Of a stretch of 59,237 bases of DNA, positions 1-59,237 are shown one piece after another. A program made the position numbers and the translations under genes. The stretch is from a virus. How positions within the stretch are numbered: position 1 is the stretch's first letter; the number at the start of each line of letters is the position of its first letter. Below the pieces are notes generated by a model. It searched no databases and had not been told where the DNA came from. It saw only the letters and a program-made list of their open reading frames with translations. The DNA lies in the IMG/VR virus record IMGVR_UViG_3300047172_000027, positions 1 through 59,237 of that record; one strand, given 5' to 3'.

Positions 1-22
1 CCTGGGATGGCACCTGGGATGG
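1..22. repeat. Terminal direct overlap, left copy (right copy 59216-59237)
   Basis: The first 22 bases are identical to the last 22 and consist of CCTGGGATGG, CA, CCTGGGATGG. The repeat lies inside a coding region and keeps the frame, as expected where a circular or circularly permuted genome was linearised by assembly. Because the unit is itself a short internal repeat, the true number of copies at the join cannot be read from the window. Confidence 0.8.
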
Positions 23-147
23 GTTCCCCTCCGGGTGGGCAAATGGGTGCAATGCGGCCTCAGGCGCCTGGCCCTGGCGCTCCTGCGATGGCTGGCGGTG
101 GTTCCGTAAAACATGTAATGGTTCACCATATCTCGTACAAGAAGTAA
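1..147 (+). CDS. 3' end of Gly/Lys-rich GGK-motif virion protein (wraps from right end)
   Basis: Frame 1 is open from the first base to a TAA at 145-147. It encodes the Pro/Gly/Met-rich tail of the gene that starts at 58133 and runs off the right end. The PGMAPGM stretch at both ends is in the same phase, so joining the ends through the 22-base overlap gives one gene of about 409 residues. The tail carries a last GGGSV motif and ends in HHISYKK. The join is inference from frame and overlap. Confidence 0.8.
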   Translation, partial: PGMAPGMGSPPGGQMGAMRPQAPGPGAPAMAGGGSVKHVMVHHISYKK

Positions 148-163
148 TTCCGGGATATTCGAT

Positions 164-173
164 ATTCGCGAAT
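164..173. promoter_or_regulatory. Perfect palindrome ATTCGCGAAT in a 70-base gap
   Basis: The gap 148-217 between the GGK gene and the first adaptor holds the 10-base palindrome ATTCGCGAAT, preceded by a GATATTC direct repeat, and TAAGAT about 10 bases before the AGGAAG ribosome binding site. It could be an operator or a weak stem, but there is no clear -35 box or T-run. Confidence 0.25.
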
Positions 174-217
174 CGCGAACTCCCTGATTCGCATAAGATT
201 CTAGGAAGTAATCGCTG

Positions 218-1273
218 ATGGCGTCTACCAATCAGGGCACGGTCAACCCGCTACTCACGACCGGCACCTACAACAACATAGCGATTGACAACCGCACGTT
301 CATTGACCGTGTGTACGGCGCGTTGAAGCTGCGCCCGCAGCAGATCACCGCCGAGATGATTTTGATTGGCCTGGACATGATAAACCTCGTGCAGCTCGAC
401 ATGCTGAACGACGCCGCGCCGCTTTGGACCCTTCGCAAGTACATCCAGCCCCTGTACCAGGGTCAGCAGCAGTACGTGCTCCCGCCGAGCACAAACGACG
501 TCACGAAGGCGTTTTACCGGACGATGTCGAACCTGACCAGCTCCGCGACAATCACAAACTCGACCGCGTACTACCAGTGGAGCTTCACGCAGCCTACGCA
601 GGTCACCACAATCAATCTGAACTGGCCGTCCGCGAGCTTCCCGGTGCAGTACCAGTACAGCCTTGACAACGTCAACTGGAGCACCGCGGCAAACTCAAGC
701 AGCACTCACAACGGCATTGTTGGGTACAGCGCGCAAGACATCGACAACGCCAGCGCGTACCAGTACTGGCGCGTCATCCCGGCCACCAGCCAAAACGGGG
801 TGCCGATTACGGTGCCCAATACTTTGCCGCTGACGCTGAGCGGGCAGGTGTACAATACCCCTGCGGACATAGAAATGTACCGCATGAACCGGGACGATTA
901 CTGGAACCTGACCAACAAGACCTTCCAGGGGAGACCGCTGCAGTGGTGGATGGATCGTCAAATATACCCGCAGATGGATCTCTGGCCCGCGCCAGACGCC
1001 ACCGCGGCTCAGAATTTCATGGTGGTCTGGCGGCAGCGCATGATCGCCGACGCAGGCAGCCTGCAGAACACGCTAGAGATCCCGCCGCGCTGGTACCTGG
1101 CGTTTTTTTATCGTGTCGCCGCCGAGCTGGCTTTTTGCACACCAGAGGTTGACCCCGAGGTCACCGGGCAGATTCAGGCCAAGTCGGATGCTCACTGGAA
1201 ACGCGCCTGGGGTGAGGAGCGCGACAAGTCCCCAATCAAGTTCCAGACGCAGATCGGGGTTTATACTCGATGA
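218..1273 (+). CDS. Adaptor / head-completion protein (P22 gp4-like) with an inserted beta domain
   Basis: 351 residues. The N-terminal helices followed by YQGQQQYVLPP, and the C-terminal WRQRMI...EIPPRWYLAFFYRVAAELAF segment, are typical of podovirus adaptor or tail-accessory proteins that join portal to tail. Residues about 105-195 look like an inserted Trp/Tyr-rich beta-sandwich (YQYSLDNVNWS ... YQYWRVIP) resembling F5/8 type C domains, and make the protein longer than usual for the family. ATG with AGGAAG upstream; its end overlaps the next start by 4 bases. The role is inferred from pattern and position. Confidence 0.7.
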   Translation: MASTNQGTVNPLLTTGTYNNIAIDNRTFIDRVYGALKLRPQQITAEMILIGLDMINLVQLDMLNDAAPLWTLRKYIQPLYQGQQQYVLPPSTNDVTKAFYRTMSNLTSSATITNSTAYYQWSFTQPTQVTTINLNWPSASFPVQYQYSLDNVNWSTAANSSSTHNGIVGYSAQDIDNASAYQYWRVIPATSQNGVPITVPNTLPLTLSGQVYNTPADIEMYRMNRDDYWNLTNKTFQGRPLQWWMDRQIYPQMDLWPAPDATAAQNFMVVWRQRMIADAGSLQNTLEIPPRWYLAFFYRVAAELAFCTPEVDPEVTGQIQAKSDAHWKRAWGEERDKSPIKFQTQIGVYTR

Positions 1274-1647
1274 GCTTGTATCTCGACACGCGCGGAAACG
1301 CAAACGTCGCCATCGGTATATGCGGCAGATGCTCGCTGAAGTACCCGCTGGTGGACTTGCATCCTGATCCAAACAGCCCCGGCCTGATGGTGTGCGGCAC
1401 CCCGGGGGCGATGACCGGCAAAGGGACATGGGTTGGCGGCTGGGGATGCGCGGACATGCTCGACCCGTACCGTTTGCGGACTCACGAGACCGAGAACATC
1501 ACGCTTGAGTACCCACGCCCTGACGTCAAGCTTCCGGTGCCTGGGTACGTCACGGTCGCTCCCGGGGACGCCAACTGGCCCCCATCACAATTTCCTGACG
1601 ACGGCCTTCAAGCCGCGCAGCTTCCTTCAACTGGGAATAGTTCGTAA
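1270..1647 (+). CDS. Cysteine-rich structural protein, rubredoxin-like fold likely
   Basis: 125 residues. An N-terminal CGRC motif, then VCGT and WGCADMLDP, suggest a small zinc-binding knuckle. Small proteins with this pattern commonly follow podovirus adaptor genes. The start is set by the ATGA overlap with the adaptor, and the TAA shares a base with the next ATG. No specific role is claimed beyond probable neck or tail component. Confidence 0.6.
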   Translation: MSLYLDTRGNANVAIGICGRCSLKYPLVDLHPDPNSPGLMVCGTPGAMTGKGTWVGGWGCADMLDPYRLRTHETENITLEYPRPDVKLPVPGYVTVAPGDANWPPSQFPDDGLQAAQLPSTGNSS

Positions 1648-1985
1648 TGCAGACAGCAACGATCATCGGCATAGAAGCGACATCCGGCCTCACGACCAGC
1701 CTCGCAAACATCGGCAACTACGTGGTACCGGTATCAACCAGCGCCGTCATCAGCCATCTATTCGTCGCCAACAAGTCTGGCTCTCCAATTACCGCTAGCG
1801 TTTACGTCTACAACGGCAGCACGGGATATTACCTAGCGTACCAGGCCCCGATTGCGGTAAATGACACGCTGAATTTGCTTGGAGAGAACGGCAAGATCAC
1901 GCTCGCGACTGGATGGAGCATCCAAGCCAGCGCAAGCTCTGCGTCTGTTGCTGACGCATCCATGTCAGTCACTCAGTTCGTGTAA
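1647..1985 (+). CDS. Small beta-rich virion protein
   Basis: 112 residues, rich in Ser, Ala, Thr and Val, with alternating hydrophobic stretches (VISHLFVANKSG, ITASVYVYNG) that predict a beta sandwich. No Cys, no signal peptide. Coupled to its neighbour by TAATG. Located among neck and fibre genes; probably a tail or decoration component, function not recognised. Confidence 0.55.
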   Translation: MQTATIIGIEATSGLTTSLANIGNYVVPVSTSAVISHLFVANKSGSPITASVYVYNGSTGYYLAYQAPIAVNDTLNLLGENGKITLATGWSIQASASSASVADASMSVTQFV

Positions 1986-1988
1986 TCC

Positions 1989-2933
1989 ATGCGCAGTCTC
2001 GGAAACGGCATTAGAAACTTTTACGGTCAGCTGACCATAAACGCGGCCTCAGGTGAGGCTTCCGGCGGACTTATTGTCAATGCAATCGCAGCCTTGAACG
2101 TACCCGCAGTTACGATCAACGGATCAAGTACCGCAGGACAGTCAAATGGTTTATTTGTGCTTGCTGGAGCTAACTCCGCAGACAGATCTTTAGATGTGCT
2201 AAATTCTGCTGGTTCATCGCGATTGTTTGGTATATTTGGCGACGGTCATTTCGCGCTCGGCTACAACGGCACGGCAAACGTAATCACCGGAACGGCGGCG
2301 GGCAACATCACGATCAACGCACCGAGCAGCGGAACAGCACTTGTGACGACTGCCGGGACCGGCGGGTACGCGATTCAAGGTACCGGCGCCACCGGGGCAA
2401 TTACCGCGCTATTTACTGGCGCATCAGGAGACGCGGGCAGACTGGCGGTGCAAGACGGCCAGTCCGGAAACCGCGCCTGGGAAATGCGTTCGGGCGGTGT
2501 CTCGGTGGGTGTTTTCGATATCTACGACCTGACGGCGGCAACCTCGCGGTTGCAGATCGACACATCAGGCAATGTCAGCGTGCCGAATGGCACCGGGTCG
2601 CTTAGCCCGGTCTATGCTGGCATCCCGGTTAACACGCAGGCTGGTAGCTACACGACGGTATTGTCTGATGCCAACAAATGCATCAAGTTTACCGGCGCGT
2701 CCGCAGGCACGCTCACTATTGCCGCAAACTCCAGCGTCGCTTACCCGGTAGGCACGGCGATCACGTTCGTCAACAGAACCACCAATACCTTGACCATATC
2801 AATCAACAGCGACTCCCTTGTGTATTCAAACACGGGCGCTGTCGGATCCAGAACGCTGGGCACTAACGCGATGGCAACGGCAATCAAGACCGACGCGACC
2901 ATTTGGCTCATATCTGGTGCGGGTATCTCGTAA
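1989..2933 (+). CDS. Tail fibre / receptor-binding-like protein
   Basis: 314 residues of low-complexity Gly/Ala/Thr/Asn sequence with short beta repeats (GNITINAPSSGTALVTT, GNVSVPNGTG) ending in a compact C-terminal segment. This composition is usual for fibre shafts. No chaperone or catalytic motif seen. Its TAA overlaps the next ATG. Binding to the cell surface is inference from composition and neighbours. Confidence 0.55.
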   Translation: MRSLGNGIRNFYGQLTINAASGEASGGLIVNAIAALNVPAVTINGSSTAGQSNGLFVLAGANSADRSLDVLNSAGSSRLFGIFGDGHFALGYNGTANVITGTAAGNITINAPSSGTALVTTAGTGGYAIQGTGATGAITALFTGASGDAGRLAVQDGQSGNRAWEMRSGGVSVGVFDIYDLTAATSRLQIDTSGNVSVPNGTGSLSPVYAGIPVNTQAGSYTTVLSDANKCIKFTGASAGTLTIAANSSVAYPVGTAITFVNRTTNTLTISINSDSLVYSNTGAVGSRTLGTNAMATAIKTDATIWLISGAGIS

Positions 2934-3508
2934 TGGGCATTCAGCAAATGCTGCTGGCGGCTGGCGGATTCGTCCCGGTCACGCGCACGTACACCACCGG
3001 AAATTCAGCAACTGAAACCCCTCCGGTCGGCGCAACGCATGTGCAAATTTCAGCGTGGGGTGGTGGCGGAAGCGGAGCGTACAATTCCGGAGCATACACG
3101 TATGGCGGCGGCGGCGGCGCTTACGTTCAAACCGCAGTTATATCGCTTTCCGGCATATCCACATTTACATACACAGTCGGCGTAGGTAGCACTACCCCAG
3201 GAACTAGTCCGCAAAACGGTACTGCAGGCACGGCTACCAGTTGCACAGCTACTGGTGTTTCGATTTCCGCAGGCGCTGGTAGCGGCGGAAATTACGCTGG
3301 GCCAGGAGGCTCAGGCGGCACAGGCAGCGGCGGAACAATCAACGCATCAGGAAGCGCAGGATCTAACGGTGGTGTTGGCGGCAACAACGGACAAGGCGTA
3401 AACGGCGGCAACCAGTTACCCGGAACCGCGCCTGGTGGCGGCGGCGGAACAAGTACCAGTCAGGGATATGCGGGCGCTGCTGGTCAAATTAGTTTTGCTT
3501 ACACTTAA
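2933..3508 (+). CDS. Glycine-rich tail fibre tip-like protein
   Basis: 191 residues with the start chosen at the TAATG coupling; a longer upstream reading would overlap the fibre gene without need. After a 30-residue head the protein is dominated by GGGGSG-type runs interspersed with aromatic beta strands, the pattern of Gly-rich domains found at phage fibre tips. Probably works with the preceding fibre gene. Confidence 0.6.
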   Translation: MGIQQMLLAAGGFVPVTRTYTTGNSATETPPVGATHVQISAWGGGGSGAYNSGAYTYGGGGGAYVQTAVISLSGISTFTYTVGVGSTTPGTSPQNGTAGTATSCTATGVSISAGAGSGGNYAGPGGSGGTGSGGTINASGSAGSNGGVGGNNGQGVNGGNQLPGTAPGGGGGTSTSQGYAGAAGQISFAYT

Positions 3509-3525
3509 ACTCACAAGGAAATCAC

Positions 3526-3807
3526 ATGTCAGACTCGAAAGAAAACGTCATCACATTGCTCGATTCAGATTTACTTGAAATCGAGACCGCGCTCAAAGAT
3601 CGCCCGCTGCGCATCGCGTTGCCTTTGTTACAAAAAATCGACTCGCAACTAAGGGCTGCGGCGGCTAAAGCTGACTCGGAAGCGGCGAAAATCAAAGCTG
3701 AAGCAGAAAGCGAGCTGGAGACGCTGAGAAAAAAGCTGGAATCTTACGAGGCATCTGCAAAGGCGGGAATAGTTCACGTATGGGAAGAAGTCAAGGCAGC
3801 GGTATGA
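3526..3807 (+). CDS. Alpha-helical coiled-coil protein
   Basis: 93 residues. Residues about 40-80 are an uninterrupted Ala/Glu/Lys/Leu heptad pattern (KADSEAAKIKAEAESELE), predicting a coiled coil. AAGGAAATCAC precedes the ATG. Ends overlapping the next start (ATGA) and lies just before the lysis genes. Function unknown; possibly a small virion or lysis-accessory protein. Confidence 0.6.
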   Translation: MSDSKENVITLLDSDLLEIETALKDRPLRIALPLLQKIDSQLRAAAAKADSEAAKIKAEAESELETLRKKLESYEASAKAGIVHVWEEVKAAV

Positions 3808-3992
3808 ACGAGCAGCACCCGCACCAGGCCTACCTGGCGCTCACAAGTTTTACGGTATCGGTTGGTGGAGCAACAGTGGCCTGGTTATCTCAAGTCGAGC
3901 AATTTTTGCGTATAGGATCAAGCATGATTGCCATTGTTGCGGGTATCACCTCGATCGTCTACTACGGCAAGCAGAACAAATGGTGGAGGTAG
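3804..3992 (+). CDS. Putative holin, two membrane segments
   Basis: 62 residues; the ATG at 3804 is fixed by the ATGA overlap. Two hydrophobic segments (about residues 8-27 and 38-55) and a short basic tail ending KQNKWWR fit a class II-like holin that would permeabilise the inner membrane. It sits one base upstream of the endolysin, the usual place for a holin. A second holin-like gene lies at 4935. Confidence 0.6.
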   Translation: MNEQHPHQAYLALTSFTVSVGGATVAWLSQVEQFLRIGSSMIAIVAGITSIVYYGKQNKWWR

Positions 3993-3993
3993 T

Positions 3994-4536
3994 ATGTCAG
4001 CCTTCGACGTTGCATTTGAACAGCTCATCGGCATTGAAGGAAGATACTCCAGCGACGAGTCCGACCCGGGCAACTGGACATCAGGCAAGGTTGGAACCGG
4101 AGAGTGTCGTGGCACTATGTACGGGATCTCTGCAGCAGCGTACCCAAACCTGGATATTGCGGGGCTTAGTCTCGCCAAAGCCAAGTCAATCTATTTCACT
4201 GACTACTGGAGCAGGCTCCGGTGCTCAAACTTTCCCGATGCCATAGCGATTGCGCTTTTCAAGGAAGGCGTAAATCTTGGGGTTGAGGGCGCAGCGAAAG
4301 CGCTCCAGCGCAGCTTAAAAGCCACCGTCGACGGCAACATCGGGCAGCTGACAATTGGCCTTGCCACGTCCAAGGCACCGAAAGACTGCCTCACCGATTT
4401 CCTGACGCAGTGCGCTTACGATTACACGCAAATGGAAAATTTCAAGATTGACGGCAAGGGCTGGCTGTCGCGCGTCATCAAGACCGCGGTTGAGTCTACG
4501 CTTACCGGCAACGAGCTTATGGAGCTTAAAGCGTAA
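3994..4536 (+). CDS. Endolysin, glycoside hydrolase family 108-like
   Basis: 180 residues. IGIEGRYSSDESDPGNW near the N-terminus matches the GH108 lysozyme signature (E-G-x-Y-x-x-D-x-x-D-x-G) with Glu15 as the likely catalytic residue. The C-terminal half (VNLGVEGAAKALQRSL...VDGNIGQ) matches the small peptidoglycan-binding domain of the family, and the length is normal. GGAGG lies before the ATG. No signal peptide, so export should depend on a holin. The 3' end overlaps the convergent HNH gene by 11 bases. Confidence 0.85.
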   Translation: MSAFDVAFEQLIGIEGRYSSDESDPGNWTSGKVGTGECRGTMYGISAAAYPNLDIAGLSLAKAKSIYFTDYWSRLRCSNFPDAIAIALFKEGVNLGVEGAAKALQRSLKATVDGNIGQLTIGLATSKAPKDCLTDFLTQCAYDYTQMENFKIDGKGWLSRVIKTAVESTLTGNELMELKA

Positions 4537-4936
4537 ATCTCAGCAAGTACGCCTTCATCGAATCCAGAATCTCTGGTCGATCCCTGGTTGCGCCAAGAAC
4601 CAGGCTGCACTGCGAACAAAGCAGCCCACGGATAACACCGCTGGCGTGGAAATGGTCCACATGGGGCGTATCGTCCTCAGTGGTAAAATGGTTGGGGCAG
4701 ATGGCGCATTTCCCCCCTTGGGATTGGAGCATGTCATTGTACTGCTCAGGGGTGATGCCCCACTTCCTGCGCCTGTGAGCCGCACTGAAGAACTCGGGTC
4801 CTTTTCTTGCGCGGTAAGCAAAATCCCAGGCTTTCCTGCACTTTTTACATGCGGTCTGAAGCCCGTCTTTCATTTTTTTGGCGCGGTTAAATTCAGAATG
4901 CGGCAGATCACTCTTACACCCAGAGCAGTATTTCAT
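4526..4936 (-). CDS. HNH endonuclease, recombination endonuclease VII-like
   Basis: 136 residues. An N-terminal zinc knuckle (CSGCKSDLP ... ACKKCRKAW) is followed by WGITPEQYNDMLQSQGGKCAIC, VDHFH and GVIRGLLCSQC, the EndoVII HNH core. Homologues are free-standing homing endonucleases that cut DNA. It is the only minus gene in the first 17 kb, inserted between endolysin and second holin; its start ATG overlaps the holin ATG on the other strand in a shared CATG. A longer reading upstream exists but would hide the promoter at 4971-4999. Confidence 0.85.
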   Translation of the reverse strand: MKYCSGCKSDLPHSEFNRAKKMKDGLQTACKKCRKAWDFAYRARKGPEFFSAAHRRRKWGITPEQYNDMLQSQGGKCAICPNHFTTEDDTPHVDHFHASGVIRGLLCSQCSLVLGATRDRPEILDSMKAYLLRFTL

Positions 4937-5384
4937 GGGAATTTTCGACACAGTTATCGCTCCAATTGCCAGTATAATAAATCGTATTATACCTGACAAA
5001 GCAGCCGCAGCCGCTGCAATTGCACAACTCAATCAATTGACCCTGCAAGGCCAACTCCAAGAGGAACTGGTCCAGCTGCAGTCTGTCACGGTCAATCAAA
5101 CCGACGTCAACAAAGTAGAGGCTGCTAGTCCTAGCATGTTTGTCGCTGGTCCTCGCCCCGCTATAATGTGGGTGTGCGCACTTGCTCTGTTTTACCAGTA
5201 CCTAGTGAGGCCAATAGCCACTGGATTGGCGTTAATTGCATCGCATCCAATTCCCGCGCCAGGGCTCCCAGGAATAGACGACAACCTGTACCAACTTATG
5301 TTCGCGTTGCTTGGCATTGGAGCGATGCGTTCTTACGACAAAACAAAAGGAACAGAAACAAAATCAGTTTCTTTTTTTAAATAG
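4935..5384 (+). CDS. Holin-like protein (GTA_holin_3TM type)
   Basis: 149 residues. MGIFDTVIAPIASIINRIIPD, an Ala/Gln-rich helix, then MWVCALALFYQYLVRPIATG and YQLMFALLGIGAMRSYDKTKG closely follow the 3TM holin family. This family usually has a hydrophobic N-terminal helix and a conserved GxGAMRSYEK end, both seen here. Likely partner of the endolysin, from which it is now separated by the antisense HNH gene. No strong Shine-Dalgarno is visible. Confidence 0.8.
   Translation: MGIFDTVIAPIASIINRIIPDKAAAAAAIAQLNQLTLQGQLQEELVQLQSVTVNQTDVNKVEAASPSMFVAGPRPAIMWVCALALFYQYLVRPIATGLALIASHPIPAPGLPGIDDNLYQLMFALLGIGAMRSYDKTKGTETKSVSFFK
4971..4999 (-). promoter_or_regulatory. Sigma70-like promoter for the minus-strand HNH gene
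   Basis: On the minus strand TTGTCA (4999-4994), a 17-base spacer and TATACT (4976-4971) give 5/6 matches at both boxes. Initiation would fall about 28 bases before the HNH start. The promoter lies entirely inside the oppositely oriented holin gene. Confidence 0.6.
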
Positions 5385-5399
5385 GCTAGGTTAAATCAA

Positions 5400-6074
5400 A
5401 TGCCAACCTCGATGACATTCACCAGCTTGCAGTCAGACGTCCAGACGTACATGGAGCGCGGCACCGTGCTCGATCCAATCGTGTACGCGCAGCTGCCGGA
5501 ACTCATCAATTTCGCTGAGCGTCGAATCTCGCGCGAGCTTAAGGTGCTTGGGTTCGTCGTCGCCGCCACATTTACTCTGCAGCCCGGTTTGGCGGTTTAC
5601 GCCAAGCCAGACCGATGGAGAAAGCTCATATCCGTAAACGTGGGACAGTCTGCCACCGGCAACAGCGTACGGTCTCAGGTGCTTCCGCGCAGCTACGAGT
5701 ACATTCGCGCTTACTGGCCGGATGACAGCCAAACGCTGACGACCACGTACGGAATTGCCGGACCACCCAAATTCTACGCGGAGTATAATTACCAGAACAT
5801 CATCGTCGCGCCGACGCCAGACGCCGCGTACCCTGCGGAGATCGTGTACTACGAGGAGCCTGCGCTGCTCGACGCCACGAACACCACCAACTGGATCACG
5901 CAGTACGCCCCGAACCTGCTGCTGTACTCCACCTTGTTGGAGTGCGCCCCGTTTCTGAAGAACGACTCCCGCATAGCGACCTGGCAGGCGCTCTACGACC
6001 GCGCCGCGGCAACCCTCGACAGCGAATCCAAGGCCGGTATCTTGGATCGTAATCCAACAAGGCAAGAAACGTGA
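5400..6074 (+). CDS. Phage adaptor protein (SU10/T7 gp11-like)
   Basis: 224 residues. LPELINFAERRISRELKVLGF, then a strand-rich middle (YIRAYWPDD, PPKFYAEYNYQNIIVAPTPD, AEIVYYEEP) and a helical end (LLLYSTLLECAPFLKNDSRIATW) match the adaptor family that seats under the portal and above the tail hub. A second adaptor-like gene is at 218. Its 3' end overlaps the following GTG start. Confidence 0.75.
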   Translation: MPTSMTFTSLQSDVQTYMERGTVLDPIVYAQLPELINFAERRISRELKVLGFVVAATFTLQPGLAVYAKPDRWRKLISVNVGQSATGNSVRSQVLPRSYEYIRAYWPDDSQTLTTTYGIAGPPKFYAEYNYQNIIVAPTPDAAYPAEIVYYEEPALLDATNTTNWITQYAPNLLLYSTLLECAPFLKNDSRIATWQALYDRAAATLDSESKAGILDRNPTRQET

Positions 6075-7312
6075 CCACGTACACAAATATATTTACAGGC
6101 GCTTTGGTTGCGCCCGCTCTTGCTGCGTACAATTCGATTACGCTTACGGCGAACCTGCAGCTGCAATGGCCGCTGGAAACCGCGCCCAACTCCAACCTTT
6201 GCACGCCGCTAATCGACATCAATAGCTCGACCTCGGGATCGTATGGGCTAATTCTTCCGCCTGCGACTTCCGTAGGAGTCGGCACGTTCATCATCGTAAA
6301 CAACCTGAGCGCGTACCCGCAGGCAGTTTACAACAACAGCGGCGCCATTATTGTGGCATCTCAGGCCTCAGGATCTGTTTTCTTTTACTACCTTCAGAAC
6401 AACACCACCGCCGCGGGCACATGGTTTGCTTTCCAGTACGGCTCTGCAGTATCGACACCCTCAGTAGCCGCCATCGCTGGCCCAGGATTGGTTGCCTTAG
6501 GGTCGCAGCTGGGGCAGAACATGAGCGTTACGACGCTTTCTTCGCCATACACCATAGGTGTCAACGACCGAGATAAGTTTTTCAACTGGAACGCAGGCGC
6601 TGGAACCGTAACGTTGCCGCAGGCCGCGACCGCTGGTGGCGGGTACTATGTGCAACTGCGCAACTCTGGTAGCTCAATCCTATCCATCGCGCCCGTAGCG
6701 TCTGACACCATTAACGGCGGTTACAACAGCGCGACCCCGCTGCCGCTAAACCCTGGTGACAGTTGTTTCATTGTGACTGACGGCACGGTTTGGTACACCA
6801 TTGGCCTTGGCCCATCCATTCAGGCGGCGTTCAATTTCGTCACCATCAGCGTGACCGGGTTGTCCGGCACGTACACCCTAAGCGGCACGCAGCTGAACCA
6901 GGTCGGGTACCGATTCACAGGCACCAAATCTGGCAACCTTGAGATCATCGTACCCTCGACCAAGCAAGAGTACTGGGTCAACAACCAGACCGACAACACA
7001 TACACGCTCACCATAGGAACCGCCAGCCAAACGTCCCCAACGCCGCCGACCATTGCTTACAACGGCAGCTCGATTTTCTATTGTGACGGATCTAACGTTT
7101 ACAACGCCACCCCGTCGAGCGCCATCACCTCGATACCGATTCCGATTGCGCAGGGTGGCACCAACTCGACCACCGCCGCTGGGGCGCTTACCAACCTTGG
7201 CGGAACCTCCATCGGCACCTCGTTGTTTACTGCCGTAAGCAACGCCGCCGCGCAGCAGGCTATCGGCGCACCGTCGACCGCTGACATGTTCCTCTGGGCT
7301 ATGGTCCTGTAA
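6071..7312 (+). CDS. Tail fibre protein
   Basis: 413 residues, GTG start inside a GTGA overlap. Long Ser/Thr/Gly/Asn-rich beta sequence. PIAQGGTNSTTAAGALTNLG near residue 360 is a hallmark of tail fibre stems, and repeated SDTINGGYN / YTLTIGTASQ units resemble appendage modules. Likely a trimeric fibre mounted on the adaptor/hub encoded on either side. Confidence 0.7.
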   Translation: MTTYTNIFTGALVAPALAAYNSITLTANLQLQWPLETAPNSNLCTPLIDINSSTSGSYGLILPPATSVGVGTFIIVNNLSAYPQAVYNNSGAIIVASQASGSVFFYYLQNNTTAAGTWFAFQYGSAVSTPSVAAIAGPGLVALGSQLGQNMSVTTLSSPYTIGVNDRDKFFNWNAGAGTVTLPQAATAGGGYYVQLRNSGSSILSIAPVASDTINGGYNSATPLPLNPGDSCFIVTDGTVWYTIGLGPSIQAAFNFVTISVTGLSGTYTLSGTQLNQVGYRFTGTKSGNLEIIVPSTKQEYWVNNQTDNTYTLTIGTASQTSPTPPTIAYNGSSIFYCDGSNVYNATPSSAITSIPIPIAQGGTNSTTAAGALTNLGGTSIGTSLFTAVSNAAAQQAIGAPSTADMFLWAMVL

Positions 7313-9177
7313 TGGCGCTGATCCCCCTTGCATCCGCTCCTGGGATACAGCGAGATGGAACATTTTTGGCATCTACCGCGCACACGGACGGGCAGTGGTG
7401 CCGCTGGCAGCGCGGGCTGCCGCGAAAGATCGGCGGGTACAAGGTCATTCAGCCGTACCTGACGGGCATCGAGAGACTGTTTTTTACCCAGGCGCAAAGC
7501 GGTTACCGGTACCTTGCCGCGGGAAATGCGAACGGCATCGATACTTTTACCGTTGACAACTTTGGCGTCTGCTCAAGCGTTCAGAATCCGAAGTTTCCTG
7601 CGACCACCAACCCGACGACCACGGGCCTGCCGACGAACACGGTGAACCTGCAGCCGTACACTCAGATCAACAGCTGGCAGATGGAGTCGCAGTTCGACAA
7701 CGCCACCAACCAAACGCTGCTGTTTCTATTCGCCAATCAGAACCTACTGGACCCCGCAAACGGAGAAAACTTTCCGCTGTACTCGACGCCGATCTACAGC
7801 CCAAACGGCAACGGTAACTTTGCAACGTTTACTGGCTCCGTGAGCGGGACCACGCTGACCGTATCTGGCGTTACCGGCACAATATCAATAGGACAATACC
7901 TGACTGGATTTGGCATTCCTTCCGGCACGCTCATTACTGGCGGCAGCGGCACATCGTGGACGCTGGGTGCCAACTTAGGGACAATCGGCGCAGAGGCCAT
8001 GTCGTCCGGTTCGATCTTCCAGGTGCAGGGGTACGGCACCGGCAGCGACGGTCACGGCGGGACTCAGCAGGCATTATTTCCCAACGGCATCAGCGGGGGC
8101 ATGGTCAGCCTTGCACCGTACATGATCGTCTACGGGAACAACGGTTTTTTCGCGTGGAGCAGCCCCGGTTACCCTACCGACTTTGTGGGCACTTCCTTGG
8201 GATCATTGTACGTTGGCGCTACCGAGATTACCAACCAGAAAATAATAAAAGGTTTCCCGCTTAGGGGTGGTGGAGGCTATTCGCCCGCCGGTATCTTCTG
8301 GAGCGTAGACAGCGTCGTCCGCGCGACCTTTATTGGTGTCACAAATGGCACATGGCAATTCGACCAGCTCACGACGCAGTCGAGTCTGCTCAGCGACCGG
8401 TGCATTGTTGAGCACGACGGCGCGTTCTACTGGGCCGGTGTGGATCGATTTTTGATGTACAACGGCGTGGTTGGAGAAATACCAAACTCGATGAACCTTA
8501 ACTGGTTTTTTGACGGCATCAATACCACGTACGCCAGCAAGTCTTTCGCGATGAAAGTGCCAAGGTACGGCGAGATCTGGTGGTGCTACCCGCGCGGTAA
8601 CAACACCGAGTGCAGCCACGCGGTGATATACAACTACCGAGAAAAGTCTTGGTACGACACACCGCTGCCAAACACCGGGCGCAGCGCGGGATTGCACGCC
8701 GACAACCTGGTAGGAAACCTGATGGCAGGTATTTTGCCGTACACGTCGAGCGTCAGCGGCACAACGCAAACGTACTACAATATGTGGGATCACGAAATCG
8801 GCACCGACGAGATTAACGGCGTATTTCAAAATGCCGTAAACTCGTATTTTACGACCGCGCCCATTACGAATTACAACGCGCAGCCTCCGAACGCCGCGAC
8901 CACGAGCGTTGAGCTGCTTGAGCCAGATTTTATCCAATCGCAGAACATGACCGTCAGCGTTTTGAAGCAGAACAACGCGAACGCCCCGGTAGTTACAGGG
9001 TCGGTGGTCACGCTTGAGCCAGATCCCACTAGCACCGGCACATTGAATCAGATAGTGCCGCTCAAAGACACCGCCAAGATCATTCGTATTCAGGTACAGA
9101 GCAACGTCGTCGGTGGGAACTTTCAGGCCGGTAAGTCGATGCTCACGATCAACGCGGACGGCGAGCGGAGCACGTAA
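7312..9177 (+). CDS. Tail hub / nozzle, P22 gp10-like (packaged DNA stabilisation)
   Basis: 621 residues. The opening IPLASAPGIQRDGT and the beta-propeller-like body (YMIVYGNNGFFAWSSPG, GAFYWAGVDRFLMYNG, YGEIWWCYPRGNN) match P22 gp10-type hub proteins that plug the tail under the adaptor. Residues about 167-227 contain an extra module (GSVSGTTLTVSGVTGTISIG) of a kind repeatedly inserted in phage tail proteins. Starts with TAATG coupling and is followed without gap by a small gene. Confidence 0.75.
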   Translation: MALIPLASAPGIQRDGTFLASTAHTDGQWCRWQRGLPRKIGGYKVIQPYLTGIERLFFTQAQSGYRYLAAGNANGIDTFTVDNFGVCSSVQNPKFPATTNPTTTGLPTNTVNLQPYTQINSWQMESQFDNATNQTLLFLFANQNLLDPANGENFPLYSTPIYSPNGNGNFATFTGSVSGTTLTVSGVTGTISIGQYLTGFGIPSGTLITGGSGTSWTLGANLGTIGAEAMSSGSIFQVQGYGTGSDGHGGTQQALFPNGISGGMVSLAPYMIVYGNNGFFAWSSPGYPTDFVGTSLGSLYVGATEITNQKIIKGFPLRGGGGYSPAGIFWSVDSVVRATFIGVTNGTWQFDQLTTQSSLLSDRCIVEHDGAFYWAGVDRFLMYNGVVGEIPNSMNLNWFFDGINTTYASKSFAMKVPRYGEIWWCYPRGNNTECSHAVIYNYREKSWYDTPLPNTGRSAGLHADNLVGNLMAGILPYTSSVSGTTQTYYNMWDHEIGTDEINGVFQNAVNSYFTTAPITNYNAQPPNAATTSVELLEPDFIQSQNMTVSVLKQNNANAPVVTGSVVTLEPDPTSTGTLNQIVPLKDTAKIIRIQVQSNVVGGNFQAGKSMLTINADGERST

Positions 9178-9444
9178 ATGCAGATACCAGATCCCAACGG
9201 CATGGATCTGGATCAGTGGGTATACGGGACACTGTCCGTGCTGACCAATTACCCGAACCCGCGCACCATGGTCAATGACGACTGGCGGCAGTGGGGTATG
9301 ATGTTTTTTGACACCCCTTCGCTGTCTACGCTAGGTCCGCCAAACCCGTACGATTACGCGGAATGGCGACCATGGGCAGAGCGACTAGCCGAGAGCCTTG
9401 GCAACGCCCCGGGGTCTCCAACGCCTATCACGAAGACAGCATAA
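9178..9444 (+). CDS. Small conserved-type virion protein after the hub
   Basis: 88 residues, Trp- and Pro-rich with an acidic N-terminus (LDQWVYGTLS, NDDWRQWGMMF, WRPWAERLAES). Starts on the base after the hub stop, so it is surely co-translated. Proteins of this size follow gp10-like genes in related podoviruses; a stabilising or tail-needle role is possible but not shown. Confidence 0.55.
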   Translation: MQIPDPNGMDLDQWVYGTLSVLTNYPNPRTMVNDDWRQWGMMFFDTPSLSTLGPPNPYDYAEWRPWAERLAESLGNAPGSPTPITKTA

Positions 9445-9461
9445 TGCCTATAGGATAAAAA

Positions 9462-10889
9462 ATGAAATTAAACATAGATGGAGACCCAACAACAGGAAAA
9501 TCTGCTGCTGCATTGGAAAATTCCAAAGCCAATCAAGAAGCAGCTGCTCAAGCCAAACTTAACGCAGAGCTTCAGCCATATGCTCAGCAAACTATTGCAG
9601 ATTTAAATAGCGGAAATTATTCTGGCGCATGGAACGAGGCTTTGCAATCATCGCCGCTGTACAACACGAATTACAGCTCACAGACAACAGATCCTTTGCT
9701 TGCCGATATGGAGTCTGCACAAGGTCTGCAGGAGCTTGATCCAAGCATTCAGTGGAACGCTACAAATACGGCTGCGTATTACAATGCTCTAGGTCAAAAT
9801 CCTGTTTACAGCGGGCAAACGGTCAAGGGGGCGAATGGCGGCACAGAAAGCTTAGGTCAAAATCCGTACGGGGACTGGGGAGCTGGGGCTGCCGTTACCA
9901 ATGGAACAGACGCAAAAGCAAATCTAACGCAGGACCCCAATTCATCCCCCAATGTTTCGCAGTTCGCTGGGGCGAGACCTCGCGCTTCATTTCTTGATAA
10001 ATACGGCGCCGATATTGCGGCAATTGTTGCCACGGTGGCAACCGCTGGGGCTGGAGCACCGGCTCTTGGAGCGGCCCTTGCTGGGTCAGCGGCATCGGAC
10101 CTAGTCAATGGTGCAGAAGGTAAATTAACCCTGAGCGGCGCCCTTGAGGGAGCCGGGATGGCGGCTCTTGGAGCCGCGGTTCCAGGCGCAAGTAGCGCTT
10201 TAAATTCCGCCACAGGAAACGCGCTAGGCACAGTCGGTTCGAACGCGTTAGTGGGCGCCGGGGTTGGTGCGCTTGGGTCAAAGCTAACCGGAGGCAATCC
10301 ATTGGTTGGAGCCATAGGAGGCGGCGCGGGGGGTGCTATACAAGCATCCGGGATAAACAATACAGTCGGGCAGCAAATTAATAGCGCCACCGGACTCCCT
10401 GTATCTGTTGGGGCTGGTTTATCTGGCGGTGCATTAGGCGCAGGGGTTGGCGCTATCACGGGCAGCTTGAGCGGCCAGGGGGCAGCAAATGGCGCCTTAA
10501 TGGGTGGAGTTGGGGGCGCTCTAAGGGCTGGCGTTGGATCGGCAACTGGAAACCAGACCATAGGTAACGTTGCTGGTACAATAGGCAGTGCCCTAGCGGG
10601 CAAATACTTGACGTCTTCCCCGGCGGCTGCTACCGCAGCAGCCGCACCGGCTACTGCTACCGTTGCGGCGGCAAAAACACCTACGCCTGCTGCAACAACT
10701 GCCGCGCAAACAGCACCTGCGCCGACGCCTCTTTTCCAGCAGCCAACCAATATTGGCACGTACAACTTCAACAGCACCGGATTGGGTTACCAGCCAATGA
10801 GCCAGGTTAATCCAGGAATTACCAATTACGCGACTTACGGGCAAGGACCAGAAGCAAACTTCTTTGCCCCCACGCCAGGAACAACATGA
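9462..10889 (+). CDS. Internal virion protein with glycine-zipper region
   Basis: 475 residues. A helical N-terminal third is followed (residues about 185-380) by small-residue Gly/Ala repeats (GAGVGALGSKL, IGGGAGGAI) that look like membrane-inserting glycine zippers, then an Ala/Thr/Pro linker. The last 35 residues contain NYATYGQGPEANFF, closely matched inside the next large protein. Candidate DNA-ejection protein that could form a channel in the host envelope; this role is inference. Confidence 0.6.
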   Translation: MKLNIDGDPTTGKSAAALENSKANQEAAAQAKLNAELQPYAQQTIADLNSGNYSGAWNEALQSSPLYNTNYSSQTTDPLLADMESAQGLQELDPSIQWNATNTAAYYNALGQNPVYSGQTVKGANGGTESLGQNPYGDWGAGAAVTNGTDAKANLTQDPNSSPNVSQFAGARPRASFLDKYGADIAAIVATVATAGAGAPALGAALAGSAASDLVNGAEGKLTLSGALEGAGMAALGAAVPGASSALNSATGNALGTVGSNALVGAGVGALGSKLTGGNPLVGAIGGGAGGAIQASGINNTVGQQINSATGLPVSVGAGLSGGALGAGVGAITGSLSGQGAANGALMGGVGGALRAGVGSATGNQTIGNVAGTIGSALAGKYLTSSPAAATAAAAPATATVAAAKTPTPAATTAAQTAPAPTPLFQQPTNIGTYNFNSTGLGYQPMSQVNPGITNYATYGQGPEANFFAPTPGTT

Positions 10890-10987
10890 GAGAAACGTCC
10901 GGTATAAGGCAACTTGGCGCACTAGGCGACAACATCGAAGGGCTGGAAAAGCTCATTTCTTACCTCCGTCGAGCGGAATCACATTAA
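10886..10987 (+). CDS. 33-residue coupled microprotein
   Basis: Begins in an ATGA overlap with the gene upstream and ends in a TAATG overlap with the gene downstream, which is why it is called despite its length. The sequence (MRETSGIRQLGALGDNIEGL...) predicts one amphipathic helix. It may be a real peptide or simply carry ribosomes to the next gene. Function unknown. Confidence 0.6.
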   Translation: MRETSGIRQLGALGDNIEGLEKLISYLRRAESH

Positions 10988-12444
10988 TGTCGAAACTCAG
11001 AGAAATCTACAAGGGCTCATTCAAAGGGCGTCGTAACAAGCACGACGTGGTAACGGCGTACGACGGCGGATACATGGATTTTTCCACGTCCTCTTTCGAT
11101 CCGAGCACGGTTGTTCCCACGGCGGTTGACACCGGGTACGGCAGCGGCTACAACCCCAGCACCGACCCCAATGTCGCCGGTTACACGGGATCACAAGACA
11201 GCAGCCTTGCGGCGCCCGCGGCCACGGGGCTGGATCAAAATTACCTGTCGACAATCAACGCCGAGCTTGCCGCCGACCCTACCGGAGAAAACGCCGCCGC
11301 CAGTTTTGATAGCAGCAAATCAAAATCTGGCTCATCTTCTGGCTCATCTGCCGCGTCAAGCGCCGCAGGTGGTGCGCTTGGTACGCTACTCAAGGCGCTG
11401 GGTCTTGGGAGCGGAAACACCAGCGCGCAAGGTATCACCGCGCTGGCCGGGCTGCTCTCTGCCGCTGGGCAGTACAAGCAAAACTCCGCGTACGCGCCGA
11501 CGTTTGCGCCGCCCGCGTTATTTGGCGGGACCTCAGGGACCACATCCGGCAACACCGCAGGCATCGCGTCGACCGGGTACGGACCCGCTGGCGGCTACAA
11601 CTACGCCAACTACAAAGGCCTGGTAGCGGGCGCCCCCGGGCTGGGTTACGCGCCGCAGACCGCGACCACGCCCACGATCCCAAATTACTACACCTACGGT
11701 CAGGGTCCGCAGCAGAGCTTTTTCACCACGACGCCGTCGAGCGCCACGCAGCCCACCGCAATGAAAAAAGGCGGCAAGGTCAGCACGCCGCAGCGTTTTG
11801 CCATGGGCGGGTTCAACACCGGCATGATGCCGCCCGTCCACCCCAACATGGGCACGATCACCCCCAGTATGGGGGTGCCTAGCGCCAATCCAATGGCGGG
11901 CGGTATTACGACCAGCGGCCCGTCAAACCCGACCGGCACGCCATCCTTTGGCGCAATGCCCGCGCAACGCGGCGCGCAAGTGCGCCCGGCGGTCCCGGCC
12001 ACAATGCCTCCGCAGCAGACCCACACGCAGCCCATGCCGGGTCGAGCCTTTGCGAATGGCGGCAGCGCCGCGCCTCAAGCGTCGTCCTCGTCGTTTACCA
12101 GCCAGGTGCCTCAAAACCTGTCTGGGGTGCTCTCAGGGATGCGCAAAGCCTCTACCCCTAGTCACGCACCCCCGCTGGCTACGGGCGGCGCCTTGGCCTC
12201 CGTAAGCCGTCACGTCAAGGGTCCGGGGGATGGTACTAATGACAAAATTCCGGCACGCCTATCGCCCGGAGAATTCGTAATTTCTGCGGATGTTGTAAGC
12301 GGCATCGGTAATGGTGACAATGGTGCAGGCGCCAGAAAACTCGATGCGTTTATGAAAAACGTCAGGAAGCACAAAGCAGAAAATGGATCTAAGGGTAAAT
12401 TGCCAGCCAATGCTAGGCCAGTGGCAAGTTATCTAGGGAAGTAG
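10987..12444 (+). CDS. Internal virion protein with GGKV motifs and SPGEFVISADVV domain
   Basis: 485 residues; start at 10987 chosen from the TAATG coupling. Ser/Ala/Gly-rich first half; NYYTYGQGPQQSFF at about residues 226-239 matches the preceding protein; then MKKGGKV, FAMGGF and FANGGSA motifs. Near the C-terminus, GPGDGTNDKIPARLSPGEFVISADVVSGIG is split by no gap and is a module familiar in phage internal or tape-like proteins. Probably packaged in the virion; catalytic function not seen. Confidence 0.6.
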   Translation: MSKLREIYKGSFKGRRNKHDVVTAYDGGYMDFSTSSFDPSTVVPTAVDTGYGSGYNPSTDPNVAGYTGSQDSSLAAPAATGLDQNYLSTINAELAADPTGENAAASFDSSKSKSGSSSGSSAASSAAGGALGTLLKALGLGSGNTSAQGITALAGLLSAAGQYKQNSAYAPTFAPPALFGGTSGTTSGNTAGIASTGYGPAGGYNYANYKGLVAGAPGLGYAPQTATTPTIPNYYTYGQGPQQSFFTTTPSSATQPTAMKKGGKVSTPQRFAMGGFNTGMMPPVHPNMGTITPSMGVPSANPMAGGITTSGPSNPTGTPSFGAMPAQRGAQVRPAVPATMPPQQTHTQPMPGRAFANGGSAAPQASSSSFTSQVPQNLSGVLSGMRKASTPSHAPPLATGGALASVSRHVKGPGDGTNDKIPARLSPGEFVISADVVSGIGNGDNGAGARKLDAFMKNVRKHKAENGSKGKLPANARPVASYLGK

Positions 12445-12446
12445 CT

Positions 12447-12554
12447 ATGTATCGCGTTTACCAAATTATCAATGCTGAGTCTAAAAAAAGATACATCGGA
12501 ATGACCAGAATGTCAGGACGCGAGCACTTCGGACACGCGTCAGTGGTGGCGTAA
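12447..12554 (+). pseudogene. Remnant of a GIY-YIG endonuclease (35 residues)
   Basis: A short frame from ATG to a TAA that overlaps the next ATG. VYQIINAESKKRYIGMT matches the first strand-turn-strand of GIY-YIG nucleases, followed by R and H residues in the expected order, but the catalytic Glu and all of the rest of the domain are missing. It is most simply the stub of a homing endonuclease that once sat between these structural genes. It may still be translated. Confidence 0.6.
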
Positions 12555-13651
12555 TGGGCGCACTCAGCTTTCTCAATCAGGGCACGGCGCCGAGCGCCAG
12601 CTCAAACTACAGCCAAAGCTCGACCCAGCTTCCCAGCTGGTACACGGACTACACGCAGCAAATCCTGAACACCGCGGCGCAGTTTGCCGCGCAACCGTAT
12701 CAAACGTATCAGGGTCCGCGCATAGCCGCTCAAGACCAGAACACGGAAAACGCTTATTCCGCGGCCCCCGGCATCGCGAACACCGCGAGCGGCACGAACA
12801 CCACCGCGCAGAATTTGATTCAGCAGGGCGCGAATCAGAACAACCCCTTAGGGGCGGCGCAGCCGTACCTCAATCAGGGCACAGACCCGACGTACAACAC
12901 GGTTCAGAATTACATGAACCCGTACAACACGGATGTCACGAATGCCATCGCGACCGCGGGCAACACAAATTTCAATCAGAACACGCTCCCGGCGCTGCAG
13001 TCGTCTATCATTGGTGCGGGCAACATCACCGGCAGCTCGACGGAGGGAACAAACCTCATCGAGAACGCGGAACAACAAAACAACCAGAACATCACAAACG
13101 CGCAAGCCGCGGCGCTGCAGTCTGGGTACACGGGATCTTTGAACGCCGCGCAACAAGGCAACGCAAACGCGCTCACCGCCGGTCAAACCGCCGCCAACGC
13201 AAACACCGCGCAAGCCAACACCTCAATCAACGCCGGGACCGCGGCGTCGAACGCAGGCACTCAAGCCACCGCGAACGAGCTTGCCGCGTCGAACAATGAA
13301 AACACTCTGGGTCAGCAAAATCAGGGGTATAATCAATCCAATTTGAACCTGGCGTACCAGGACTACCTGAACCAGCTCAATTACCCGCTCACTCGGGTCA
13401 GCGAGATGCAGGGCGCGCTATCAGGGATTCAGGTGCCGTCCGCCACCGTGAACTACAACTACGGTACCGGCGTCGGCGGCGGCAACGGCAGCGCGCAGGG
13501 CAGCACAACGTCGCCGCTTGCGAGCTTGTTCGGCACCGGAGTTGGCGCCGCGGCAGGCGCGGCTGGCAGCACGACCCCAACCACAACCAACACCGCAGCC
13601 GGGCCGTCAAATGTCGGCGGGTTTGTCAACGGCGTCTGGCAAGGGAGTTAG
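12554..13651 (+). CDS. Internal virion protein, Asn/Gln/Ala-rich
   Basis: 365 residues. LPSWYTDYTQQILNTAAQFAA and QPYQTYQGPRIA near the N-terminus are a recurrent opening in uncultured podovirus virion proteins. The middle is a long Asn/Gln/Ala helical region (NTAQANTSINAGTAASNAG), then YQDYLNQLNYPLTRVSEMQ and a Gly-rich tail. Compatible with an ejected, partly unfolded internal protein. No enzymatic motif. Confidence 0.6.
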   Translation: MGALSFLNQGTAPSASSNYSQSSTQLPSWYTDYTQQILNTAAQFAAQPYQTYQGPRIAAQDQNTENAYSAAPGIANTASGTNTTAQNLIQQGANQNNPLGAAQPYLNQGTDPTYNTVQNYMNPYNTDVTNAIATAGNTNFNQNTLPALQSSIIGAGNITGSSTEGTNLIENAEQQNNQNITNAQAAALQSGYTGSLNAAQQGNANALTAGQTAANANTAQANTSINAGTAASNAGTQATANELAASNNENTLGQQNQGYNQSNLNLAYQDYLNQLNYPLTRVSEMQGALSGIQVPSATVNYNYGTGVGGGNGSAQGSTTSPLASLFGTGVGAAAGAAGSTTPTTTNTAAGPSNVGGFVNGVWQGS

Positions 13652-13652
13652 C

Positions 13653-15470
13653 ATGGCTGAGCAAGTCAACAGCATGGGCATTCCACTTGAAGATGCCGAG
13701 CTGGACGATCCAAGTAGCAACATAGACGCCCCTGACCCGTTGCTTGACGAGTCCCCTCGAAGCGGCGCGCTTGCGGCTGTCACTCAAGGTGGCGCACGCC
13801 GAGCGGCCAAAGATCGCTACGACGAGAACAACGCCGAGATGGACGATTTGCGTCAGCAGTACGCAAGCACCGCCAAACAGCAAGCGGACGCGTACGCTCA
13901 GCAGAAAGCGCAAATTGACGCAGCGACCGCGCGCCTCCAGGGCATGCAGGTTGGCCCCAGCGACCAGGAGAAGCTGTACCGTATCGCGGCGGCTGGCGCC
14001 ACACCAAACCACAACGGCGTCGACATCGCCGGGATCAACGCCACGCAGGCCGACGTACTCAAAGAACGGCGCGAAGCGGAGCTGCAAAAGCAAAACCTTC
14101 TCGCTCAGTACGGATTTCAGGGTCCGCAGGCCACCATTGGCGCAACCAATGCAAAGTTGAATCAGCTCACGCAGCAGCAGCGCATCGTCGCCGGTCAGCT
14201 CAACAGCGCAGGCAACCAGCAATTCCGTGGGCAAGCCAACATGCCGTTTGGGTTAACCCAGAACGCCGACGGCTCCGTTTCTGTCGCCCCTGGCATGGAG
14301 CAGTACTGGAACGAAAAATCACTGGCTGCCATGTACGGCAAAGGCTACATGAAGCCGAACCCGGACGGATCTAAGTCCTGGATATCGCTCGCGCCTTTGG
14401 CCGCATCTTTGCAGCGCGGGCAGCAACCGCCTCAGCAAGCGCCGCAACAGGCACCGCAACAGGCACCGCAAACGCCGCCACAGCAAGGTGGGGGAGCAAT
14501 AACTCCTCAAGCACCTCGTCCAGTCGCGGCTGCGGCACCTTCTGCGGCACCGGCAGCAACAGCCCCGCAAATCCCATCCGCACCTACGGCACTCCAAGCG
14601 CCAGCAAAGCCTCTGCCCAGCCCGTATGACGATTTGTTCATACCGTCCACGGTGCTAGACCCGAAATACGGCGCGCTTACGCCTGCAACCAAGCCCGCGT
14701 ACGTTGCCACCGCGGCGCAGGCTTTCGATCCCGCGTACTTCAAAGAGTACCAGTTTCAGGCGAACAATTTTGGCGACATGGATGTTCGCAAAAAAAACCT
14801 GGAGAAAGAAGCCGCCGAGCTTGCGGAAGCGGGCAACAGCGCAAAAAGCGTCATCTACAATTACGGTCAGGCGCTGCATCAAATGGACCAATTGAACGAC
14901 CCGCAGCTTCTCAGCGGACCCGCGGGCGCAAAAATTGGCGCGTTCGAGAACACGCTTCGCGGCGTGCTGCCAGATACCGTAACGCAGCAGCTTTTTAGCG
15001 ACCCAAACCTGAAAAAACTCGCCACTCAACAGGACACAGACAAGTACTTTTTGAACGCGGCGACAACCGGCCTAAAAGCTATTTACGGTGGCCGCATCAC
15101 GAACATGGAAGTGCAGCAACGACTCAAGAGCCTGCCCAGCAATAACCTGCTCCCGGCGGTGACGCGCATGCTAGCCGCGGCGCAGGCCGAGGTCGCTCAA
15201 GATACGGTCAACAAGGGCAAGCTATTTGGCGCTTACGTGCGCAAAGGTGGAGATCCCGCACCGGGAACTTTCAACACCTGGTACGAGGCAAACTTTGACC
15301 CGTTTGGTGAAAGCCGTCTCAAGCAAAATTTGAATCAGCTGCAAACCGTTGCCCCTGCAAAAACCGCCGCACCCGCTGCGCAAAACCCGCTGGTTGCTTA
15401 CTACAGCGGCCCGTACGCCGCCTGGGTTGCTGGCGGTAAAAAAGGCCCGCAACCCCCGAGACCTCGGTAA
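13653..15470 (+). CDS. Internal virion protein with coiled coil and QAPQ repeats
   Basis: 605 residues; ATG at 13653 preceded by AAGGGAG and placed just after the previous stop, rather than an upstream start that would overlap 130 bases. Acidic head, coiled coil (about 55-185), a PQQAPQQAPQ repeat and Ala/Pro linker (about 255-325), then a helical C-terminal domain with repeated NLKKLATQQDTDKYF-type segments. Its TAATG stop couples it to the next gene. Probably an ejection-complex component. Confidence 0.6.
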   Translation: MAEQVNSMGIPLEDAELDDPSSNIDAPDPLLDESPRSGALAAVTQGGARRAAKDRYDENNAEMDDLRQQYASTAKQQADAYAQQKAQIDAATARLQGMQVGPSDQEKLYRIAAAGATPNHNGVDIAGINATQADVLKERREAELQKQNLLAQYGFQGPQATIGATNAKLNQLTQQQRIVAGQLNSAGNQQFRGQANMPFGLTQNADGSVSVAPGMEQYWNEKSLAAMYGKGYMKPNPDGSKSWISLAPLAASLQRGQQPPQQAPQQAPQQAPQTPPQQGGGAITPQAPRPVAAAAPSAAPAATAPQIPSAPTALQAPAKPLPSPYDDLFIPSTVLDPKYGALTPATKPAYVATAAQAFDPAYFKEYQFQANNFGDMDVRKKNLEKEAAELAEAGNSAKSVIYNYGQALHQMDQLNDPQLLSGPAGAKIGAFENTLRGVLPDTVTQQLFSDPNLKKLATQQDTDKYFLNAATTGLKAIYGGRITNMEVQQRLKSLPSNNLLPAVTRMLAAAQAEVAQDTVNKGKLFGAYVRKGGDPAPGTFNTWYEANFDPFGESRLKQNLNQLQTVAPAKTAAPAAQNPLVAYYSGPYAAWVAGGKKGPQPPRPR

Positions 15471-17434
15471 TGGCAAACGATACGGACTTACTTGCGGCCT
15501 TAAAGGCCGCGCATGACGCCGGGGATGACGAGGCGGCGGCGGCTATTGCCGCGCAAATGTCGGCGCAACCGGTGACGCATGAACCGGTCAAACAACCGGA
15601 CACGTTGACCATTACTCCATCAGATCCATCAGAGCAACCAGGTGGCGAGCACTGGATGGAAAAATACGGCCCGACGTCAGGTATGAGCGGGCTGGATAAA
15701 TTTCGTGCGGGAATTGGTCAATCTTTTGTTGACACCGGGCGAGGAATATCGCAATTATTTGGTGGTCAATCCAAGTCGGACACCGACGAGCAGCGCCGAT
15801 TAGACGCGCCCCTCGACAGGACCGGCGCTGGATTGGCCGGTAACATCCTGGGAGGCGTGGCGCAATCCGCGTTGCCCGGGTTGGGCGCCGAGGCAGCAGG
15901 CGCAAAGATCGCCTCAGGGCTTGCGACAAGTCCCGGCGCGCTGCAGGCCGCGCAGGCCATTTACCGCATCGCGCGTCCCGCCGCAACCGGCGCCGCGTAC
16001 GGAGCGTTAGCACCAGTCGGAAGCAATGAGACGCGCGCAGGGAACGCCGGTCTGGGCGCCGCTGCGGGTGAGGTCGGTCAGGTGCTGGGTAACGCGGGCG
16101 CGAATGTGCTGCGCTCCGGTGAGGATGCGCTTACAGCTGGCGCTCGCAAAGGCGCCGACATCGCCCGCAAGTACGGCATTCCGTTAAGTATGCCGCAGCT
16201 CGCAGGCAAATTTACCGGTTTCGTTGGGGACACGCTTGATAAACTGCCGTTCAGCGGTGCGAGCGACCGACGAGACGCGCAGCGAAGCGCATTCAATGAC
16301 GCGCTGGGTCGTACCGCCGGAATACCAAACGCGCAAGGCGCGATCAACACCGACATGGTTGACCACGCGCGAGACACCGTAGGCAGCGCCATTGGCAACA
16401 TGGCGAGCAACCGTGTCGCGCTTGTTACCCCGAAACAAGTTCAAGGTGTCACGCAGCTTCTGCAGGACGTGAATGACGTCTCGACGCCTGAGACGGCGCG
16501 CGTAGTCAACAACTACGCCAACAAAATGTTCGGTATGGGCGCGTCCGGTCCTTCCAAAGTCATCCCCATCAACAATGCGCTTCCCGGCGGACCCATCGCG
16601 CAAATACCTGGCGACGCTTGGCGCGAACAGAACACACAAATCGGGAACCACATCCGCAGGCTTGGGCCAAACGACGGCGACCTGAAGTACTACCTGGGCG
16701 AGCTGCAAGACCATTACATGGATACTATGCAGAACGCGATGTCGCCCGAAGAATTCAATCAATTCCAAAGTTTGCGCGGGCAATACCGCAACAATCGAAC
16801 CATCGCCCCGCTTGCTGAAAAAGCAGGCGACGAAGGTATCAACCCGTTGCTGGTGCAAGCGAGAGCTATTTCGGCCAAAAACAACCGCGGCGACGTTGGA
16901 GAGCTTGGGGATTTTGCCAAGTCAATGCTCGCCAAAAAATACCCGGACAGCGGCACCGCGCAACGCGCGCTGATGTACTCCGCGATTACCGGCGGATTGG
17001 GCGCTGGGGCTGGCGCGTTACTAGACGACGAAAATCACGGCACGGGCGCGGCATATGGAGCGCTCCCTGGCGCGGCGATGATCGCTGGCGGGTTGGCCGG
17101 TCGAGGTCTGAATTCTCAGGCGCTCAGTCGGTTGTATCAGGCGCGCATGCCGGAGCCTGTTGCGGGCACGATTCGAGACCTGGCGGCTCGTAGCCCGGTT
17201 GCGGCGCAGCGCGCGGAGCAAGTAATCGCGCCACAGGAAGGATACGCAGACGGCGGCGAAGTCAAAAAATCAACCTTCTGGGATCTTGTGCAGCAAGCTG
17301 TCAAAGAGCTAGCTTCACCCAGCACCAATGCACCGCCCACGCCGACACCAGCACCCGGCACAGTAGCATCAGGCAGTGTAGGCCAAGACTTTGACAATAA
17401 GGTGAACCAAGCCGTGCAAGGCGCCGGTGGTTAG
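15470..17434 (+). CDS. Large internal virion protein with C-terminal YADGGEV motif
   Basis: 654 residues, Ala/Gly-rich and mostly helical. Small-residue zippers occur at about 110-200 and 500-560 (LGAGAGALLDDENHG), flanking a long soluble region. YADGGEVKKSTFWDLVQQAV near residue 590 is the same motif class found in the GGK and polyvalent proteins. Ends in a low-complexity Pro/Thr/Ala tail. Last gene of the plus-strand virion block before a 130-base gap. Confidence 0.6.
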   Translation: MANDTDLLAALKAAHDAGDDEAAAAIAAQMSAQPVTHEPVKQPDTLTITPSDPSEQPGGEHWMEKYGPTSGMSGLDKFRAGIGQSFVDTGRGISQLFGGQSKSDTDEQRRLDAPLDRTGAGLAGNILGGVAQSALPGLGAEAAGAKIASGLATSPGALQAAQAIYRIARPAATGAAYGALAPVGSNETRAGNAGLGAAAGEVGQVLGNAGANVLRSGEDALTAGARKGADIARKYGIPLSMPQLAGKFTGFVGDTLDKLPFSGASDRRDAQRSAFNDALGRTAGIPNAQGAINTDMVDHARDTVGSAIGNMASNRVALVTPKQVQGVTQLLQDVNDVSTPETARVVNNYANKMFGMGASGPSKVIPINNALPGGPIAQIPGDAWREQNTQIGNHIRRLGPNDGDLKYYLGELQDHYMDTMQNAMSPEEFNQFQSLRGQYRNNRTIAPLAEKAGDEGINPLLVQARAISAKNNRGDVGELGDFAKSMLAKKYPDSGTAQRALMYSAITGGLGAGAGALLDDENHGTGAAYGALPGAAMIAGGLAGRGLNSQALSRLYQARMPEPVAGTIRDLAARSPVAAQRAEQVIAPQEGYADGGEVKKSTFWDLVQQAVKELASPSTNAPPTPTPAPGTVASGSVGQDFDNKVNQAVQGAGG

Positions 17435-17513
17435 CGGCGGCTTGATCCCAGGCGTCTGAGAGCGCGTACGCAGCCAGGCACCCAAAAAACCCAATCAGCA
17501 TCAAAATTAGCAT
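17301..17513 (-). CDS. Possible small membrane/signal-peptide protein, antisense
   Basis: The only candidate gene for the 17435-17565 gap. On the minus strand AGGAG stands 6 bases before an ATG (17513), followed by MLILMLIGFFGCLAAYALSD, a good signal or membrane segment. The remaining two thirds run antisense through the end of the preceding gene, where the frame may be open by chance. The true product could be shorter or the frame unused. Confidence 0.3.
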   Translation of the reverse strand: MLILMLIGFFGCLAAYALSDAWDQAAANHRRLARLGSPYCQSLGLHCLMLLCRVLVSAWAVHWCWVKLAL

Positions 17514-17565
17514 GGTCATCTCCTGTTAAGATGACCCAATCTACTGCGTCTTGAAGGTAAAGTCA

Positions 17566-18087
17566 ATGTTTGACCGCATAATCGACTTCTTCTTCCAGTT
17601 CGCAAGTTTGTTTCAATTTTGGGTGATTTTGGAGCCGTATGACGAAGGCGTGCGCCTGAGGCTAGGAAAGCAGCACGGTGGCCCGCTGAGATGCGGGTTG
17701 CACTGGAAAATACCGTTCAAGGTCGACCAAATCCTGACGCTGCAGGTGGTCCCTTCGACGCACAGCCTGGGCGACGAAAGCGTGATGACAAAAGATGGGA
17801 AGTCCATCACGTTTCACGCGATTATAACTTTTCAGATCAGCGACATCGAGAAAGCTCTTCTCAAAGTTCATGACGTAGATCACGCTGTGAGAGATAGCTG
17901 CTCCGGTGAGGTGGGTCGCGTATTGCGCGAAAGCACATGGGATGAGATATTGAAAGATGACATTCTCGATAAGCTGACCGCGGCCTGCCGAAAAAAGGGC
18001 TGGCGCTGGGGGTTGGAGATCATGTCGGTGCAGCTTGCCGGGTTGTCTATCGCGCGCAATATTCGTCTCATGAACAGTAGCAGGTAA
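17566..18087 (+). CDS. SPFH/Band-7 (stomatin/prohibitin-like) domain protein
   Basis: 173 residues. A hydrophobic N-terminal anchor (about 5-25), then EPYDEGVRLRLGKQHGG, GLHWKIPF, and the conserved sequence VMTKDGKSITFHAIITFQI with the Arg-rich RDSCSGEVGRVLREST stretch typical of Band-7 domains such as HflK/HflC and prohibitin. Such proteins form membrane rings that hold proteases or scaffold lipids. GAAGGT precedes the ATG; an in-frame TTG 15 bases earlier is less likely. One base separates it from the metallophosphatase gene. The role in the phage is unknown. Confidence 0.8.
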   Translation: MFDRIIDFFFQFASLFQFWVILEPYDEGVRLRLGKQHGGPLRCGLHWKIPFKVDQILTLQVVPSTHSLGDESVMTKDGKSITFHAIITFQISDIEKALLKVHDVDHAVRDSCSGEVGRVLRESTWDEILKDDILDKLTAACRKKGWRWGLEIMSVQLAGLSIARNIRLMNSSR

Positions 18088-18088
18088 A

Positions 18089-19219
18089 ATGTCAAACACA
18101 CCCGATGAACGTTCAGTCAAGATCGCTAAACTCCACGCCAAGGGCCTTTCCCAAAGGGAAATAGCCAAAAAACTCGGCATCGCGCAAAGCACCGTCTCGG
18201 AGCGCCTCAAAAAAGTAGGCGGCTCATTCCCCGCACCAGACGGGCATTACGTCAAAGCAACCTCCACCCTTTACAGCCCAGACGGCGAGATCAAGCTTCA
18301 GTGGGTGAAATCTAGCCTAGATGAAGAGGCGCGTCAAGCAGCAGAGAAGGCCGCATTTGCGGCACTGTGCGAGACGCTGCCACGGTATGTGCCGACCAAC
18401 GGCCCCGGGCACACCGACGCGGAGCTTGCGAACCTGTACGTGTTTACAGATTGTCACGTAGGCATGCTGGCATGGGGCAAGGAAACCGGGGACGACTGGG
18501 ACACGGGAATCGCTGAGCGCACGCTGATTCGAACTTTCGAGGCAATGATCGCGGGCAGCCCCAAGGCGCGGGTTGCTATAATTGGGCAGATGGGGGATTT
18601 TTTGCATTTTGACGGTTTACTGGCCGTTACCCCCACATCCAAGCACGTACTTGACGCCGACAGCCGATTCTCAAAAATTGTCAAGATCGCGATACGGGTG
18701 CTGCGGTACATCATCGACATGGCGCTTCTCAATCACGAGGAGGTCCACGTCGTCATGGCGGACGCGAATCACGACCCGGCGAGCCAGGTTTGGCTGCGGC
18801 ACATGTTCACCGCGCTGTACGAGAACGAGCCGCGCGTCAAGGTCAACGACAGCGAAAAGCCTTTCTATGCGTACCAGCACGGCGAAACCATGATCGGGTT
18901 TCACCACGGGCACACGCTGAAAAAAGAAAAGCTCCCGCTGCTGCTTGCCACGCTGTACCCCAAGATGTGGGGCAACACGCTCAAGCGATACTGCCACACC
19001 GGTCATCTGCACACGGTGGACGAGGTCGAGGCCAACGGCATGAAGATCGTGCAGCATCCCACTATTGCCGCCAAGGACGCGTACGCGGTTCGTAACGGCT
19101 GGGTAAGTCAGCGACAAGCATCATGCATTACCTATCACCAGTCTTATGGCGAAGTCGGTCGCACCGTCGTCTGCCCCGAGATGTTCGAGACAATTAATGG
19201 ACCCACAAACCCTCATTGA
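18089..19219 (+). CDS. HTH plus calcineurin-like metallophosphoesterase
   Basis: 376 residues. An N-terminal HTH (GLSQREIAKKLGIAQSTVS, about 20-40) is joined to a metallophosphoesterase with the full motif set: D121-x-H123 (TDCHVG), GD170, N227-H228 (ADANHD), H273-x-H275 and GH306-L-H308. This fusion is known in several phages; the phosphatase half resembles SbcD/Mre11-type nucleases, so DNA or nucleotide phosphodiester cleavage is possible, but the substrate is unknown. Its last 23 bases overlap the giant gene that follows. Confidence 0.8.
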   Translation: MSNTPDERSVKIAKLHAKGLSQREIAKKLGIAQSTVSERLKKVGGSFPAPDGHYVKATSTLYSPDGEIKLQWVKSSLDEEARQAAEKAAFAALCETLPRYVPTNGPGHTDAELANLYVFTDCHVGMLAWGKETGDDWDTGIAERTLIRTFEAMIAGSPKARVAIIGQMGDFLHFDGLLAVTPTSKHVLDADSRFSKIVKIAIRVLRYIIDMALLNHEEVHVVMADANHDPASQVWLRHMFTALYENEPRVKVNDSEKPFYAYQHGETMIGFHHGHTLKKEKLPLLLATLYPKMWGNTLKRYCHTGHLHTVDEVEANGMKIVQHPTIAAKDAYAVRNGWVSQRQASCITYHQSYGEVGRTVVCPEMFETINGPTNPH

Positions 19220-22200
19220 CAAATACCGCGGCGTTCTTGGGCTTACCGGGCACGCCGCTCAGTCCACCGCAGCGAACATCGCGGGCGGACTTGTGGGCCT
19301 TGGAAACCTTCCCAGAGGCATAGACGCCGCTGAGTCTGCCCGTCAGCTGATTACCGACAAGCTTTCCCCAGGAGAACCCGACTCGCAAACCATTGGCCTG
19401 ATACGGGACATCGCCCCGGCCTACCTGGCCGCGGCGCGCAGCCCGGTCGCCAAGGCGGCGCACGCCGTCGGGGACGCGTACGACAAAAGCGTCGACACCT
19501 ACGCCGACTTAGCGTCGCGCTACCTGGGCGCCCCGGCTGGGGGTGAGGTGGCCGCATTGGGCGCCGCGCTGCCAAACGCCGCCTTTCCTGAATCAAAAGC
19601 CGCCAAAGCCACCGAGTACGCCGCCCCCGCCGCCGAATTGCTGAGCAAGTACCCGGCGACCCCGGTGCTGCCAGACGGCTCGACCCTGCGCACGCTGGCC
19701 CGTGAGGGCGCCGCAAACGCCCGCAGAGCCGACGAAGGCTTACCCCCTCCCGATGTGCTCGCAAGCGATTTCGCAGGCAGGCAGGCCGCGCACGAGGGCG
19801 CCGTGGCGCAACGTAACGCGGACCCGGCGTACATCAAGGCCAAGGTACCGGCCACGAGCGTAGACCCGTCATTGTACCCATCTAGTTTTAGCCCGCCGGA
19901 CAACGCGGAGGCGTACGTCGCCATGGATCCGCAAACCGGGCAGCACATCGGGCATGTGACGTTCGTCAAGCGCGGTGACGGCGTATCCAGCTTGCGCATG
20001 GACGTCGCCCCCACTTATCAGGGGCAGGGCATCGGCAGCGACTTGCTGAATGACGCCATTGCAAACGCGCACGACCAGGGCCTGCCGTACCGGTCAGACA
20101 CTCAGGTAAGTGTTCCGGCAGCCAAAACTTACAGCAAGCTTCCCGGGGCGATCCGCAACGAGGACGTGGATCACATGATTGACCCGAATGACGGTCACGT
20201 CGGGGTATCCAGCAACGGTCGCGCGGTGTTTGAGATTCCGCCGAGTGCGGATGCGGACGACGCGACACCGGACGAGATGCCGCACTTCAACCCGAACAGC
20301 TACATCGGCAGCCAGGCGTACGCCGAGGGCGGTGAGGTTGCGCCTGCATTGGGGGACATTGGCGACCTGATTGCGCGCTACGCAACCAAACCGCTGCCCG
20401 GGTTACCTGCCAAGGTGCAGGTGCCGGGAGTTGGCGGACTAGAGGTTGGTCCAAACCCCAAAATCCGCCAGGTAGCGCAAAATTACATGGACGAGGTCGG
20501 AATCAAAAACCCGCCTCAGCCCATTTACGCCAAGGCCGACCCGGTGCGCGGTAAAGCGATTGCCGCCGCCTACGACGCCGCGCAGCACAACCCCAGCGAC
20601 CCGGACGTCAAGGCCTCGTACGACGCGCTTATCAAGGAAACCTTGGCGCAGTATCAGCACATCAAAAACGCAGGACTTAAGGTAGATCTTATTCAGCCCG
20701 GTCAGGCTGACCCGTACGCCGCCTCGCCGCGACTCGCGGTAGAGGATATCAACCGCAACAACCACATGTGGGTATTCCCGACGTCAAGCGGATTCGGTAC
20801 CGAGGGCGCGGCGCCGATGGATCACCCACTGCTGGCGGATAGCGGCGAAACAATTAGCGGGCAACCCGCAACCGCGAACGACATTTTTCGGGTAGTTCAC
20901 GATTATTTTGGGCACGCCAAGGAAGGAGTCGGATTTCGCGCCGATGGCGAAGAGAACGCCTGGAATCAGCACGCGCGCATGTACTCGGATCTAGCCAAAC
21001 CGGCGATGACCGCAGAGACGCGCGGGCAGAACAGCTGGGTGAACTTTGGTCCTCACGCCGACGCGAACAAAGGCGCGAGCGCCGCCAGCACCGTGTACGC
21101 ACCGCAGAAGGCTGTCATTTTGCCGGATGTTTACAATGATCCCGACGCCGGACGGACGATGGATTTTTTGCACATGTCCAACCTGACAGACCCGCAGGTT
21201 ACGCTTGACCCTGCGGCGTACGGCACAGGCATGAAAGGCGCTGAGGCGCGCAGGGGCGGAACCAAAACCATCAGCCTGTACCCTGCGAACATAGACCCCA
21301 AGGATATCGAGCTGCCGCTGCAAGGAAAAACACCGTACCGTGTCTCGGTTCCCGCGAGCCAGATGTACGACATGTCGAACGATCCGCTAGGATACCGCTC
21401 GATAACGCCCAGCTACAGCGACGCCGAGGACGCCATCAGGGGTGCGGGATGGGCCGGGTATTACACACCGGATCACGAAGACCCAAGACAGCGCGGGCAG
21501 GCGCGGCTGTTTGTGCCGACGACCGCGACACGCCTTGACCCCATTGACGCGCCCGGGCCAACGAAAGCCGCCGCAGCGAAAAGCAGCGGCTTGTACGACG
21601 ACACACTGGACACCTCAGATTTCTCTACCGGTGGCCTGGTTCAAAAATACGCCGACGGAGGTGAGGCAGCGGTCGCGCTCGATGATGTCGCAAACCTTAT
21701 CGCCAAGTACGGCAAAGATGCCGCCCCAGCGCAAGCGGAGCATCTCGCGAATGCGGTCTCCGAGAACGGCTCCGCTACCTACAACCCAACCACCGGAGAC
21801 GTCCACAGCAGCGGCTACGCCGTTCCGCACGATATTAGCCGCAGTGTCGCCCTAGACGCGCCGCCTACCGCGGGCGACATCCATGACTTCATGCTGCAAA
21901 ACCAGGACGCATTCGACAACCCGAAGGCGGCAGTTCACGTCGAGAGCGACGGTAACGGCAATCACTTCATCCACGTCGCTCACGTCGAGCCAGATTTTGA
22001 TAGCGCAATGGCTGCCGCCAAGGCATTCGACGCGCCGGGAGTACGCGAGCTTCATACTGGCAACAATTTTCCTGCTGATGGTCCCGCCGGGATCAGCGAT
22101 GATGCGGATACGGGGATAGAGGATTACTTGGCGGGATCAAAGATACCAGAGACAAACCTACCGGCGGAACTGGACACAGAGCGCAATCAGAGACCAAGGA

Positions 22201-23306
22201 CGGCGTGGAAATATGGGAAGCCAACGGTTGATCCTGCGCAACGGGTGGCTTTTCCGGGGATCTACAATGATCCTCGTCAGGTGATTCAGGATGCGAATTC
22301 AATGGTTGGTCCAGAAGAACCTCTGCTTGAGAGATTATTCGGCGTAAATCGTCAAGATCTATCCGACATCGCATTAGGTCGGCAAGGAAACGAAATCGGG
22401 ACTCTTCCTGGGGCAAAGCCTGGATCGACTGGAGCCGCCTCAGCGCGAGCAGTAATGACTCCGCAGAACGAGCAGCGTCTGATAGACGTTCTGAACGAAG
22501 CTCGTGGAACGCCGTTACACACGGGTATGACTGGTTGGTATTCAATGGACCCTCTCTATGAAAGATTTAGGCAAATATTTGGTGACGAGGACGCGCCAGC
22601 TAAGTACCAGCAATTCAATACTCTTTCTGGAATGGCGTCTCCGGGGTCAGACGTGGGAACTGAGATTGCGCGGGGGACATCTGCAAATTGGCTGCAAAAC
22701 CAGGGACGCTTTGCTGATTTCCTAAAGTACTCTGGGGTTGCAAACGATGAGCGGGCAGGGATTCGCGATTACCCTCAGGATATTCTCGATGTTCCTGGGC
22801 ATGCGTACCACAAGACGGCGCATGCTCTGCCAATGAGCCAGTACCTGTCTTCTGGTGAGATCCAGATGAAGTCCCCGAAGGTTCCAATGTACATTGGGGC
22901 ATCAGGGGTACCAGAGACTGGATTTCAATCAGATATGCCAGTAGGCGACGCCCACTGGGCGCGCGGAGTAGGTCTAGCCGATACCCGGAACCCTCGCACT
23001 TTGAAAGGAGAAAGCATCGTCCCGGGTTCGTCGGCATCGACTCCAGAAATGCAGACACTTGGTCCTTGGTGGCGAGATCGGGTGGCAGCTCAAGCCGGAT
23101 ATGGAGCCGTTCCAGCTCAGGCGACCGCTTGGGGGGTTTTCGCGCCGTATACAGGCGTAACATCCAACATAGGGGCGCCGAAACTAGAGATACTATCGAC
23201 TCAGATAGGAAAACTAGCCCAACGGCTAGGGGTATCACCAGAAACAGCCAGGGATCTTGTGATCCAGGGTAAAGCAGGGGCGTACTCATCAGGAGGCTCC
23301 GTCTAG
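19197..23306 (+). CDS. Giant polyvalent-type virion protein: GNAT, HDYFGH and ART-like domains
   Basis: 1369 residues from the ATG at 19197. Helical Ala-rich head (1-200); GNAT acetyltransferase-like domain about 235-320 with PTYQGQGIGSDLL (motif A); YAEGGEV at 375; a helical domain (445-620) with NDIFRVVHDYFGH (His568, His573), GEENAW and TAETRGQNSWVNFG (Glu607), reminiscent of the two-His-one-Glu iron site of aromatic amino acid hydroxylases; an ADP-ribosyltransferase-like segment 653-780 (FLHMSN, DPAAYGTGMKGAE); YADGGEA at 818; an alpha/beta domain (885-960); a long C-terminal domain (1040-1355) of unknown type; and YSSGGSV as the last residues. Polyvalent proteins of phages are packaged and delivered to counter host defences; that role here is inference. 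Confidence 0.75.
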   Translation: MDPQTLIDKYRGVLGLTGHAAQSTAANIAGGLVGLGNLPRGIDAAESARQLITDKLSPGEPDSQTIGLIRDIAPAYLAAARSPVAKAAHAVGDAYDKSVDTYADLASRYLGAPAGGEVAALGAALPNAAFPESKAAKATEYAAPAAELLSKYPATPVLPDGSTLRTLAREGAANARRADEGLPPPDVLASDFAGRQAAHEGAVAQRNADPAYIKAKVPATSVDPSLYPSSFSPPDNAEAYVAMDPQTGQHIGHVTFVKRGDGVSSLRMDVAPTYQGQGIGSDLLNDAIANAHDQGLPYRSDTQVSVPAAKTYSKLPGAIRNEDVDHMIDPNDGHVGVSSNGRAVFEIPPSADADDATPDEMPHFNPNSYIGSQAYAEGGEVAPALGDIGDLIARYATKPLPGLPAKVQVPGVGGLEVGPNPKIRQVAQNYMDEVGIKNPPQPIYAKADPVRGKAIAAAYDAAQHNPSDPDVKASYDALIKETLAQYQHIKNAGLKVDLIQPGQADPYAASPRLAVEDINRNNHMWVFPTSSGFGTEGAAPMDHPLLADSGETISGQPATANDIFRVVHDYFGHAKEGVGFRADGEENAWNQHARMYSDLAKPAMTAETRGQNSWVNFGPHADANKGASAASTVYAPQKAVILPDVYNDPDAGRTMDFLHMSNLTDPQVTLDPAAYGTGMKGAEARRGGTKTISLYPANIDPKDIELPLQGKTPYRVSVPASQMYDMSNDPLGYRSITPSYSDAEDAIRGAGWAGYYTPDHEDPRQRGQARLFVPTTATRLDPIDAPGPTKAAAAKSSGLYDDTLDTSDFSTGGLVQKYADGGEAAVALDDVANLIAKYGKDAAPAQAEHLANAVSENGSATYNPTTGDVHSSGYAVPHDISRSVALDAPPTAGDIHDFMLQNQDAFDNPKAAVHVESDGNGNHFIHVAHVEPDFDSAMAAAKAFDAPGVRELHTGNNFPADGPAGISDDADTGIEDYLAGSKIPETNLPAELDTERNQRPRTAWKYGKPTVDPAQRVAFPGIYNDPRQVIQDANSMVGPEEPLLERLFGVNRQDLSDIALGRQGNEIGTLPGAKPGSTGAASARAVMTPQNEQRLIDVLNEARGTPLHTGMTGWYSMDPLYERFRQIFGDEDAPAKYQQFNTLSGMASPGSDVGTEIARGTSANWLQNQGRFADFLKYSGVANDERAGIRDYPQDILDVPGHAYHKTAHALPMSQYLSSGEIQMKSPKVPMYIGASGVPETGFQSDMPVGDAHWARGVGLADTRNPRTLKGESIVPGSSASTPEMQTLGPWWRDRVAAQAGYGAVPAQATAWGVFAPYTGVTSNIGAPKLEILSTQIGKLAQRLGVSPETARDLVIQGKAGAYSSGGSV

Positions 23307-23518
23307 CTTATCTGTGGTATCAGACTGTGATCGCAATTTAAGCGAAGCCGATTTGACTTTCTCTTTCGTGACCCCGGCACCGTCATGCCAAACATCAATG
23401 CAGACCGGCAAGTCAACCCGCTAAACATTAATCGACACCGAGATACCGGACCTGGCGTGTCGCACACGTCACATACTGGCGACTGATACAAGCCAGCCCA
23501 TACTGCCTCTCTCATGGC
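23303..23518 (-). CDS. Doubtful small terminal gene of the minus operon
   Basis: 71 residues from an ATG preceded by GGAGCGGAG, ending in a TAG that shares CTAG with the stop of the convergent giant gene. Position and spacing favour a gene, but the sequence (three Cys in the first 40 residues, then Arg/Lys-rich) looks irregular. Another frame over 23289-23410 reads more protein-like but lacks an ATG or GTG start and is broken by stops upstream. The region may hold a decayed gene. Confidence 0.35.
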   Translation of the reverse strand, partial: AMREAVWAGLYQSPVCDVCDTPGPVSRCRLMFSGLTCRSALMFGMTVPGSRKRKSNRLRLNCDHSLIPQIS

Positions 23519-23519
23519 T

Positions 23520-23732
23520 TCACTTCTCCGCTCCGGGGTTGGCCTTAGAGCGCGACTGAACCGCATCTGCAGCCGCGTCATTAATCATATCTAGCATCAT
23601 GTCGTCAGACTGATTTACAAGCTTCGACCAGCGTCGGTATTGACACATACAAAAAAAAGAAAACGCCACAAAATACGCGGCGTGAAAAGCCACTACGCCG
23701 CACCAAAAACCGACCCAAAACAAATCATGCAT
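23520..23732 (-). CDS. Small single-pass membrane protein
   Basis: 70 residues. AGGAG stands 6 bases before the ATG at 23732, which lies 1 base after the stop of the gene upstream. Residues 4-29 are hydrophobic and aromatic (FWVGFWCGVVAFHAAYFVAF), followed by a basic stretch (YRRWSK) and an acidic/helical cytoplasmic tail. Likely inner membrane. Function unknown. Confidence 0.6.
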   Translation of the reverse strand: MHDLFWVGFWCGVVAFHAAYFVAFSFFCMCQYRRWSKLVNQSDDMMLDMINDAAADAVQSRSKANPGAEK

Positions 23733-23733
23733 A

Positions 23734-23991
23734 TCAATCTCCTGTTGACTCATCCCTCACCGCAATTGGATTTATGTATCGAAACTCGTACTCTTGCGTG
23801 GCCCGGTTAAAGCTGAAATCTACGCTTGCGCCTCTGATTTGCTCGATAACCGCCACGGGTACGGAGAATAACCGATCCGGCTGGGTAAAAGCAATAGCGG
23901 CCATGATTGACATCATGTCGCGAAGGCGCACCTCCATCTCGACCACGCTCTGCGTCAGCTCGCCCGCGGTCGGGAATTTTGTTTTTTCCAT
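23734..23991 (-). CDS. Hypothetical protein
   Basis: 85 residues, helical first half (LTQSVVEMEVRLRDMMSIMAAIAF) and a beta-like second half ending RYINPIAVRDESTGD. Its ATG overlaps the stop of the zinc-ribbon gene upstream, and its stop sits immediately before the next start, so it is firmly within the operon. No family recognised. Confidence 0.6.
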   Translation of the reverse strand: MEKTKFPTAGELTQSVVEMEVRLRDMMSIMAAIAFTQPDRLFSVPVAVIEQIRGASVDFSFNRATQEYEFRYINPIAVRDESTGD

Positions 23992-24146
23992 TACGGGGTA
24001 CCTACCGCAGGGTCGGTGTCATCTACGGTGGGATCTTCATCAATAAACCACATGTCGCAAAAAAGGCACGGAATCATGCCGTTTTCATTTGGCTTACCGG
24101 CTAAAAATCGAGGGCACGGGCTGGCGCACACGTTATCCGCGAACAC
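23991..24146 (-). CDS. 51-residue four-cysteine zinc-binding protein
   Basis: GTG start (GGGG seven bases upstream) and TAA sharing a base with the next ATG. The sequence has VCASPCP and PCLFCDMWF separated by 17 residues, a treble-clef-like Cys4 arrangement, and an acidic tail (DEDPTVDDTDP). It fills what would otherwise be a gap of about 170 bases between two genes of the operon. Function unknown. Confidence 0.6.
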   Translation of the reverse strand: MFADNVCASPCPRFLAGKPNENGMIPCLFCDMWFIDEDPTVDDTDPAVGTP

Positions 24147-24160
24147 GATAAATACCCCAA

Positions 24161-24403
24161 TTATTCATACCTTGCCCCTTTGAATTTGCATGCTTTGCAT
24201 TTTACGCGCAGTTTTGTAGGGCTGACGGACTCAACCTGCCCCGTATCATAAAGCATCCCGCCGCACTCTGGGCACAGCAGCCCGTTTGTGTAGGCCTCTG
24301 GTCTTGACACCCTGTCGCGCACATCGTGCCAGTAAGCTTCTCTGCGCGCGTTCCAGTGGTTGAGGTTGGTCTTTGTGTCTACGACGGCAAATCTCCAGTT
24401 CAT
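24161..24403 (-). CDS. Zinc-ribbon protein
   Basis: 80 residues with the start set by the ATGA overlap. The C-terminal half holds CPECGGMLYDTGQ and KCKACKFKG, a classical Cys2-Cys2 zinc ribbon. The first 40 residues are aromatic and basic (NWRFAVVDTKTNL, WHDVRDRVSRPEAY). Could bind nucleic acid or a protein partner. No enzymatic motif. Confidence 0.65.
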   Translation of the reverse strand: MNWRFAVVDTKTNLNHWNARREAYWHDVRDRVSRPEAYTNGLLCPECGGMLYDTGQVESVSPTKLRVKCKACKFKGARYE

Positions 24404-24498
24404 TTGGCCGCACCAATCGCCAATCCCATTACCAGACCGCACGCGACCGCGGCAATGTAAAACAGCCACAGCAGCGTCGTCTTCATGAATGGCGTCAT
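24400..24498 (-). CDS. 32-residue membrane peptide
   Basis: AGGAGGAAAT directly precedes the ATG, a very strong ribosome binding site, and the stop overlaps the next start (ATGA). Residues 7-29 form one hydrophobic helix (LLWLFYIAAVACGLVMGLAI). Likely inserts in the inner membrane; no family recognised. Confidence 0.65.
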   Translation of the reverse strand: MTPFMKTTLLWLFYIAAVACGLVMGLAIGAAK

Positions 24499-24506
24499 AT
24501 TTCCTC

Positions 24507-24932
24507 CTAAAATTTGAAGCGTAGACCCACCGACAAGTTGTGAGCGACGTATCCGGTCTCGACCCCGATGCTTATTGCCTCCCATCCGGTAATGACCGCA
24601 GAGGGCACGTCGTTTGATACCATTTCATAAGTAATCGCGGCATGAAGCCCCGCCACCGCCAACCCGTAGGCGGCAATCGTACCGGCGCTGGGGCGCGACC
24701 CTAGCAGCGGATTGTACTCGACAAACTGCGTCGCCGGACGGTACCTGATGTCGTTCGTGGTCAACATGTCCGCCAGAAGCGCGGCGTCGAAAGCGTACTC
24801 CAGCTTGGGCTGCGTCTCAAAAAAATTCCCGTAGTGATCGTCGGCCTTAGCCTGACCGCAAAGAAACACAAGCAGCAAAATCATCGCACCCATGGCGATC
24901 ACGTTTTCGATAAAAGTATCACGGCTATTCAT
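24507..24932 (-). CDS. Exported protein with signal peptide
   Basis: 141 residues. Residues 1-30 are a signal peptide (MGAMILLLVFLCGQAKA, likely cleaved after AKA). The mature part (about 110 residues) contains DIRYRPATQFVEYNPLLGSR and ends in LSVGLRFKF, a terminal Phe as in outer-membrane beta barrels, with a central hydrophobic helix. CAAGGAGAGATGAC precedes the start. Might alter the host envelope, for instance against superinfection; that is inference. Confidence 0.65.
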   Translation of the reverse strand: MNSRDTFIENVIAMGAMILLLVFLCGQAKADDHYGNFFETQPKLEYAFDAALLADMLTTNDIRYRPATQFVEYNPLLGSRPSAGTIAAYGLAVAGLHAAITYEMVSNDVPSAVITGWEAISIGVETGYVAHNLSVGLRFKF

Positions 24933-24962
24933 GTCATCTCTCCTTGGTTATTACGCACATAT

Positions 24963-24971
24963 ATCCTAACA
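24963..24971 (-). promoter_or_regulatory. Candidate extended -10 promoter for the exported-protein cassette
   Basis: In the 181-base gap 24933-25113 the minus strand reads TGtTAGGAT about 30 bases before the gene at 24932. The rest of the gap holds only short frames: a 33-codon minus frame that ends in an ATGA overlap with the exported-protein gene, and a plus-strand frame with protein-like composition; neither is called. Confidence 0.3.
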
Positions 24972-25113
24972 CAGTGGCTGGAGAAGGCCTTAAACGAGCA
25001 CAAGCTACCCCAGACCCATACCGGCATCGCCTGGGATGCCAGGGCTGAGAAAAGGCCTGCAGCAAGCGGCCTAAGGGTACCGGCGGTGAAATGTTATGAG
25101 CGCTCAACGCCGA

Positions 25114-25584
25114 CTATCCAATCAAGCCCTTGGGCCGGTCATCACCTTCAGTGTACGTTTTCGAGTATAGCTGCAGCATTCGCACGTTACAGGCGACATG
25201 CGCCAGGTGAGGCAAACCAGACTCAGGGTCCAGTTCTTCGCCGCGCTGCCACGCCGCCAAATGCCGCTGGATGCACGCAAAAGGAATCGACCAGGCCATA
25301 CCTTTTGTCCAGTTCCAGGCGGCGTATTTTTTCTTTCCGTACTCCCACACCCGGGCTTCATCTTCGAGCGTCACCAAAGGGATCAGGCTAAAATCAGGCT
25401 TGCCAGCGTTGTAGCGGGCGCCGCTTCCTTTCTCTTTGCTGTTGACGTCACCGACACCCGCAACCTGCGACTGAGAAATCAATGTAGGCGATAGCGCCTC
25501 AATCGCAATCACACCGGGAATTACCGTGGTTGATTTCAGCGCCTCTTTGTAGGCGTCGTATCCGGCGTCTCCTGCTATGCTCAT
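25114..25584 (-). CDS. dATP/dGTP diphosphohydrolase-like protein
   Basis: 156 residues. After a 50-residue head come SGARYNAGKPDFSLIPL, EDEARVWEYGKKKYAAWNW, and the His/Asp-rich helix PHLAHVACNVRMLQLY, the hallmarks of the phage dATP/dGTP diphosphohydrolase family (MazG-like helical fold), which hydrolyse purine dNTPs. Together with the MazG gene at 25805 it would tune the nucleotide pool during infection. The related MazZ works in 2-aminoadenine phages, but no PurZ was seen here. Confidence 0.75.
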   Translation of the reverse strand: MSIAGDAGYDAYKEALKSTTVIPGVIAIEALSPTLISQSQVAGVGDVNSKEKGSGARYNAGKPDFSLIPLVTLEDEARVWEYGKKKYAAWNWTKGMAWSIPFACIQRHLAAWQRGEELDPESGLPHLAHVACNVRMLQLYSKTYTEGDDRPKGLIG

Positions 25585-25808
25585 TTTGCCTCGAATATTT
25601 TGAGTTTGTTGAAAGCACGCCGGATCACGTACTGCCGCGCCACGCTAACCAGGGTGAATAATACCCCAATCTCGGCATTTTTTGTGAGCGACAGCGTGTT
25701 GAATCCGAACAGCGGGAGGATGCACAGGTTGGCAATGAAGTTCACCGTGTAGCCTATAGCCAGGTTGACTGCCACTTCAGTAACGCTGCCTCTTTTGGTC
25801 TGGCTCAT
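25581..25808 (-). CDS. Small membrane protein (DUF7220-like)
   Basis: 75 residues with two hydrophobic segments (VNLAIGYTVNFIANLCILPLF and a second about residues 45-60), and conserved-looking QTKRGS at the start and VIRRAFNK near the end. Such proteins are common in phages between nucleotide genes. Overlaps both neighbours by 4 bases (ATGA). Function unknown. Confidence 0.6.
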   Translation of the reverse strand: MSQTKRGSVTEVAVNLAIGYTVNFIANLCILPLFGFNTLSLTKNAEIGVLFTLVSVARQYVIRRAFNKLKIFEAK

Positions 25809-26143
25809 GCGGTTTCCCGTTTGCGGGTGCCGCGGCGCGTCTCGATCTTAGCGATGTTGGCGCGCATAATGTCCCCTAGTTCAATCTGGTACGTGCGAGC
25901 GATGCGGCACAGGTAGTGCAAAACGTCCCCAAGTTCCAGGGTCAGCGCGGCCCGATCAACCGGCCCGTCGCCGCGAATGTTTTTCTTGATATGCTCGCTC
26001 ACTTCGCCAGCCTCACCCACAAGCCCCAGCGTCATGATTGCTAGCTCGCGCAGCGAATCTTCAGCGGTCGCGACCTTACGAGTCCATCCCGCTTCGACCC
26101 AGTCGCAGAAGTTTTCAACAGTTATGTCCTGATAGGGTTGCAT
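25805..26143 (-). CDS. MazG-like nucleotide pyrophosphohydrolase
   Basis: 112 residues. LGLVGEAGEVSEHIKK and LELGDVLHYLCRIA give the ExxE...ExxD metal site of all-alpha NTP pyrophosphohydrolases. The domain is of single-MazG size. Likely hydrolyses NTPs or dNTPs to monophosphates and may also lower ppGpp-related signals. In an operon with the dATP/dGTP diphosphohydrolase and SSB. Confidence 0.85.
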   Translation of the reverse strand: MQPYQDITVENFCDWVEAGWTRKVATAEDSLRELAIMTLGLVGEAGEVSEHIKKNIRGDGPVDRAALTLELGDVLHYLCRIARTYQIELGDIMRANIAKIETRRGTRKRETA

Positions 26144-26527
26144 TCAAATCTCCGTATTGAGCAGCTCTCGGTCGAGATCCACGCCAGCGAACTGCGGCAA
26201 CAACCGTGGAATTGCGGCAAGCGCCGCATTGTAGAATTCGTTGAATTCGTTCTGGTCCATCTTGGCCCAGCTTATTGACACCGGCTTGAAAGCTACCTTG
26301 TCACCTTCAAGCTGTATGCTGTCGACGTACCCGGCCTGCACCATTACCGCAAACCTCAGCGCCTCTTGACTGAGATACTTGTCCTGGTTGGAAAACACCA
26401 ACCGAAGGAGACCAAAAAACTTGCGATGATGGCCGGGGTTGCGATCCTTCTTGCACGTGGCACGAACCACCTCCCCGGTCCCCAGCGCCGCTATGTACTC
26501 CTCGCCAACGCCGTCAATCGGCTTCAA
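26144..26527 (-). CDS. DUF1367 family protein
   Basis: 127 residues. GEVVRATCKKDRNPGHHRKFFGLLRLVF matches the family signature in two parts (GEVVR...RNPGHHRKFF, then LLRLVF), followed by ALRFAVMVQAG and IPRLLPQF. The function of DUF1367 is not established; it lies near recombination genes in many phages. The only usable start is a TTG at 26527 with a weak ribosome binding site; the upstream codons would also fit the protein but lack a start. Confidence 0.7.
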   Translation of the reverse strand: MKPIDGVGEEYIAALGTGEVVRATCKKDRNPGHHRKFFGLLRLVFSNQDKYLSQEALRFAVMVQAGYVDSIQLEGDKVAFKPVSISWAKMDQNEFNEFYNAALAAIPRLLPQFAGVDLDRELLNTEI

Positions 26528-26547
26528 TGTGCCGCCGAGCGTTTTTG

Positions 26548-26766
26548 TCAGGTAGATGTCGATGGCGTCACCTCGTACGTGCCAATTTCAGTGACGCGCA
26601 CCTCGCGATTTCGGTTGTCGATAAACGCGTCGCATTCTTGCGCGCCATCAAACTCATACGGTGGCTCGTGAAAATAAATCTGCAATACTCCTGGTTTCGC
26701 GGTATGCCGGTAGCAATCCAGCTTGCGCGGGCACATTCCACCAAAGCACATCGAGATGTCAGGCAT
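26548..26766 (-). CDS. Cysteine-rich small phage protein
   Basis: 72 residues. MPDISMCFGGMCPRKLDCYRHTAKPG and YFHEPPYEFDGAQECDAF occur as separate blocks; the CxxxxCxxxxxCYR arrangement suggests a zinc or disulphide knuckle. This type is common in phage early regions next to DUF1367. Starts in a TAATG overlap. Function unknown. Confidence 0.65.
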   Translation of the reverse strand: MPDISMCFGGMCPRKLDCYRHTAKPGVLQIYFHEPPYEFDGAQECDAFIDNRNREVRVTEIGTYEVTPSTST

Positions 26767-26936
26767 TACAGCACCAAACCTGAGGCCACGCCTTCCGCTT
26801 CTAAGACGCGAAGGTCATTTGCGGCATCAGACACACCGTGCCAGTCGGCCACCTCGGTCTTGTGCTTAAGGTATTCGATCAAAGCGTCTCGGGCGGCAAA
26901 GTACTTGTCGACGTTGGTAAACACGTTAGATGCCAT
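26766..26936 (-). CDS. Small helical hypothetical protein
   Basis: 56 residues; the ATG at 26936 lies inside the end of the preceding gene (11-base overlap), and the TAA shares a base with the next ATG. Mostly helical and charged (YFAARDALIEYLKHK, AANDLRVLEAEG). No family recognised. Confidence 0.55.
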   Translation of the reverse strand: MASNVFTNVDKYFAARDALIEYLKHKTEVADWHGVSDAANDLRVLEAEGVASGLVL

Positions 26937-27213
26937 CGGTGGCCTCCGTTTGCTTTTGGAGTGCGGCCCAGGCTGCTGCCTCTTTTCGCTGCTCTGCGCC
27001 ACGTTGCTGTCGCTCGCGCAGTCGGATATACCAAAAAGCTCCCCAGGAGTTTCGACCTTTGGCGCGTGCCTTAGGGGTTGGTCGGCGATAGGTGTGCCCT
27101 TCGCGGTCGACCACGTAATCGAACTGGCCCTCGGCAGGAGTTGGTTTGCCGTCGGTCCCGAGAGCCATTCTTGGCACCACAACGAGTTCTTTGGAGACAT
27201 GCAGATAATTCAC
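26926..27213 (-). CDS. Hypothetical basic protein
   Basis: 95 residues from a GTG. The middle holds FDYVVDREGHTYRRPTPKARA, and the C-terminal half is an Arg/Gln/Glu-rich helix (RLRERQQRGAEQRKEAAAW) that may bind nucleic acid or form a coiled coil. Upstream, 27214-27295 holds a short in-frame tail (AQIAKFIEARL) without a normal start, ending in a TGA that overlaps the GTG; it may be a relic. Confidence 0.5.
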   Translation of the reverse strand: MNYLHVSKELVVVPRMALGTDGKPTPAEGQFDYVVDREGHTYRRPTPKARAKGRNSWGAFWYIRLRERQQRGAEQRKEAAAWAALQKQTEATDGI

Positions 27214-27295
27214 AAACGCGCCTCGATAAATTTAGCAATTTGCGCAAAAGACAAGCCGCTGTCGTTTTTTATTGCCAGCGGTACAGGACGCTATA

Positions 27296-28027
27296 TCAAA
27301 ACGGTATACTGGGATGACCAAACGCCGGGTCATCATCGCCAAAATCGTCATCGCTTCCCGGCTCCCGAGCGCCAGGCTTTTTCGCGTCGAGCGGCTTGCC
27401 GTTTTTCTTTGTCGTGATCCGGTTGTCGATCTTTTCGCGAAGAAACTTGGGCAGCTTCTGGTAGACGCTGTCGTCCGGCTCGTCCGCGTTGAACGTCAGC
27501 AACGGGTTGTGAGGCTCAGCGGATATCGTTCCCGCAACGATTCCATCCTGCTGAATCTTCAGGATCTTGCCAGCGCTGGAGATGTTGGCGTAGGTTTTGT
27601 CGCCCTTCGTCTTGTGGATCACGCCAAGGTTGCACACCTTGCCCAGCAGCGAGGTAACGTCAAACTCCTCGCCCTCTTCCTTGGTAAATTCCTTGCCGCG
27701 CCAATTCGATATAAACGGCCCCAGGTTCGACTTATCGCCAATGTTGAGCGTAAACTCGCGCCCAATAATGGCAGGTCCCTTGACCTTCTCGCCGTTCTTT
27801 TCGTACTCGATCTGAATGTCGGGTATCTCAAAGCGTAAGTAAACCTTTGGCTGCTCCTTGGTCTCGCCGTCGAATGTCACGGCCTGAATGCCGAGGTAGT
27901 AAACGCCCACGCAGATCGCGAAGTGCGTGCCAGCGGGGACCAGTTCGAAATCTTTCCCGCTGCTTTTTGAAGATGCTTTGATCGGTGCGTGTGCCACTAT
28001 GGTTGTTCCTCGTATGTTCGTAGCCAT
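27296..28027 (-). CDS. ssb: Phage single-stranded DNA-binding protein
   Basis: 243 residues. The N-terminal two thirds form a strand-rich domain (THFAICVGVYYLGIQ, VYLRFEIPDIQIEYE, REFTLNIGDKSNLGPFI, KVCNLGVIHKTKG) typical of phage SSB-like proteins, then a basic linker and an acidic tail DDDFGDDDPAFGHPSIPF. The terminal IPF after an Asp-rich run is the classic tip by which SSBs recruit host repair and replication proteins. Likely coats ssDNA during replication. Confidence 0.8.
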   Translation of the reverse strand: MATNIRGTTIVAHAPIKASSKSSGKDFELVPAGTHFAICVGVYYLGIQAVTFDGETKEQPKVYLRFEIPDIQIEYEKNGEKVKGPAIIGREFTLNIGDKSNLGPFISNWRGKEFTKEEGEEFDVTSLLGKVCNLGVIHKTKGDKTYANISSAGKILKIQQDGIVAGTISAEPHNPLLTFNADEPDDSVYQKLPKFLREKIDNRITTKKNGKPLDAKKPGAREPGSDDDFGDDDPAFGHPSIPF

Positions 28028-28119
28028 GTAAAATATTCGGGATCATCTGCGAGCATGCGCTGCTCGTCTTTTTCTGCCTGATGCCAGGTCGCGTCGTTGT
28101 AATCATCCATCGGGTCCAT
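27997..28119 (-). CDS. 40-residue acidic microprotein
   Basis: ATG with AGGAG/AAAGG upstream (CAGGAGTGAAAGGCA). Strongly acidic and aromatic (MDPMDDYNDATWHQAEKDEQ, DDPEYFTWLRTYEEQP). Overlaps the gene before by 17 bases and the SSB start by 31. The tight packing and clear ribosome binding site support translation. DNA mimicry is conceivable from the charge but is speculation. Confidence 0.55.
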   Translation of the reverse strand: MDPMDDYNDATWHQAEKDEQRMLADDPEYFTWLRTYEEQP

Positions 28120-28369
28120 TGCCTTTCACTCCTGCCCATCGGCGTGTTACGCCATCGTACTTACTAGCAGTCTCAGATATAGGACCAAACTGCAACTCCA
28201 TTTCTGTGATGAGTTTCGCTTTTTTTGCTGACTCCTTTTCTTTGGAGTGAGATTTACGCTGGCTGGTTATGGTCGTCGGTATCAAGCTGGTGCCGTCCGG
28301 TACCCATAGTGACGCAAAATGGCCGCGGCACTGACTGACGGTTTTCTTGTGAAAGTCTGTGCGTGCCAT
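28103..28369 (-). CDS. Hypothetical protein
   Basis: 88 residues, starting at a TAATG overlap at 28369. Basic, with HKKTVSQCRGHFASLW and SQRKSHSKEKESAKKAK, and a C-terminal YDGVTRRWAGVKG. Could be a small DNA-associated protein; no recognised family. Confidence 0.55.
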   Translation of the reverse strand: MARTDFHKKTVSQCRGHFASLWVPDGTSLIPTTITSQRKSHSKEKESAKKAKLITEMELQFGPISETASKYDGVTRRWAGVKGNGPDG

Positions 28370-28899
28370 TAGATTTCCGTCATGTGCGCGTAAAGTTTGG
28401 CGGCGTGCTGCCGAGGGAATTTCTTGTTGCGGGCCGCAAATATTGTCACACCGGCCTCCTTGCACATGTTGACTTTCGCGAGCAGACTGAACTGACCCCA
28501 AGAGTAATGGATTGACTTCCTGTCCACCTTGACCTCGTTTTCGGGGTCTAGGCTGCCTTTCGCCGCAATTCGCTTGGCAAACATGTCAGCCATTCGCAGC
28601 GACCTATCAGCTTCGCGATGAACCATTACGTAGTACCTAAATCCCATAACCTCATCGCTAAAAGTCGGCGTAATTACCACTTTTTCGTTAACGATAACGC
28701 TGTCTAGCAGGTGCTCTCGGATGTACTCGTGATTTGATTTTTCGACAGGAGAGCACCTGAAAAATCTCCATGATGCGACGTAGTACTCAGAAAAATCTTC
28801 CCCGGTGTAATTGATTTGCTCAATCCAGGGTTTGATGTGCGTTGGTGTGTATGCCAATTCGTTTACCTCATGTGGTCCATAATCAGCCTCGCACAGCAA
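28369..28899 (-). CDS. Hypothetical protein, first gene of the minus operon
   Basis: 176 residues if started at the TTG at 28899; an internal TTG after a GAGGTAAA sequence, 15 codons later, is an alternative. Aromatic and charged, with YYVASWRFFRCSPVEKSN and GFRYYVMVHREADRSLRMAD. The fold looks alpha/beta; no catalytic signature recognised. Being promoter-proximal in the early minus operon, it may act early against the host. Confidence 0.55.
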   Translation of the reverse strand: MLCEADYGPHEVNELAYTPTHIKPWIEQINYTGEDFSEYYVASWRFFRCSPVEKSNHEYIREHLLDSVIVNEKVVITPTFSDEVMGFRYYVMVHREADRSLRMADMFAKRIAAKGSLDPENEVKVDRKSIHYSWGQFSLLAKVNMCKEAGVTIFAARNKKFPRQHAAKLYAHMTEI

Positions 28900-28943
28900 C
28901 GTGCAAAGTCAAGCCTCGCGCGCACGCGCGTAATACCAATATT

Positions 28944-28952
28944 TGATATAAT
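28944..28952 (+). promoter_or_regulatory. Extended -10 promoter for the rightward operon
   Basis: TGaTATAAT: a perfect -10 box with the TGn extension. No -35 match lies 17 bases upstream. It would give a leader of roughly 200 bases before the gene at 29157. Confidence 0.45.
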
Positions 28953-29076
28953 TTTGTTATTCAGCTGATTGCAGGGTACGCTCACTTCGTTCGCTGCTTT
29001 AAGAGGAGATCAAGAATTTGACAAGAGTTCACAAGGCAGTAAGAGATTGAACCGGAATTCAGAATCGCTCCGCTAG

Positions 29077-29107
29077 GATTATAACAATAAATCGAGTCAA
29101 AAAGTCA
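29077..29107 (-). promoter_or_regulatory. Promoter for the leftward operon
   Basis: On the minus strand TTGACT (29107-29102), a 19-base spacer and TATAAT (29082-29077). The boxes are good but the spacer is long. Transcripts would run towards 28899 through a leader of about 170 bases that overlaps the rightward leader in antisense. Confidence 0.45.
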
Positions 29108-29156
29108 ACACTTGCATTTATGAAAGTTTTGGTGTTAGCGTGATTGAGGAGGGCAA

Positions 29157-29447
29157 ATGACACGAAAACCGATTTTAACCGTTGAGGCAGCCAATGAAAT
29201 GGCAAAGAACACGACCGGCCTCGATTTTGAGGCTTTTACCGACTGGGTTGATTACCGAAAGGCAACCGGAAAGCCAATCAAACCGGCAATGTACCCTTGG
29301 CTGATATCGCGCATGGTCAAGATGGGAAATCGTCAAAAAGAAGCAGTAGATCACAGTTCTGGCAACGGGTACCAGGGATTGTTTTTGCCATCTGGTCGAG
29401 CGCCTAAGCACTCTGGCCTCAAGGCAACACTGGAGGATTTCAAATGA
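29157..29447 (+). CDS. Replisome-organiser-like small protein
   Basis: 96 residues with GAGGAGGGCAA before the ATG. The pattern FTDWVDYRKATGKPIKPAMY and QKEAVDHSSGNGYQGLF is that of the C-terminal domain of phage replication initiators (gpO/DnaD-like), where it helps load the helicase. Here it stands alone, followed at once by a loader-like gene. The role is inferred from motif and position. Confidence 0.6.
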   Translation: MTRKPILTVEAANEMAKNTTGLDFEAFTDWVDYRKATGKPIKPAMYPWLISRMVKMGNRQKEAVDHSSGNGYQGLFLPSGRAPKHSGLKATLEDFK

Positions 29448-29692
29448 GCAAACCAGAGCTGAAAGAAGCAGACAAGCAGGCGTTTATTGATGCGCTGAAT
29501 GATTTTGGTGTAATTTTTGGCCGCGACATCACGCCCGAGCTGCTGAATGTTTACTGGCGACACCTGTCCAAGAAAATGGACCGCATGGGATTTGATTTTG
29601 CGGTTGGCTGGATACACGACCACGAGAGGTATTTTCCTGCTCCGAGCGCCTTTATTCGTGGTGAGCGGGCGCGCTGGGGCGTTGCGGGTTGA
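29444..29692 (+). CDS. Helicase loader/inhibitor-like (G39P type)
   Basis: 82 residues, all helical. DITPELLNVYWRHLSKKMDR and HERYFPAPSAFI resemble the fold and Pro-containing end of SPP1 G39P-like proteins that deliver DnaB-type helicase. Starts in an ATGA overlap and ends in a TTGA overlap with the zinc protein. Confidence 0.55.
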   Translation: MSKPELKEADKQAFIDALNDFGVIFGRDITPELLNVYWRHLSKKMDRMGFDFAVGWIHDHERYFPAPSAFIRGERARWGVAG

Positions 29693-30123
29693 GCGTCGAA
29701 AACCTACTCAACAACCTGCAGAAGGTCAAAAAGGTAGGCCCCGACAAGTGGATCGCGCGCTGCCCTGCGCACGACGACAAGAACCCCAGCCTGTCCATCA
29801 AGGACAGCGGCGGCACGGTACTGCTCAAGTGCTGGTCCGCCGGGTGCGGCGCGATGGACATCGTAGGCGCGCTGGGGCTGGACCCGTCAGAGCTGTTCCC
29901 TCCCAATGACGGCAGCTGGCAGCCTGACGAGAAACGTCACGCCGGTTTTGCAAAGTTTACCGCTATGGACGGGCTGAGGTGCCTGTCCCACGAGGGCGGG
30001 TTGATTTCTATCATGGCCGCGGACATGGCCGAGGGCAAAGTATTGAGCATCAAAGAACGCGAGCGGCTAGAGGTGGCGTGCGGCAGAATCGCCGCCGCGC
30101 TGGAGTATCTCGATGGCAATTAA
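29689..30123 (+). CDS. CHC2-type primase zinc-binding protein
   Basis: 144 residues, TTG start in the TTGA overlap. WIARCPAHDDKNPSLSI and VLLKCWSAGCG give the CPxH...CxxxxC zinc finger of DnaG/T7 primases, which recognises priming sites on the template. The catalytic TOPRIM domain is absent; the rest is a helical tail. It may supply sequence recognition to the helicase next door or to host DnaG. Confidence 0.75.
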   Translation: MSVENLLNNLQKVKKVGPDKWIARCPAHDDKNPSLSIKDSGGTVLLKCWSAGCGAMDIVGALGLDPSELFPPNDGSWQPDEKRHAGFAKFTAMDGLRCLSHEGGLISIMAADMAEGKVLSIKERERLEVACGRIAAALEYLDGN

Positions 30124-31192
30124 CCTGAAGCGCAACATCGAGGATATTGACGAGAGTCTGCGCCGCGCCGACGCGGTAAGCGCCGCCCGAAAGATCGGCA
30201 AGATGCTGGTCACCGAGGAATCCGAGGGCGCGGACGACCCTCCAGAAAAGATCCTGCTCGACGTGGCCTCCATGTCACCCCTTGAGATGCTGGCAAAGTA
30301 CAAGGCGTACATGGCCGACTTTGACACGCTTCCCATAGACCCCGCCGGGGATCATGTCCGCATATTCCGGGGCGAATGGAGCATATGGTCCGGGTACCCG
30401 GGCAACGGCAAGACCACGTTCTTGAGGCAGATGTGCCTGCATTTTCTTAAGTGCATGAAGAATGGCGAGTGCGTTTTTGTGGCGACCTTGGAACAAGACC
30501 CTACCTGGTACATCATCGAGATGGCCGGTACCGCGGCGGGCGTGGAGACGCCTACTGAGGAGCATGTGACCGCGTTCTTGGATACCTATGGCGACAAGCT
30601 CAAGGTTTGGGGTATGATCGGCGTCGCGGAGCATCGCAAGATATTCGCAACGGTACGAGAACTGGCTGAGAAACACGGTTGCAAGCATGCCATCATTGAT
30701 TCACTCATGGCCCTGGATATCGACAGCGGCGACTACGAAGCGCAGCGCAAGTTCGCTAACATGGTGTCTGCCACTGCGAGAGCAAAAGGCGTCCACATCC
30801 ATCTTGTCGCGCATCCCCGGAAGCCGATTGCTGCGGATCAGGCTCCAAACACCTGGGACGTGGCGGGTTCCTCTGATCTTGGGCGTCTGGCTTTTAACGT
30901 GTTTTTTGTTCGCCGTGGGCCTCAGGTCGCTGGCTTTGAGGATATCAGCGCTATGTTATTTTATACACTTAAGCAACGTACGCGCGGCACGGTTGGCGAG
31001 CAGACGGCTTACTTTTACCGGAAGCACCGGCAGTTCCACATCGATCAATTTGCGACGGAGCCGACGCATTACCTGCCGGATTCGTCGTACCCTCCGACTG
31101 GTATGAGCGAAGAGATACCGGCGCACCTGATGAATCCTGGCGCGTTTAAAGTCGAGCCGCAGCCATACGGATCAAACCCCTGGGATGTCTAG
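30113..31192 (+). CDS. Replicative DNA helicase (DnaB/T7 gp4-like)
   Basis: 359 residues. Walker A GYPGNGKTT at 94-102, an acidic post-A motif (ATLEQDP), Walker B HAIIDSLMALD, and HLVAHPRK as the H3-like motif define a hexameric RecA-fold helicase. A short helical N-terminal region (1-55) replaces the primase domain. Overlaps the zinc-binding gene by 11 bases, consistent with a split primase-helicase. It should unwind the fork for host polymerase, since no phage polymerase was found. Confidence 0.85.
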   Translation: MAINLKRNIEDIDESLRRADAVSAARKIGKMLVTEESEGADDPPEKILLDVASMSPLEMLAKYKAYMADFDTLPIDPAGDHVRIFRGEWSIWSGYPGNGKTTFLRQMCLHFLKCMKNGECVFVATLEQDPTWYIIEMAGTAAGVETPTEEHVTAFLDTYGDKLKVWGMIGVAEHRKIFATVRELAEKHGCKHAIIDSLMALDIDSGDYEAQRKFANMVSATARAKGVHIHLVAHPRKPIAADQAPNTWDVAGSSDLGRLAFNVFFVRRGPQVAGFEDISAMLFYTLKQRTRGTVGEQTAYFYRKHRQFHIDQFATEPTHYLPDSSYPPTGMSEEIPAHLMNPGAFKVEPQPYGSNPWDV

Positions 31193-31470
31193 TGAGACGA
31201 CGAACACGCACCGAGGGTATACGCAGGCGGCGAACTTTGGCGTATTACGAGCAAAACGGCAAGTGCTATTATTGCGGCTGCCAGATGACGCTTGAGAGTG
31301 TTACGCTCGATCACCGCTACCCGGTAGGAAACGTGCTTAGAACAGCCAACCCTGCTGACATGAAGAGAAACGTTGCCAGCTGCAGATTGTGCAACCAATG
31401 GCTCGGTGTTGCGTGGGCGAAAATCAAACAACTTTGGGGAAATGCTCGTGTCCAAGAAACCGCCAACTAA
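31192..31470 (+). CDS. HNH endonuclease
   Basis: 92 residues from a GTG (TAGTG coupling). CYYCGC at 25-30, VTLDHRYPVG with His41, Asn60 and CRLCNQW at 64-70 make a compact HNH with a Cys4 zinc knuckle, like McrA-type nucleases. Being embedded in the replication operon in the same direction, it may be a functional replication or recombination nuclease and not a homing enzyme. Confidence 0.8.
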   Translation: MRRRTRTEGIRRRRTLAYYEQNGKCYYCGCQMTLESVTLDHRYPVGNVLRTANPADMKRNVASCRLCNQWLGVAWAKIKQLWGNARVQETAN

Positions 31471-31822
31471 AGCTGAATCCGAGCGCATGGAGAAATTGTC
31501 TCGCATGGGCTGCATCGTGACCCGCTTGTGCTTTGGTGCGTACAAGGACGCTGACGTGCATCACATCACCAGCGGCGGTCGACGCCTGGGGCATATGAGC
31601 ACGATCCCGCTCAGCCCCTGGTATCATAGGGCGGTTCCGGATAGCAACATGACGCCGCAGCTGATGCGCGAGTTTTATGGTCCGTCGCTGGCGGAAAGTA
31701 AGGCAGAGTTTGAGGCGCGGTTTGGCACCGAGGCGTACCTGCTAGAGCAAACCAACAAATGGCTGGGACAAGTTCCCGTCGAGAACACAAGCAAACATGG
31801 CGTGGATATCGAAACAACCTAG
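31442..31822 (+). CDS. Ref-like (RecA-dependent) nuclease family protein
   Basis: 126 residues. DADVHHITSGGRRLGHMSTIPL, broken as VHHI (His40-41), GGRR, GH51 and SPWYH (His62), then MREFYG, follow the P1 Ref nuclease pattern. Ref enhances recombination by cutting at RecA filaments. One of the usual Cys pairs is replaced (PLSPWYH instead of PLCxxHH), so zinc binding may be weakened. Overlaps both neighbours. Confidence 0.65.
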   Translation: MLVSKKPPTKAESERMEKLSRMGCIVTRLCFGAYKDADVHHITSGGRRLGHMSTIPLSPWYHRAVPDSNMTPQLMREFYGPSLAESKAEFEARFGTEAYLLEQTNKWLGQVPVENTSKHGVDIETT

Positions 31823-32033
31823 GTTGACGCAAACTTATTGCGTCGTCGTTGCGCAACTGAATGACATTGGGATACGCCCCGGCGGCGCGGAGATTAAACC
31901 TTGGATACGACAAGAGATAGCGGACCACGAGATAACGGCAGACCCACAGGAGATCGCGGTGATACTGAGCGGGCTCCTGTCGGAGAAAGCCATATCGCAG
32001 GCGGACATCGGGCGCCTGAAGAAAAATGCCTAA
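31797..32033 (+). CDS. Hypothetical protein
   Basis: 78 residues starting within the end of the Ref-like gene. Short strand-helix protein (QTYCVVVAQLNDIGIRPGG, EIAVILSGLLSEKAI). No family recognised. Overlaps the VRR-NUC gene by 8 bases. Confidence 0.5.
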   Translation: MAWISKQPRLTQTYCVVVAQLNDIGIRPGGAEIKPWIRQEIADHEITADPQEIAVILSGLLSEKAISQADIGRLKKNA

Positions 32034-32409
32034 GTACGCCGAGCACGACGAGCAAGTTGAATTTTTCCGACGCCTTGCGCGCTTTCCGTACCGTGACGGA
32101 ACGCTCACCGACTATTGTTTCGCCGTTCCTAACGGAGGCACAGCTGGAGGGCGCCGCGCAATGCTTGCTGGGGCACGCCGACAAGCAGAGGGTGTTAAAG
32201 CGGGAGTACCTGATGTCGAGTGCGTTCTACCGGCCAAGGGATTCACGGGACTGCATATCGAATTCAAGCGAGCTGATGGCGTGCCGAGTGACGTATCAGC
32301 CAAGCAACGAGAATGGTTGGAGCGACTGCGAAAATGCGGACGCAAGGCCGAGGTCGCATTTGGCGCTGAGCAGGCGTGGCAGATAATCACCAGCTATCTG
32401 GGGATATGA
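32026..32409 (+). CDS. VRR-NUC domain nuclease
   Basis: 127 residues. EHDEQVEFFRRLA, then VPNGGTAGGRR, VKAGVPDVEC and GLHIEFKRADG with SAKQREWLERLRKCG cover the complete VRR-NUC core (PD-...-E-x-K). Such single-domain enzymes from phages cut branched DNA, so it may resolve replication or packaging intermediates. Confidence 0.8.
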   Translation: MPKYAEHDEQVEFFRRLARFPYRDGTLTDYCFAVPNGGTAGGRRAMLAGARRQAEGVKAGVPDVECVLPAKGFTGLHIEFKRADGVPSDVSAKQREWLERLRKCGRKAEVAFGAEQAWQIITSYLGI

Positions 32410-32642
32410 TGCACTCACGGCACCCGGCGCTTGACTGCTACATTGAGGCGATGAGGGTGGTGAACGCGCTGAAGCAGTTTCGCAAGGAGCAGCGAATACC
32501 GCGCAAGATTTGGGACCGAATATTTAGCCGCCAGGTGCAGCACTTGCTATTGGCGCATTTTTATACGAAGGTAGATGGAGATTACGTTTTTTTGACACAT
32601 GAAGTTCTAGAGATTCTAGAATTAACACTTGCCGGAGGTTAA
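32406..32642 (+). CDS. Small helical hypothetical protein
   Basis: 78 residues. Two adjacent Met codons at 32406 and 32409 are both possible starts; the first overlaps the nuclease stop. Basic helices (ALKQFRKEQRIPRKIWDRIF) then an acidic end. Possibly DNA-associated; no family recognised. Confidence 0.5.
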   Translation: MMHSRHPALDCYIEAMRVVNALKQFRKEQRIPRKIWDRIFSRQVQHLLLAHFYTKVDGDYVFLTHEVLEILELTLAGG

Positions 32643-32643
32643 T

Positions 32644-32901
32644 ATGGCAAAAGCAACAGTTATTGAGATTCCCTATGCGCCGGTAAAACCGATCAAACAG
32701 GTTACGCTGATTCTAACCGATGCCGAGGCGCAGACGCTGGCCGACATTCTGGGAATGATCGGTGGTAATCCGGTAACGACGCGCCGCAAGCACGCCGACA
32801 GCATTGACAACGCACTAAGCAGTGTTGGCTTCGATAGTCAACCCCCGTCCGATGTGTGCGATGAGCTTCGCCGCATCTATTTCACCGAGGCGCAAGAATG
32901 A
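32644..32901 (+). CDS. Hypothetical protein
   Basis: 85 residues; GGAGG six bases before the ATG at 32644. Strand then helices (ILTDAEAQTLADILGMIGG, VCDELRRIYFTEAQE). Small proteins of this helical type are common in phage early operons. Function unknown. Confidence 0.6.
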   Translation: MAKATVIEIPYAPVKPIKQVTLILTDAEAQTLADILGMIGGNPVTTRRKHADSIDNALSSVGFDSQPPSDVCDELRRIYFTEAQE

Positions 32902-33542
32902 TCGAGTTCCGCGAGTGGCCGAAGATCCCCCGCTATCGTCGCGAGATCGCGGTGACCGAGAAGCTTGACGGCACCAACGCCGCCGTCGTGTGGGTGTCAG
33001 CTGAGAAGAACGAGGATGTTCCCGGCGTCGAGCCTGTGGTCATTGCGACGCGCAACCTGGTCGACCAGCACGGCAACGACAATGGGCCTCATGTGCTGTT
33101 GGCTCAGTCGCGTCAGAGATTCATCACGCCCGCCAGCATCAAACCGAAGAACGACAACTACGGTTTCGCGCAGTGGGTAAGCGATCACGCTGACGAGTTG
33201 ACGAAGCTTGGGCCTGGGTACCATTACGGTGAGTGGTGGGGCTATGGCATTCAACGCGGCTACGGTGTGCCCGAGAAGCGCTTCAGTTTGTTCAACGTAA
33301 AACGTTGGAGTGAAGGCAACCTTCCGCCAGGATGCTGCCGAGTTGTGCCGCTGCTAGGGTATTTCACCCCCGACAAGATAGAGGGTGTGGTCGAAAGCTT
33401 GAGAGCGAACGGCAGCGTCGCCGCGCCGGGGTATCAACGCCCCGAGGGTGTGGTGCTTTGGCACTCGCAGAGCAAGAGATACTACAAGATCCTGCTCGAC
33501 GGGGACGACGTGCCGAAAGGCTTACAGAAGGGTGCGGCATGA
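32898..33542 (+). CDS. RNA ligase family protein (Rnl2-like)
   Basis: 214 residues. VTEKLDGTNAAV gives the nucleotidyl Lys22 of motif I (KxDG); YHYGEWWGYG is motif IIIa; RPEGVVLW motif IV; RYYKIL motif V. The catalytic core is complete and no C-terminal domain follows. These enzymes seal nicked RNA and can undo host tRNA cleavage, which fits a phage that also carries a tRNA. ATGA overlaps on both sides. Confidence 0.8.
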   Translation: MIEFREWPKIPRYRREIAVTEKLDGTNAAVVWVSAEKNEDVPGVEPVVIATRNLVDQHGNDNGPHVLLAQSRQRFITPASIKPKNDNYGFAQWVSDHADELTKLGPGYHYGEWWGYGIQRGYGVPEKRFSLFNVKRWSEGNLPPGCCRVVPLLGYFTPDKIEGVVESLRANGSVAAPGYQRPEGVVLWHSQSKRYYKILLDGDDVPKGLQKGAA

Positions 33543-34345
33543 CAACGATTATTGCGACTAAGAATGACTTTGCTGATTCTGCTGGACACTGGTATTGCGC
33601 CAAGACAGGCGAGCCTCGATACACCGTCGTTGGCGCTAACGGCAAAGTCAGGAACACCACCCTGGCCGACGCCCGCAAACTGAATTTTTTTCCCAGCGTG
33701 ACAACCATCGCCAAGGTTGAGGCCAAGCCAGCCTTGACGAATTGGTTGGTACAACAAGGCATGATGGCGTGCCTGACGCTGCCGCGCCTCGCGGGCGAGG
33801 ACGACACGCAGTTCATCAAGCGTGCGCTCGAAGACTCCAAGCAGCAGGTGTACAAGGCCGCAGAGCGCGGCACCTACCTGCACGGGCTGATGGAGAAGTC
33901 CATGGAGATCGGACTGCTGACGTGCGACGCCAGCGCTGAGGGTGCCGAGTACGTGCTGCCGCTGCTGCAGTGGATCTGGGACAACTTCCCGGGCTACCGG
34001 TGGCACACCGAGAAAAGTTTCGCGCATCCTGAGCTAAAGTTTGGCGGCAAGGTCGACTTGCATGGTACGCATGAGACGCTTCCTCCGGTGGTGCTGGACT
34101 ACAAGTTCAAAGATTTCAAGGATGCCGACAAGAAACTGGCCTACCCTGAGCATTGCAGCCAGCTGTGCGCCTATGCTGTGGGGTTGGATTTTCCGGTCGT
34201 TCCGTCGCGGCTCATTAACATCTTCGCGTCCTCGACTAAGCCTGGGATGTTCACCATCAAGGAATGGGACCGCGAAGATAAAGAGTACGCATGGCGCGCA
34301 TTCCGTGCGATGCTGGATCTGTGGCAGGCCAGGAGCAAATTTTGA
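33539..34345 (+). CDS. RecB/Cas4-like PD-(D/E)XK exonuclease
   Basis: 268 residues from the ATG at 33539. AAERGTYLHGLMEK carries the His of RecB-family motif I; FGGKVDLHG (Asp173) and VVLDYKFKD (Asp187, Lys189) complete the PD-DxK site, followed by LAYPEHCSQLCAYAVG as the Q-Y motif. Likely a 5'-3' exonuclease for recombination or end processing, next to an RNA ligase and SSB partner genes. Confidence 0.8.
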   Translation: MTTIIATKNDFADSAGHWYCAKTGEPRYTVVGANGKVRNTTLADARKLNFFPSVTTIAKVEAKPALTNWLVQQGMMACLTLPRLAGEDDTQFIKRALEDSKQQVYKAAERGTYLHGLMEKSMEIGLLTCDASAEGAEYVLPLLQWIWDNFPGYRWHTEKSFAHPELKFGGKVDLHGTHETLPPVVLDYKFKDFKDADKKLAYPEHCSQLCAYAVGLDFPVVPSRLINIFASSTKPGMFTIKEWDREDKEYAWRAFRAMLDLWQARSKF

Positions 34346-34590
34346 CCGACGTCATCTATATCGAGAGAAACGGCGGCTGGATGTTCAAGGGAATGACCGA
34401 CAAAGGAAAGCACGAGATGTGCGTCATGCTTGGAGTTCCCGCCGGATTGCAGGCCGAGGTGTTTCTTGAGGCAAAAAACCTGGGCGCAACCGTCGAGCGG
34501 ATGACCGGTATGGGTTTGAAGGTTGAGGTTCACGGCGCGAAGCCAAAAGAGAGGCCAAGGATTGATTTGTCAAAATACATGGAGATCTGA
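34342..34590 (+). CDS. Hypothetical protein coupled to the exonuclease
   Basis: 82 residues from a TTG in a TTGA overlap. Beta-alpha-beta composition (VIYIERNGGWMFKGM, HEMCVMLGVPAGLQAEVFLE, LKVEVHGAKPKERPR). May act with the exonuclease; not recognised. Confidence 0.5.
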   Translation: MTDVIYIERNGGWMFKGMTDKGKHEMCVMLGVPAGLQAEVFLEAKNLGATVERMTGMGLKVEVHGAKPKERPRIDLSKYMEI

Positions 34591-34773
34591 ATGCTACAAT
34601 ACGATATGAACGGAGCAATCGACATCCTCAAAGAACAACCCTCGCAAGGTCAGCGGGTGCTCGTGGAGATGCTTGACGGAAAAGTTAGGATCGCTACCTA
34701 CGACAAGTATGATTACCAATTGTGGCCGGTGAAAGAGTGGAAGCCAATTCCTAGTGAGCAACGACAACCATAA
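34591..34773 (+). CDS. Small hypothetical protein
   Basis: 60 residues beginning on the base after the previous stop. Contains RVLVEMLDGKVRIATYDKYD and WKPIP, resembling small phage SH3-like proteins. Overlaps the next GTG start by 20 bases. Confidence 0.5.
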   Translation: MLQYDMNGAIDILKEQPSQGQRVLVEMLDGKVRIATYDKYDYQLWPVKEWKPIPSEQRQP

Positions 34774-35086
34774 GATTTTCCGAGAGTGCGGAACCGGCTG
34801 GGAGAGACTAATAGCGCCGCTCATCAAGAGATGCACGGAGCTTGGCGGCACGGTCGAGCAGGTGAAGGAAAAGTTTGGTCGCCTGAGGTTCTACTACTAC
34901 CCTGGTGAACCGGGCACAGACGCGCAATGGGAGGCGTTCGAGGATGCCGTCAACCAGGCATGCACCGACAGCGGTCACACCTGTGAGATGTGCGGCAAAC
35001 GAGGGCTGCTGATGATAAAAGGGCGCTGGTACAAGACACTTTGCGCTGAGCATTCAAAAGATCTGGGCTACAAGGACAAAGCATAA
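34754..35086 (+). CDS. Conserved-type phage protein with zinc finger
   Basis: 110 residues from a GTG. GWERLIAPLIKRCTELGG, VEQVKEKFGRLRFYYYPG and CEMCGKRGLL form a pattern frequent in phages; the single CxxC with a later Cys-x-x-His (LCAEH) could bind zinc. Function unknown. Confidence 0.65.
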   Translation: MSNDNHKIFRECGTGWERLIAPLIKRCTELGGTVEQVKEKFGRLRFYYYPGEPGTDAQWEAFEDAVNQACTDSGHTCEMCGKRGLLMIKGRWYKTLCAEHSKDLGYKDKA

Positions 35087-35496
35087 TGATTACGATTGAG
35101 CAACATATTCAGACGCTGTATGACGGGAAATTTGCGGGCGACGCCCGGCACCCACTGAAAACCGGTGAAAAGGGTTTTCTGCTCGAATTGACTCCAGTCT
35201 CAAACAATCCGAATTTTGCGCCGCGCCGTCGACTGGAGCTGCGCCCTCATCCGGTGCGCAAAGCCGGTACGCTGGAAGAGCTTTTGTTCGGCACCGTATT
35301 CGGTGATAGAACCGACGTAGAGGCTCTAGGCGTGGCGATTGTGACGGACGCCGCCGCCAATGGCCGGGGAAAAATAAAGACGCTCTGGGGCGACGAGGCG
35401 CGGCAGGCGCTCGAAGAATTGGGCTACCCCGAGCTGACCATGGACCTGGAAGGCTCCGACGAGGAATACATCAAGCCGGTATACGAAGGTGCCTGA
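35086..35496 (+). CDS. Hypothetical protein
   Basis: 136 residues, starting in a TAATG overlap. Mixed alpha/beta (LLELTPVSNNPNFAPRRRL, VEALGVAIVTDAAANGRGK). No family recognised. Confidence 0.5.
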   Translation: MITIEQHIQTLYDGKFAGDARHPLKTGEKGFLLELTPVSNNPNFAPRRRLELRPHPVRKAGTLEELLFGTVFGDRTDVEALGVAIVTDAAANGRGKIKTLWGDEARQALEELGYPELTMDLEGSDEEYIKPVYEGA

Positions 35497-35611
35497 GTGG
35501 CCCCAGGACTCCTGGGAGTGGTGGTGCGTTTCACGATTGGCTTGCATTGCAACCCTGGTCGCGTTAGGGTACGTAGTGTGGTACATCGTGGACGCATTCA
35601 ACGAGGATTAG
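35489..35611 (+). CDS. 40-residue membrane peptide
   Basis: GTG start, 8-base overlap with the gene before. Trp-rich amphipathic head (MPEWPQDSWEWWCV) then a hydrophobic helix (LACIATLVALGYVVWYIV). Likely membrane-bound; unknown role. Confidence 0.55.
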   Translation: MPEWPQDSWEWWCVSRLACIATLVALGYVVWYIVDAFNED

Positions 35612-35614
35612 ATC

Positions 35615-35791
35615 ATGAAAAATGAGGTGATATACAGCACATGGAAGATTAGCCGGTTACCGGGTAACATCAAGATGCAAACCCGGCAGCGGTTTATTCC
35701 GTTGCGCGATCCGTTGCTGATCGAGGAAATTGTGCTCGAATCCATGCCGCTGGAGCTGGAGCAGCCCGAGCGACTGATGCGGCGGCGCTGA
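35615..35791 (+). CDS. 58-residue hypothetical protein
   Basis: ATG four bases after the preceding stop, ending in TGATG coupled to the next frame. Basic and acidic patches (NIKMQTRQRFIPLRD, LEQPERLMRRR). Not recognised. Confidence 0.5.
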   Translation: MKNEVIYSTWKISRLPGNIKMQTRQRFIPLRDPLLIEEIVLESMPLELEQPERLMRRR

Positions 35792-35874
35792 TGCTGCGCG
35801 TGATCGCTGTCTGTCTTTGGTTTACGGGCAATCCCCAGGCCGCGCTGTGGTGCTTTTTGTTGCAATGGGTCTGA
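35791..35874 (+). CDS. 27-residue hydrophobic peptide
   Basis: Starts in the TGATG overlap. MLRVIAVCLWFTGNPQAALW... is hydrophobic with two Cys and three Trp. Called only for its coupling; it could be translated by reinitiation. Confidence 0.35.
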   Translation: MLRVIAVCLWFTGNPQAALWCFLLQWV

Positions 35875-35888
35875 TGGGGATAAAAGAA

Positions 35889-35919
35889 AACCCGGGTCCA
35901 TGGGGAAATGGCCCGGGTT
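35889..35919. terminator. Strong GC-rich hairpin at the end of the replication operon
   Basis: AACCCGGG-T-CCAT, loop GGGGAA, ATGG-CCCGGGTT: 12 base pairs with one bulge. Downstream on the plus strand only ATTCGT follows, but on the minus strand the hairpin is followed by TTTTCTTTTA. It probably ends or stabilises the operon transcript, and could stop antisense reads more efficiently. It separates the replication genes from the GH5 gene. Confidence 0.6.
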
Positions 35920-35993
35920 ATTCGTACCGCTCGACTGGCGGCGTCTCAGGTGGGATGCTGCAGCGAGTACCATTGTATCACAAGGGGAATTTG

Positions 35994-37646
35994 ATGACGA
36001 TTACAATTGGCGCCGCCGACCTGGCCGCATTGAACGCCGGGCAGCCCGTTACGCTGCAGGGCGCCACGGTTCCGAAGCCAAACCCGCTTACTATATCGGG
36101 ATTTTCACCAAATACGGGCGGCATCGGCACGCAGTTCGTCATTAACGGCACCGGATTTACGGGTGCCACGGGCGTCAAGATCGGCGGATTGACTTTCCCG
36201 CCTACCAAGATCGTCTCGGATTCGCAACTAGTAGCCACCGTCCCCGCGGGCGCGGTAACCGGCAACATCGCGGTTTTGAACGCGACCACCACGGCATTCG
36301 ATAACAGCCTGTTTGCGGTGACCGCAGTGGCTGCGCCGCCGCCGGTCACGACGCCTCCTGTAACAACGCCGCCGGTCATCCCGGGCAGCGGATTGACGCC
36401 GAGCACCAGCGTCCCGGCGCGCACGATTACGCCGCTGACGCCGCCCGCTGGCATGAAGTCGATTACTGTCAAGGGCAAGGATTTTGTCGACGGCAACGGC
36501 AACGTCGTGGTGCTGAATGGCGTGAACCTTACGGGCTTAGAGAACACCGCGATCCAGGGCTGGGACGGCTCGAATTATTGGGGTGATTCAGGATTCCCCG
36601 GTCTGCCGCCGGTTGCGCTTTTGAAACTGTGGAACGTCAACTTTGTGCGCGTGCCGTACAACAGCTCAAGCGTGCTTGGAACGGTGTGCGTCGACGGCAC
36701 CGGCAAGAAAATCATACCCGCCGACCCTGCAGGCATTTACTTCAGCATCATGGACCAGATGATGATGACGTACACCGCCGCCGGTCTGTACATCGAGTTG
36801 GAGGAGCACTGGAACGCGCCGTTTCTGAAGACCATTCCTGGCTACCCCAATGGGGCGTTTCTTGCTCCCGAGGGGCAGGGGCAGTTTTCCGACGCGCAAA
36901 CAAGTGCGCCCGCGGCGGCTCAGCTCGCGCAGCGATACAAGAATTTCAAGAACCTTTTGATGGGCTGCTTCAACGAGCCTGACCTGGACGGCTTTGGTCC
37001 GACGGTTCCGGCGGACGTAGGAGTTTGCCAGCGGGACGGCGGCACCTGCGCGCGGTTCATCAATAACACCGACGCCGGGGCGGATTACACCATCACCGAG
37101 ACCTGGGAGGTGTGCGGGTTCCAGACAAAAATCAACGCGATACGGAACGCCGGGTTCACTGGGCCGATATCGGTATCAGACCGCAACTGGGCGCAAGACT
37201 TGTCCGCGTGGCTTAAGTACAAGCCCACCGACCCATTGAACAACATATTCGCCGACTGGCATTTTTACCCGGACAACGGGCAGCCGTTCAACTCCGCGGC
37301 GTACGCTCTCGGTAACTTTGGCGCGCCAGGGTCACAGAGCGCGACATCCGGCGTCACCGGTACGTGTTACGAGTGGGCGCAAAACATCCTGGCCGCTGGG
37401 TACCCTGTGTTCATCACCGAATACGGTGGTCAGAACAGCGCGGGCAGCCCGCCGGATAACTTCGTGGCCGGGGCGCTGGCGTTTGCCAAGGCAAACGGCA
37501 TCAGCACCGCCGCCTGGGCGTTCTGCGTCACCGGCTCGGCGAACAACAACCTGCTGAAGAACACCAACGGCGACCCGTGCGACGGCTTCCCGCTTCAGGT
37601 AAAGGCCTACCTGACCAGTTTGCCGCCCGTAGCATATAGCAGTTGA
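35994..37646 (+). CDS. IPT/TIG domain fused to GH5-family glycoside hydrolase
   Basis: 550 residues, AAGGGGAATTTG before the ATG. Residues about 30-110 form an IPT/TIG beta sandwich (LTISGFSPNTGGIGTQFVI), followed by a PPVTTPPVTTPPV linker and a catalytic domain (about 155-545). GVNLTGLEN, GLYIELEEHW, the acid/base in CFNEPD (Glu328) and the nucleophile in FITEYGG (Glu476) are the GH5 cellulase signature. No signal peptide, and the gene is far from the tail block. Likely cleaves a beta-1,4-type polysaccharide, possibly host capsule or biofilm. Confidence 0.85.
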   Translation: MTITIGAADLAALNAGQPVTLQGATVPKPNPLTISGFSPNTGGIGTQFVINGTGFTGATGVKIGGLTFPPTKIVSDSQLVATVPAGAVTGNIAVLNATTTAFDNSLFAVTAVAAPPPVTTPPVTTPPVIPGSGLTPSTSVPARTITPLTPPAGMKSITVKGKDFVDGNGNVVVLNGVNLTGLENTAIQGWDGSNYWGDSGFPGLPPVALLKLWNVNFVRVPYNSSSVLGTVCVDGTGKKIIPADPAGIYFSIMDQMMMTYTAAGLYIELEEHWNAPFLKTIPGYPNGAFLAPEGQGQFSDAQTSAPAAAQLAQRYKNFKNLLMGCFNEPDLDGFGPTVPADVGVCQRDGGTCARFINNTDAGADYTITETWEVCGFQTKINAIRNAGFTGPISVSDRNWAQDLSAWLKYKPTDPLNNIFADWHFYPDNGQPFNSAAYALGNFGAPGSQSATSGVTGTCYEWAQNILAAGYPVFITEYGGQNSAGSPPDNFVAGALAFAKANGISTAAWAFCVTGSANNNLLKNTNGDPCDGFPLQVKAYLTSLPPVAYSS

Positions 37647-37699
37647 CCCTGCTACTTGGGCGTGCCATGATCCGTCCCAGGTAACCACTGGAGACGGAC

Positions 37700-38083
37700 A
37701 TGACAAATCAGGATCAGGTTAATTTTTTCAAAGAAATTTTTAATCATGCGTACGCTGCCGGTGTATCAGCCGCTGACGCCGCCCAAGTCGATACCATGCG
37801 CGTTATCGAGACAGACGTTCTGGGAAGGACTCTCCCGGGTGCGGTGCCGTCCGCCCCTTTCGAGCCGTGCGGATTTGCCTGGGTGAACATCAAAGGCACC
37901 ACCGCCTTCGCTCGCTGGGTCAAAAAGGAAGGCTACTTCCGCAAGGCGTACGGCCCCGGGCTGCAGTACTGGGTGAGCTACGGTGAGCAGTCGATGGGCC
38001 GGAAAGAGGCGTTTGCTGAGGCGTTTGCCAAGATTCTGCGCGATAACGGGATCGAGGCCAGCACGGGCAGCAGGATGGATTGA
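37700..38083 (+). CDS. Hypothetical phage protein
   Basis: 127 residues with CTGGAGACGGAC before the ATG. FEPCGFAWVNIKG, FARWVKKEGYFRKAYGPGLQYW and a terminal GSRMD follow a pattern often seen in phage accessory regions. No known function. A weak hairpin (TAGCAG/CTGCTA at 37637-37654) stands between it and the GH5 gene. Confidence 0.6.
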   Translation: MTNQDQVNFFKEIFNHAYAAGVSAADAAQVDTMRVIETDVLGRTLPGAVPSAPFEPCGFAWVNIKGTTAFARWVKKEGYFRKAYGPGLQYWVSYGEQSMGRKEAFAEAFAKILRDNGIEASTGSRMD

Positions 38084-38091
38084 AAAAAAGC

Positions 38092-38126
38092 TTGCAAGGA
38101 TCATGGGGGTGTGCAATGATACACCC
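38092..38126 (+). promoter_or_regulatory. Candidate promoter with overlapping inverted repeat
   Basis: TTGCAA, 17 bases, AATGAT, with GGGTGT (38107-38112) and ACACCC (38121-38126) flanking the -10 box. The inverted repeat could be an operator for a regulator or a leader stem. Matches to consensus are modest. Confidence 0.3.
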
Positions 38127-38152
38127 ACTGATCAAACCAACTGGAGAATGAG

Positions 38153-38395
38153 ATGAGCGACCAGAACCGAATCGAAGAACTACAGCAAGCCCTTGAAGCC
38201 GAACTTGCCGCCAAAGTTGTGCAGGTGAGCGTCAAGAACGTCTACGGCAACCTGATGGTGTACCCCGCCAACCAGGTCGCGCATGACTTGGCCGACCTGC
38301 TGGGGGTCAAAACCTTCACCAACAAGGCTCGCGACCAGCTGAAGAAACTGGGCTACGAGTTTGTGAGAGTAAACAACGACGGGGTGAAATTATGA
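38153..38395 (+). CDS. Small hypothetical protein
   Basis: 80 residues. An acidic N-terminal helix (NRIEELQQALEAELAAK), a strand with VYGNLMVYP, and a C-terminal LTFTNKARDQLKKLGYEFV-like DNA-binding-looking helix. CTGGAGAATGAG precedes the ATG. No family recognised. Confidence 0.55.
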   Translation: MSDQNRIEELQQALEAELAAKVVQVSVKNVYGNLMVYPANQVAHDLADLLGVKTFTNKARDQLKKLGYEFVRVNNDGVKL

Positions 38396-38514
38396 AAAAA
38401 TACATTTTTTTGCCAACGGTCGCGCCTATAGCCGCGCCGTTTGGATGCCGGGTGTTGAGCGTACTTGCGAGCGCAAACGATAATACATCAAAGGAAAATG
38501 AGACAAACACATGA
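38392..38514 (+). CDS. 40-residue coupled small protein
   Basis: Joined to both neighbours by ATGA overlaps. MKKYIFLPTVAPIAAPFGC resembles a short signal or lipoprotein-like N-terminus; the tail is polar (NDNTSKENETNT). Not recognised. Confidence 0.55.
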   Translation: MKKYIFLPTVAPIAAPFGCRVLSVLASANDNTSKENETNT

Positions 38515-39305
38515 AATACGAATTTACTGGTGAGACGAAAGATTTTAACGGCATCACGCTGAAACGTATTCGCGCGGTAACCGCCTTTGGCGCTATCGCG
38601 GTGGGTACCGTTGGCGGATGGATTCAAAGCGAAAATAACCTGGAGCAGGTCTGCGGCAATGCGTGGGTCTACGGCGATGCGTGGGTCTACGGCGATGCGC
38701 GGGTCTACGGCGATGCGCAGGTCTGCGGCGATGCGCAGGTCTACGGCGATGCGCAGGTCTGCGGCGATGCGCAGGTCTACGGCAATGCGTGCGTCTACGG
38801 CAATGCGCGGGTCTACGGCGATGCGCAGGTCTGCGGCGATGCGCAGGTCTACGGCAATGCGCAGGTCTACGGCAATGCGCAGGTCTGCGGCGATGCGCAG
38901 GTCTACGGCGATGCGCAGGTCTACGGCGATGCGGGGGTCTACGGCGATGCGCAGGTCTGCGGCGATGCGCAGGTCTACGGCGATGCGCAGGTCTGCGGCG
39001 ATGCGCAGGTCTACGGCAATGCGTGCGTCTACGGCAATGCGCGGGTCTACGGCAATGCGGATTTGCTGCTTATTGGACCTATTGGATCGCGCCGCGCGTA
39101 CCTTACGGTGCACGCCGATTCAAAGCTGTCGGTACGCTACTCGACCGGATGCTTTAGCGGCACTAGAGCGCAGCTTGTGGCAGCGGTTAAGAAAACCCAC
39201 AAGCCGTCGACGCTGTACGCCAAACAATATGCGGCGGCGCTGGCAGCGGCCAAGATTTGCGTCAATGGATTGAAAATCCCTAAGCAAGTGAAGGATGAAA
39301 AATGA
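38511..39305 (+). CDS. Hexapeptide-repeat protein, left-handed beta-helix likely
   Basis: 264 residues. An N-terminal beta domain (about 1-45), then 23 perfect six-residue units of type [QRWCG]-V-[YC]-G-[DN]-A (residues 46-183), then a C-terminal domain (185-264) with YLTVHADSKLSVRYSTGCF. Units with one hydrophobic residue every six positions make left-handed beta-helices; similar repeat proteins occur in phages and bacteria without known function. Some units carry Cys in place of Tyr. GGAAAATGAGACAAACAC precedes the start. Confidence 0.75.
   Translation: MKYEFTGETKDFNGITLKRIRAVTAFGAIAVGTVGGWIQSENNLEQVCGNAWVYGDAWVYGDARVYGDAQVCGDAQVYGDAQVCGDAQVYGNACVYGNARVYGDAQVCGDAQVYGNAQVYGNAQVCGDAQVYGDAQVYGDAGVYGDAQVCGDAQVYGDAQVCGDAQVYGNACVYGNARVYGNADLLLIGPIGSRRAYLTVHADSKLSVRYSTGCFSGTRAQLVAAVKKTHKPSTLYAKQYAAALAAAKICVNGLKIPKQVKDEK
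38646..39059 (+). repeat. 18-bp tandem repeat, 23 units
   Basis: 414 bases made of 23 copies of an 18-base unit (type GTCTACGGCGATGCGCAG). Units 5-10 (38718-38825) and 18-23 (38952-39059) are near identical over 108 bases, so the array grew by segmental duplication as well as by unit copying. All frames are open through it, which makes antisense readings here meaningless. Confidence 0.95.
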
Positions 39306-39415
39306 AAAACAAAGACATCATCGATTACATGCGCCCTGCAGAATGGGTAGTCGCCTTGTCGGTTTTCGGTATTATTATAATGTGGGTTGTCATAGGGAGC
39401 GTGGTGTTGCGATGA
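39302..39415 (+). CDS. 37-residue membrane peptide
   Basis: ATGA coupling on the downstream side and a 4-base overlap upstream. A polar head (MKNKDIIDYMRPAEW) and a hydrophobic helix (VVALSVFGIIIMWVVIGSVV). Single-pass membrane peptide; function unknown. Confidence 0.6.
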   Translation: MKNKDIIDYMRPAEWVVALSVFGIIIMWVVIGSVVLR

Positions 39416-39636
39416 GGTACGCCTACAAGGCCGGACCAGACGTAATTGCCAAGGTGCAGGCCTGGGACGCGGAGCGCCGCAAGCTAGGTAAAGTGGACGA
39501 CGCCGTCACCCGTTGGCGAGCCGAGCGCAGGCGCATCGGTATGCCCAAAAAGGTCGCATCTGAACTTGGCGTGTCATTGACCACGTTATACTCGATACTC
39601 AAAAACGGAAGCACGCTGAAAAAGGACAGAAGGTAA
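39412..39636 (+). CDS. Small HTH protein
   Basis: 74 residues. MPKKVASELGVSLTTLYSIL is a clear helix-turn-helix, preceded by a basic helix (AVTRWRAERRRIG). Likely a DNA-binding regulator or a transposon-type HTH. Close to two promoter candidates (38092 and 39822), which could be its targets; that is inference. Confidence 0.6.
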   Translation: MRYAYKAGPDVIAKVQAWDAERRKLGKVDDAVTRWRAERRRIGMPKKVASELGVSLTTLYSILKNGSTLKKDRR

Positions 39637-39640
39637 TCCA

Positions 39641-39847
39641 ATGGACCCGGTTCCAGAGATCGACCCCAAAAAGCTATTCGAGCAAGCCGACAAGGTTCTT
39701 AACCAGCTGGCTAGGCTTACGGACGCGGTGCTGCAGTCCATGAAATCCTATCACTGCGACCCGGCGGTTAGGATTCAAGCCGGGAACGCGGTGCAGCTGA
39801 TAGTGAGCCTGAGAAAAAGTGTTGACACAGCCAATCAGGGCGCGTAA
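39641..39847 (+). CDS. Small helical hypothetical protein
   Basis: 68 residues, two amphipathic helices (KKLFEQADKVLNQLARLTDAV and IQAGNAVQLIVSLRKSVDTA, given as separate helices). Its 3' end carries the promoter at 39822. Unknown. Confidence 0.55.
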   Translation: MDPVPEIDPKKLFEQADKVLNQLARLTDAVLQSMKSYHCDPAVRIQAGNAVQLIVSLRKSVDTANQGA

Positions 39848-39850
39848 GGT
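39822..39850 (+). promoter_or_regulatory. Sigma70-like promoter
   Basis: TTGACA (39822-39827), 17-base spacer, TAAGGT (39845-39850). A perfect -35 with a fair -10, inside the last codons of the gene upstream and about 25 bases before the next ribosome binding site (CTGGAGATG). Confidence 0.6.
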
Positions 39851-39882
39851 ACGCACATCGAAAACTGACTGGAGATGAAATC

Positions 39883-40101
39883 ATGAAGTTCCACGGCGAC
39901 GTTCGTCCCTTGAGTCACGACGACCAATACATGGGCGTGGTCTTCGAGGGCGACATTGACGACGCGATACAGCAGGCGAAGCAATCGCCCAACCACGGCA
40001 CCATGCCGCTGCACGGTGAAGCTGCCAAATTTTTTTGGCTCAACCGCATGAGCCGCGACCGCATCGCGCTGCTGCAGCACCTAAACCTGATGCCGTCATG
40101 A
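39883..40101 (+). CDS. Hypothetical protein
   Basis: 72 residues. MGVVFEGDIDDAIQQAKQSP and MPLHGEAAKFFWLNRMSRDR are the main blocks. Expected to be expressed from the promoter at 39822. Not recognised. Confidence 0.55.
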   Translation: MKFHGDVRPLSHDDQYMGVVFEGDIDDAIQQAKQSPNHGTMPLHGEAAKFFWLNRMSRDRIALLQHLNLMPS

Positions 40102-40373
40102 TAAGCGACCCTGGATTCTGGGGTCTTGAGTACGCCCAACGCCGGGGCTGGGTACCGGCCAAACCAAAGGAAAATGAAGTGAAATATCAGATCAGAAAAG
40201 AAAACAACAGCGTAGACCCATCGATGGTTATGTTTAACATTTACAAACTAAGCCCGAAGCCGCTTTACCTGACCGGCTTTGGTACACTTGAAGCGGCCAT
40301 GAAAAATCTTGAAAAAATCATAAAACCCGCCAGCGAGGTAGTGTACGAGATCGAGGTGCCAGATGTTACCTAA
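40098..40373 (+). CDS. Hypothetical protein
   Basis: 91 residues, start set by the ATGA overlap. GFWGLEYAQRRGWVPAKPKE then a beta domain (VMFNIYKLSPKPLYLTGFG) and a helix. An internal GTG with AAAGGAAAATGAA upstream could give a shorter form. Unknown. Confidence 0.5.
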   Translation: MISDPGFWGLEYAQRRGWVPAKPKENEVKYQIRKENNSVDPSMVMFNIYKLSPKPLYLTGFGTLEAAMKNLEKIIKPASEVVYEIEVPDVT

Positions 40374-40608
40374 GGAGTGCGCGGGCGTTCAGCTTTCGGG
40401 AAAGCGCCGCGGGGCGCCTTGCCAGGCTCGACCGGTGTACCAGGTGAGAAACAAGCATTACTGCGTCCCTCACAGCGCCATAGCCGCCAAGGAGCCGCAC
40501 AAGTTCCGCGAGGCTATAGAGACCAGCGTCCGGCGCATCGCCCGCCAGGTAGCCTCTGAGCGCGCCATGGCACGGCAGATCGACGCGTTTGAAGAGGCGT
40601 CACCATGA
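40363..40608 (+). CDS. Hypothetical protein with Cys/His knuckle
   Basis: 81 residues. CAGVQLSGKRRGAPCQARPV and HYCVPHSAIA place three Cys and two His in a treble-clef-like order, then a long basic helix (ETSVRRIARQVASERAMARQ). Perhaps nucleic-acid binding. Confidence 0.5.
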   Translation: MLPKECAGVQLSGKRRGAPCQARPVYQVRNKHYCVPHSAIAAKEPHKFREAIETSVRRIARQVASERAMARQIDAFEEASP

Positions 40609-40949
40609 GCGCCATCATTTGGCGATATCTGCCCAGGTTTTTCGCTCGAAAGCGTAGCCTGTCGGGACCGGAGACTATTGAGGTTTGCGCGCAGGCAGAC
40701 CTAAAGCCCCACGTCGGTATGCCCGCCACGCACCACATCGGCAGCGACAGCTACGGCGGAGAAATCATCGCGGTCAGCACGACCGGGCACCGCGTGACCT
40801 GGCAACGGATCGACGCCAACGGCAACTCCAATCGCGTTTTTGTCAAGGAGTACTCACGCCGCCGCGACGGCAGTTACGTGGCTATCGGCAGTAAGTACGG
40901 CACCCTGGAACTGGGGATTGCCCGCACCGTGTTGGACGAGGGGTTTTAA
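40605..40949 (+). CDS. Hypothetical protein
   Basis: 114 residues, ATGA overlap upstream. Basic head (WRYLPRFFARKRS) and an SH3-like beta domain (GSDSYGGEIIAVSTTGHRVT, WQRIDANGNSNRVF). Last gene before the 134-base gap that holds the terminase promoter. Confidence 0.5.
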   Translation: MSAIIWRYLPRFFARKRSLSGPETIEVCAQADLKPHVGMPATHHIGSDSYGGEIIAVSTTGHRVTWQRIDANGNSNRVFVKEYSRRRDGSYVAIGSKYGTLELGIARTVLDEGF

Positions 40950-41042
40950 AATTGTGACAACTATTGTTATGAGGCGACGGCATCGCGTGGATACTACGTG
41001 TTCACGCCGCAATGAACAGCAAGATATTGAGCTGGATCAACG

Positions 41043-41051
41043 TGCTATAAT
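41043..41051 (+). promoter_or_regulatory. Extended -10 promoter upstream of the terminase genes
   Basis: TGcTATAAT: a perfect -10 with the TGn extension, 33 bases before the small terminase start in a gap (40950-41083) with no credible gene. No good -35 is present. The best-placed candidate for driving the packaging and capsid module. Confidence 0.55.
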
Positions 41052-41083
41052 GGCGCTCCCTCATCAGCATAAGGCTAGCCTTC

Positions 41084-41722
41084 ATGGCAAGCGACAACAC
41101 CCCTGGCAACGATTCAACCAGTTCAAGCGCCCCGATCAGTTACGTGGAGGAGCTGAACCAGCGGCATCAGCGGTTCATAGCTCTGGGTGGAAAGCGCGAC
41201 CTGCAGATGGACATGAAGGGCTGGACCCCGCTCAAGGATCTGGTCACGGACCTGCACCGCAAAATCGTATTCGACCTGTCAGCGTCCGGCCTCAGCAACG
41301 AGGACGTGGCCGCGGTCGTCGGGATATCGAAGGAGAGGCTTCAGGAGCTGTTCAAGGTCGAGATCGCGACAGCGTACCAGCTGTGCCACGCGAGCCTGTC
41401 ACGGAGCCTGTACTACCAGGGAATCGCCGGGGACGAGAAGGCCGCGACAAATTGGCTGAAGTATCACAACCGCTCGAAGTGGGCGGCGAAGCAGCAGGTG
41501 TCCGGCGACCCAGACGGCGCGCCAATAAAGACCGAGGACGCGTCATCCAAGACGCTGCTGAACGCGCTGCTTCAGGGTATGATGACGGACCCCGATCTTA
41601 AGGGCGCAAACAAGGAGGTAAAACGACCAGAATCTCATGAAAAAACCGCTCCTGTCAAGAGCGCGAAAAAAACTGGCAAGACCAAGATCGTGAAAAAGGT
41701 AAGGAAGGAAATTAATGAATAG
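41084..41722 (+). CDS. Terminase small subunit-like protein
   Basis: 212 residues. A central HTH (GLSNEDVAAVVGISKERLQEL) is followed by helices with YYQGIAGDEKAATNWLKYHN, as in TerS proteins, and a Lys-rich tail (KSAKKTGKTKIVKKVRK) for DNA contact. TerL lies 3.7 kb downstream, unusually far, with ten small genes between. Role inferred. Confidence 0.65.
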   Translation: MASDNTPGNDSTSSSAPISYVEELNQRHQRFIALGGKRDLQMDMKGWTPLKDLVTDLHRKIVFDLSASGLSNEDVAAVVGISKERLQELFKVEIATAYQLCHASLSRSLYYQGIAGDEKAATNWLKYHNRSKWAAKQQVSGDPDGAPIKTEDASSKTLLNALLQGMMTDPDLKGANKEVKRPESHEKTAPVKSAKKTGKTKIVKKVRKEINE

Positions 41723-41903
41723 CTTGCATCATCCGTGGCGCAAAAACTCGCCCAACTTTATTGTCCCGTCGAAGAAATCTAAGTCCGACAAAGTCGGCGT
41801 TACGATTCCGATAGAGTCAGTAACCCCTGAGGAATTTACCTGTATAATCCACGGTGTTCCCGCGCTCGCGGATCACAATTTGAGGAGAATGTCAGATGTT
41901 TAA
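41715..41903 (+). CDS. Small hypothetical protein
   Basis: 62 residues overlapping the TerS end by 8 bases. Basic middle (FIVPSKKSKSDKVGV) then acidic end. Unknown. Confidence 0.5.
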   Translation: MNSLHHPWRKNSPNFIVPSKKSKSDKVGVTIPIESVTPEEFTCIIHGVPALADHNLRRMSDV

Positions 41904-42156
41904 TTACACTCAAGATTTTAATTACACGCAAGATGACCCGCGAGACACCAACGGCGACCCAAAATTAAGCGAGAGCAAGCTCGACGTCCGCACCTCACAG
42001 CTTATCAACCAGCTGTATCACGAAATCGCGCGCCTGGAGCGTGCGGTAGACGATAGCTGTGAGCTGCTCGTGGAAGTTTTAGACGCGGAGGGTGAAGATC
42101 TCAACACGCTGCTTGGCAGAGTTCATCAGCACCTGGCTATCCATTTCCTGAAATGA
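41896..42156 (+). CDS. Hypothetical helical protein
   Basis: 86 residues; starts within the end of the gene before. A duplicated FNYTQD at the N-terminus, then coiled-coil-like helices (LINQLYHEIARLERAVDDSC). Unknown. Confidence 0.5.
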   Translation: MFNYTQDFNYTQDDPRDTNGDPKLSESKLDVRTSQLINQLYHEIARLERAVDDSCELLVEVLDAEGEDLNTLLGRVHQHLAIHFLK

Positions 42157-42521
42157 CCCAGGTAAAGTGCCATCAGAAGGAGTCCGGCCCATCCTTGCGC
42201 ATCGAGGAAAGGCCGGACGGCCCTGTCGTTGAGATCGACCAGAACGGCGGCATCACGCTGCACCGTGCCCCGCCGGATGAGGCCGGACGGTTGTTCTGGG
42301 AGGCGGTCAACTTCAACGGGATAACGTACCGGGAAATCATCGAGAAACTCAACCAAAAAATCGACACGCTGATGCTGGACCCGTTTCGGTCCATAGTTCA
42401 CGGCCCGGTTGAGAACGTCTGGCAGGCTATTCCTACGGCGGCGCGTGGCAAGATGGTGCGCGCGGACGTTCACGCGGTGCTAGATGCAATCAACCAGCTG
42501 GCAATCAAAGAGATTCAATGA
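42153..42521 (+). CDS. Hypothetical protein
   Basis: 122 residues, ATGA overlap on both sides. GPSLRIEERPDGPVVEIDQNG-like beta strands then helices (FNGITYREIIEKLNQKID). Unknown. Confidence 0.5.
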   Translation: MTQVKCHQKESGPSLRIEERPDGPVVEIDQNGGITLHRAPPDEAGRLFWEAVNFNGITYREIIEKLNQKIDTLMLDPFRSIVHGPVENVWQAIPTAARGKMVRADVHAVLDAINQLAIKEIQ

Positions 42522-43000
42522 TACTTCAGGATGTCATAGACTTCGCCGCGGGAAGCTTCGACTGCGTTATGGGTTACCCGGGCCGGTACGCCGACGGCAG
42601 CAAGGAAAAGCCGCGCACCGGCAGCCGTGAGTACGTCACCTTGCGTCACAGCGCGCCAACGTATGACGCCGCATTTGGCTGGTACCAGGGCAACAACGGC
42701 GAGCACGAGCTGAGCTGCAAAATGATCGCCACGTTAGAAATGGCACGCCGAAGCGTAGGCAAGATCTCGTACAAGCCTAAGCTGTACTGGCGCCATGTTG
42801 ACAAGGTCGAGATGTATAAGGACGCGTGGAGGGTCGCGCACATCCGCACCCGGCTGTACATCGATGGCGTACGCAGTTACGGCGTCGCGCAAATCAAGGA
42901 AGGCCCGCGCGCATACATGCAGCTGGTTGTCGACAACGCCCCTAATGTGGCACTATTGACGCTTCAGGATTATGAGCAGCACACAGGAGAGACAGCATGA
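42518..43000 (+). CDS. Hypothetical protein
   Basis: 160 residues. YDAAFGWYQGNNGEHELSC and YWRHVDKVEMYKDAWRVAHI suggest a compact alpha/beta fold; ends in an ATGA overlap with a small gene. No catalytic signature. Confidence 0.55.
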   Translation: MILQDVIDFAAGSFDCVMGYPGRYADGSKEKPRTGSREYVTLRHSAPTYDAAFGWYQGNNGEHELSCKMIATLEMARRSVGKISYKPKLYWRHVDKVEMYKDAWRVAHIRTRLYIDGVRSYGVAQIKEGPRAYMQLVVDNAPNVALLTLQDYEQHTGETA

Positions 43001-43173
43001 TTAGGATTGTGGATGAGAAGATTTTCAGCTTAACTAAAAATCAGTACCGGGATCTTAGATTCGAGTTTGATCAAGACCCAATTTACTGGTACTCGACCGA
43101 TAAAGACTTCGAGTATTGGCTGGAAACCGTGAAAAAGATCCAGCACACCACTTACCGCGAAGAGAACCCATGA
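42997..43173 (+). CDS. 58-residue hypothetical protein
   Basis: Overlaps its neighbours by ATGA on both sides. Acidic/aromatic (LRFEFDQDPIYWYSTDKDFE) and helical. The overlaps show it to be part of the operon. Unknown function. Confidence 0.65.
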   Translation: MIRIVDEKIFSLTKNQYRDLRFEFDQDPIYWYSTDKDFEYWLETVKKIQHTTYREENP

Positions 43174-43280
43174 AGTACTCCTGGTACGTGATGATGCTGA
43201 CCTGCGTTTCGTTCGCGCTGGCGGGTGCAATTATCTACTTTGGCGGGCTATTGATGCTTGCGGCGTTTGGTGAGCTATGA
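43170..43280 (+). CDS. 36-residue membrane peptide
   Basis: ATGA overlaps at both ends. MKYSWYVMMLTCVSFALAG then AIIYFGGLLMLAAFG: one or two hydrophobic segments. A possible small membrane regulator. Confidence 0.6.
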   Translation: MKYSWYVMMLTCVSFALAGAIIYFGGLLMLAAFGEL

Positions 43281-43831
43281 CAGACCGAGAGATCCTTTTG
43301 GTGGTAATGAAAAGATTGCGCAAATACGCCGAAAGCAAAACTCCTGCAAGCCCAAGATTTTTGAGCATGGAGGCCGACTGGATCGAGCGCAAGATGGGAG
43401 AGCAGGAAATCGAGCGCAATACCGTTAGCGGCTTGTGCGCGCCATTTGTTCCGGGTGATGTCCCAGGTAACGCCGTAGATTTAAAGCCCGTATACTCCGA
43501 GCCAGGAGCCATCAAGCCCGTAGACCCCAAGTTTGAATGCGATTGCGGCGCCAAGGAGTGGGGCACGGAGCATCGCTATTGGTGCCAAACCAATCCTCGT
43601 GCAAACCATATGCACGCGTGGGTGCGTTTCAATAAGTTCCCGGGGCTGATGAGGTGCATACATGGCGCGTGCCTGGCTGTGTGGGACGATGGGCAGATTT
43701 ACCCGAGCTTTGATGCATACCTCAAGTGTCAGGCTTTTCTGGAATCTTGCGAGAAAGAGTCAAAACCAGATCCCTTGCTAGAGCGTCGAGCCGCCGAAGA
43801 CAAATATCTGAACTGGGACTGGGGCTATTGA
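43277..43831 (+). CDS. Hypothetical protein with cysteine pairs
   Basis: 184 residues. A helical head, then FECDCGAKEWGTEHRYWCQ and LMRCIHGACLAVWDDG, with Cys/His spacing suited to zinc. TGATG coupling with the next gene. No known family. Confidence 0.55.
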   Translation: MTDREILLVVMKRLRKYAESKTPASPRFLSMEADWIERKMGEQEIERNTVSGLCAPFVPGDVPGNAVDLKPVYSEPGAIKPVDPKFECDCGAKEWGTEHRYWCQTNPRANHMHAWVRFNKFPGLMRCIHGACLAVWDDGQIYPSFDAYLKCQAFLESCEKESKPDPLLERRAAEDKYLNWDWGY

Positions 43832-44049
43832 TGGCGGACGAGGTATCCCCGGTAATACGCCTTAGGCAGAGGAACTGCATTGGCAGCCGCGGCGCCGAGG
43901 ATCACGGCTGGATCAAGGGCTTGGCCGACAAGACCCATCACTGCGCCTTCTGTGGCGTAAGCAAGCCCGACTGGGAGCAGATGATGAATGAGATGTGGTA
44001 CAGCCCGGGGATCAACAGCGCGCAGTCTGGGCCAACGGGATACCCATGA
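43831..44049 (+). CDS. Small zinc-finger-like protein
   Basis: 72 residues from the TGATG coupling. ADKTHHCAFCGVSKPDWEQM holds CxxC with two preceding His. Unknown role. Confidence 0.55.
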   Translation: MADEVSPVIRLRQRNCIGSRGAEDHGWIKGLADKTHHCAFCGVSKPDWEQMMNEMWYSPGINSAQSGPTGYP

Positions 44050-44180
44050 GCGAAGATTACAAAAATCTGGGAATTATATACTTAACCCCCTTGACATCCT
44101 TAAGGGAGTCATCTACACTATCAGCACTGGTTAGATTATTCTTAAGGATCAGCGCAGATGGCCGAAGTGACACAGTTTGA
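44046..44180 (+). CDS. Possible 44-residue frame overlapping a promoter
   Basis: ATG in an ATGA overlap with the gene before; SEDYKNLGIIYLTPLTSL... runs across the promoter at 44091 and into the next gene. The start coupling is good but the body may be open by chance. Confidence 0.3.
   Translation: MSEDYKNLGIIYLTPLTSLRESSTLSALVRLFLRISADGRSDTV
44091..44119 (+). promoter_or_regulatory. Sigma70 promoter
   Basis: TTGACA (44091-44096), exactly 17 bases, TACACT (44114-44119). The best consensus promoter in the window. Initiation near 44126 would give a short leader with AAGGAT before the gene at 44158. It may raise expression of the genes up to TerL. Confidence 0.7.
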
Positions 44181-44415
44181 GCAGGCAATTGACGAAGCCG
44201 GGTATGGTTTTTCCCAAAAAAATCTGACCGAAACCCACGAGACAATTGAGCATTTTGTTGCGGCGCGAGGCAGGCCACTGGTCGTAGATACCGAAAATGG
44301 TACTTTGCACATTTGGGAGAATGTGCAGCAGGCGAAGGGGCTGGTGCGCGGCAGCTTGATTGTGATGGATGCCGGAGATACCCGGTTTGCACATTTCGAT
44401 GGTGAGAAGATTTGA
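44158..44415 (+). CDS. Hypothetical protein under the 44091 promoter
   Basis: 85 residues, acidic. IEHFVAARGRPLVVDTENG and LVRGSLIVMDAGDTRFAHFD suggest a small beta-barrel. No recognised family. Confidence 0.6.
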   Translation: MAEVTQFEQAIDEAGYGFSQKNLTETHETIEHFVAARGRPLVVDTENGTLHIWENVQQAKGLVRGSLIVMDAGDTRFAHFDGEKI

Positions 44416-44448
44416 AATGAACGTCAAGCACCACAATCAGCCAGCTCA

Positions 44449-44682
44449 ATGAATATGAAGTCAGCAGCGCGGACAGTGGCGCGCCAGGAATATCCGGCCA
44501 GCCGACAGCATCCCGATTGCCACCGTATGGTGGACTGGGAAAAGCCGGTTCTACCCGTTTTGTCACCGGGGATGGCGGCGAAAAGTGGAGGCGTCGTGTC
44601 CTCCATGCTGCCCCGACATGGGAAGCCGGTGCAATTCCGGCCTGACTTCACTTCCATAAAAGAGGTGCCCCATGGTGACTGA
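44449..44682 (+). CDS. Uncertain small protein
   Basis: 77 residues from ATG; a very short frame (44417-44452) lies just before it. The sequence is basic and rich in Pro and His (VARQEYPASRQHPDCHRMVD). The last third overlaps a stretch resembling part of a structured RNA (see rejected list), so coding is not certain. Confidence 0.4.
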   Translation: MNMKSAARTVARQEYPASRQHPDCHRMVDWEKPVLPVLSPGMAAKSGGVVSSMLPRHGKPVQFRPDFTSIKEVPHGD

Positions 44683-44932
44683 CGCCGACCCGCCACCGAT
44701 GCCGACCGCCGAGGAAGCATTGCCGGTAGCAACGGCAAGCATTATGACTAAAAAGAAGTTGCAAGAAATGGGCGTCCCCCTTGAGGTCTCAGCATATATT
44801 TTGAAGCTCGAAACAGCTCTCAGGGAAGTTCTTTGGCAATGCCAGCATGGCCGCGCAGGGTCCGCTCCGAGTGACGGAATTGAGCGGCGCATTGAATCGC
44901 CAGAGTTCACAGCAACACAGGGTGACGGGTAA
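44672..44932 (+). CDS. Hypothetical protein
   Basis: 86 residues with AGAGG before the ATG. Pro/Ala-rich head, a helix (KKKLQEMGVPLEVSAYILKL), and a polar tail. Unknown. Confidence 0.5.
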   Translation: MVTDADPPPMPTAEEALPVATASIMTKKKLQEMGVPLEVSAYILKLETALREVLWQCQHGRAGSAPSDGIERRIESPEFTATQGDG

Positions 44933-44935
44933 ATC

Positions 44936-45331
44936 GTGGATAGGTTCGAAGCGTTTACGGCGTATTTGATCTCTCTTGCGAAAGAGCGCCCTTACAAAAT
45001 AGCTGGTGACGCTGCATGCGGATATTGGATGGCAATAGAATCAATGGCGCGCGCCGCTGAACTTGCAATGCATCAGCCAGCAACATCGAGTGACGGAGTA
45101 GAGCATGGGAAACCTAAAGTAAAAGCGACGTTGCAAAGTGATGGGGTGTTATACAACACTAAAACACCCTCAGCCACTCCCACGCACGCGCCCGACCCGG
45201 AGCGCATCGCCAGCCACGCCTGCGGCTACGGCTGCATCGAGCGTGGGCATCCTGAGCCTGACTGCCCCAAGCACGGCTGGGTGGTATCCGAGTGCCCTAG
45301 TAACTACCTGACGTCGCGTGATACGTGGTAG
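44936..45331 (+). CDS. Hypothetical protein with Cys-rich end
   Basis: 131 residues from a GTG. A helical head, a linker with TSSDGVEHGKPK, then HACGYGCIERGHPEPDCPKH, a Cys/His cluster. Between it and TerL a 21-codon frame (45340-45405) is possible but not called. Confidence 0.5.
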   Translation: MDRFEAFTAYLISLAKERPYKIAGDAACGYWMAIESMARAAELAMHQPATSSDGVEHGKPKVKATLQSDGVLYNTKTPSATPTHAPDPERIASHACGYGCIERGHPEPDCPKHGWVVSECPSNYLTSRDTW

Positions 45332-45388
45332 ATCAAGAAATGACCTACAACCGCCTGAGGGCCTCTGAGCGCCGCGAGACCGAAATGG

Positions 45389-46993
45389 GTGCCACAACCA
45401 TCTGACATACTGGAGATCGGCCTTCGGCAGGGCTTTACGAAAGCTCAAACTGCAGCAGCGCTTCGCTCTCTTGACGACTTCGAGGTCGAACGTCTGGCGT
45501 GGATGTGCCGCTGGGTTGACGCGCGTCACGCTTTCCAGGTTGTTCCCGACGGGCAATGGTCCAACTGGGTAATCCTGGCCGGGAGAGGCAGCGGCAAGAC
45601 CCGCGTAGGCGCCGAGTGGTCTGGCATGCGCTGCGCCATGGGCGAGAAGGGTCACCGTCACCTGGTAGTCGCGCCAACGAAAGCAGACTTGAGGGCGGTG
45701 TGCTTTGAGGGCGACTCTGGGTTGCTACGCGTGATACCGCCCAGCCTTATCAAGTACTACCACAAAACGCCCGCTCCTGAGATCGTGCTGCATAACGGCG
45801 CGCTGATTGGCGGGATCGCTGCTGAGGCGTTCGAGCGTACCCGAGGCCCGCAGTGGCATGGCGCCTGGTGTGACGAGGTAGCGGCCTGGGGTGAGGGCGG
45901 CAAGGCTGATCCCGAAGAGGTGTGGGACACGATGGTGATGTCCATCCGGTTAGGTCAAGACACCCGCATCCTGGTGACCACGACGCCCAAGAACCGGCCA
46001 CTGGTGAAGCGCCTGGTGGCGGATGAAGACAGCGTTATGACGTCCGCTAGCACGCACGTCAACACCTCGAACCTGTCCCCTGAGTTCGCGCGCCGAATCC
46101 TCAAGTACGACGGCACCAAGATCGGACGGCAGGAGGTCTACGCGGAGCTGATTGACGCCGAGGAAGGCGGCATCATCAGCCGCAGCTGGCTGCGCCATTG
46201 GCCCGCCAACAAGCCGCTGCCTGAGTTCCATTTTATCGTGATGAGCCTGGATACCGCGTTTAGCGAGTCCGACCACGACAAGAAAAAGCAGACCACCGAC
46301 CCGAGCGCGTGCAGCGTCTGGGGGTGCTTTAAGTACGAGCGTACGCTGCCCAGCGGGGAAAAGATCGAGAAGCCGGGGATTATTCTGCTGGATTGCTGGG
46401 CCGAGCACCTTGGTTTTCCGGACCTGGTGGACAAGGTCAAGAACGAGTCAGACCCGGACAAGATCCGCTACGGCAGGAACCTGAGCGCCAAGCCCGTCAT
46501 CACCCCAAGCAACGTGCCCAAGGCGTACAGGCGCATGGCACCGCCCAAGATGGGGGGGAGGGCCATTGACCTGATCGTTATCGAGGGCAAGGCCAGCGGC
46601 AAGAGCCTGCGTCAAACGCTGATGAAGGCCGAGATCAACAGCGTGGAGTTTAACCCGGGGAACGCGGACAAGCTCAGCCGGGGCCATTTCATCAGCCCAA
46701 TCATCAAAGATGGTATCCTATGGGTACCCGATTCGCCCACCCCGGACAAGAACGGCAACCCCAAGTTCAGGAGCTGGGCCGAGCCATTGGTGGAGCAGCT
46801 GTGCAGCTACAGCGGCGAAGGTTCAGTGGTTCACGACGACTTGTACGACACCGCGACGCAGGGGTTGCGCGTGATCGACTGGTACTGGCTGCACCACCTA
46901 GAGCAAAAAGCCAAGAAAGCTAAAGGCGGCACCGGCATCCACGAGGACCGGCAGCCCGACAAGCGCATCATCACCAACCCGTACGCCGAGTAA
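45389..46993 (+). CDS. terL: Terminase large subunit
   Basis: 534 residues from a GTG. Walker A LAGRGSGKTR (65-71 core), Walker B AWCDEVAAW with Asp162-Glu163, coupling motif VTTTPKNRP, and a C-terminal RNase H-like nuclease with MSLDTAF, IVIEGKASGK and VHDDLYDTATQGL. Complete ATPase and nuclease. It translocates genome DNA into the prohead through the portal encoded next. Confidence 0.95.
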   Translation: MPQPSDILEIGLRQGFTKAQTAAALRSLDDFEVERLAWMCRWVDARHAFQVVPDGQWSNWVILAGRGSGKTRVGAEWSGMRCAMGEKGHRHLVVAPTKADLRAVCFEGDSGLLRVIPPSLIKYYHKTPAPEIVLHNGALIGGIAAEAFERTRGPQWHGAWCDEVAAWGEGGKADPEEVWDTMVMSIRLGQDTRILVTTTPKNRPLVKRLVADEDSVMTSASTHVNTSNLSPEFARRILKYDGTKIGRQEVYAELIDAEEGGIISRSWLRHWPANKPLPEFHFIVMSLDTAFSESDHDKKKQTTDPSACSVWGCFKYERTLPSGEKIEKPGIILLDCWAEHLGFPDLVDKVKNESDPDKIRYGRNLSAKPVITPSNVPKAYRRMAPPKMGGRAIDLIVIEGKASGKSLRQTLMKAEINSVEFNPGNADKLSRGHFISPIIKDGILWVPDSPTPDKNGNPKFRSWAEPLVEQLCSYSGEGSVVHDDLYDTATQGLRVIDWYWLHHLEQKAKKAKGGTGIHEDRQPDKRIITNPYAE

Positions 46994-46995
46994 CT

Positions 46996-47313
46996 ATGGC
47001 AACCGAACTAAGCTTTAACGCAGTCACGACCAACGCCGACGGAAGCGCGTTGACCCTGCCGGTGACCTACACCGCCCTGATCGACACCGTCAACCCGCCC
47101 GTGAAAGCGTACCCCATCCAGGCGAACATAGCCCCGGTGGCTGGTTTGATTATCGTGACCTTTGCCGAGCTGGGCTTCGTGCCTGCCGCGAACCAGAAGT
47201 ACTTCGTTGAGGTGACCGCTACCGACAGCGCCGGAACTTCTGGACCCTCCAACGAGGCGACGTTCACCAACACGGTCGTGCCCAGCGAGCCGACTGGTTT
47301 AAAGGTTGGCTGA
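46996..47313 (+). CDS. Fibronectin III-like domain protein (zero-frame product)
   Basis: 105 residues, a single FN3/Ig-like beta sandwich (LPVTYTALIDTVNPP, KYFVEVTATDSAGTSGPSN) ending VVPSEPTGLKVG. Two bases separate it from TerL. Its end holds a slippery heptamer and stem-loop expected to send some ribosomes into the -1 frame, giving a 120-residue form (see 47298-47357). Such domains decorate phage capsids and may bind carbohydrate. Confidence 0.75.
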   Translation: MATELSFNAVTTNADGSALTLPVTYTALIDTVNPPVKAYPIQANIAPVAGLIIVTFAELGFVPAANQKYFVEVTATDSAGTSGPSNEATFTNTVVPSEPTGLKVG

Positions 47314-47357
47314 TCCGGTTATGGAACTGGATCAAGGAACTATTCAAGACCTACTGA
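47298..47357 (+). other. Programmed -1 ribosomal frameshift signal and C-terminal extension
   Basis: T TTA AAG at 47298-47304 lies in the correct phase of the FN3 frame. After 7 bases a stem-loop follows: GATCCGGTT (47312-47320), loop ATGG, AACTGGATC (47325-47333), nine pairs with one G-U. In the -1 frame translation continues as GWLIRLWNWIKELFKTY and stops at 47355-47357, 11 bases before the portal start. The extension is a Trp-rich amphipathic helix and fills the otherwise empty gap. Confidence 0.75.
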
Positions 47358-47368
47358 GCCGCTAAACT

Positions 47369-50041
47369 ATGTCGTCAGAATCCCAAATCCTGCAGAGCTT
47401 CGACGTCGAATCCCCCGAGGACGACCCAAACACCGACATCGCCACGGATGCCGCGGAGCGTAGCCAGGGCAAGGTGCCTGATGACGCCGACACCAAAGAG
47501 CTAGACGACGGCTCAGCGATTCTGGCGCTGCATGACAACCGTGAGGTGGCTAAGGCCAAAGAGTTCTACGTCAACCTTGCCGAAGATATCCCAGAGGATC
47601 AGCTGCGTGACATCAGCACCAAGCTTCTTGACTTGTTTGATAAGGATGTTCAGGCGCGCGAAGACCGCGACAAGCAGTACGCCGAGGGGCTGCGTCGAAC
47701 TGGGTTTTCTCAGGATGCACCTGGCGGCGCTAATTTCGATGGAGCTTCTAAGGTAGTTCACCCGCTGGTAGCGGAGGTAGCCATAGACTTCAGCGCGCGA
47801 GCGATCAAGGAACTGTGGCCCGCTGGTGGACCGTGCAAGGACAAGATCGTCGGCGAGCCTGACAACAAAAAGGAAGAGAAAGCCAAGCGAAAGGTGCGAT
47901 GGCTCAACTGGCAGATGACCGAGGGCATGCCGAGCATGCGCTACGAGATGGAGCAGATCCTGACGCAGGTGCCCATGGGCGGCGTGCAGTACTCCAAGCT
48001 CTGGTGGGACGTTAAGCGCAAGACGCCCGTGCATGAGGCGGTGTGGGTTGACGAGATCGTGCTGCCGTTTGCGGCGACTGATTTTTACTCAAGCCCGCGC
48101 AAGGCTCATATCCAGAAACTGGACGAGTTCACATTCCAAGACCGGGTGCGCAAGGGAATCTACCGTGACGTTGACACCATTGCGCTGGTTACTCAGCCGG
48201 ATGAGACGAAGGCTGAGCAGGCCAACAACCGCATCGAGGGAAAGTCGCAGACCAACTACAACGAGGACGGTCAGCGGGTTGTCATTGAGTTCGACGTGCA
48301 GTACGTGGTGCCTGACAGCGAGCGCGGCGTGGATGACCTCGATGATGCCGACGATATAGGTCCGGCGCCTTACCTGATTACGATTGACAAGGAGACGCGC
48401 AGTGTCCTCAGCATCTACCGAAACTGGGACGAGGACGACGAGAACATGGACGCCCTGGTCCATATCATCGAGTGGCCGTTCTTGCCGTGGCGCGGTGCTA
48501 TGCCCATTGGAGCGCCGCAAGTACTGGGAGGGATTGCGGCTGCTGCCACAGGAGCGCTCCGCGCCCTTCTGGATTCAGCCCTCATCAACAATTTTCCCGG
48601 CGGCGTCAGGCTCAAGTCAGGTCCAGTCGGTGGTCAATCTGTCACCGTAAGCGCCGGTCAGACTGCGGAGATTGACGGCGGGATCATGCAGGATGATATC
48701 CGCAAAACCTTCATGCCGACGCCCGCGAACCCCACCAGTGCGGTGCTTCTGCAGCTGCTTGAGTTCCTGGTCGACAGCGGGCACGAGGTCGTCAAGACCA
48801 CGCTGGATGAGGCTAACGATAACGCCAATGTTCCCGTCGGGACCATCATGGCGCGCATCGAGCAGCAGATGGTGGTGTTCAGCGCCATCCACAGCCGACT
48901 CCACAATGCGATGGGCAAGCTGCTGAAGGTGCTGCACCGTCTCAACGCCACCTACCTTGAGGACGATGACGTCGTATCCAAGACCGGCGAAAAGATGGTA
49001 TTCAAGGCCGACTTTGACGCCCCGGATGATGTGATACCGGTATCAGACCCGGAGATATTCAGCGAGCTTCAGCGCATCGCCCAGGTGCAGACGGTAGCGC
49101 AGCGTGCGCAGCTGTTCCCGCAGCTGTACGACCAGCGCAAGGTTGAGCAGTCGATTCTCAAGATGATGAAGCTAACCGACCCGGAGCAGTACCTGCTGCC
49201 CAAGCCAGAACCGAAGCCGCTCAACGCGGTCAACGAAAACATCGCCGCCAGCCTTGGGCAGCCCATTACCGCGTTCCCAGACCAGGATCACCTTGCGCAC
49301 ATTCAATCGCATATGTCGTTCATTGAAGACCCGCTATTCGGGGCAAACCCCCTCATGGCAGCTCAGGCGATTGGTGGCATACTCCAGAACGTCAAGGAGC
49401 ACATGCTATTTTGGTACGGCACTGAGATACACCGCATCGCCTCTGAGGCCGCGGGTACTGACATATCTGAGTTCATGACCATAAAGGATGCCGAGGTGCA
49501 GACCAAGTTCGACGGCATGCTGGCCGCGGCAACGAACAATGTCCATGCGCAGAGCATGGCGGTGTTTGGCAAGCTCCCACCGGCTATCGCGAAAGCGCAG
49601 GCCATGCTGAAGCAGTTCAGCCAGCCGCCGCCGATGGACCCGAGCCAGGTCGCACTCCAGAAGGTTCAGGCAGACACCCAGCTTAAGCAGCAGCAGCTGC
49701 AGCAGCAGGCTCAGACTGATGCCCAGAACGCCGCGCTCAAGAACGCCGAAATCGCGCTTGAAGGTAAGACCCAAGAGGCGCAAATGACTGCCGACCAGCA
49801 AAGCGACCAACTGGATGCCCAGAACAATCAGCTGAACAACCAAACCAAACAGCAAATTGCGGCGCACTCTGACCAGACCAAGCAGTCTGTTGCTCAATCT
49901 GAAAACGCGACGAAGCTTACCGTTACCGCTCAGGACAACGAGGTGGCGCTGGAGATCGCGGGCGCGGAGCTGGCCGCTGGCAAGCACACCAACATCAAGA
50001 ACGGACAAGCAGTCGGCAAAGAAGACGGCGCCGCCAAGTAA
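47369..50041 (+). CDS. Portal protein, P22 gp1-like
   Basis: 890 residues. Acidic head, then EFYVNLAEDIPEDQL, FDGASKVVHPLVAEVAIDFSARA, LPFLPWRGAMPIGA-type wing and clip segments, PLFGANPLMAAQAIGGIL, and a very long Gln/Ala/Asn coiled-coil C-terminus (about 760-880) that would form a barrel inside the capsid, as in P22. Dodecameric channel for DNA entry and exit. Confidence 0.85.
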   Translation: MSSESQILQSFDVESPEDDPNTDIATDAAERSQGKVPDDADTKELDDGSAILALHDNREVAKAKEFYVNLAEDIPEDQLRDISTKLLDLFDKDVQAREDRDKQYAEGLRRTGFSQDAPGGANFDGASKVVHPLVAEVAIDFSARAIKELWPAGGPCKDKIVGEPDNKKEEKAKRKVRWLNWQMTEGMPSMRYEMEQILTQVPMGGVQYSKLWWDVKRKTPVHEAVWVDEIVLPFAATDFYSSPRKAHIQKLDEFTFQDRVRKGIYRDVDTIALVTQPDETKAEQANNRIEGKSQTNYNEDGQRVVIEFDVQYVVPDSERGVDDLDDADDIGPAPYLITIDKETRSVLSIYRNWDEDDENMDALVHIIEWPFLPWRGAMPIGAPQVLGGIAAAATGALRALLDSALINNFPGGVRLKSGPVGGQSVTVSAGQTAEIDGGIMQDDIRKTFMPTPANPTSAVLLQLLEFLVDSGHEVVKTTLDEANDNANVPVGTIMARIEQQMVVFSAIHSRLHNAMGKLLKVLHRLNATYLEDDDVVSKTGEKMVFKADFDAPDDVIPVSDPEIFSELQRIAQVQTVAQRAQLFPQLYDQRKVEQSILKMMKLTDPEQYLLPKPEPKPLNAVNENIAASLGQPITAFPDQDHLAHIQSHMSFIEDPLFGANPLMAAQAIGGILQNVKEHMLFWYGTEIHRIASEAAGTDISEFMTIKDAEVQTKFDGMLAAATNNVHAQSMAVFGKLPPAIAKAQAMLKQFSQPPPMDPSQVALQKVQADTQLKQQQLQQQAQTDAQNAALKNAEIALEGKTQEAQMTADQQSDQLDAQNNQLNNQTKQQIAAHSDQTKQSVAQSENATKLTVTAQDNEVALEIAGAELAAGKHTNIKNGQAVGKEDGAAK

Positions 50042-50075
50042 CGTATAATGGGATCACAGCATCCAAGGAATCATC

Positions 50076-50249
50076 ATGAGCAACAAATCCGACCGCGAGA
50101 ACAACACCGGGCCAAAGAGCGAGGGAACCGATAGCAAGCAGATCGGCCCGCGCCAGGAGTACCGTCGCACCGGCACCGCGCCGAACGACGCCGACGCTAA
50201 ATCCAAGGACAAAGGATTCGGCAAGCCGTCGACCCCGCAGCCTTGGTAG
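50076..50249 (+). CDS. 57-residue hydrophilic protein
   Basis: ATG after CAAGGAATCATC. Polar and unstructured (NKSDRENNTGPKSEGTDSK, DADAKSKDKGFGKP). A TATAAT at 50044-50049 stands upstream but lacks a -35. Unknown; possibly a small virion component. Confidence 0.5.
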   Translation: MSNKSDRENNTGPKSEGTDSKQIGPRQEYRRTGTAPNDADAKSKDKGFGKPSTPQPW

Positions 50250-50290
50250 TGTGAGCATAGTGAATCTTTTGCGCCGATACAATCGTCAGC

Positions 50291-50500
50291 ATGAAAGCTA
50301 GCGGCATTGAGCAGAAGCTGATACAGCACATGGAGCGGCTCGCTCACAGCACCAAGCTGAACGGCTGGACACCAATGAACGTGCCGGACATTGCTTATGA
50401 GGCTGGCAGGCGAATTGGGGTGAATCAGGGCATGGACATGATGCTGAAAGCCGCCATAGAATTTTTCACTGATGCAGAAGCAAAGGACACCGAACTGTGA
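50291..50500 (+). CDS. Hypothetical protein
   Basis: 69 residues, helical (IEQKLIQHMERLAHSTKLNG, NQGMDMMLKAAIEFF). Overlaps the GroES-like gene by 4 bases (GTGA). Unknown. Confidence 0.5.
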   Translation: MKASGIEQKLIQHMERLAHSTKLNGWTPMNVPDIAYEAGRRIGVNQGMDMMLKAAIEFFTDAEAKDTEL

Positions 50501-50955
50501 CCAGTATCTCGAATATCAAAAGACCATCGATCCTCGCGCAAACACTGGACGAGGCGTTCCCAGCTGTCGACCCGGGCGTCACGCCGTTTGGCAGCCTGGT
50601 GCTGATCCAAGTCAAAGCCGCGGCAACGCGCACCAAGTCAGGCCTGATCCTTACCAAGGACACCGTCGAGACCGAAAGCGACAACACCCGCATCGCCAAA
50701 GTGATTGCTCTGGGGCCGCTGGCGTTCCATACCCGCGACACTCAGCAGCCATGGCCTGAGGGCGCATGGGCAAACCCAGGCGACTACGTACGCATCCCGA
50801 TTTACGGTGGCGACCGCTGGCGCGTGCTGCTGAGCAGCGGCAAGGATGCGCGCGGCGTCGAGCAGAAAGTGTTCGCCGAGTTCGCGCTCATAGAAGACCT
50901 GACGCTCAAGGGAAAAGTTACGGGCGACCCGCTTGCTCAATTGGCGTTCCTGTGA
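50497..50955 (+). CDS. GroES-like co-chaperonin
   Basis: 152 residues from a GTG. VTPFGSLVLIQVKAAATRTKSGLIL, in two strands, ends in the mobile-loop TKSGLIL typical of Cpn10; then IAKVIALGPLAF, NPGDYVRIPIYGG and a C-terminal FAEFALIEDL complete the barrel. It is longer than host GroES (about 97). Placed in the capsid cluster, it probably helps host GroEL fold the capsid protein, like T4 gp31. Confidence 0.8.
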   Translation: MTSISNIKRPSILAQTLDEAFPAVDPGVTPFGSLVLIQVKAAATRTKSGLILTKDTVETESDNTRIAKVIALGPLAFHTRDTQQPWPEGAWANPGDYVRIPIYGGDRWRVLLSSGKDARGVEQKVFAEFALIEDLTLKGKVTGDPLAQLAFL

Positions 50956-51092
50956 AGCGCCTGCACTACGTGTTGATTCATTTGTACGCCATCGCCGCGC
51001 TTGGCCTTGGGTTCCTTGGGGTTGGCTCGTTGCTGGCTCAGGCTCAGTGGCTGCGCGAGATAGCAATCATCTTGCACGGAACCCAGGTATGA
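50952..51092 (+). CDS. 46-residue membrane peptide
   Basis: GTG start in a GTGA overlap with the GroES-like gene. A hydrophobic helix (HLYAIAALGLGFLGVGSLLA) and an amphipathic tail. Unknown. Confidence 0.55.
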   Translation: MKRLHYVLIHLYAIAALGLGFLGVGSLLAQAQWLREIAIILHGTQV

Positions 51093-51274
51093 GCGACGCC
51101 TTAGCCAAGTACATCGGCGCTGACATGCACACCGCGCACGCCATAGCTTTCAGGGACGGCGAGCAGCTGCGGGTGCTGTCTCAGGACGGGCGCCAGTACA
51201 GGTACGCTGAGGAGCCTGCTCAGGAGCATATCCAGGTAGAGATCAGCAAGGGCATTATTACGAGGGTTGTATGA
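51089..51274 (+). CDS. Small hypothetical protein
   Basis: 61 residues, ATGA overlaps at both ends. AFRDGEQLRVLSQDGRQYRY and IQVEISKGIITRVV form short strands. Unknown. Confidence 0.5.
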   Translation: MSDALAKYIGADMHTAHAIAFRDGEQLRVLSQDGRQYRYAEEPAQEHIQVEISKGIITRVV

Positions 51275-51438
51275 GCGAAGACAATAGACGCACAGCGAGC
51301 CGCTGGGGCGACGAAGCCAAGCAGGTGAAGCGCCGAGACCTTACCGAGGAAGCCGCCAAGAGGGCTGGCTATCCTGGGGCGTTGCGTGAGGAGCACGGCT
51401 GGCGCAACGGCGCGCGTGTCACCAAACGCCCGCAATAG
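51271..51438 (+). CDS. 55-residue basic protein
   Basis: Coupled by ATGA to the gene upstream. Highly charged (SRWGDEAKQVKRRDLTEEAA) with HGWRNGARVTKRPQ at the end; may bind nucleic acid. Confidence 0.55.
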   Translation: MSEDNRRTASRWGDEAKQVKRRDLTEEAAKRAGYPGALREEHGWRNGARVTKRPQ

Positions 51439-51440
51439 CG

Positions 51441-51449
51441 TGCTAGAAT
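51441..51449 (+). promoter_or_regulatory. Extended -10-like element
   Basis: TGcTAGAAT, one mismatch from the terminase-promoter element at 41043 and preceded by the same CG. No -35. It may add transcription for the tRNA and capsid genes. Confidence 0.35.
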
Positions 51450-51462
51450 ACTTGCGAAGGGG

Positions 51463-51582
51463 TTGGATGTTCTATATCAGGAGTTGGCCGCTAAACCAGG
51501 CGTCATCACTCCAATGGTGCAATACGCGGTGATGAACCGCCGACGCTGGGAAGAGCAGCGCTCTATGGTGACGTTCGACTAA
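51463..51582 (+). CDS. 39-residue protein
   Basis: TTG start after GCGAAGGGG. DVLYQELAAKPGVITPMVQY and VMNRRRWEEQRSMVTFD look like real helices. Start and expression are uncertain; an overlapping 30-codon frame exists. Confidence 0.4.
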   Translation: MDVLYQELAAKPGVITPMVQYAVMNRRRWEEQRSMVTFD

Positions 51583-51644
51583 GTAAGTCACGGGGGTTAT
51601 TCCCTGGCGATGCCGGAATACCCGGCACGTCACCGTACCTTTTC

Positions 51645-51720
51645 TGCGGGATAGTTCAGTTAGCAGAACAGGCGGCTCATACCCGCTACGTCGCAGGTGC
51701 AACTCCTGTTCCCGCATCCA
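51645..51720 (+). tRNA. tRNA-Met (CAT), CCA encoded
   Basis: 76 bases fold as a full cloverleaf: acceptor TGCGGGA/TCCCGCA, D stem GTTC/GAAC, anticodon stem GGCGG/CCGCT with loop CTCATAC, T stem GCAGG/CCTGT, then T and encoded CCA. Oddities: base 55 is G where T is nearly universal (loop TGCAACT), and the discriminator is T. CAT could be elongator Met, or Ile if the C is modified to lysidine. Confidence 0.85.
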
Positions 51721-51996
51721 TTTTGTCGTGCAGCGGACTGCAGGCAAGAGCGCTGAATGCCAACGTAAGGGTTTCGAGTGCCGAGTCCAAAGGGCTGTGT
51801 CACGGCCAGCCACGGCAGATAGAAAACCCAGTCAACACCGTCGCTTTGTAACGGGGATCAAATCAGATTCGGTCTTAAGTGACACGACGCAATGCGCGGA
51901 GCATCGAGCGGGTGAGAGGCCCTGCATTCCATTCATGCCGCCCACACCGGGCGCCCTGCTGACCATTCGGCCAGCTGAAGCAACCAGGAAACCACG
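51721..51996 (+). other. Intergenic stretch without a convincing gene
   Basis: 276 bases between the tRNA and the scaffold gene. Frames here are short or of shadow type. No second tRNA could be folded. CAACCAGGAAACCACG at the end supplies the scaffold ribosome binding site. It could hold an untranslated leader or small RNA. Confidence 0.4.
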
Positions 51997-52989
51997 ATGA
52001 GTAAATTAGGACACGAGGACGACAACGAGGAGATCACCTCACAGGTGGTTGATAACCCGAGCGATGACACGGATGACAGCCCGCAGGCTGAATCAGACGA
52101 TCCCAAGGTTCCACAAGTAGTCGAGGCATCAGATGAGCGACTTACCACCTCTGACGAGGGAGAGAGCGATGATGCTGAGGAAGACACTGGGCGATCCCGT
52201 AAGCGAGAGTCTGCAAAGGAGCGCCGCGAGCGCGCCCGCAAAGCCAAAGAAGCAGACAAGCAAGAAATTGAAATCCTCCGTCGCACCGTCGCCAAGCAAG
52301 ACCAGCGTTTCAAAGAGATCGAGCAGCGACTGACCGTTAACCGCGTCACAGAAATTGATGAACGCCTGGCGACGGTTACAGCTGAGGCTGAAAACTTCGA
52401 CCGCATTTTTGGGATGGCGATCAGCAAGAACAACGGCGAGGACGCGCGCAAGGCGGCGCAGCTTCGTGACGAGGCAAAGCAGAAAGCCTGGGCACTTTAC
52501 AACGAGAAGCAGCAGATCATCACTCAGTCTCAGCAGCCGCGCGCCGCCGAGACGCCAGCGTACGCCGACAAGGCGGTCAGGTTCCTTGCTGACAAACCGT
52601 GGTACAATCCAGCAAGCGGCGACGAAGACAGTCTCGTGGTTGAGGCGCTAGACAAGGCGCTCACCAAAACGATGAACCCCAACGACCCGCTCTACTGGGA
52701 AACTCTGGACCGTAAAGTGAAAGAGAAACTCCCGCACAGATTTAGCGACGCACAAGACGACGACGACAGCGACGGCACGCCGCCGCCTCGTGATACGCAG
52801 CGACGCAAAGGACCGCCTACCGGCGGAACCAACCGGTCATCCAGCAACGGCAACCGCAACCCGGGCCAGATCGTTCTTCCCAAGGAGATGGTCGAGGCCA
52901 TGAAGGAAGCAGGTAAGTGGGATGACCCCGTAGTCCGAGCACGAGTAGCCAAGCGCTACCATGACGGACTCAAGAATCGCAACGGCTAA
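51997..52989 (+). CDS. Scaffolding protein
   Basis: 330 residues. Highly acidic head (DNEEITSQVVDNPSDDTDDS), then a charged coiled coil (about 70-190, RKRESAKERRERARKAKEAD), and a basic C-terminal tail (DPVVRARVAKRYHDGLKNRN) like the capsid-binding end of P22 gp8. Located between portal and capsid as usual. Internal helper for prohead assembly. Confidence 0.75.
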   Translation: MSKLGHEDDNEEITSQVVDNPSDDTDDSPQAESDDPKVPQVVEASDERLTTSDEGESDDAEEDTGRSRKRESAKERRERARKAKEADKQEIEILRRTVAKQDQRFKEIEQRLTVNRVTEIDERLATVTAEAENFDRIFGMAISKNNGEDARKAAQLRDEAKQKAWALYNEKQQIITQSQQPRAAETPAYADKAVRFLADKPWYNPASGDEDSLVVEALDKALTKTMNPNDPLYWETLDRKVKEKLPHRFSDAQDDDDSDGTPPPRDTQRRKGPPTGGTNRSSSNGNRNPGQIVLPKEMVEAMKEAGKWDDPVVRARVAKRYHDGLKNRNG

Positions 52990-53005
52990 CCTTTAGGAGT
53001 CAGCC

Positions 53006-53554
53006 ATGGCAGACGCACGTTTAAGTAAGCAGACCGTCAACCGACGCCCTCAGCGAGCCGCCCAGAACCGGGCAGTAACCGAGAATCGTCAATCTACGGA
53101 CGCAGATAGATTGGCATTGTTCCGAATGGCGCACGCGCAAGCGGCGTTGCCGGACTTGCCGCCCATCCCTGGGTACCATGTTTGTTGGTTGACCTCGACC
53201 AACTCAAAGGACTCACTGGCCTTTCGCCGACGACTTGGGTACGAACCCATCAAACCGGAAGAGCTGGTAGGTTTTGGAGAGTTCGCTGTAGGTCAAGGTG
53301 GCACGGTAGATGGATTGGTTCACGTCAACGAGATGGTCGCTTTTAAGCTACCGCTCGATGTCTACAACCAGTACATGCAAGAGAACCACCACTACGCACC
53401 CGCCCGAGAAGACGAAAAGCTGACCGACACGGCACAGCAAACCGCGCAGACTCTGGCACGCAAAACCGGCAAAGAGGTTGAGCTTGGGGACGGAATCGAA
53501 GGTCTCGAACACATGGCCTCCATTCCGGTACCGGACTTCATCGATAACGCATAA
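53006..53554 (+). CDS. Virion-associated protein upstream of capsid genes
   Basis: 182 residues. LPPIPGYHVCWLTSTNSKDS and RRLGYEPIKPEELVGFGEF are blocks often seen in proteins encoded between scaffold and capsid in related podoviruses. Basic N-terminus. Role unknown; perhaps a capsid-assembly factor. Confidence 0.6.
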   Translation: MADARLSKQTVNRRPQRAAQNRAVTENRQSTDADRLALFRMAHAQAALPDLPPIPGYHVCWLTSTNSKDSLAFRRRLGYEPIKPEELVGFGEFAVGQGGTVDGLVHVNEMVAFKLPLDVYNQYMQENHHYAPAREDEKLTDTAQQTAQTLARKTGKEVELGDGIEGLEHMASIPVPDFIDNA

Positions 53555-53580
53555 CCGCGACCGATTCCTTCCGTGACCGA

Positions 53581-53603
53581 ATGGAGCAGTTAATAAGCTC
53601 CAT
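53581..53603 (+). promoter_or_regulatory. Hairpin upstream of the decoration gene
   Basis: ATGGAGC, loop AGTTAATAA, GCTCCAT (7 pairs) in the 60-base gap before 53615, just ahead of the AGGA ribosome binding site. Probably a 5' mRNA stabiliser or processing site. Confidence 0.4.
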
Positions 53604-53614
53604 AGGACACATAC

Positions 53615-54271
53615 ATGTCTCTTACTGCACTTCCTTCTGGTCTGGTACCCGCGTACCACCCGACGGGTGAGATCCGCAGCATAGCGCACACCGGCATCCT
53701 TTTGCCGGGAACCAACGTCAACATCTTCAAGGGCCAACCGGTCAAGGTGTTGATTGGTACGGGCGCCGCTGTCAACGGTGTCACAATTCCCGCCGGTCAA
53801 TCTTACCTCGCGCCCTGCACCGCCACCACGGACAAGATCTACGGTGTTTTCGCTGGCTGCGAGTACTTCGACGCAACCAACACGCCGCAAGAATCCAACT
53901 TCTGGCCCGCGTCTCAGGTTTGCTTCGCCGGTACGGCTGTCACCGCCTTCATCTGGCACGACCCGCTCATCGAGTACACGATCCAAACCGACGGCACCGC
54001 GTCAGGCGTCACCACGACCCTGGCTGACGGATTCGTTCGCTTTGACGGTCGCGAGCTGAACATCACCAACTTCGCCGCAGGTTCCGCCACGGTTGGTTTG
54101 TCTCAGTGTACCGCCGGGTTGTCGACTCTCGTTGCCACCGCCACCCAGGGTCAGCTGTTTATCACCAAGACAGACCCGACCATCCTCAATCAAACCGCGG
54201 GCGACACGTACCTGCAGCTACAGGTTCGCATTGCGAACACGCAGACTGCGGCTCCGTTCGTTTCCGTCTAA
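53615..54271 (+). CDS. Capsid decoration/cement-like protein
   Basis: 218 residues, beta-rich. LVPAYHPTGEIRSIAHTG at the start and WHDPLIEYTIQTDGT later match small capsid-associated proteins encoded just before the major capsid gene. Length and position fit a head-decoration protein. Confidence 0.6.
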   Translation: MSLTALPSGLVPAYHPTGEIRSIAHTGILLPGTNVNIFKGQPVKVLIGTGAAVNGVTIPAGQSYLAPCTATTDKIYGVFAGCEYFDATNTPQESNFWPASQVCFAGTAVTAFIWHDPLIEYTIQTDGTASGVTTTLADGFVRFDGRELNITNFAAGSATVGLSQCTAGLSTLVATATQGQLFITKTDPTILNQTAGDTYLQLQVRIANTQTAAPFVSV

Positions 54272-54283
54272 GGAGTCATGTAA

Positions 54284-55201
54284 ATGGCAGTCCCAATGCG
54301 CAGTACAGACTTCCGCAACATCGTTGAGCCGATTCTCAACGAAGAGTTCGACGGAGTCTACGAGCAACGCGCCGACGAGTGGAACCAGGTATTCAAGCAG
54401 ATTACCGGTATCCCCCGCTCATACCATGAAGAGCCTGTGCTGTTCGGCTTTAGCGCCGCGCCCTTGCTCCCCGACGGTCAGCCCGTCACCTACCAGGCTG
54501 GCGGACAATTGTTCGTCTACCGGTACTTCTATCAGGTCTACGGCTTGGCGTTCGCGCTGACCAAGGTCCTCGTGGAAGACGGCGACCACATCCGCATCGG
54601 CCAGACGTACTCGCGCCATCTCGCGCAGTCGCTGATCGAAACCAAAGAGACGCTCTGCGCCAACGTGATCAACCGCGCTTTCAACAGCTCGTTTGTCGGC
54701 GGCGATGGTGTCTCGCTCATTAACGCGGCTCACCCGATTCAGAACGCGGGAAGCTTCAGCAACATCCTGGGCACGGCGGCTGCGCTGTCTCAGACGTCGC
54801 TTGAGCAGATCCTGATTCAGATTCGCGGCGCGGTTGACAATAACGGTAAGAAAATCCGCCTGGAGCCGAAGAAGCTCGTGGTGGCCCCGTCGAACGTGTT
54901 CCAAGCGGAAGTGCTCCTAAAGAGCGTGCTCCGTACCGGCACCACGAACAATGACATTAACCCGATCAAGTCCATGGGCTTGCTCAGCGGTGGTCAAGCG
55001 AACCTGTCGCGTCTGACCAGCAACACGGCCTGGTTCGTCCAGACCGACGCCCCCGAGGGCTTGAAGCTGGTGAATCGTCGGTCCTTGCAAAAAAGCATGG
55101 AGGGGGATTTTGAAACGGATTCAATACGTTACAAAGCAACGGAGCGCTATGCCGTCGGCTTCACGGACCCTCGATGTCTTTTCGGTACGCCTGGGTTATG
55201 A
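54284..55201 (+). CDS. Major capsid protein (Mu-like/HK97-fold)
   Basis: 305 residues. RSTDFRNIVEPILNEEFDGVYEQ, in one helix, then YQVYGLAFALTKVLVEDG, LCANVINRAFNSSF, GKKIRLEPKKLVVAPSN and WFVQTDAPEGLKLVNRRSL follow the Mu gpT-like HK97-fold capsids. AAGGAG before the start. Followed by a terminator-like hairpin. Confidence 0.85.
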   Translation: MAVPMRSTDFRNIVEPILNEEFDGVYEQRADEWNQVFKQITGIPRSYHEEPVLFGFSAAPLLPDGQPVTYQAGGQLFVYRYFYQVYGLAFALTKVLVEDGDHIRIGQTYSRHLAQSLIETKETLCANVINRAFNSSFVGGDGVSLINAAHPIQNAGSFSNILGTAAALSQTSLEQILIQIRGAVDNNGKKIRLEPKKLVVAPSNVFQAEVLLKSVLRTGTTNNDINPIKSMGLLSGGQANLSRLTSNTAWFVQTDAPEGLKLVNRRSLQKSMEGDFETDSIRYKATERYAVGFTDPRCLFGTPGL

Positions 55202-55207
55202 GTAACG

Positions 55208-55235
55208 CGGGTCAGTAAAATGACCCGTATCCTTT
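55208..55235 (+). terminator. Terminator after the capsid gene
   Basis: CGGGTCA, loop GTAAAA, TGACCCG, then TATCCTTT. Seven GC-rich pairs with a weak U tract; it begins 6 bases after the capsid stop and would cut down readthrough into the HNH gene. Confidence 0.65.
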
Positions 55236-55247
55236 AAAACCATGTTA

Positions 55248-55281
55248 GACTCTCTTCTGGAGTAATAACCAGGAGAGAGTC
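55248..55281 (+). promoter_or_regulatory. Hairpin burying the HNH ribosome binding site
   Basis: GACTCTCTTCTGG (55248-55260), loop AGTAATAA, CCAGGAGAGAGTC (55269-55281): 13 pairs including one G-U. The only Shine-Dalgarno (AGGAG) is within the 3' arm, and the TTG start follows the last paired base. TGtTAGACT at 55243-55251 resembles an extended -10; transcripts from it would lack most of the 5' arm. Confidence 0.75.
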
Positions 55282-55770
55282 TTGAAACTCTGTACAATCG
55301 ATGGGTGCGGCAACAAGCACCAAGCCAAAGGCATGTGTAACAAGCACTACATGCGCCAATGGTATCTCGATCACCCTGAAGGCAAGATTGCCGCCAAGGT
55401 GAGAATGAGTCAGGTTCCGCGTGCGATAATGCGGGACAGGGCGCTGCGATACGCTTACGGGGTTGACTCGAAGTGGTACGCAGAGCAACTGGCAAAACAG
55501 AACGGCGTGTGCGCCATCTGTCACAAGCCAGAAACGAAGTTCATGAAGGGCACGCTAATGCGGCTCGCAGTGGACCACTGCCACGACACCGGCAAGGTGC
55601 GCGGCCTCTTATGCCAGGCGTGCAATCGCGGCATAGGCTGTTTCAATCATGACCCGATGTTGCTACGCAGCGCCATCGAGTATCTTTCACCTACGGTCAG
55701 CCCAACACCGACCCCTGAAGGCTGGCCTCTGATCCGCTGCCGGGGTAGCGCCTCTACGACACACGCCTGA
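55282..55770 (+). CDS. HNH endonuclease (EndoVII-like), probable homing enzyme
   Basis: 162 residues from TTG. KLCTIDGCGNKHQAKGMCNKHYMRQW, in parts, is a zinc-knuckle head; WYAEQLAKQNGVCAICHKP, AVDHCHDTGKVRGLLC and CNRGIGCF form the EndoVII core. The last 30 residues have no counterpart and overlap a direct repeat (55696). Inserted between capsid and next structural gene. Confidence 0.85.
   Translation: MKLCTIDGCGNKHQAKGMCNKHYMRQWYLDHPEGKIAAKVRMSQVPRAIMRDRALRYAYGVDSKWYAEQLAKQNGVCAICHKPETKFMKGTLMRLAVDHCHDTGKVRGLLCQACNRGIGCFNHDPMLLRSAIEYLSPTVSPTPTPEGWPLIRCRGSASTTHA
55696..55722 (+). repeat. 27-bp direct repeat, copy 1 (copy 2 at 55846-55872)
   Basis: The 27 bases beginning GTCAGCCCAACACC recur at 55846 with a single mismatch. 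Copy 1 is in the HNH 3' end; copy 2 is in the gap before the next structural gene. The 134-base gap (55771-55904) otherwise holds a CGTAGC-CAC-GCTACG hairpin (55822-55836). Confidence 0.85.
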
Positions 55771-55904
55771 AAAACGTTCTTGTCGCAAGCGCCCCCGGCA
55801 TTTTGATTTCTTCTCTCAAACCGTAGCCACGCTACGATAACCAGCGTCAGCCCAAAACCGACCCCTGAAGGCGGCGAGAAAGCACGAGGCGCAAAGGTGC
55901 AATA

Positions 55905-57149
55905 ATGCGTACATCCCTATCCGGTCCTGTAATCCTTTACGGGAACGACAATCCCCAGCAGATCAGCGAAACTGACTCTGGTCCGAACATCGACTACCAG
56001 GCCAATGCCGTACTCGACTCTCGCTACGTTTCGCAGGTAACTGCGGCTGGCGAAGGAGCACAAGCAGGCATCCTTTGCTGGTCAAACCCTGTTGAGATGG
56101 AGCTTCTGAGCTACGTCCCGGCAGCGGCCAACGCCGCCAACATCGCCGCCGCTCAGTCGCCGACAGTGGGCGGATTCTTCACGCTCGCGACAAGCAGCAC
56201 CAACGCAGTCTGCGCGAACATCCCGCTGGTCCCTCAAGGTACCGCGATTCAGCCGACGGCGACCACAATCCCTGTCCTGGCTTTGGACTTTGGCTTTGCT
56301 CAGGTCACCACGACCACGGCGGCGGGCACGGCGAACATTCTCACGATTACTGGTCCTTCTCCGACCGGTTACACCTCGACCGCCACCTACGGTTCGCGTT
56401 TTTTCTACCCGGGTCAGCGCATCCTGGTAGGCGGCGCGGGCAACGCCGCGGGCACGGTTCCGCTGTCCACCATCGTTCTAGCGACCGACCGTTACGCAGC
56501 CCCGGGCTACGCGGTGCAGGCCGCTGGCACGGTACTGATTGCAAACAACGCGCTCTTCGCGGGCACCAACCTTCCGGTCGGCACCAGCGATCAAGAGTAC
56601 GGCGTCGCCGTCAAGCCGGTCGTCAAAGCTGGCGCGGCTCGCGTCTATGATCCGGCGCAGATGGGCACACGTCAGGTTATCGTCACCGCATCCGGCGCCT
56701 CCACGGGCACTGTTACCATTCGCGGTTACGACATATACGAGCAGCCGATGTCTGAAACACAGACCATTGTCGGCTCGGGTGTGACGGTTCCGAAAAAGGC
56801 TTTCGGCTACGTCTCCAGCGTCCAGCTGAACGTTGGCTCGACGCTGACGGGCACGCTTTCGGTGGGAACAAACAGCACCATCGGTCTACCGATCCGTGTT
56901 GACGAGTTTGAGTACGCCGGGATATTCGTCAGCGGCGCTCAGATTTTTTCAGCAACCGGACTCACGTTTGCCGACCAAACCCCGACGGCCACCTCTACCA
57001 CGGGCGACGTGCGTGGAACCTACACGATGCAGACGGCGCCGAACGGCACCACGAACCGTGTGGTGCTCTTCTACCAGAAGCCCATCGCGACAGCCAAGGT
57101 ATCCAGCAACATCGACTTCCGTGGCTTCACGGGCGTCACCAACGCTTAA
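55905..57149 (+). CDS. Large virion protein after the capsid
   Basis: 414 residues, beta-rich, Ala/Thr/Gly composition. SGPVILYGNDNPQQ at the start, YDIYEQPMSETQTI and a strand-rich second half. Position suggests a capsid-associated or tail protein; family not recognised. Confidence 0.6.
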   Translation: MRTSLSGPVILYGNDNPQQISETDSGPNIDYQANAVLDSRYVSQVTAAGEGAQAGILCWSNPVEMELLSYVPAAANAANIAAAQSPTVGGFFTLATSSTNAVCANIPLVPQGTAIQPTATTIPVLALDFGFAQVTTTTAAGTANILTITGPSPTGYTSTATYGSRFFYPGQRILVGGAGNAAGTVPLSTIVLATDRYAAPGYAVQAAGTVLIANNALFAGTNLPVGTSDQEYGVAVKPVVKAGAARVYDPAQMGTRQVIVTASGASTGTVTIRGYDIYEQPMSETQTIVGSGVTVPKKAFGYVSSVQLNVGSTLTGTLSVGTNSTIGLPIRVDEFEYAGIFVSGAQIFSATGLTFADQTPTATSTTGDVRGTYTMQTAPNGTTNRVVLFYQKPIATAKVSSNIDFRGFTGVTNA

Positions 57150-57162
57150 TACGGAGAACATC

Positions 57163-57318
57163 ATGTCCTTAGTATTTAATTTCCCTGTCGGTTTGGTTTT
57201 CGGCGCGGTCGCCGCGGTTGTCTCTTCCAAGGTCTACTCCTGGGTAAAATCCAAGGTAGTCGCCCCGGTGGAGACGAAAGTCGCCTCAGTGGAGAGCGCC
57301 GTCGAAAAGAAGGCGTAA
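57163..57318 (+). CDS. 51-residue membrane protein
   Basis: GGAGAACATC before the ATG. NFPVGLVFGAVAAVVSS is a membrane helix, followed by a helical tail (WVKSKVVAPVETKVASVESA). May be a small virion or membrane peptide. Confidence 0.6.
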   Translation: MSLVFNFPVGLVFGAVAAVVSSKVYSWVKSKVVAPVETKVASVESAVEKKA

Positions 57319-57321
57319 GCC

Positions 57322-57669
57322 GTGAAGCTTACCCAGAACAGCTACGTCATCACTGGGGTAGGCAACTCCCCGCTGATACCTCTCGACACGCACGTCAACC
57401 CGGTCGAGGTGTTTGGCTCGATCATCGACGGTGGCGCTTCTACGTATGCGGTTCATTACACCACCGCTGATGTATTTGCGCCAGGATACAGCGCAGCGGC
57501 TGATGCGATTCTTAACTCAAGCACCATCCCTACCGGGCCGACGACCGGCAGCAAGCCGTTCAATTTCAGCGCCGCTGGCGCCACCGCGATCCAACTCCAG
57601 GTCACCGTAGGTCCCGCAACGGTCACGCTTGGCCCAGTATTCCAGTCTGACAACACTTTGGGCGCATAA
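57322..57669 (+). CDS. Small beta-rich virion protein
   Basis: 115 residues from GTG. ITGVGNSPLIPLDTHVNP and AIQLQVTVGPATVTLGPVFQ are strand-like. Likely structural; three bases after the gene before. Confidence 0.6.
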   Translation: MKLTQNSYVITGVGNSPLIPLDTHVNPVEVFGSIIDGGASTYAVHYTTADVFAPGYSAAADAILNSSTIPTGPTTGSKPFNFSAAGATAIQLQVTVGPATVTLGPVFQSDNTLGA

Positions 57670-57704
57670 GCGGCAGTTAAAAGGCAGTATGATAAAATTG
57701 ACGT

Positions 57705-58142
57705 ATGCCAAAAGCCAAGGATGCGTCAAAGAGATTTTTCACCGGGGTACCATGTAAGCATGGTCACATATCGGAGCGATGGACCAACAATGGACGTTGC
57801 ATCGAATGCCGGATGAATTATCAGGGAACCAGGAAAGACTACTATCGGCGCAAGGGTCGAGAGGCTTACTGGAATGATCCAGACAGAAAACAAAAAACCC
57901 TGGACAACACCAGGAAGCAGCGCGGACTACCACAGCCGGAAAGACCGCCGCCAGCACACTGCGAATTGTGCGGCAAAAAATCAACCAGGAATTTATGCCT
58001 GGATCACGACCACCAAAACGGCAGGTTTCGCGGCTGGCTATGCGGCAATTGCAATAGCGGTCTCGGTAAGCTTGGCGACACATCGGAAGCACTAATGAAA
58101 GCACTCGCTTACTTGGACAGGGCGTCACAGTCATGGCGGTGA
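57705..58142 (+). CDS. HNH endonuclease (EndoVII-like)
   Basis: 145 residues. FFTGVPCKHGHISERWTNNG and CIECRMNYQ form the head; HCELCGKKS, LDHDHQNGRFRGWLC and NCNSGLGKL give the HNH core, with LGDTSEALMKALAYLDRA at the end. Between two structural genes. A TATGAT at 57688-57693 close to the ATG, with no ribosome binding site, could give a nearly leaderless message. Overlaps the next gene by 10 bases. Confidence 0.85.
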   Translation: MPKAKDASKRFFTGVPCKHGHISERWTNNGRCIECRMNYQGTRKDYYRRKGREAYWNDPDRKQKTLDNTRKQRGLPQPERPPPAHCELCGKKSTRNLCLDHDHQNGRFRGWLCGNCNSGLGKLGDTSEALMKALAYLDRASQSWR

Positions 58143-59237
58143 CCTATGTGAAAGACTTCTCCTTCCCCTCCGACTTTGGATTTTCCAAGAACGGCAGCGC
58201 TAGCGTCCCAGGAAAAGCCAAAGGGGGCCGCGCAACGACCCCACAAGCTTACCGCGAGGGCGGCAAGGTCCAGCCTGCGCAGTCGAAGTACTCCGGTCAC
58301 GTCGCCAAGTCTGACGCCAAGCCGATGTCGGGTGCCGGGGCCAAGAATCTCTCCTACGGCAAAGCTTCGATGCCCGCCAAGACCACGATGGAAAAGAGCA
58401 GCGGCATGCAGTCCCCGGCATTCAAGTCGGGCGGCAAGGCAGAGCGCAATGCGTCGATGATGAAGTCGCACATGGCGCGCCGCGCGAACGGTGGCGCGGC
58501 AACTGCCGAAGCCCCGGTTCCCATGGGCAAGAAATCCAGCTGGAACAAAGACGACGCCGTCAGCCCGGGAAGCTTCAAACGCACCCCGCCGAAGCAAGGC
58601 GCCAAGAACCCTGAATCCGCACGCGACAAGTTCGCCGCGAAGACCGCAGAGCCTGCCACCAAGCAAGAGGGCGACGTTGAGCGCATGAGCGGCTGGTCCG
58701 ACTTCAAGAAGGGCGGCAAGGTAACGAAAAAGAAAATGGGCGGCGGTGTTCAAGACCGTTACGAGTCCAGCGACGGCTCAGGCTCTATGTCCAAGGACAA
58801 GACCGGCACCTCGAAGAAGATCAAAGGCACCCCAGCGTACAATTCGGGTGGTCGCATCAAGAGCATGGGCAAGTACGCGCACGGCGGCAAGGTCTGGAAA
58901 GACGGCAGTACTCAGAAACCCGGCGGCGACGCCAAGTACGAAAAGGCCGCGGGAACTCCGAAGCGGGACCACTTGTCGACCAAGGGCGAAGTCGAATCCG
59001 GCAAAGCAACCGGCAAGAGCACCGCACCCGCGCAGGGCGAGAAGCGCATGGCCCAAGGTGGCCTAAGCCGCGCCACCAGCCCGAAGCGAAACGCCGCGAT
59101 TCACGCGAAGTCTCGCAAAGTATCTCCTGGCGCCTCGCTGGGCGCATTGGCGAGCGTTCTGGGCGGCGCGGGCGTACCGCATCAGCCGAGCGCACCGGGC
59201 ATGGGTCCGTCGCCTCCTGGGATGGCACCTGGGATGG
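58133..59237 (+). CDS. Gly/Lys-rich virion protein with repeated GG[KSR]V motifs (5' part)
   Basis: 368 residues to the window end, about 409 after wrapping to 147. Basic and low complexity, with YREGGKV, FKSGGKA, RANGGAA, FKKGGKV, YNSGGRI, YAHGGKV and MAQGGLS spaced through it and a Pro/Gly/Met tail. Probably intrinsically disordered and DNA-associated inside the head. The ATG overlaps the HNH end. Confidence 0.65.
   Translation, partial: MAVTYVKDFSFPSDFGFSKNGSASVPGKAKGGRATTPQAYREGGKVQPAQSKYSGHVAKSDAKPMSGAGAKNLSYGKASMPAKTTMEKSSGMQSPAFKSGGKAERNASMMKSHMARRANGGAATAEAPVPMGKKSSWNKDDAVSPGSFKRTPPKQGAKNPESARDKFAAKTAEPATKQEGDVERMSGWSDFKKGGKVTKKKMGGGVQDRYESSDGSGSMSKDKTGTSKKIKGTPAYNSGGRIKSMGKYAHGGKVWKDGSTQKPGGDAKYEKAAGTPKRDHLSTKGEVESGKATGKSTAPAQGEKRMAQGGLSRATSPKRNAAIHAKSRKVSPGASLGALASVLGGAGVPHQPSAPGMGPSPPGMAPGM
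59216..59237. repeat. Terminal direct overlap, right copy
   Basis: Identical to bases 1-22, in the same reading frame. Confidence 0.8.

Follow-up and report, generated by a model that had tools for sequence, protein, structure and literature searches.

A phage polyvalent-type protein with a widespread, probably catalytic HDYFGH domain and a recurrent DUF7178-superfamily partner

Polyvalent proteins are multi-domain proteins that are thought to enter the cell by injection together with the viral DNA. The locus studied here raises the question of whether a large phage gene joining several unrelated domains encodes a protein of this kind and, if so, what its domain marked by the motif HDYFGH might do in an infected cell. 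The window, by which we mean the whole stretch of DNA that was analysed, is an entire virus record of 59,237 bases whose start and end are identical over 22 bases. Genes for a terminase, a portal, a capsid, an SU10-type adaptor, an endolysin and a holin were recognised in it, and the capsid protein shows 79% identity to those of Caulobacter phages RW, GB2A, RLK and KcrB. The genome is podovirus-like, that is, of a short-tailed phage, and complete-looking. We also considered whether the window might stem from a prophage or a bacterium, and rejected this because the window is a virus record with 22-bp identical ends and a full structural module. Elsewhere in this genome, the ORF at 35817-37646 (609 aa) encodes a cellulase domain of family GH5 (Pfam E 5e-24), and a repeat protein with a YdcK-type beta-solenoid is encoded at 38511-39305.

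The gene in question is the final one of the late operon, in which the following genes precede it:

15470..17434, + strand: DNA-ejection protein (PHROG 26400, E 2.4e-29), with the linker motif EGYADGGEVKK at aa 592
17551..18087, + strand: Band_7/SPFH-domain protein (Pfam PF01145, E 7.2e-17), just before the metallophosphoesterase gene
18089..19219, + strand: HTH plus metallophosphoesterase/exonuclease (PHROG 704), overlapping the start of the polyvalent-type gene
19197..23306, + strand: polyvalent-type gene, 1369 aa plus stop, one open frame with a full-length homologue, L002

The 1369-residue gene of the original prediction is thus a single open frame on the + strand. Starting at 19146 instead would lengthen the product to 1386 aa, but the sequence conserved in L002, a homologue that has all the modules at 71% identity, begins at the 19197 start. 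The late operon of Caulobacter phage RW is syntenic, with the structural genes in identical order, and, since the polyvalent protein found no match in a comparison with eleven RW late proteins, its gene seems to be an accessory module.

The modules of the protein sit between linkers of the YA[DE]GG type and are arranged along the chain as follows:

19197..19871, + strand: N-terminal region (aa 1-225), poorly conserved, with phmmer matches only in L001 and L002
19902..20141, + strand: GNAT acetyltransferase domain (aa 236-315), Pfam PF13508 (Acetyltransf_7) at E 2.2e-7 and PF00583 at E 1e-6, each exceeding the cut-off
20319..20339, + strand: linker YAEGGEV (aa 375-381)
20409..21140, + strand: HDYFGH domain (aa 405-648), PHROG 3170, AlphaFold pLDDT 94.4
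21144..21566, + strand: putative ART-like segment (aa 650-790), pattern H-S ... YGTG.KGAE..R ... DAG.AGY, without a Pfam match
21621..21668, + strand: linkers FSTGGLV and YADGGEA (aa 809-824)
21681..22151, + strand: repeat module R5 (aa 829-985), with a second copy in L001 and L003 and also forming the C-terminal half of Sebata gp107
22224..23303, + strand: C-terminal domain R6 (aa 1010-1369), all-helical, placed by hhalign in the DUF7178 superfamily as a divergent member, AlphaFold pLDDT 94.3
23283..23303, + strand: C-terminal YSSGGSV, starting at aa 1363

An acetyltransferase-like domain had been predicted, and by profile membership the assignment of aa 236-315 to GNAT is certain, the Pfam match scoring 31.6 bits against a curated cut-off of 27. 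The ADP-ribosyltransferase-like label given earlier to aa 653-780 fared less well, as no Pfam ART model matches in the protein; the isolated segment aa 650-790 has no match to any Pfam model, ART-PolyVal (PF18760) included. The segment may be ART-like. It is present as a module in 15 of the 82 non-redundant HDYFGH ORFs, and in L056 a partial ART-PolyVal match lies directly C-terminal to the HDYFGH domain. While L002 has the full set of modules, the homologue L001 (7971-11753) has no HDYFGH module and, where that module would be, another copy of R5, and L003 has an additional R5 copy between GNAT and HDYFGH; judged by these arrangements, modules are swapped among relatives as whole units. R5-type sequences also occur alone: in L073, L077, L080 and L083, a solo R5-type ORF lies upstream of a solo HDYFGH ORF, at a distance of several kilobases and on the same contig.

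The YA[DE]GGE-type linkers and the terminal YSSGGSV of the original prediction were located at aa 375, 809, 818 and 1363. A plain residue shuffle of the polyvalent protein alone, with four linkers observed against 0.8 expected, is insufficient by itself to show that they are not due to chance. Chance was nevertheless rejected as their origin, because a YA.GG-type pattern defined a little more tightly has no occurrence among 51,021 antisense-frame residues of the relatives but recurs in homologous virion proteins. The motif YA[DE]GG is found near the C-terminus of the phage's own ejection protein (aa 592), and the homologues of that protein in L001 and L002 have MA[DE]GG. The sequences suggest that the linker motif may be a common processing or packaging signal; a literature search on the YADGG motif found nothing relevant. 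As a separate observation, a YADGGEV-type motif is common to the polyvalent protein, the DNA-ejection protein (15470-17434) and a tape-measure-like protein (10864-12444), and the homologues in L001 and L002 keep it.

The most conserved module of the protein is the HDYFGH domain. It matches PHROG 3170, a family of unknown function (E 2.6e-15, aa 425-617), but no Pfam or NCBIfam model, and a literature search on it found nothing relevant. Three lines describe its key segments:

20898..20915, + strand: HDYFGH motif (aa 568-573), with His568, Asp569 and His573 invariant
20949..20972, + strand: GluX6His segment with Glu585 and His592, both invariant in 83 homologues
21015..21035, + strand: ETRGQNS (aa 607-613), in which the 83 aligned sequences all keep Glu607, Arg609, Gly610, Gln611 and Ser613

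The motif and its residues His568, His573 and Glu607 lie where they had originally been placed, and all three residues are invariant in the 83 aligned homologues, which reach down to 34% identity. Twenty positions in this alignment are fully invariant, among them, besides the residues listed above, Gln485, Tyr507, Asp517, Asn561, Arg565, Asn616 and Lys638. His568, Asp569, His573, Glu585, His592, Glu607 and Gln611 are kept in Streptomyces phage Dagobah and mycobacteriophage Sebata, and Arg609 is replaced by Lys in the latter. In the AlphaFold model of the domain (pLDDT 94.4, pTM 0.92), His568 and His573 lie in helix 156-170 (domain numbering), Glu585 and His592 in helix 177-189 and Glu607 in helix 197-213, so that the His568/His573/Glu607 set occupies helices that neighbour each other in sequence. 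A Foldseek search of the PDB with the model gave no significant match, and the domain profile gave spurious matches only among PDB sequences (e.g. streptopain, E 0.14). Among viral models, Foldseek returned the domain's own family and otherwise just some small phage proteins that carry no annotation. Four BFVD entries of 159-192 aa (A0A7S5VJN5, A0A516LES9, A0A8T8IVH9 and A0A160SYH7) show weak similarity to the HDYFGH fold (TMt 0.54-0.64); going by these models, they are possible distant members of the family.

A fold without a characterised neighbour in the PDB might be taken to indicate that HDYFGH serves for binding or has a structural role and catalyses nothing. We consider this quite unlikely, given that the invariant positions fall mainly on His, Asp, Glu, Arg, Gln and Lys, a pattern typical of enzymes, and that a bacterial operon pairs HDYFGH with an NAD-binding enzyme. 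We favour instead the view that HDYFGH is a new, undescribed and widespread domain family that is probably catalytic.

Checking the first 600 stretches listed as matches in viral contigs confirmed at least 593 relatives, against 26 loci in genome contigs, and HDYFGH is thus much commoner in viral contigs. The relatives are found in phages and in contigs linked to proteobacteria, cyanobacteria and actinobacteria, in chains of 188 to over 4,000 aa that include both solo genes and polyvalent modules. Other domains carried by relatives include ART-PolyVal, LPD23, LPD38, MuF, Zeta toxin, T7-type RNA polymerase (to which HDYFGH is fused in L010) and metallopeptidase. About 187 mycobacteriophage records encode the domain, and M. 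smegmatis is the host in almost all of them, which makes the role of the domain directly testable in mycobacteriophages. Actinobacterial plasmids carry versions of 410-470 aa. In Enterovibrio (L116:6790-9126), HDYFGH is a solo gene in a small operon whose other members are a gene related to that for S-adenosylhomocysteine hydrolase and DUF3293; a BD1-7 clade bacterium (L117:6786-9257) has HDYFGH, an S-adenosylhomocysteine-hydrolase-like gene and DUF3293 in a fused form. Gene content of the S-adenosylhomocysteine-hydrolase-like operon suggests a small-molecule role for at least some members of the family.

Solo HDYFGH genes in bacterial chromosomes and actinobacterial plasmids would fit a protein that acts inside the producing cell as a late enzyme or assembly factor and is neither packaged nor injected. 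This explanation appears rather unlikely to us in view of the operon position near ejection proteins, the common linker motif and the polyvalent architecture of the relatives. The same features uphold the polyvalent-type classification made originally: disparate domains stand in one chain (GNAT, HDYFGH, a DUF7178-like domain and R5), the gene lies at the end of the late operon behind the ejection protein with which it has a linker in common, and the relatives of HDYFGH are connected to the network of typical polyvalent domains through ART-PolyVal, LPD23, LPD38, MuF and RNA polymerase. Packaging, injection and any protection of the DNA are what we infer only.

What chemistry the HDYFGH domain might perform is a harder question. 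The original prediction compared His568, His573 and Glu607 to the iron site of the aromatic amino acid hydroxylases. This likeness stood in so far as the HxxxxH and the later Glu are invariant, but the similarity is limited to HD.FGH, with no significant profile or fold match. Bacterial phenylalanine hydroxylases (for example L127 and L128) have HD[VL]FGH at the corresponding site. When the HDYFGH profile was aligned with that of the hydroxylases by hhalign, the match (prob 12%, P 0.0024) covered 9 columns around HD.FGH and scored 28.9, compared with a maximum of 24.9 in 150 column shuffles and with 11.1-19.4 for unrelated profiles in an equal set-up, a comparison that is not an independent test because the HD.FGH motif itself prompted it. 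No match to PF00351, the Pfam family of these hydroxylases, was found in the polyvalent protein. The tryptophan hydroxylases TPH2 and TPH1 appear at ranks 11 and 44 of the weak Foldseek list from the PDB, with values below significance (E 2.9 and 5.3, prob 0.01-0.02, TM 0.15-0.16).

HDYFGH could accordingly be imagined as a distant relative or analogue of the aromatic amino acid hydroxylases, which would hold a mononuclear non-haem iron at His568/His573/Glu607 and hydroxylate a host side chain or base. The equal HxxxxH spacing with its later Glu, the motif in L127 and L128, the score above all 150 shuffles and the presence of TPH2 and TPH1 in the weak list speak for this, as does the helix/strand order of the model, which we take to be compatible with the hydroxylase core. 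We still regard such a relationship as unlikely, since the profile match spans so few columns at so low a probability, the structural matches are not significant, and a 2-His-1-Glu site alone does not explain the invariant Glu585 and His592. We treat the hydroxylase likeness as a motif held in common and not as membership of the family.

A further clue comes from the C-terminal domain R6, which the original prediction left unassigned. It can be assigned, by hhalign, to the DUF7178 superfamily (prob 84, P 7.2e-6; the Viterbi alignment spans 177 columns), and the conserved pair takes part in the match:

22878..22949, + strand: invariant Lys1228 and Asp1251 of R6, aligned with the invariant K/D pair of DUF7178

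The Pfam DUF7178 model itself (PF23802) gave no match on R6, which is, on this profile relation, a divergent member of the superfamily. Neither a comparison of the DUF7178 profile with the PDB nor a literature search on DUF7178 found anything relevant. A DUF7178-superfamily partner accompanies HDYFGH in 31 of the 82 non-redundant loci (26 in the same ORF, 5 in a neighbouring gene), and 51 are without one. In the reverse search from R6, HDYFGH was present at 21 of 80 loci (same ORF 9, another, mostly adjoining, ORF 12), counts that do not represent independent events because the 80 loci are partly interrelated. This recurrent association offers a concrete lead on the working partner of HDYFGH.

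The nature of the partner leads to another possible reading, in which HDYFGH and DUF7178/R6 would work as a pair that modifies or excises DNA bases and R6 would be glycosylase-like (resembling HhH-GPD enzymes or the 5-PmdU glycinyltransferase), with Lys1228 and Asp1251 as catalytic residues. The AlphaFold model of R6 is all-helical, and its highest TM in the Foldseek PDB list belongs to the phage 5-PmdU glycinyltransferase 8z2n (TM 0.35/0.41, E 2.0), with an 8-oxoguanine glycosylase at rank 8 (E 0.86), neither being significant. The invariant K...D is present in both R6 and DUF7178, presumably with a spacing close to that of the HhH-GPD catalytic pair, and HDYFGH is fused or adjacent to R6/DUF7178. 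However, hhalign of DUF7178 with HhH-GPD glycosylases gave no signal above shuffles, a weak negative because the 19-sequence reference set was partly mis-framed, and among the window genes scanned none was recognised as a thymidine-hypermodification gene. We hold such a base-modifying pair to be a tentative possibility and, with no direct profile signal from that partly mis-framed set, keep the glycosylase-like reading of R6 as a lead.

As a whole, the locus is best explained, with a probability that we put somewhat above even, by a late, packaged and injected polyvalent protein centred on a probably metal-dependent HDYFGH enzyme domain. Independent enzyme-like modules would be produced late on one chain, and the polyvalent protein would most likely be packaged beside the ejection proteins and enter the cell with the DNA. 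HDYFGH itself would be a probably metal-dependent enzyme with His568, Asp569, His573, Glu585, His592, Glu607 and Gln611 as the likely catalytic set. Because it commonly stands beside a DUF7178-superfamily domain, we propose that the two act jointly and would, in a cell that has just been infected, modify or process some target related to nucleic acids, whereas GNAT would act separately from this pair. Metal binding, catalysis and the target, too, we infer only. Observations that weigh against this explanation are the missing match among the eleven RW late proteins compared, the 51 HDYFGH loci that show no DUF7178-superfamily partner and the small-molecule role suggested by the cellular operon. 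A far more specific version, in which HDYFGH founds a new mononuclear iron monooxygenase superfamily with a hydroxylase-related fold or active site and, once injected by the phage and paired with a glycosylase-like DUF7178 domain, modifies nucleic acid or protein within minutes of the start of infection, is a long shot. The main result is an unnamed domain, widespread and highly conserved, that is probably catalytic and repeatedly has a partner from the DUF7178 superfamily.

Compared with the phage polyvalent proteins described by Iyer et al. (2017, PMC5512222), the protein is similar in its large size, unrelated modules, late-gene position and GNAT domain, and in having relatives with ART-PolyVal, LPD23, LPD38, MuF, RNA polymerase and metallopeptidase domains. 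It differs in that HDYFGH and R6 match no LPD domain held in Pfam and in that the metallopeptidase module was not found here. With the aromatic amino acid hydroxylases (PF00351), HDYFGH has in common an HD.FGH-type motif and a downstream Glu, but the similarity stops at the motif and no significant profile or fold match accompanies it. R6 is related to Pfam DUF7178 (PF23802) over 177 profile columns that include the invariant Lys and Asp, although it is longer, has diverged and is missed by the Pfam model. PHROG 3170 matches the HDYFGH domain (E 2.6e-15, aa 425-617), which is here one module of a larger chain. Finally, gp107 of mycobacteriophage Sebata (Bixzunavirus, 433 aa) has just two of the modules, at about 32% identity, but these follow each other as HDYFGH and then R5, and its gene lies among head genes.
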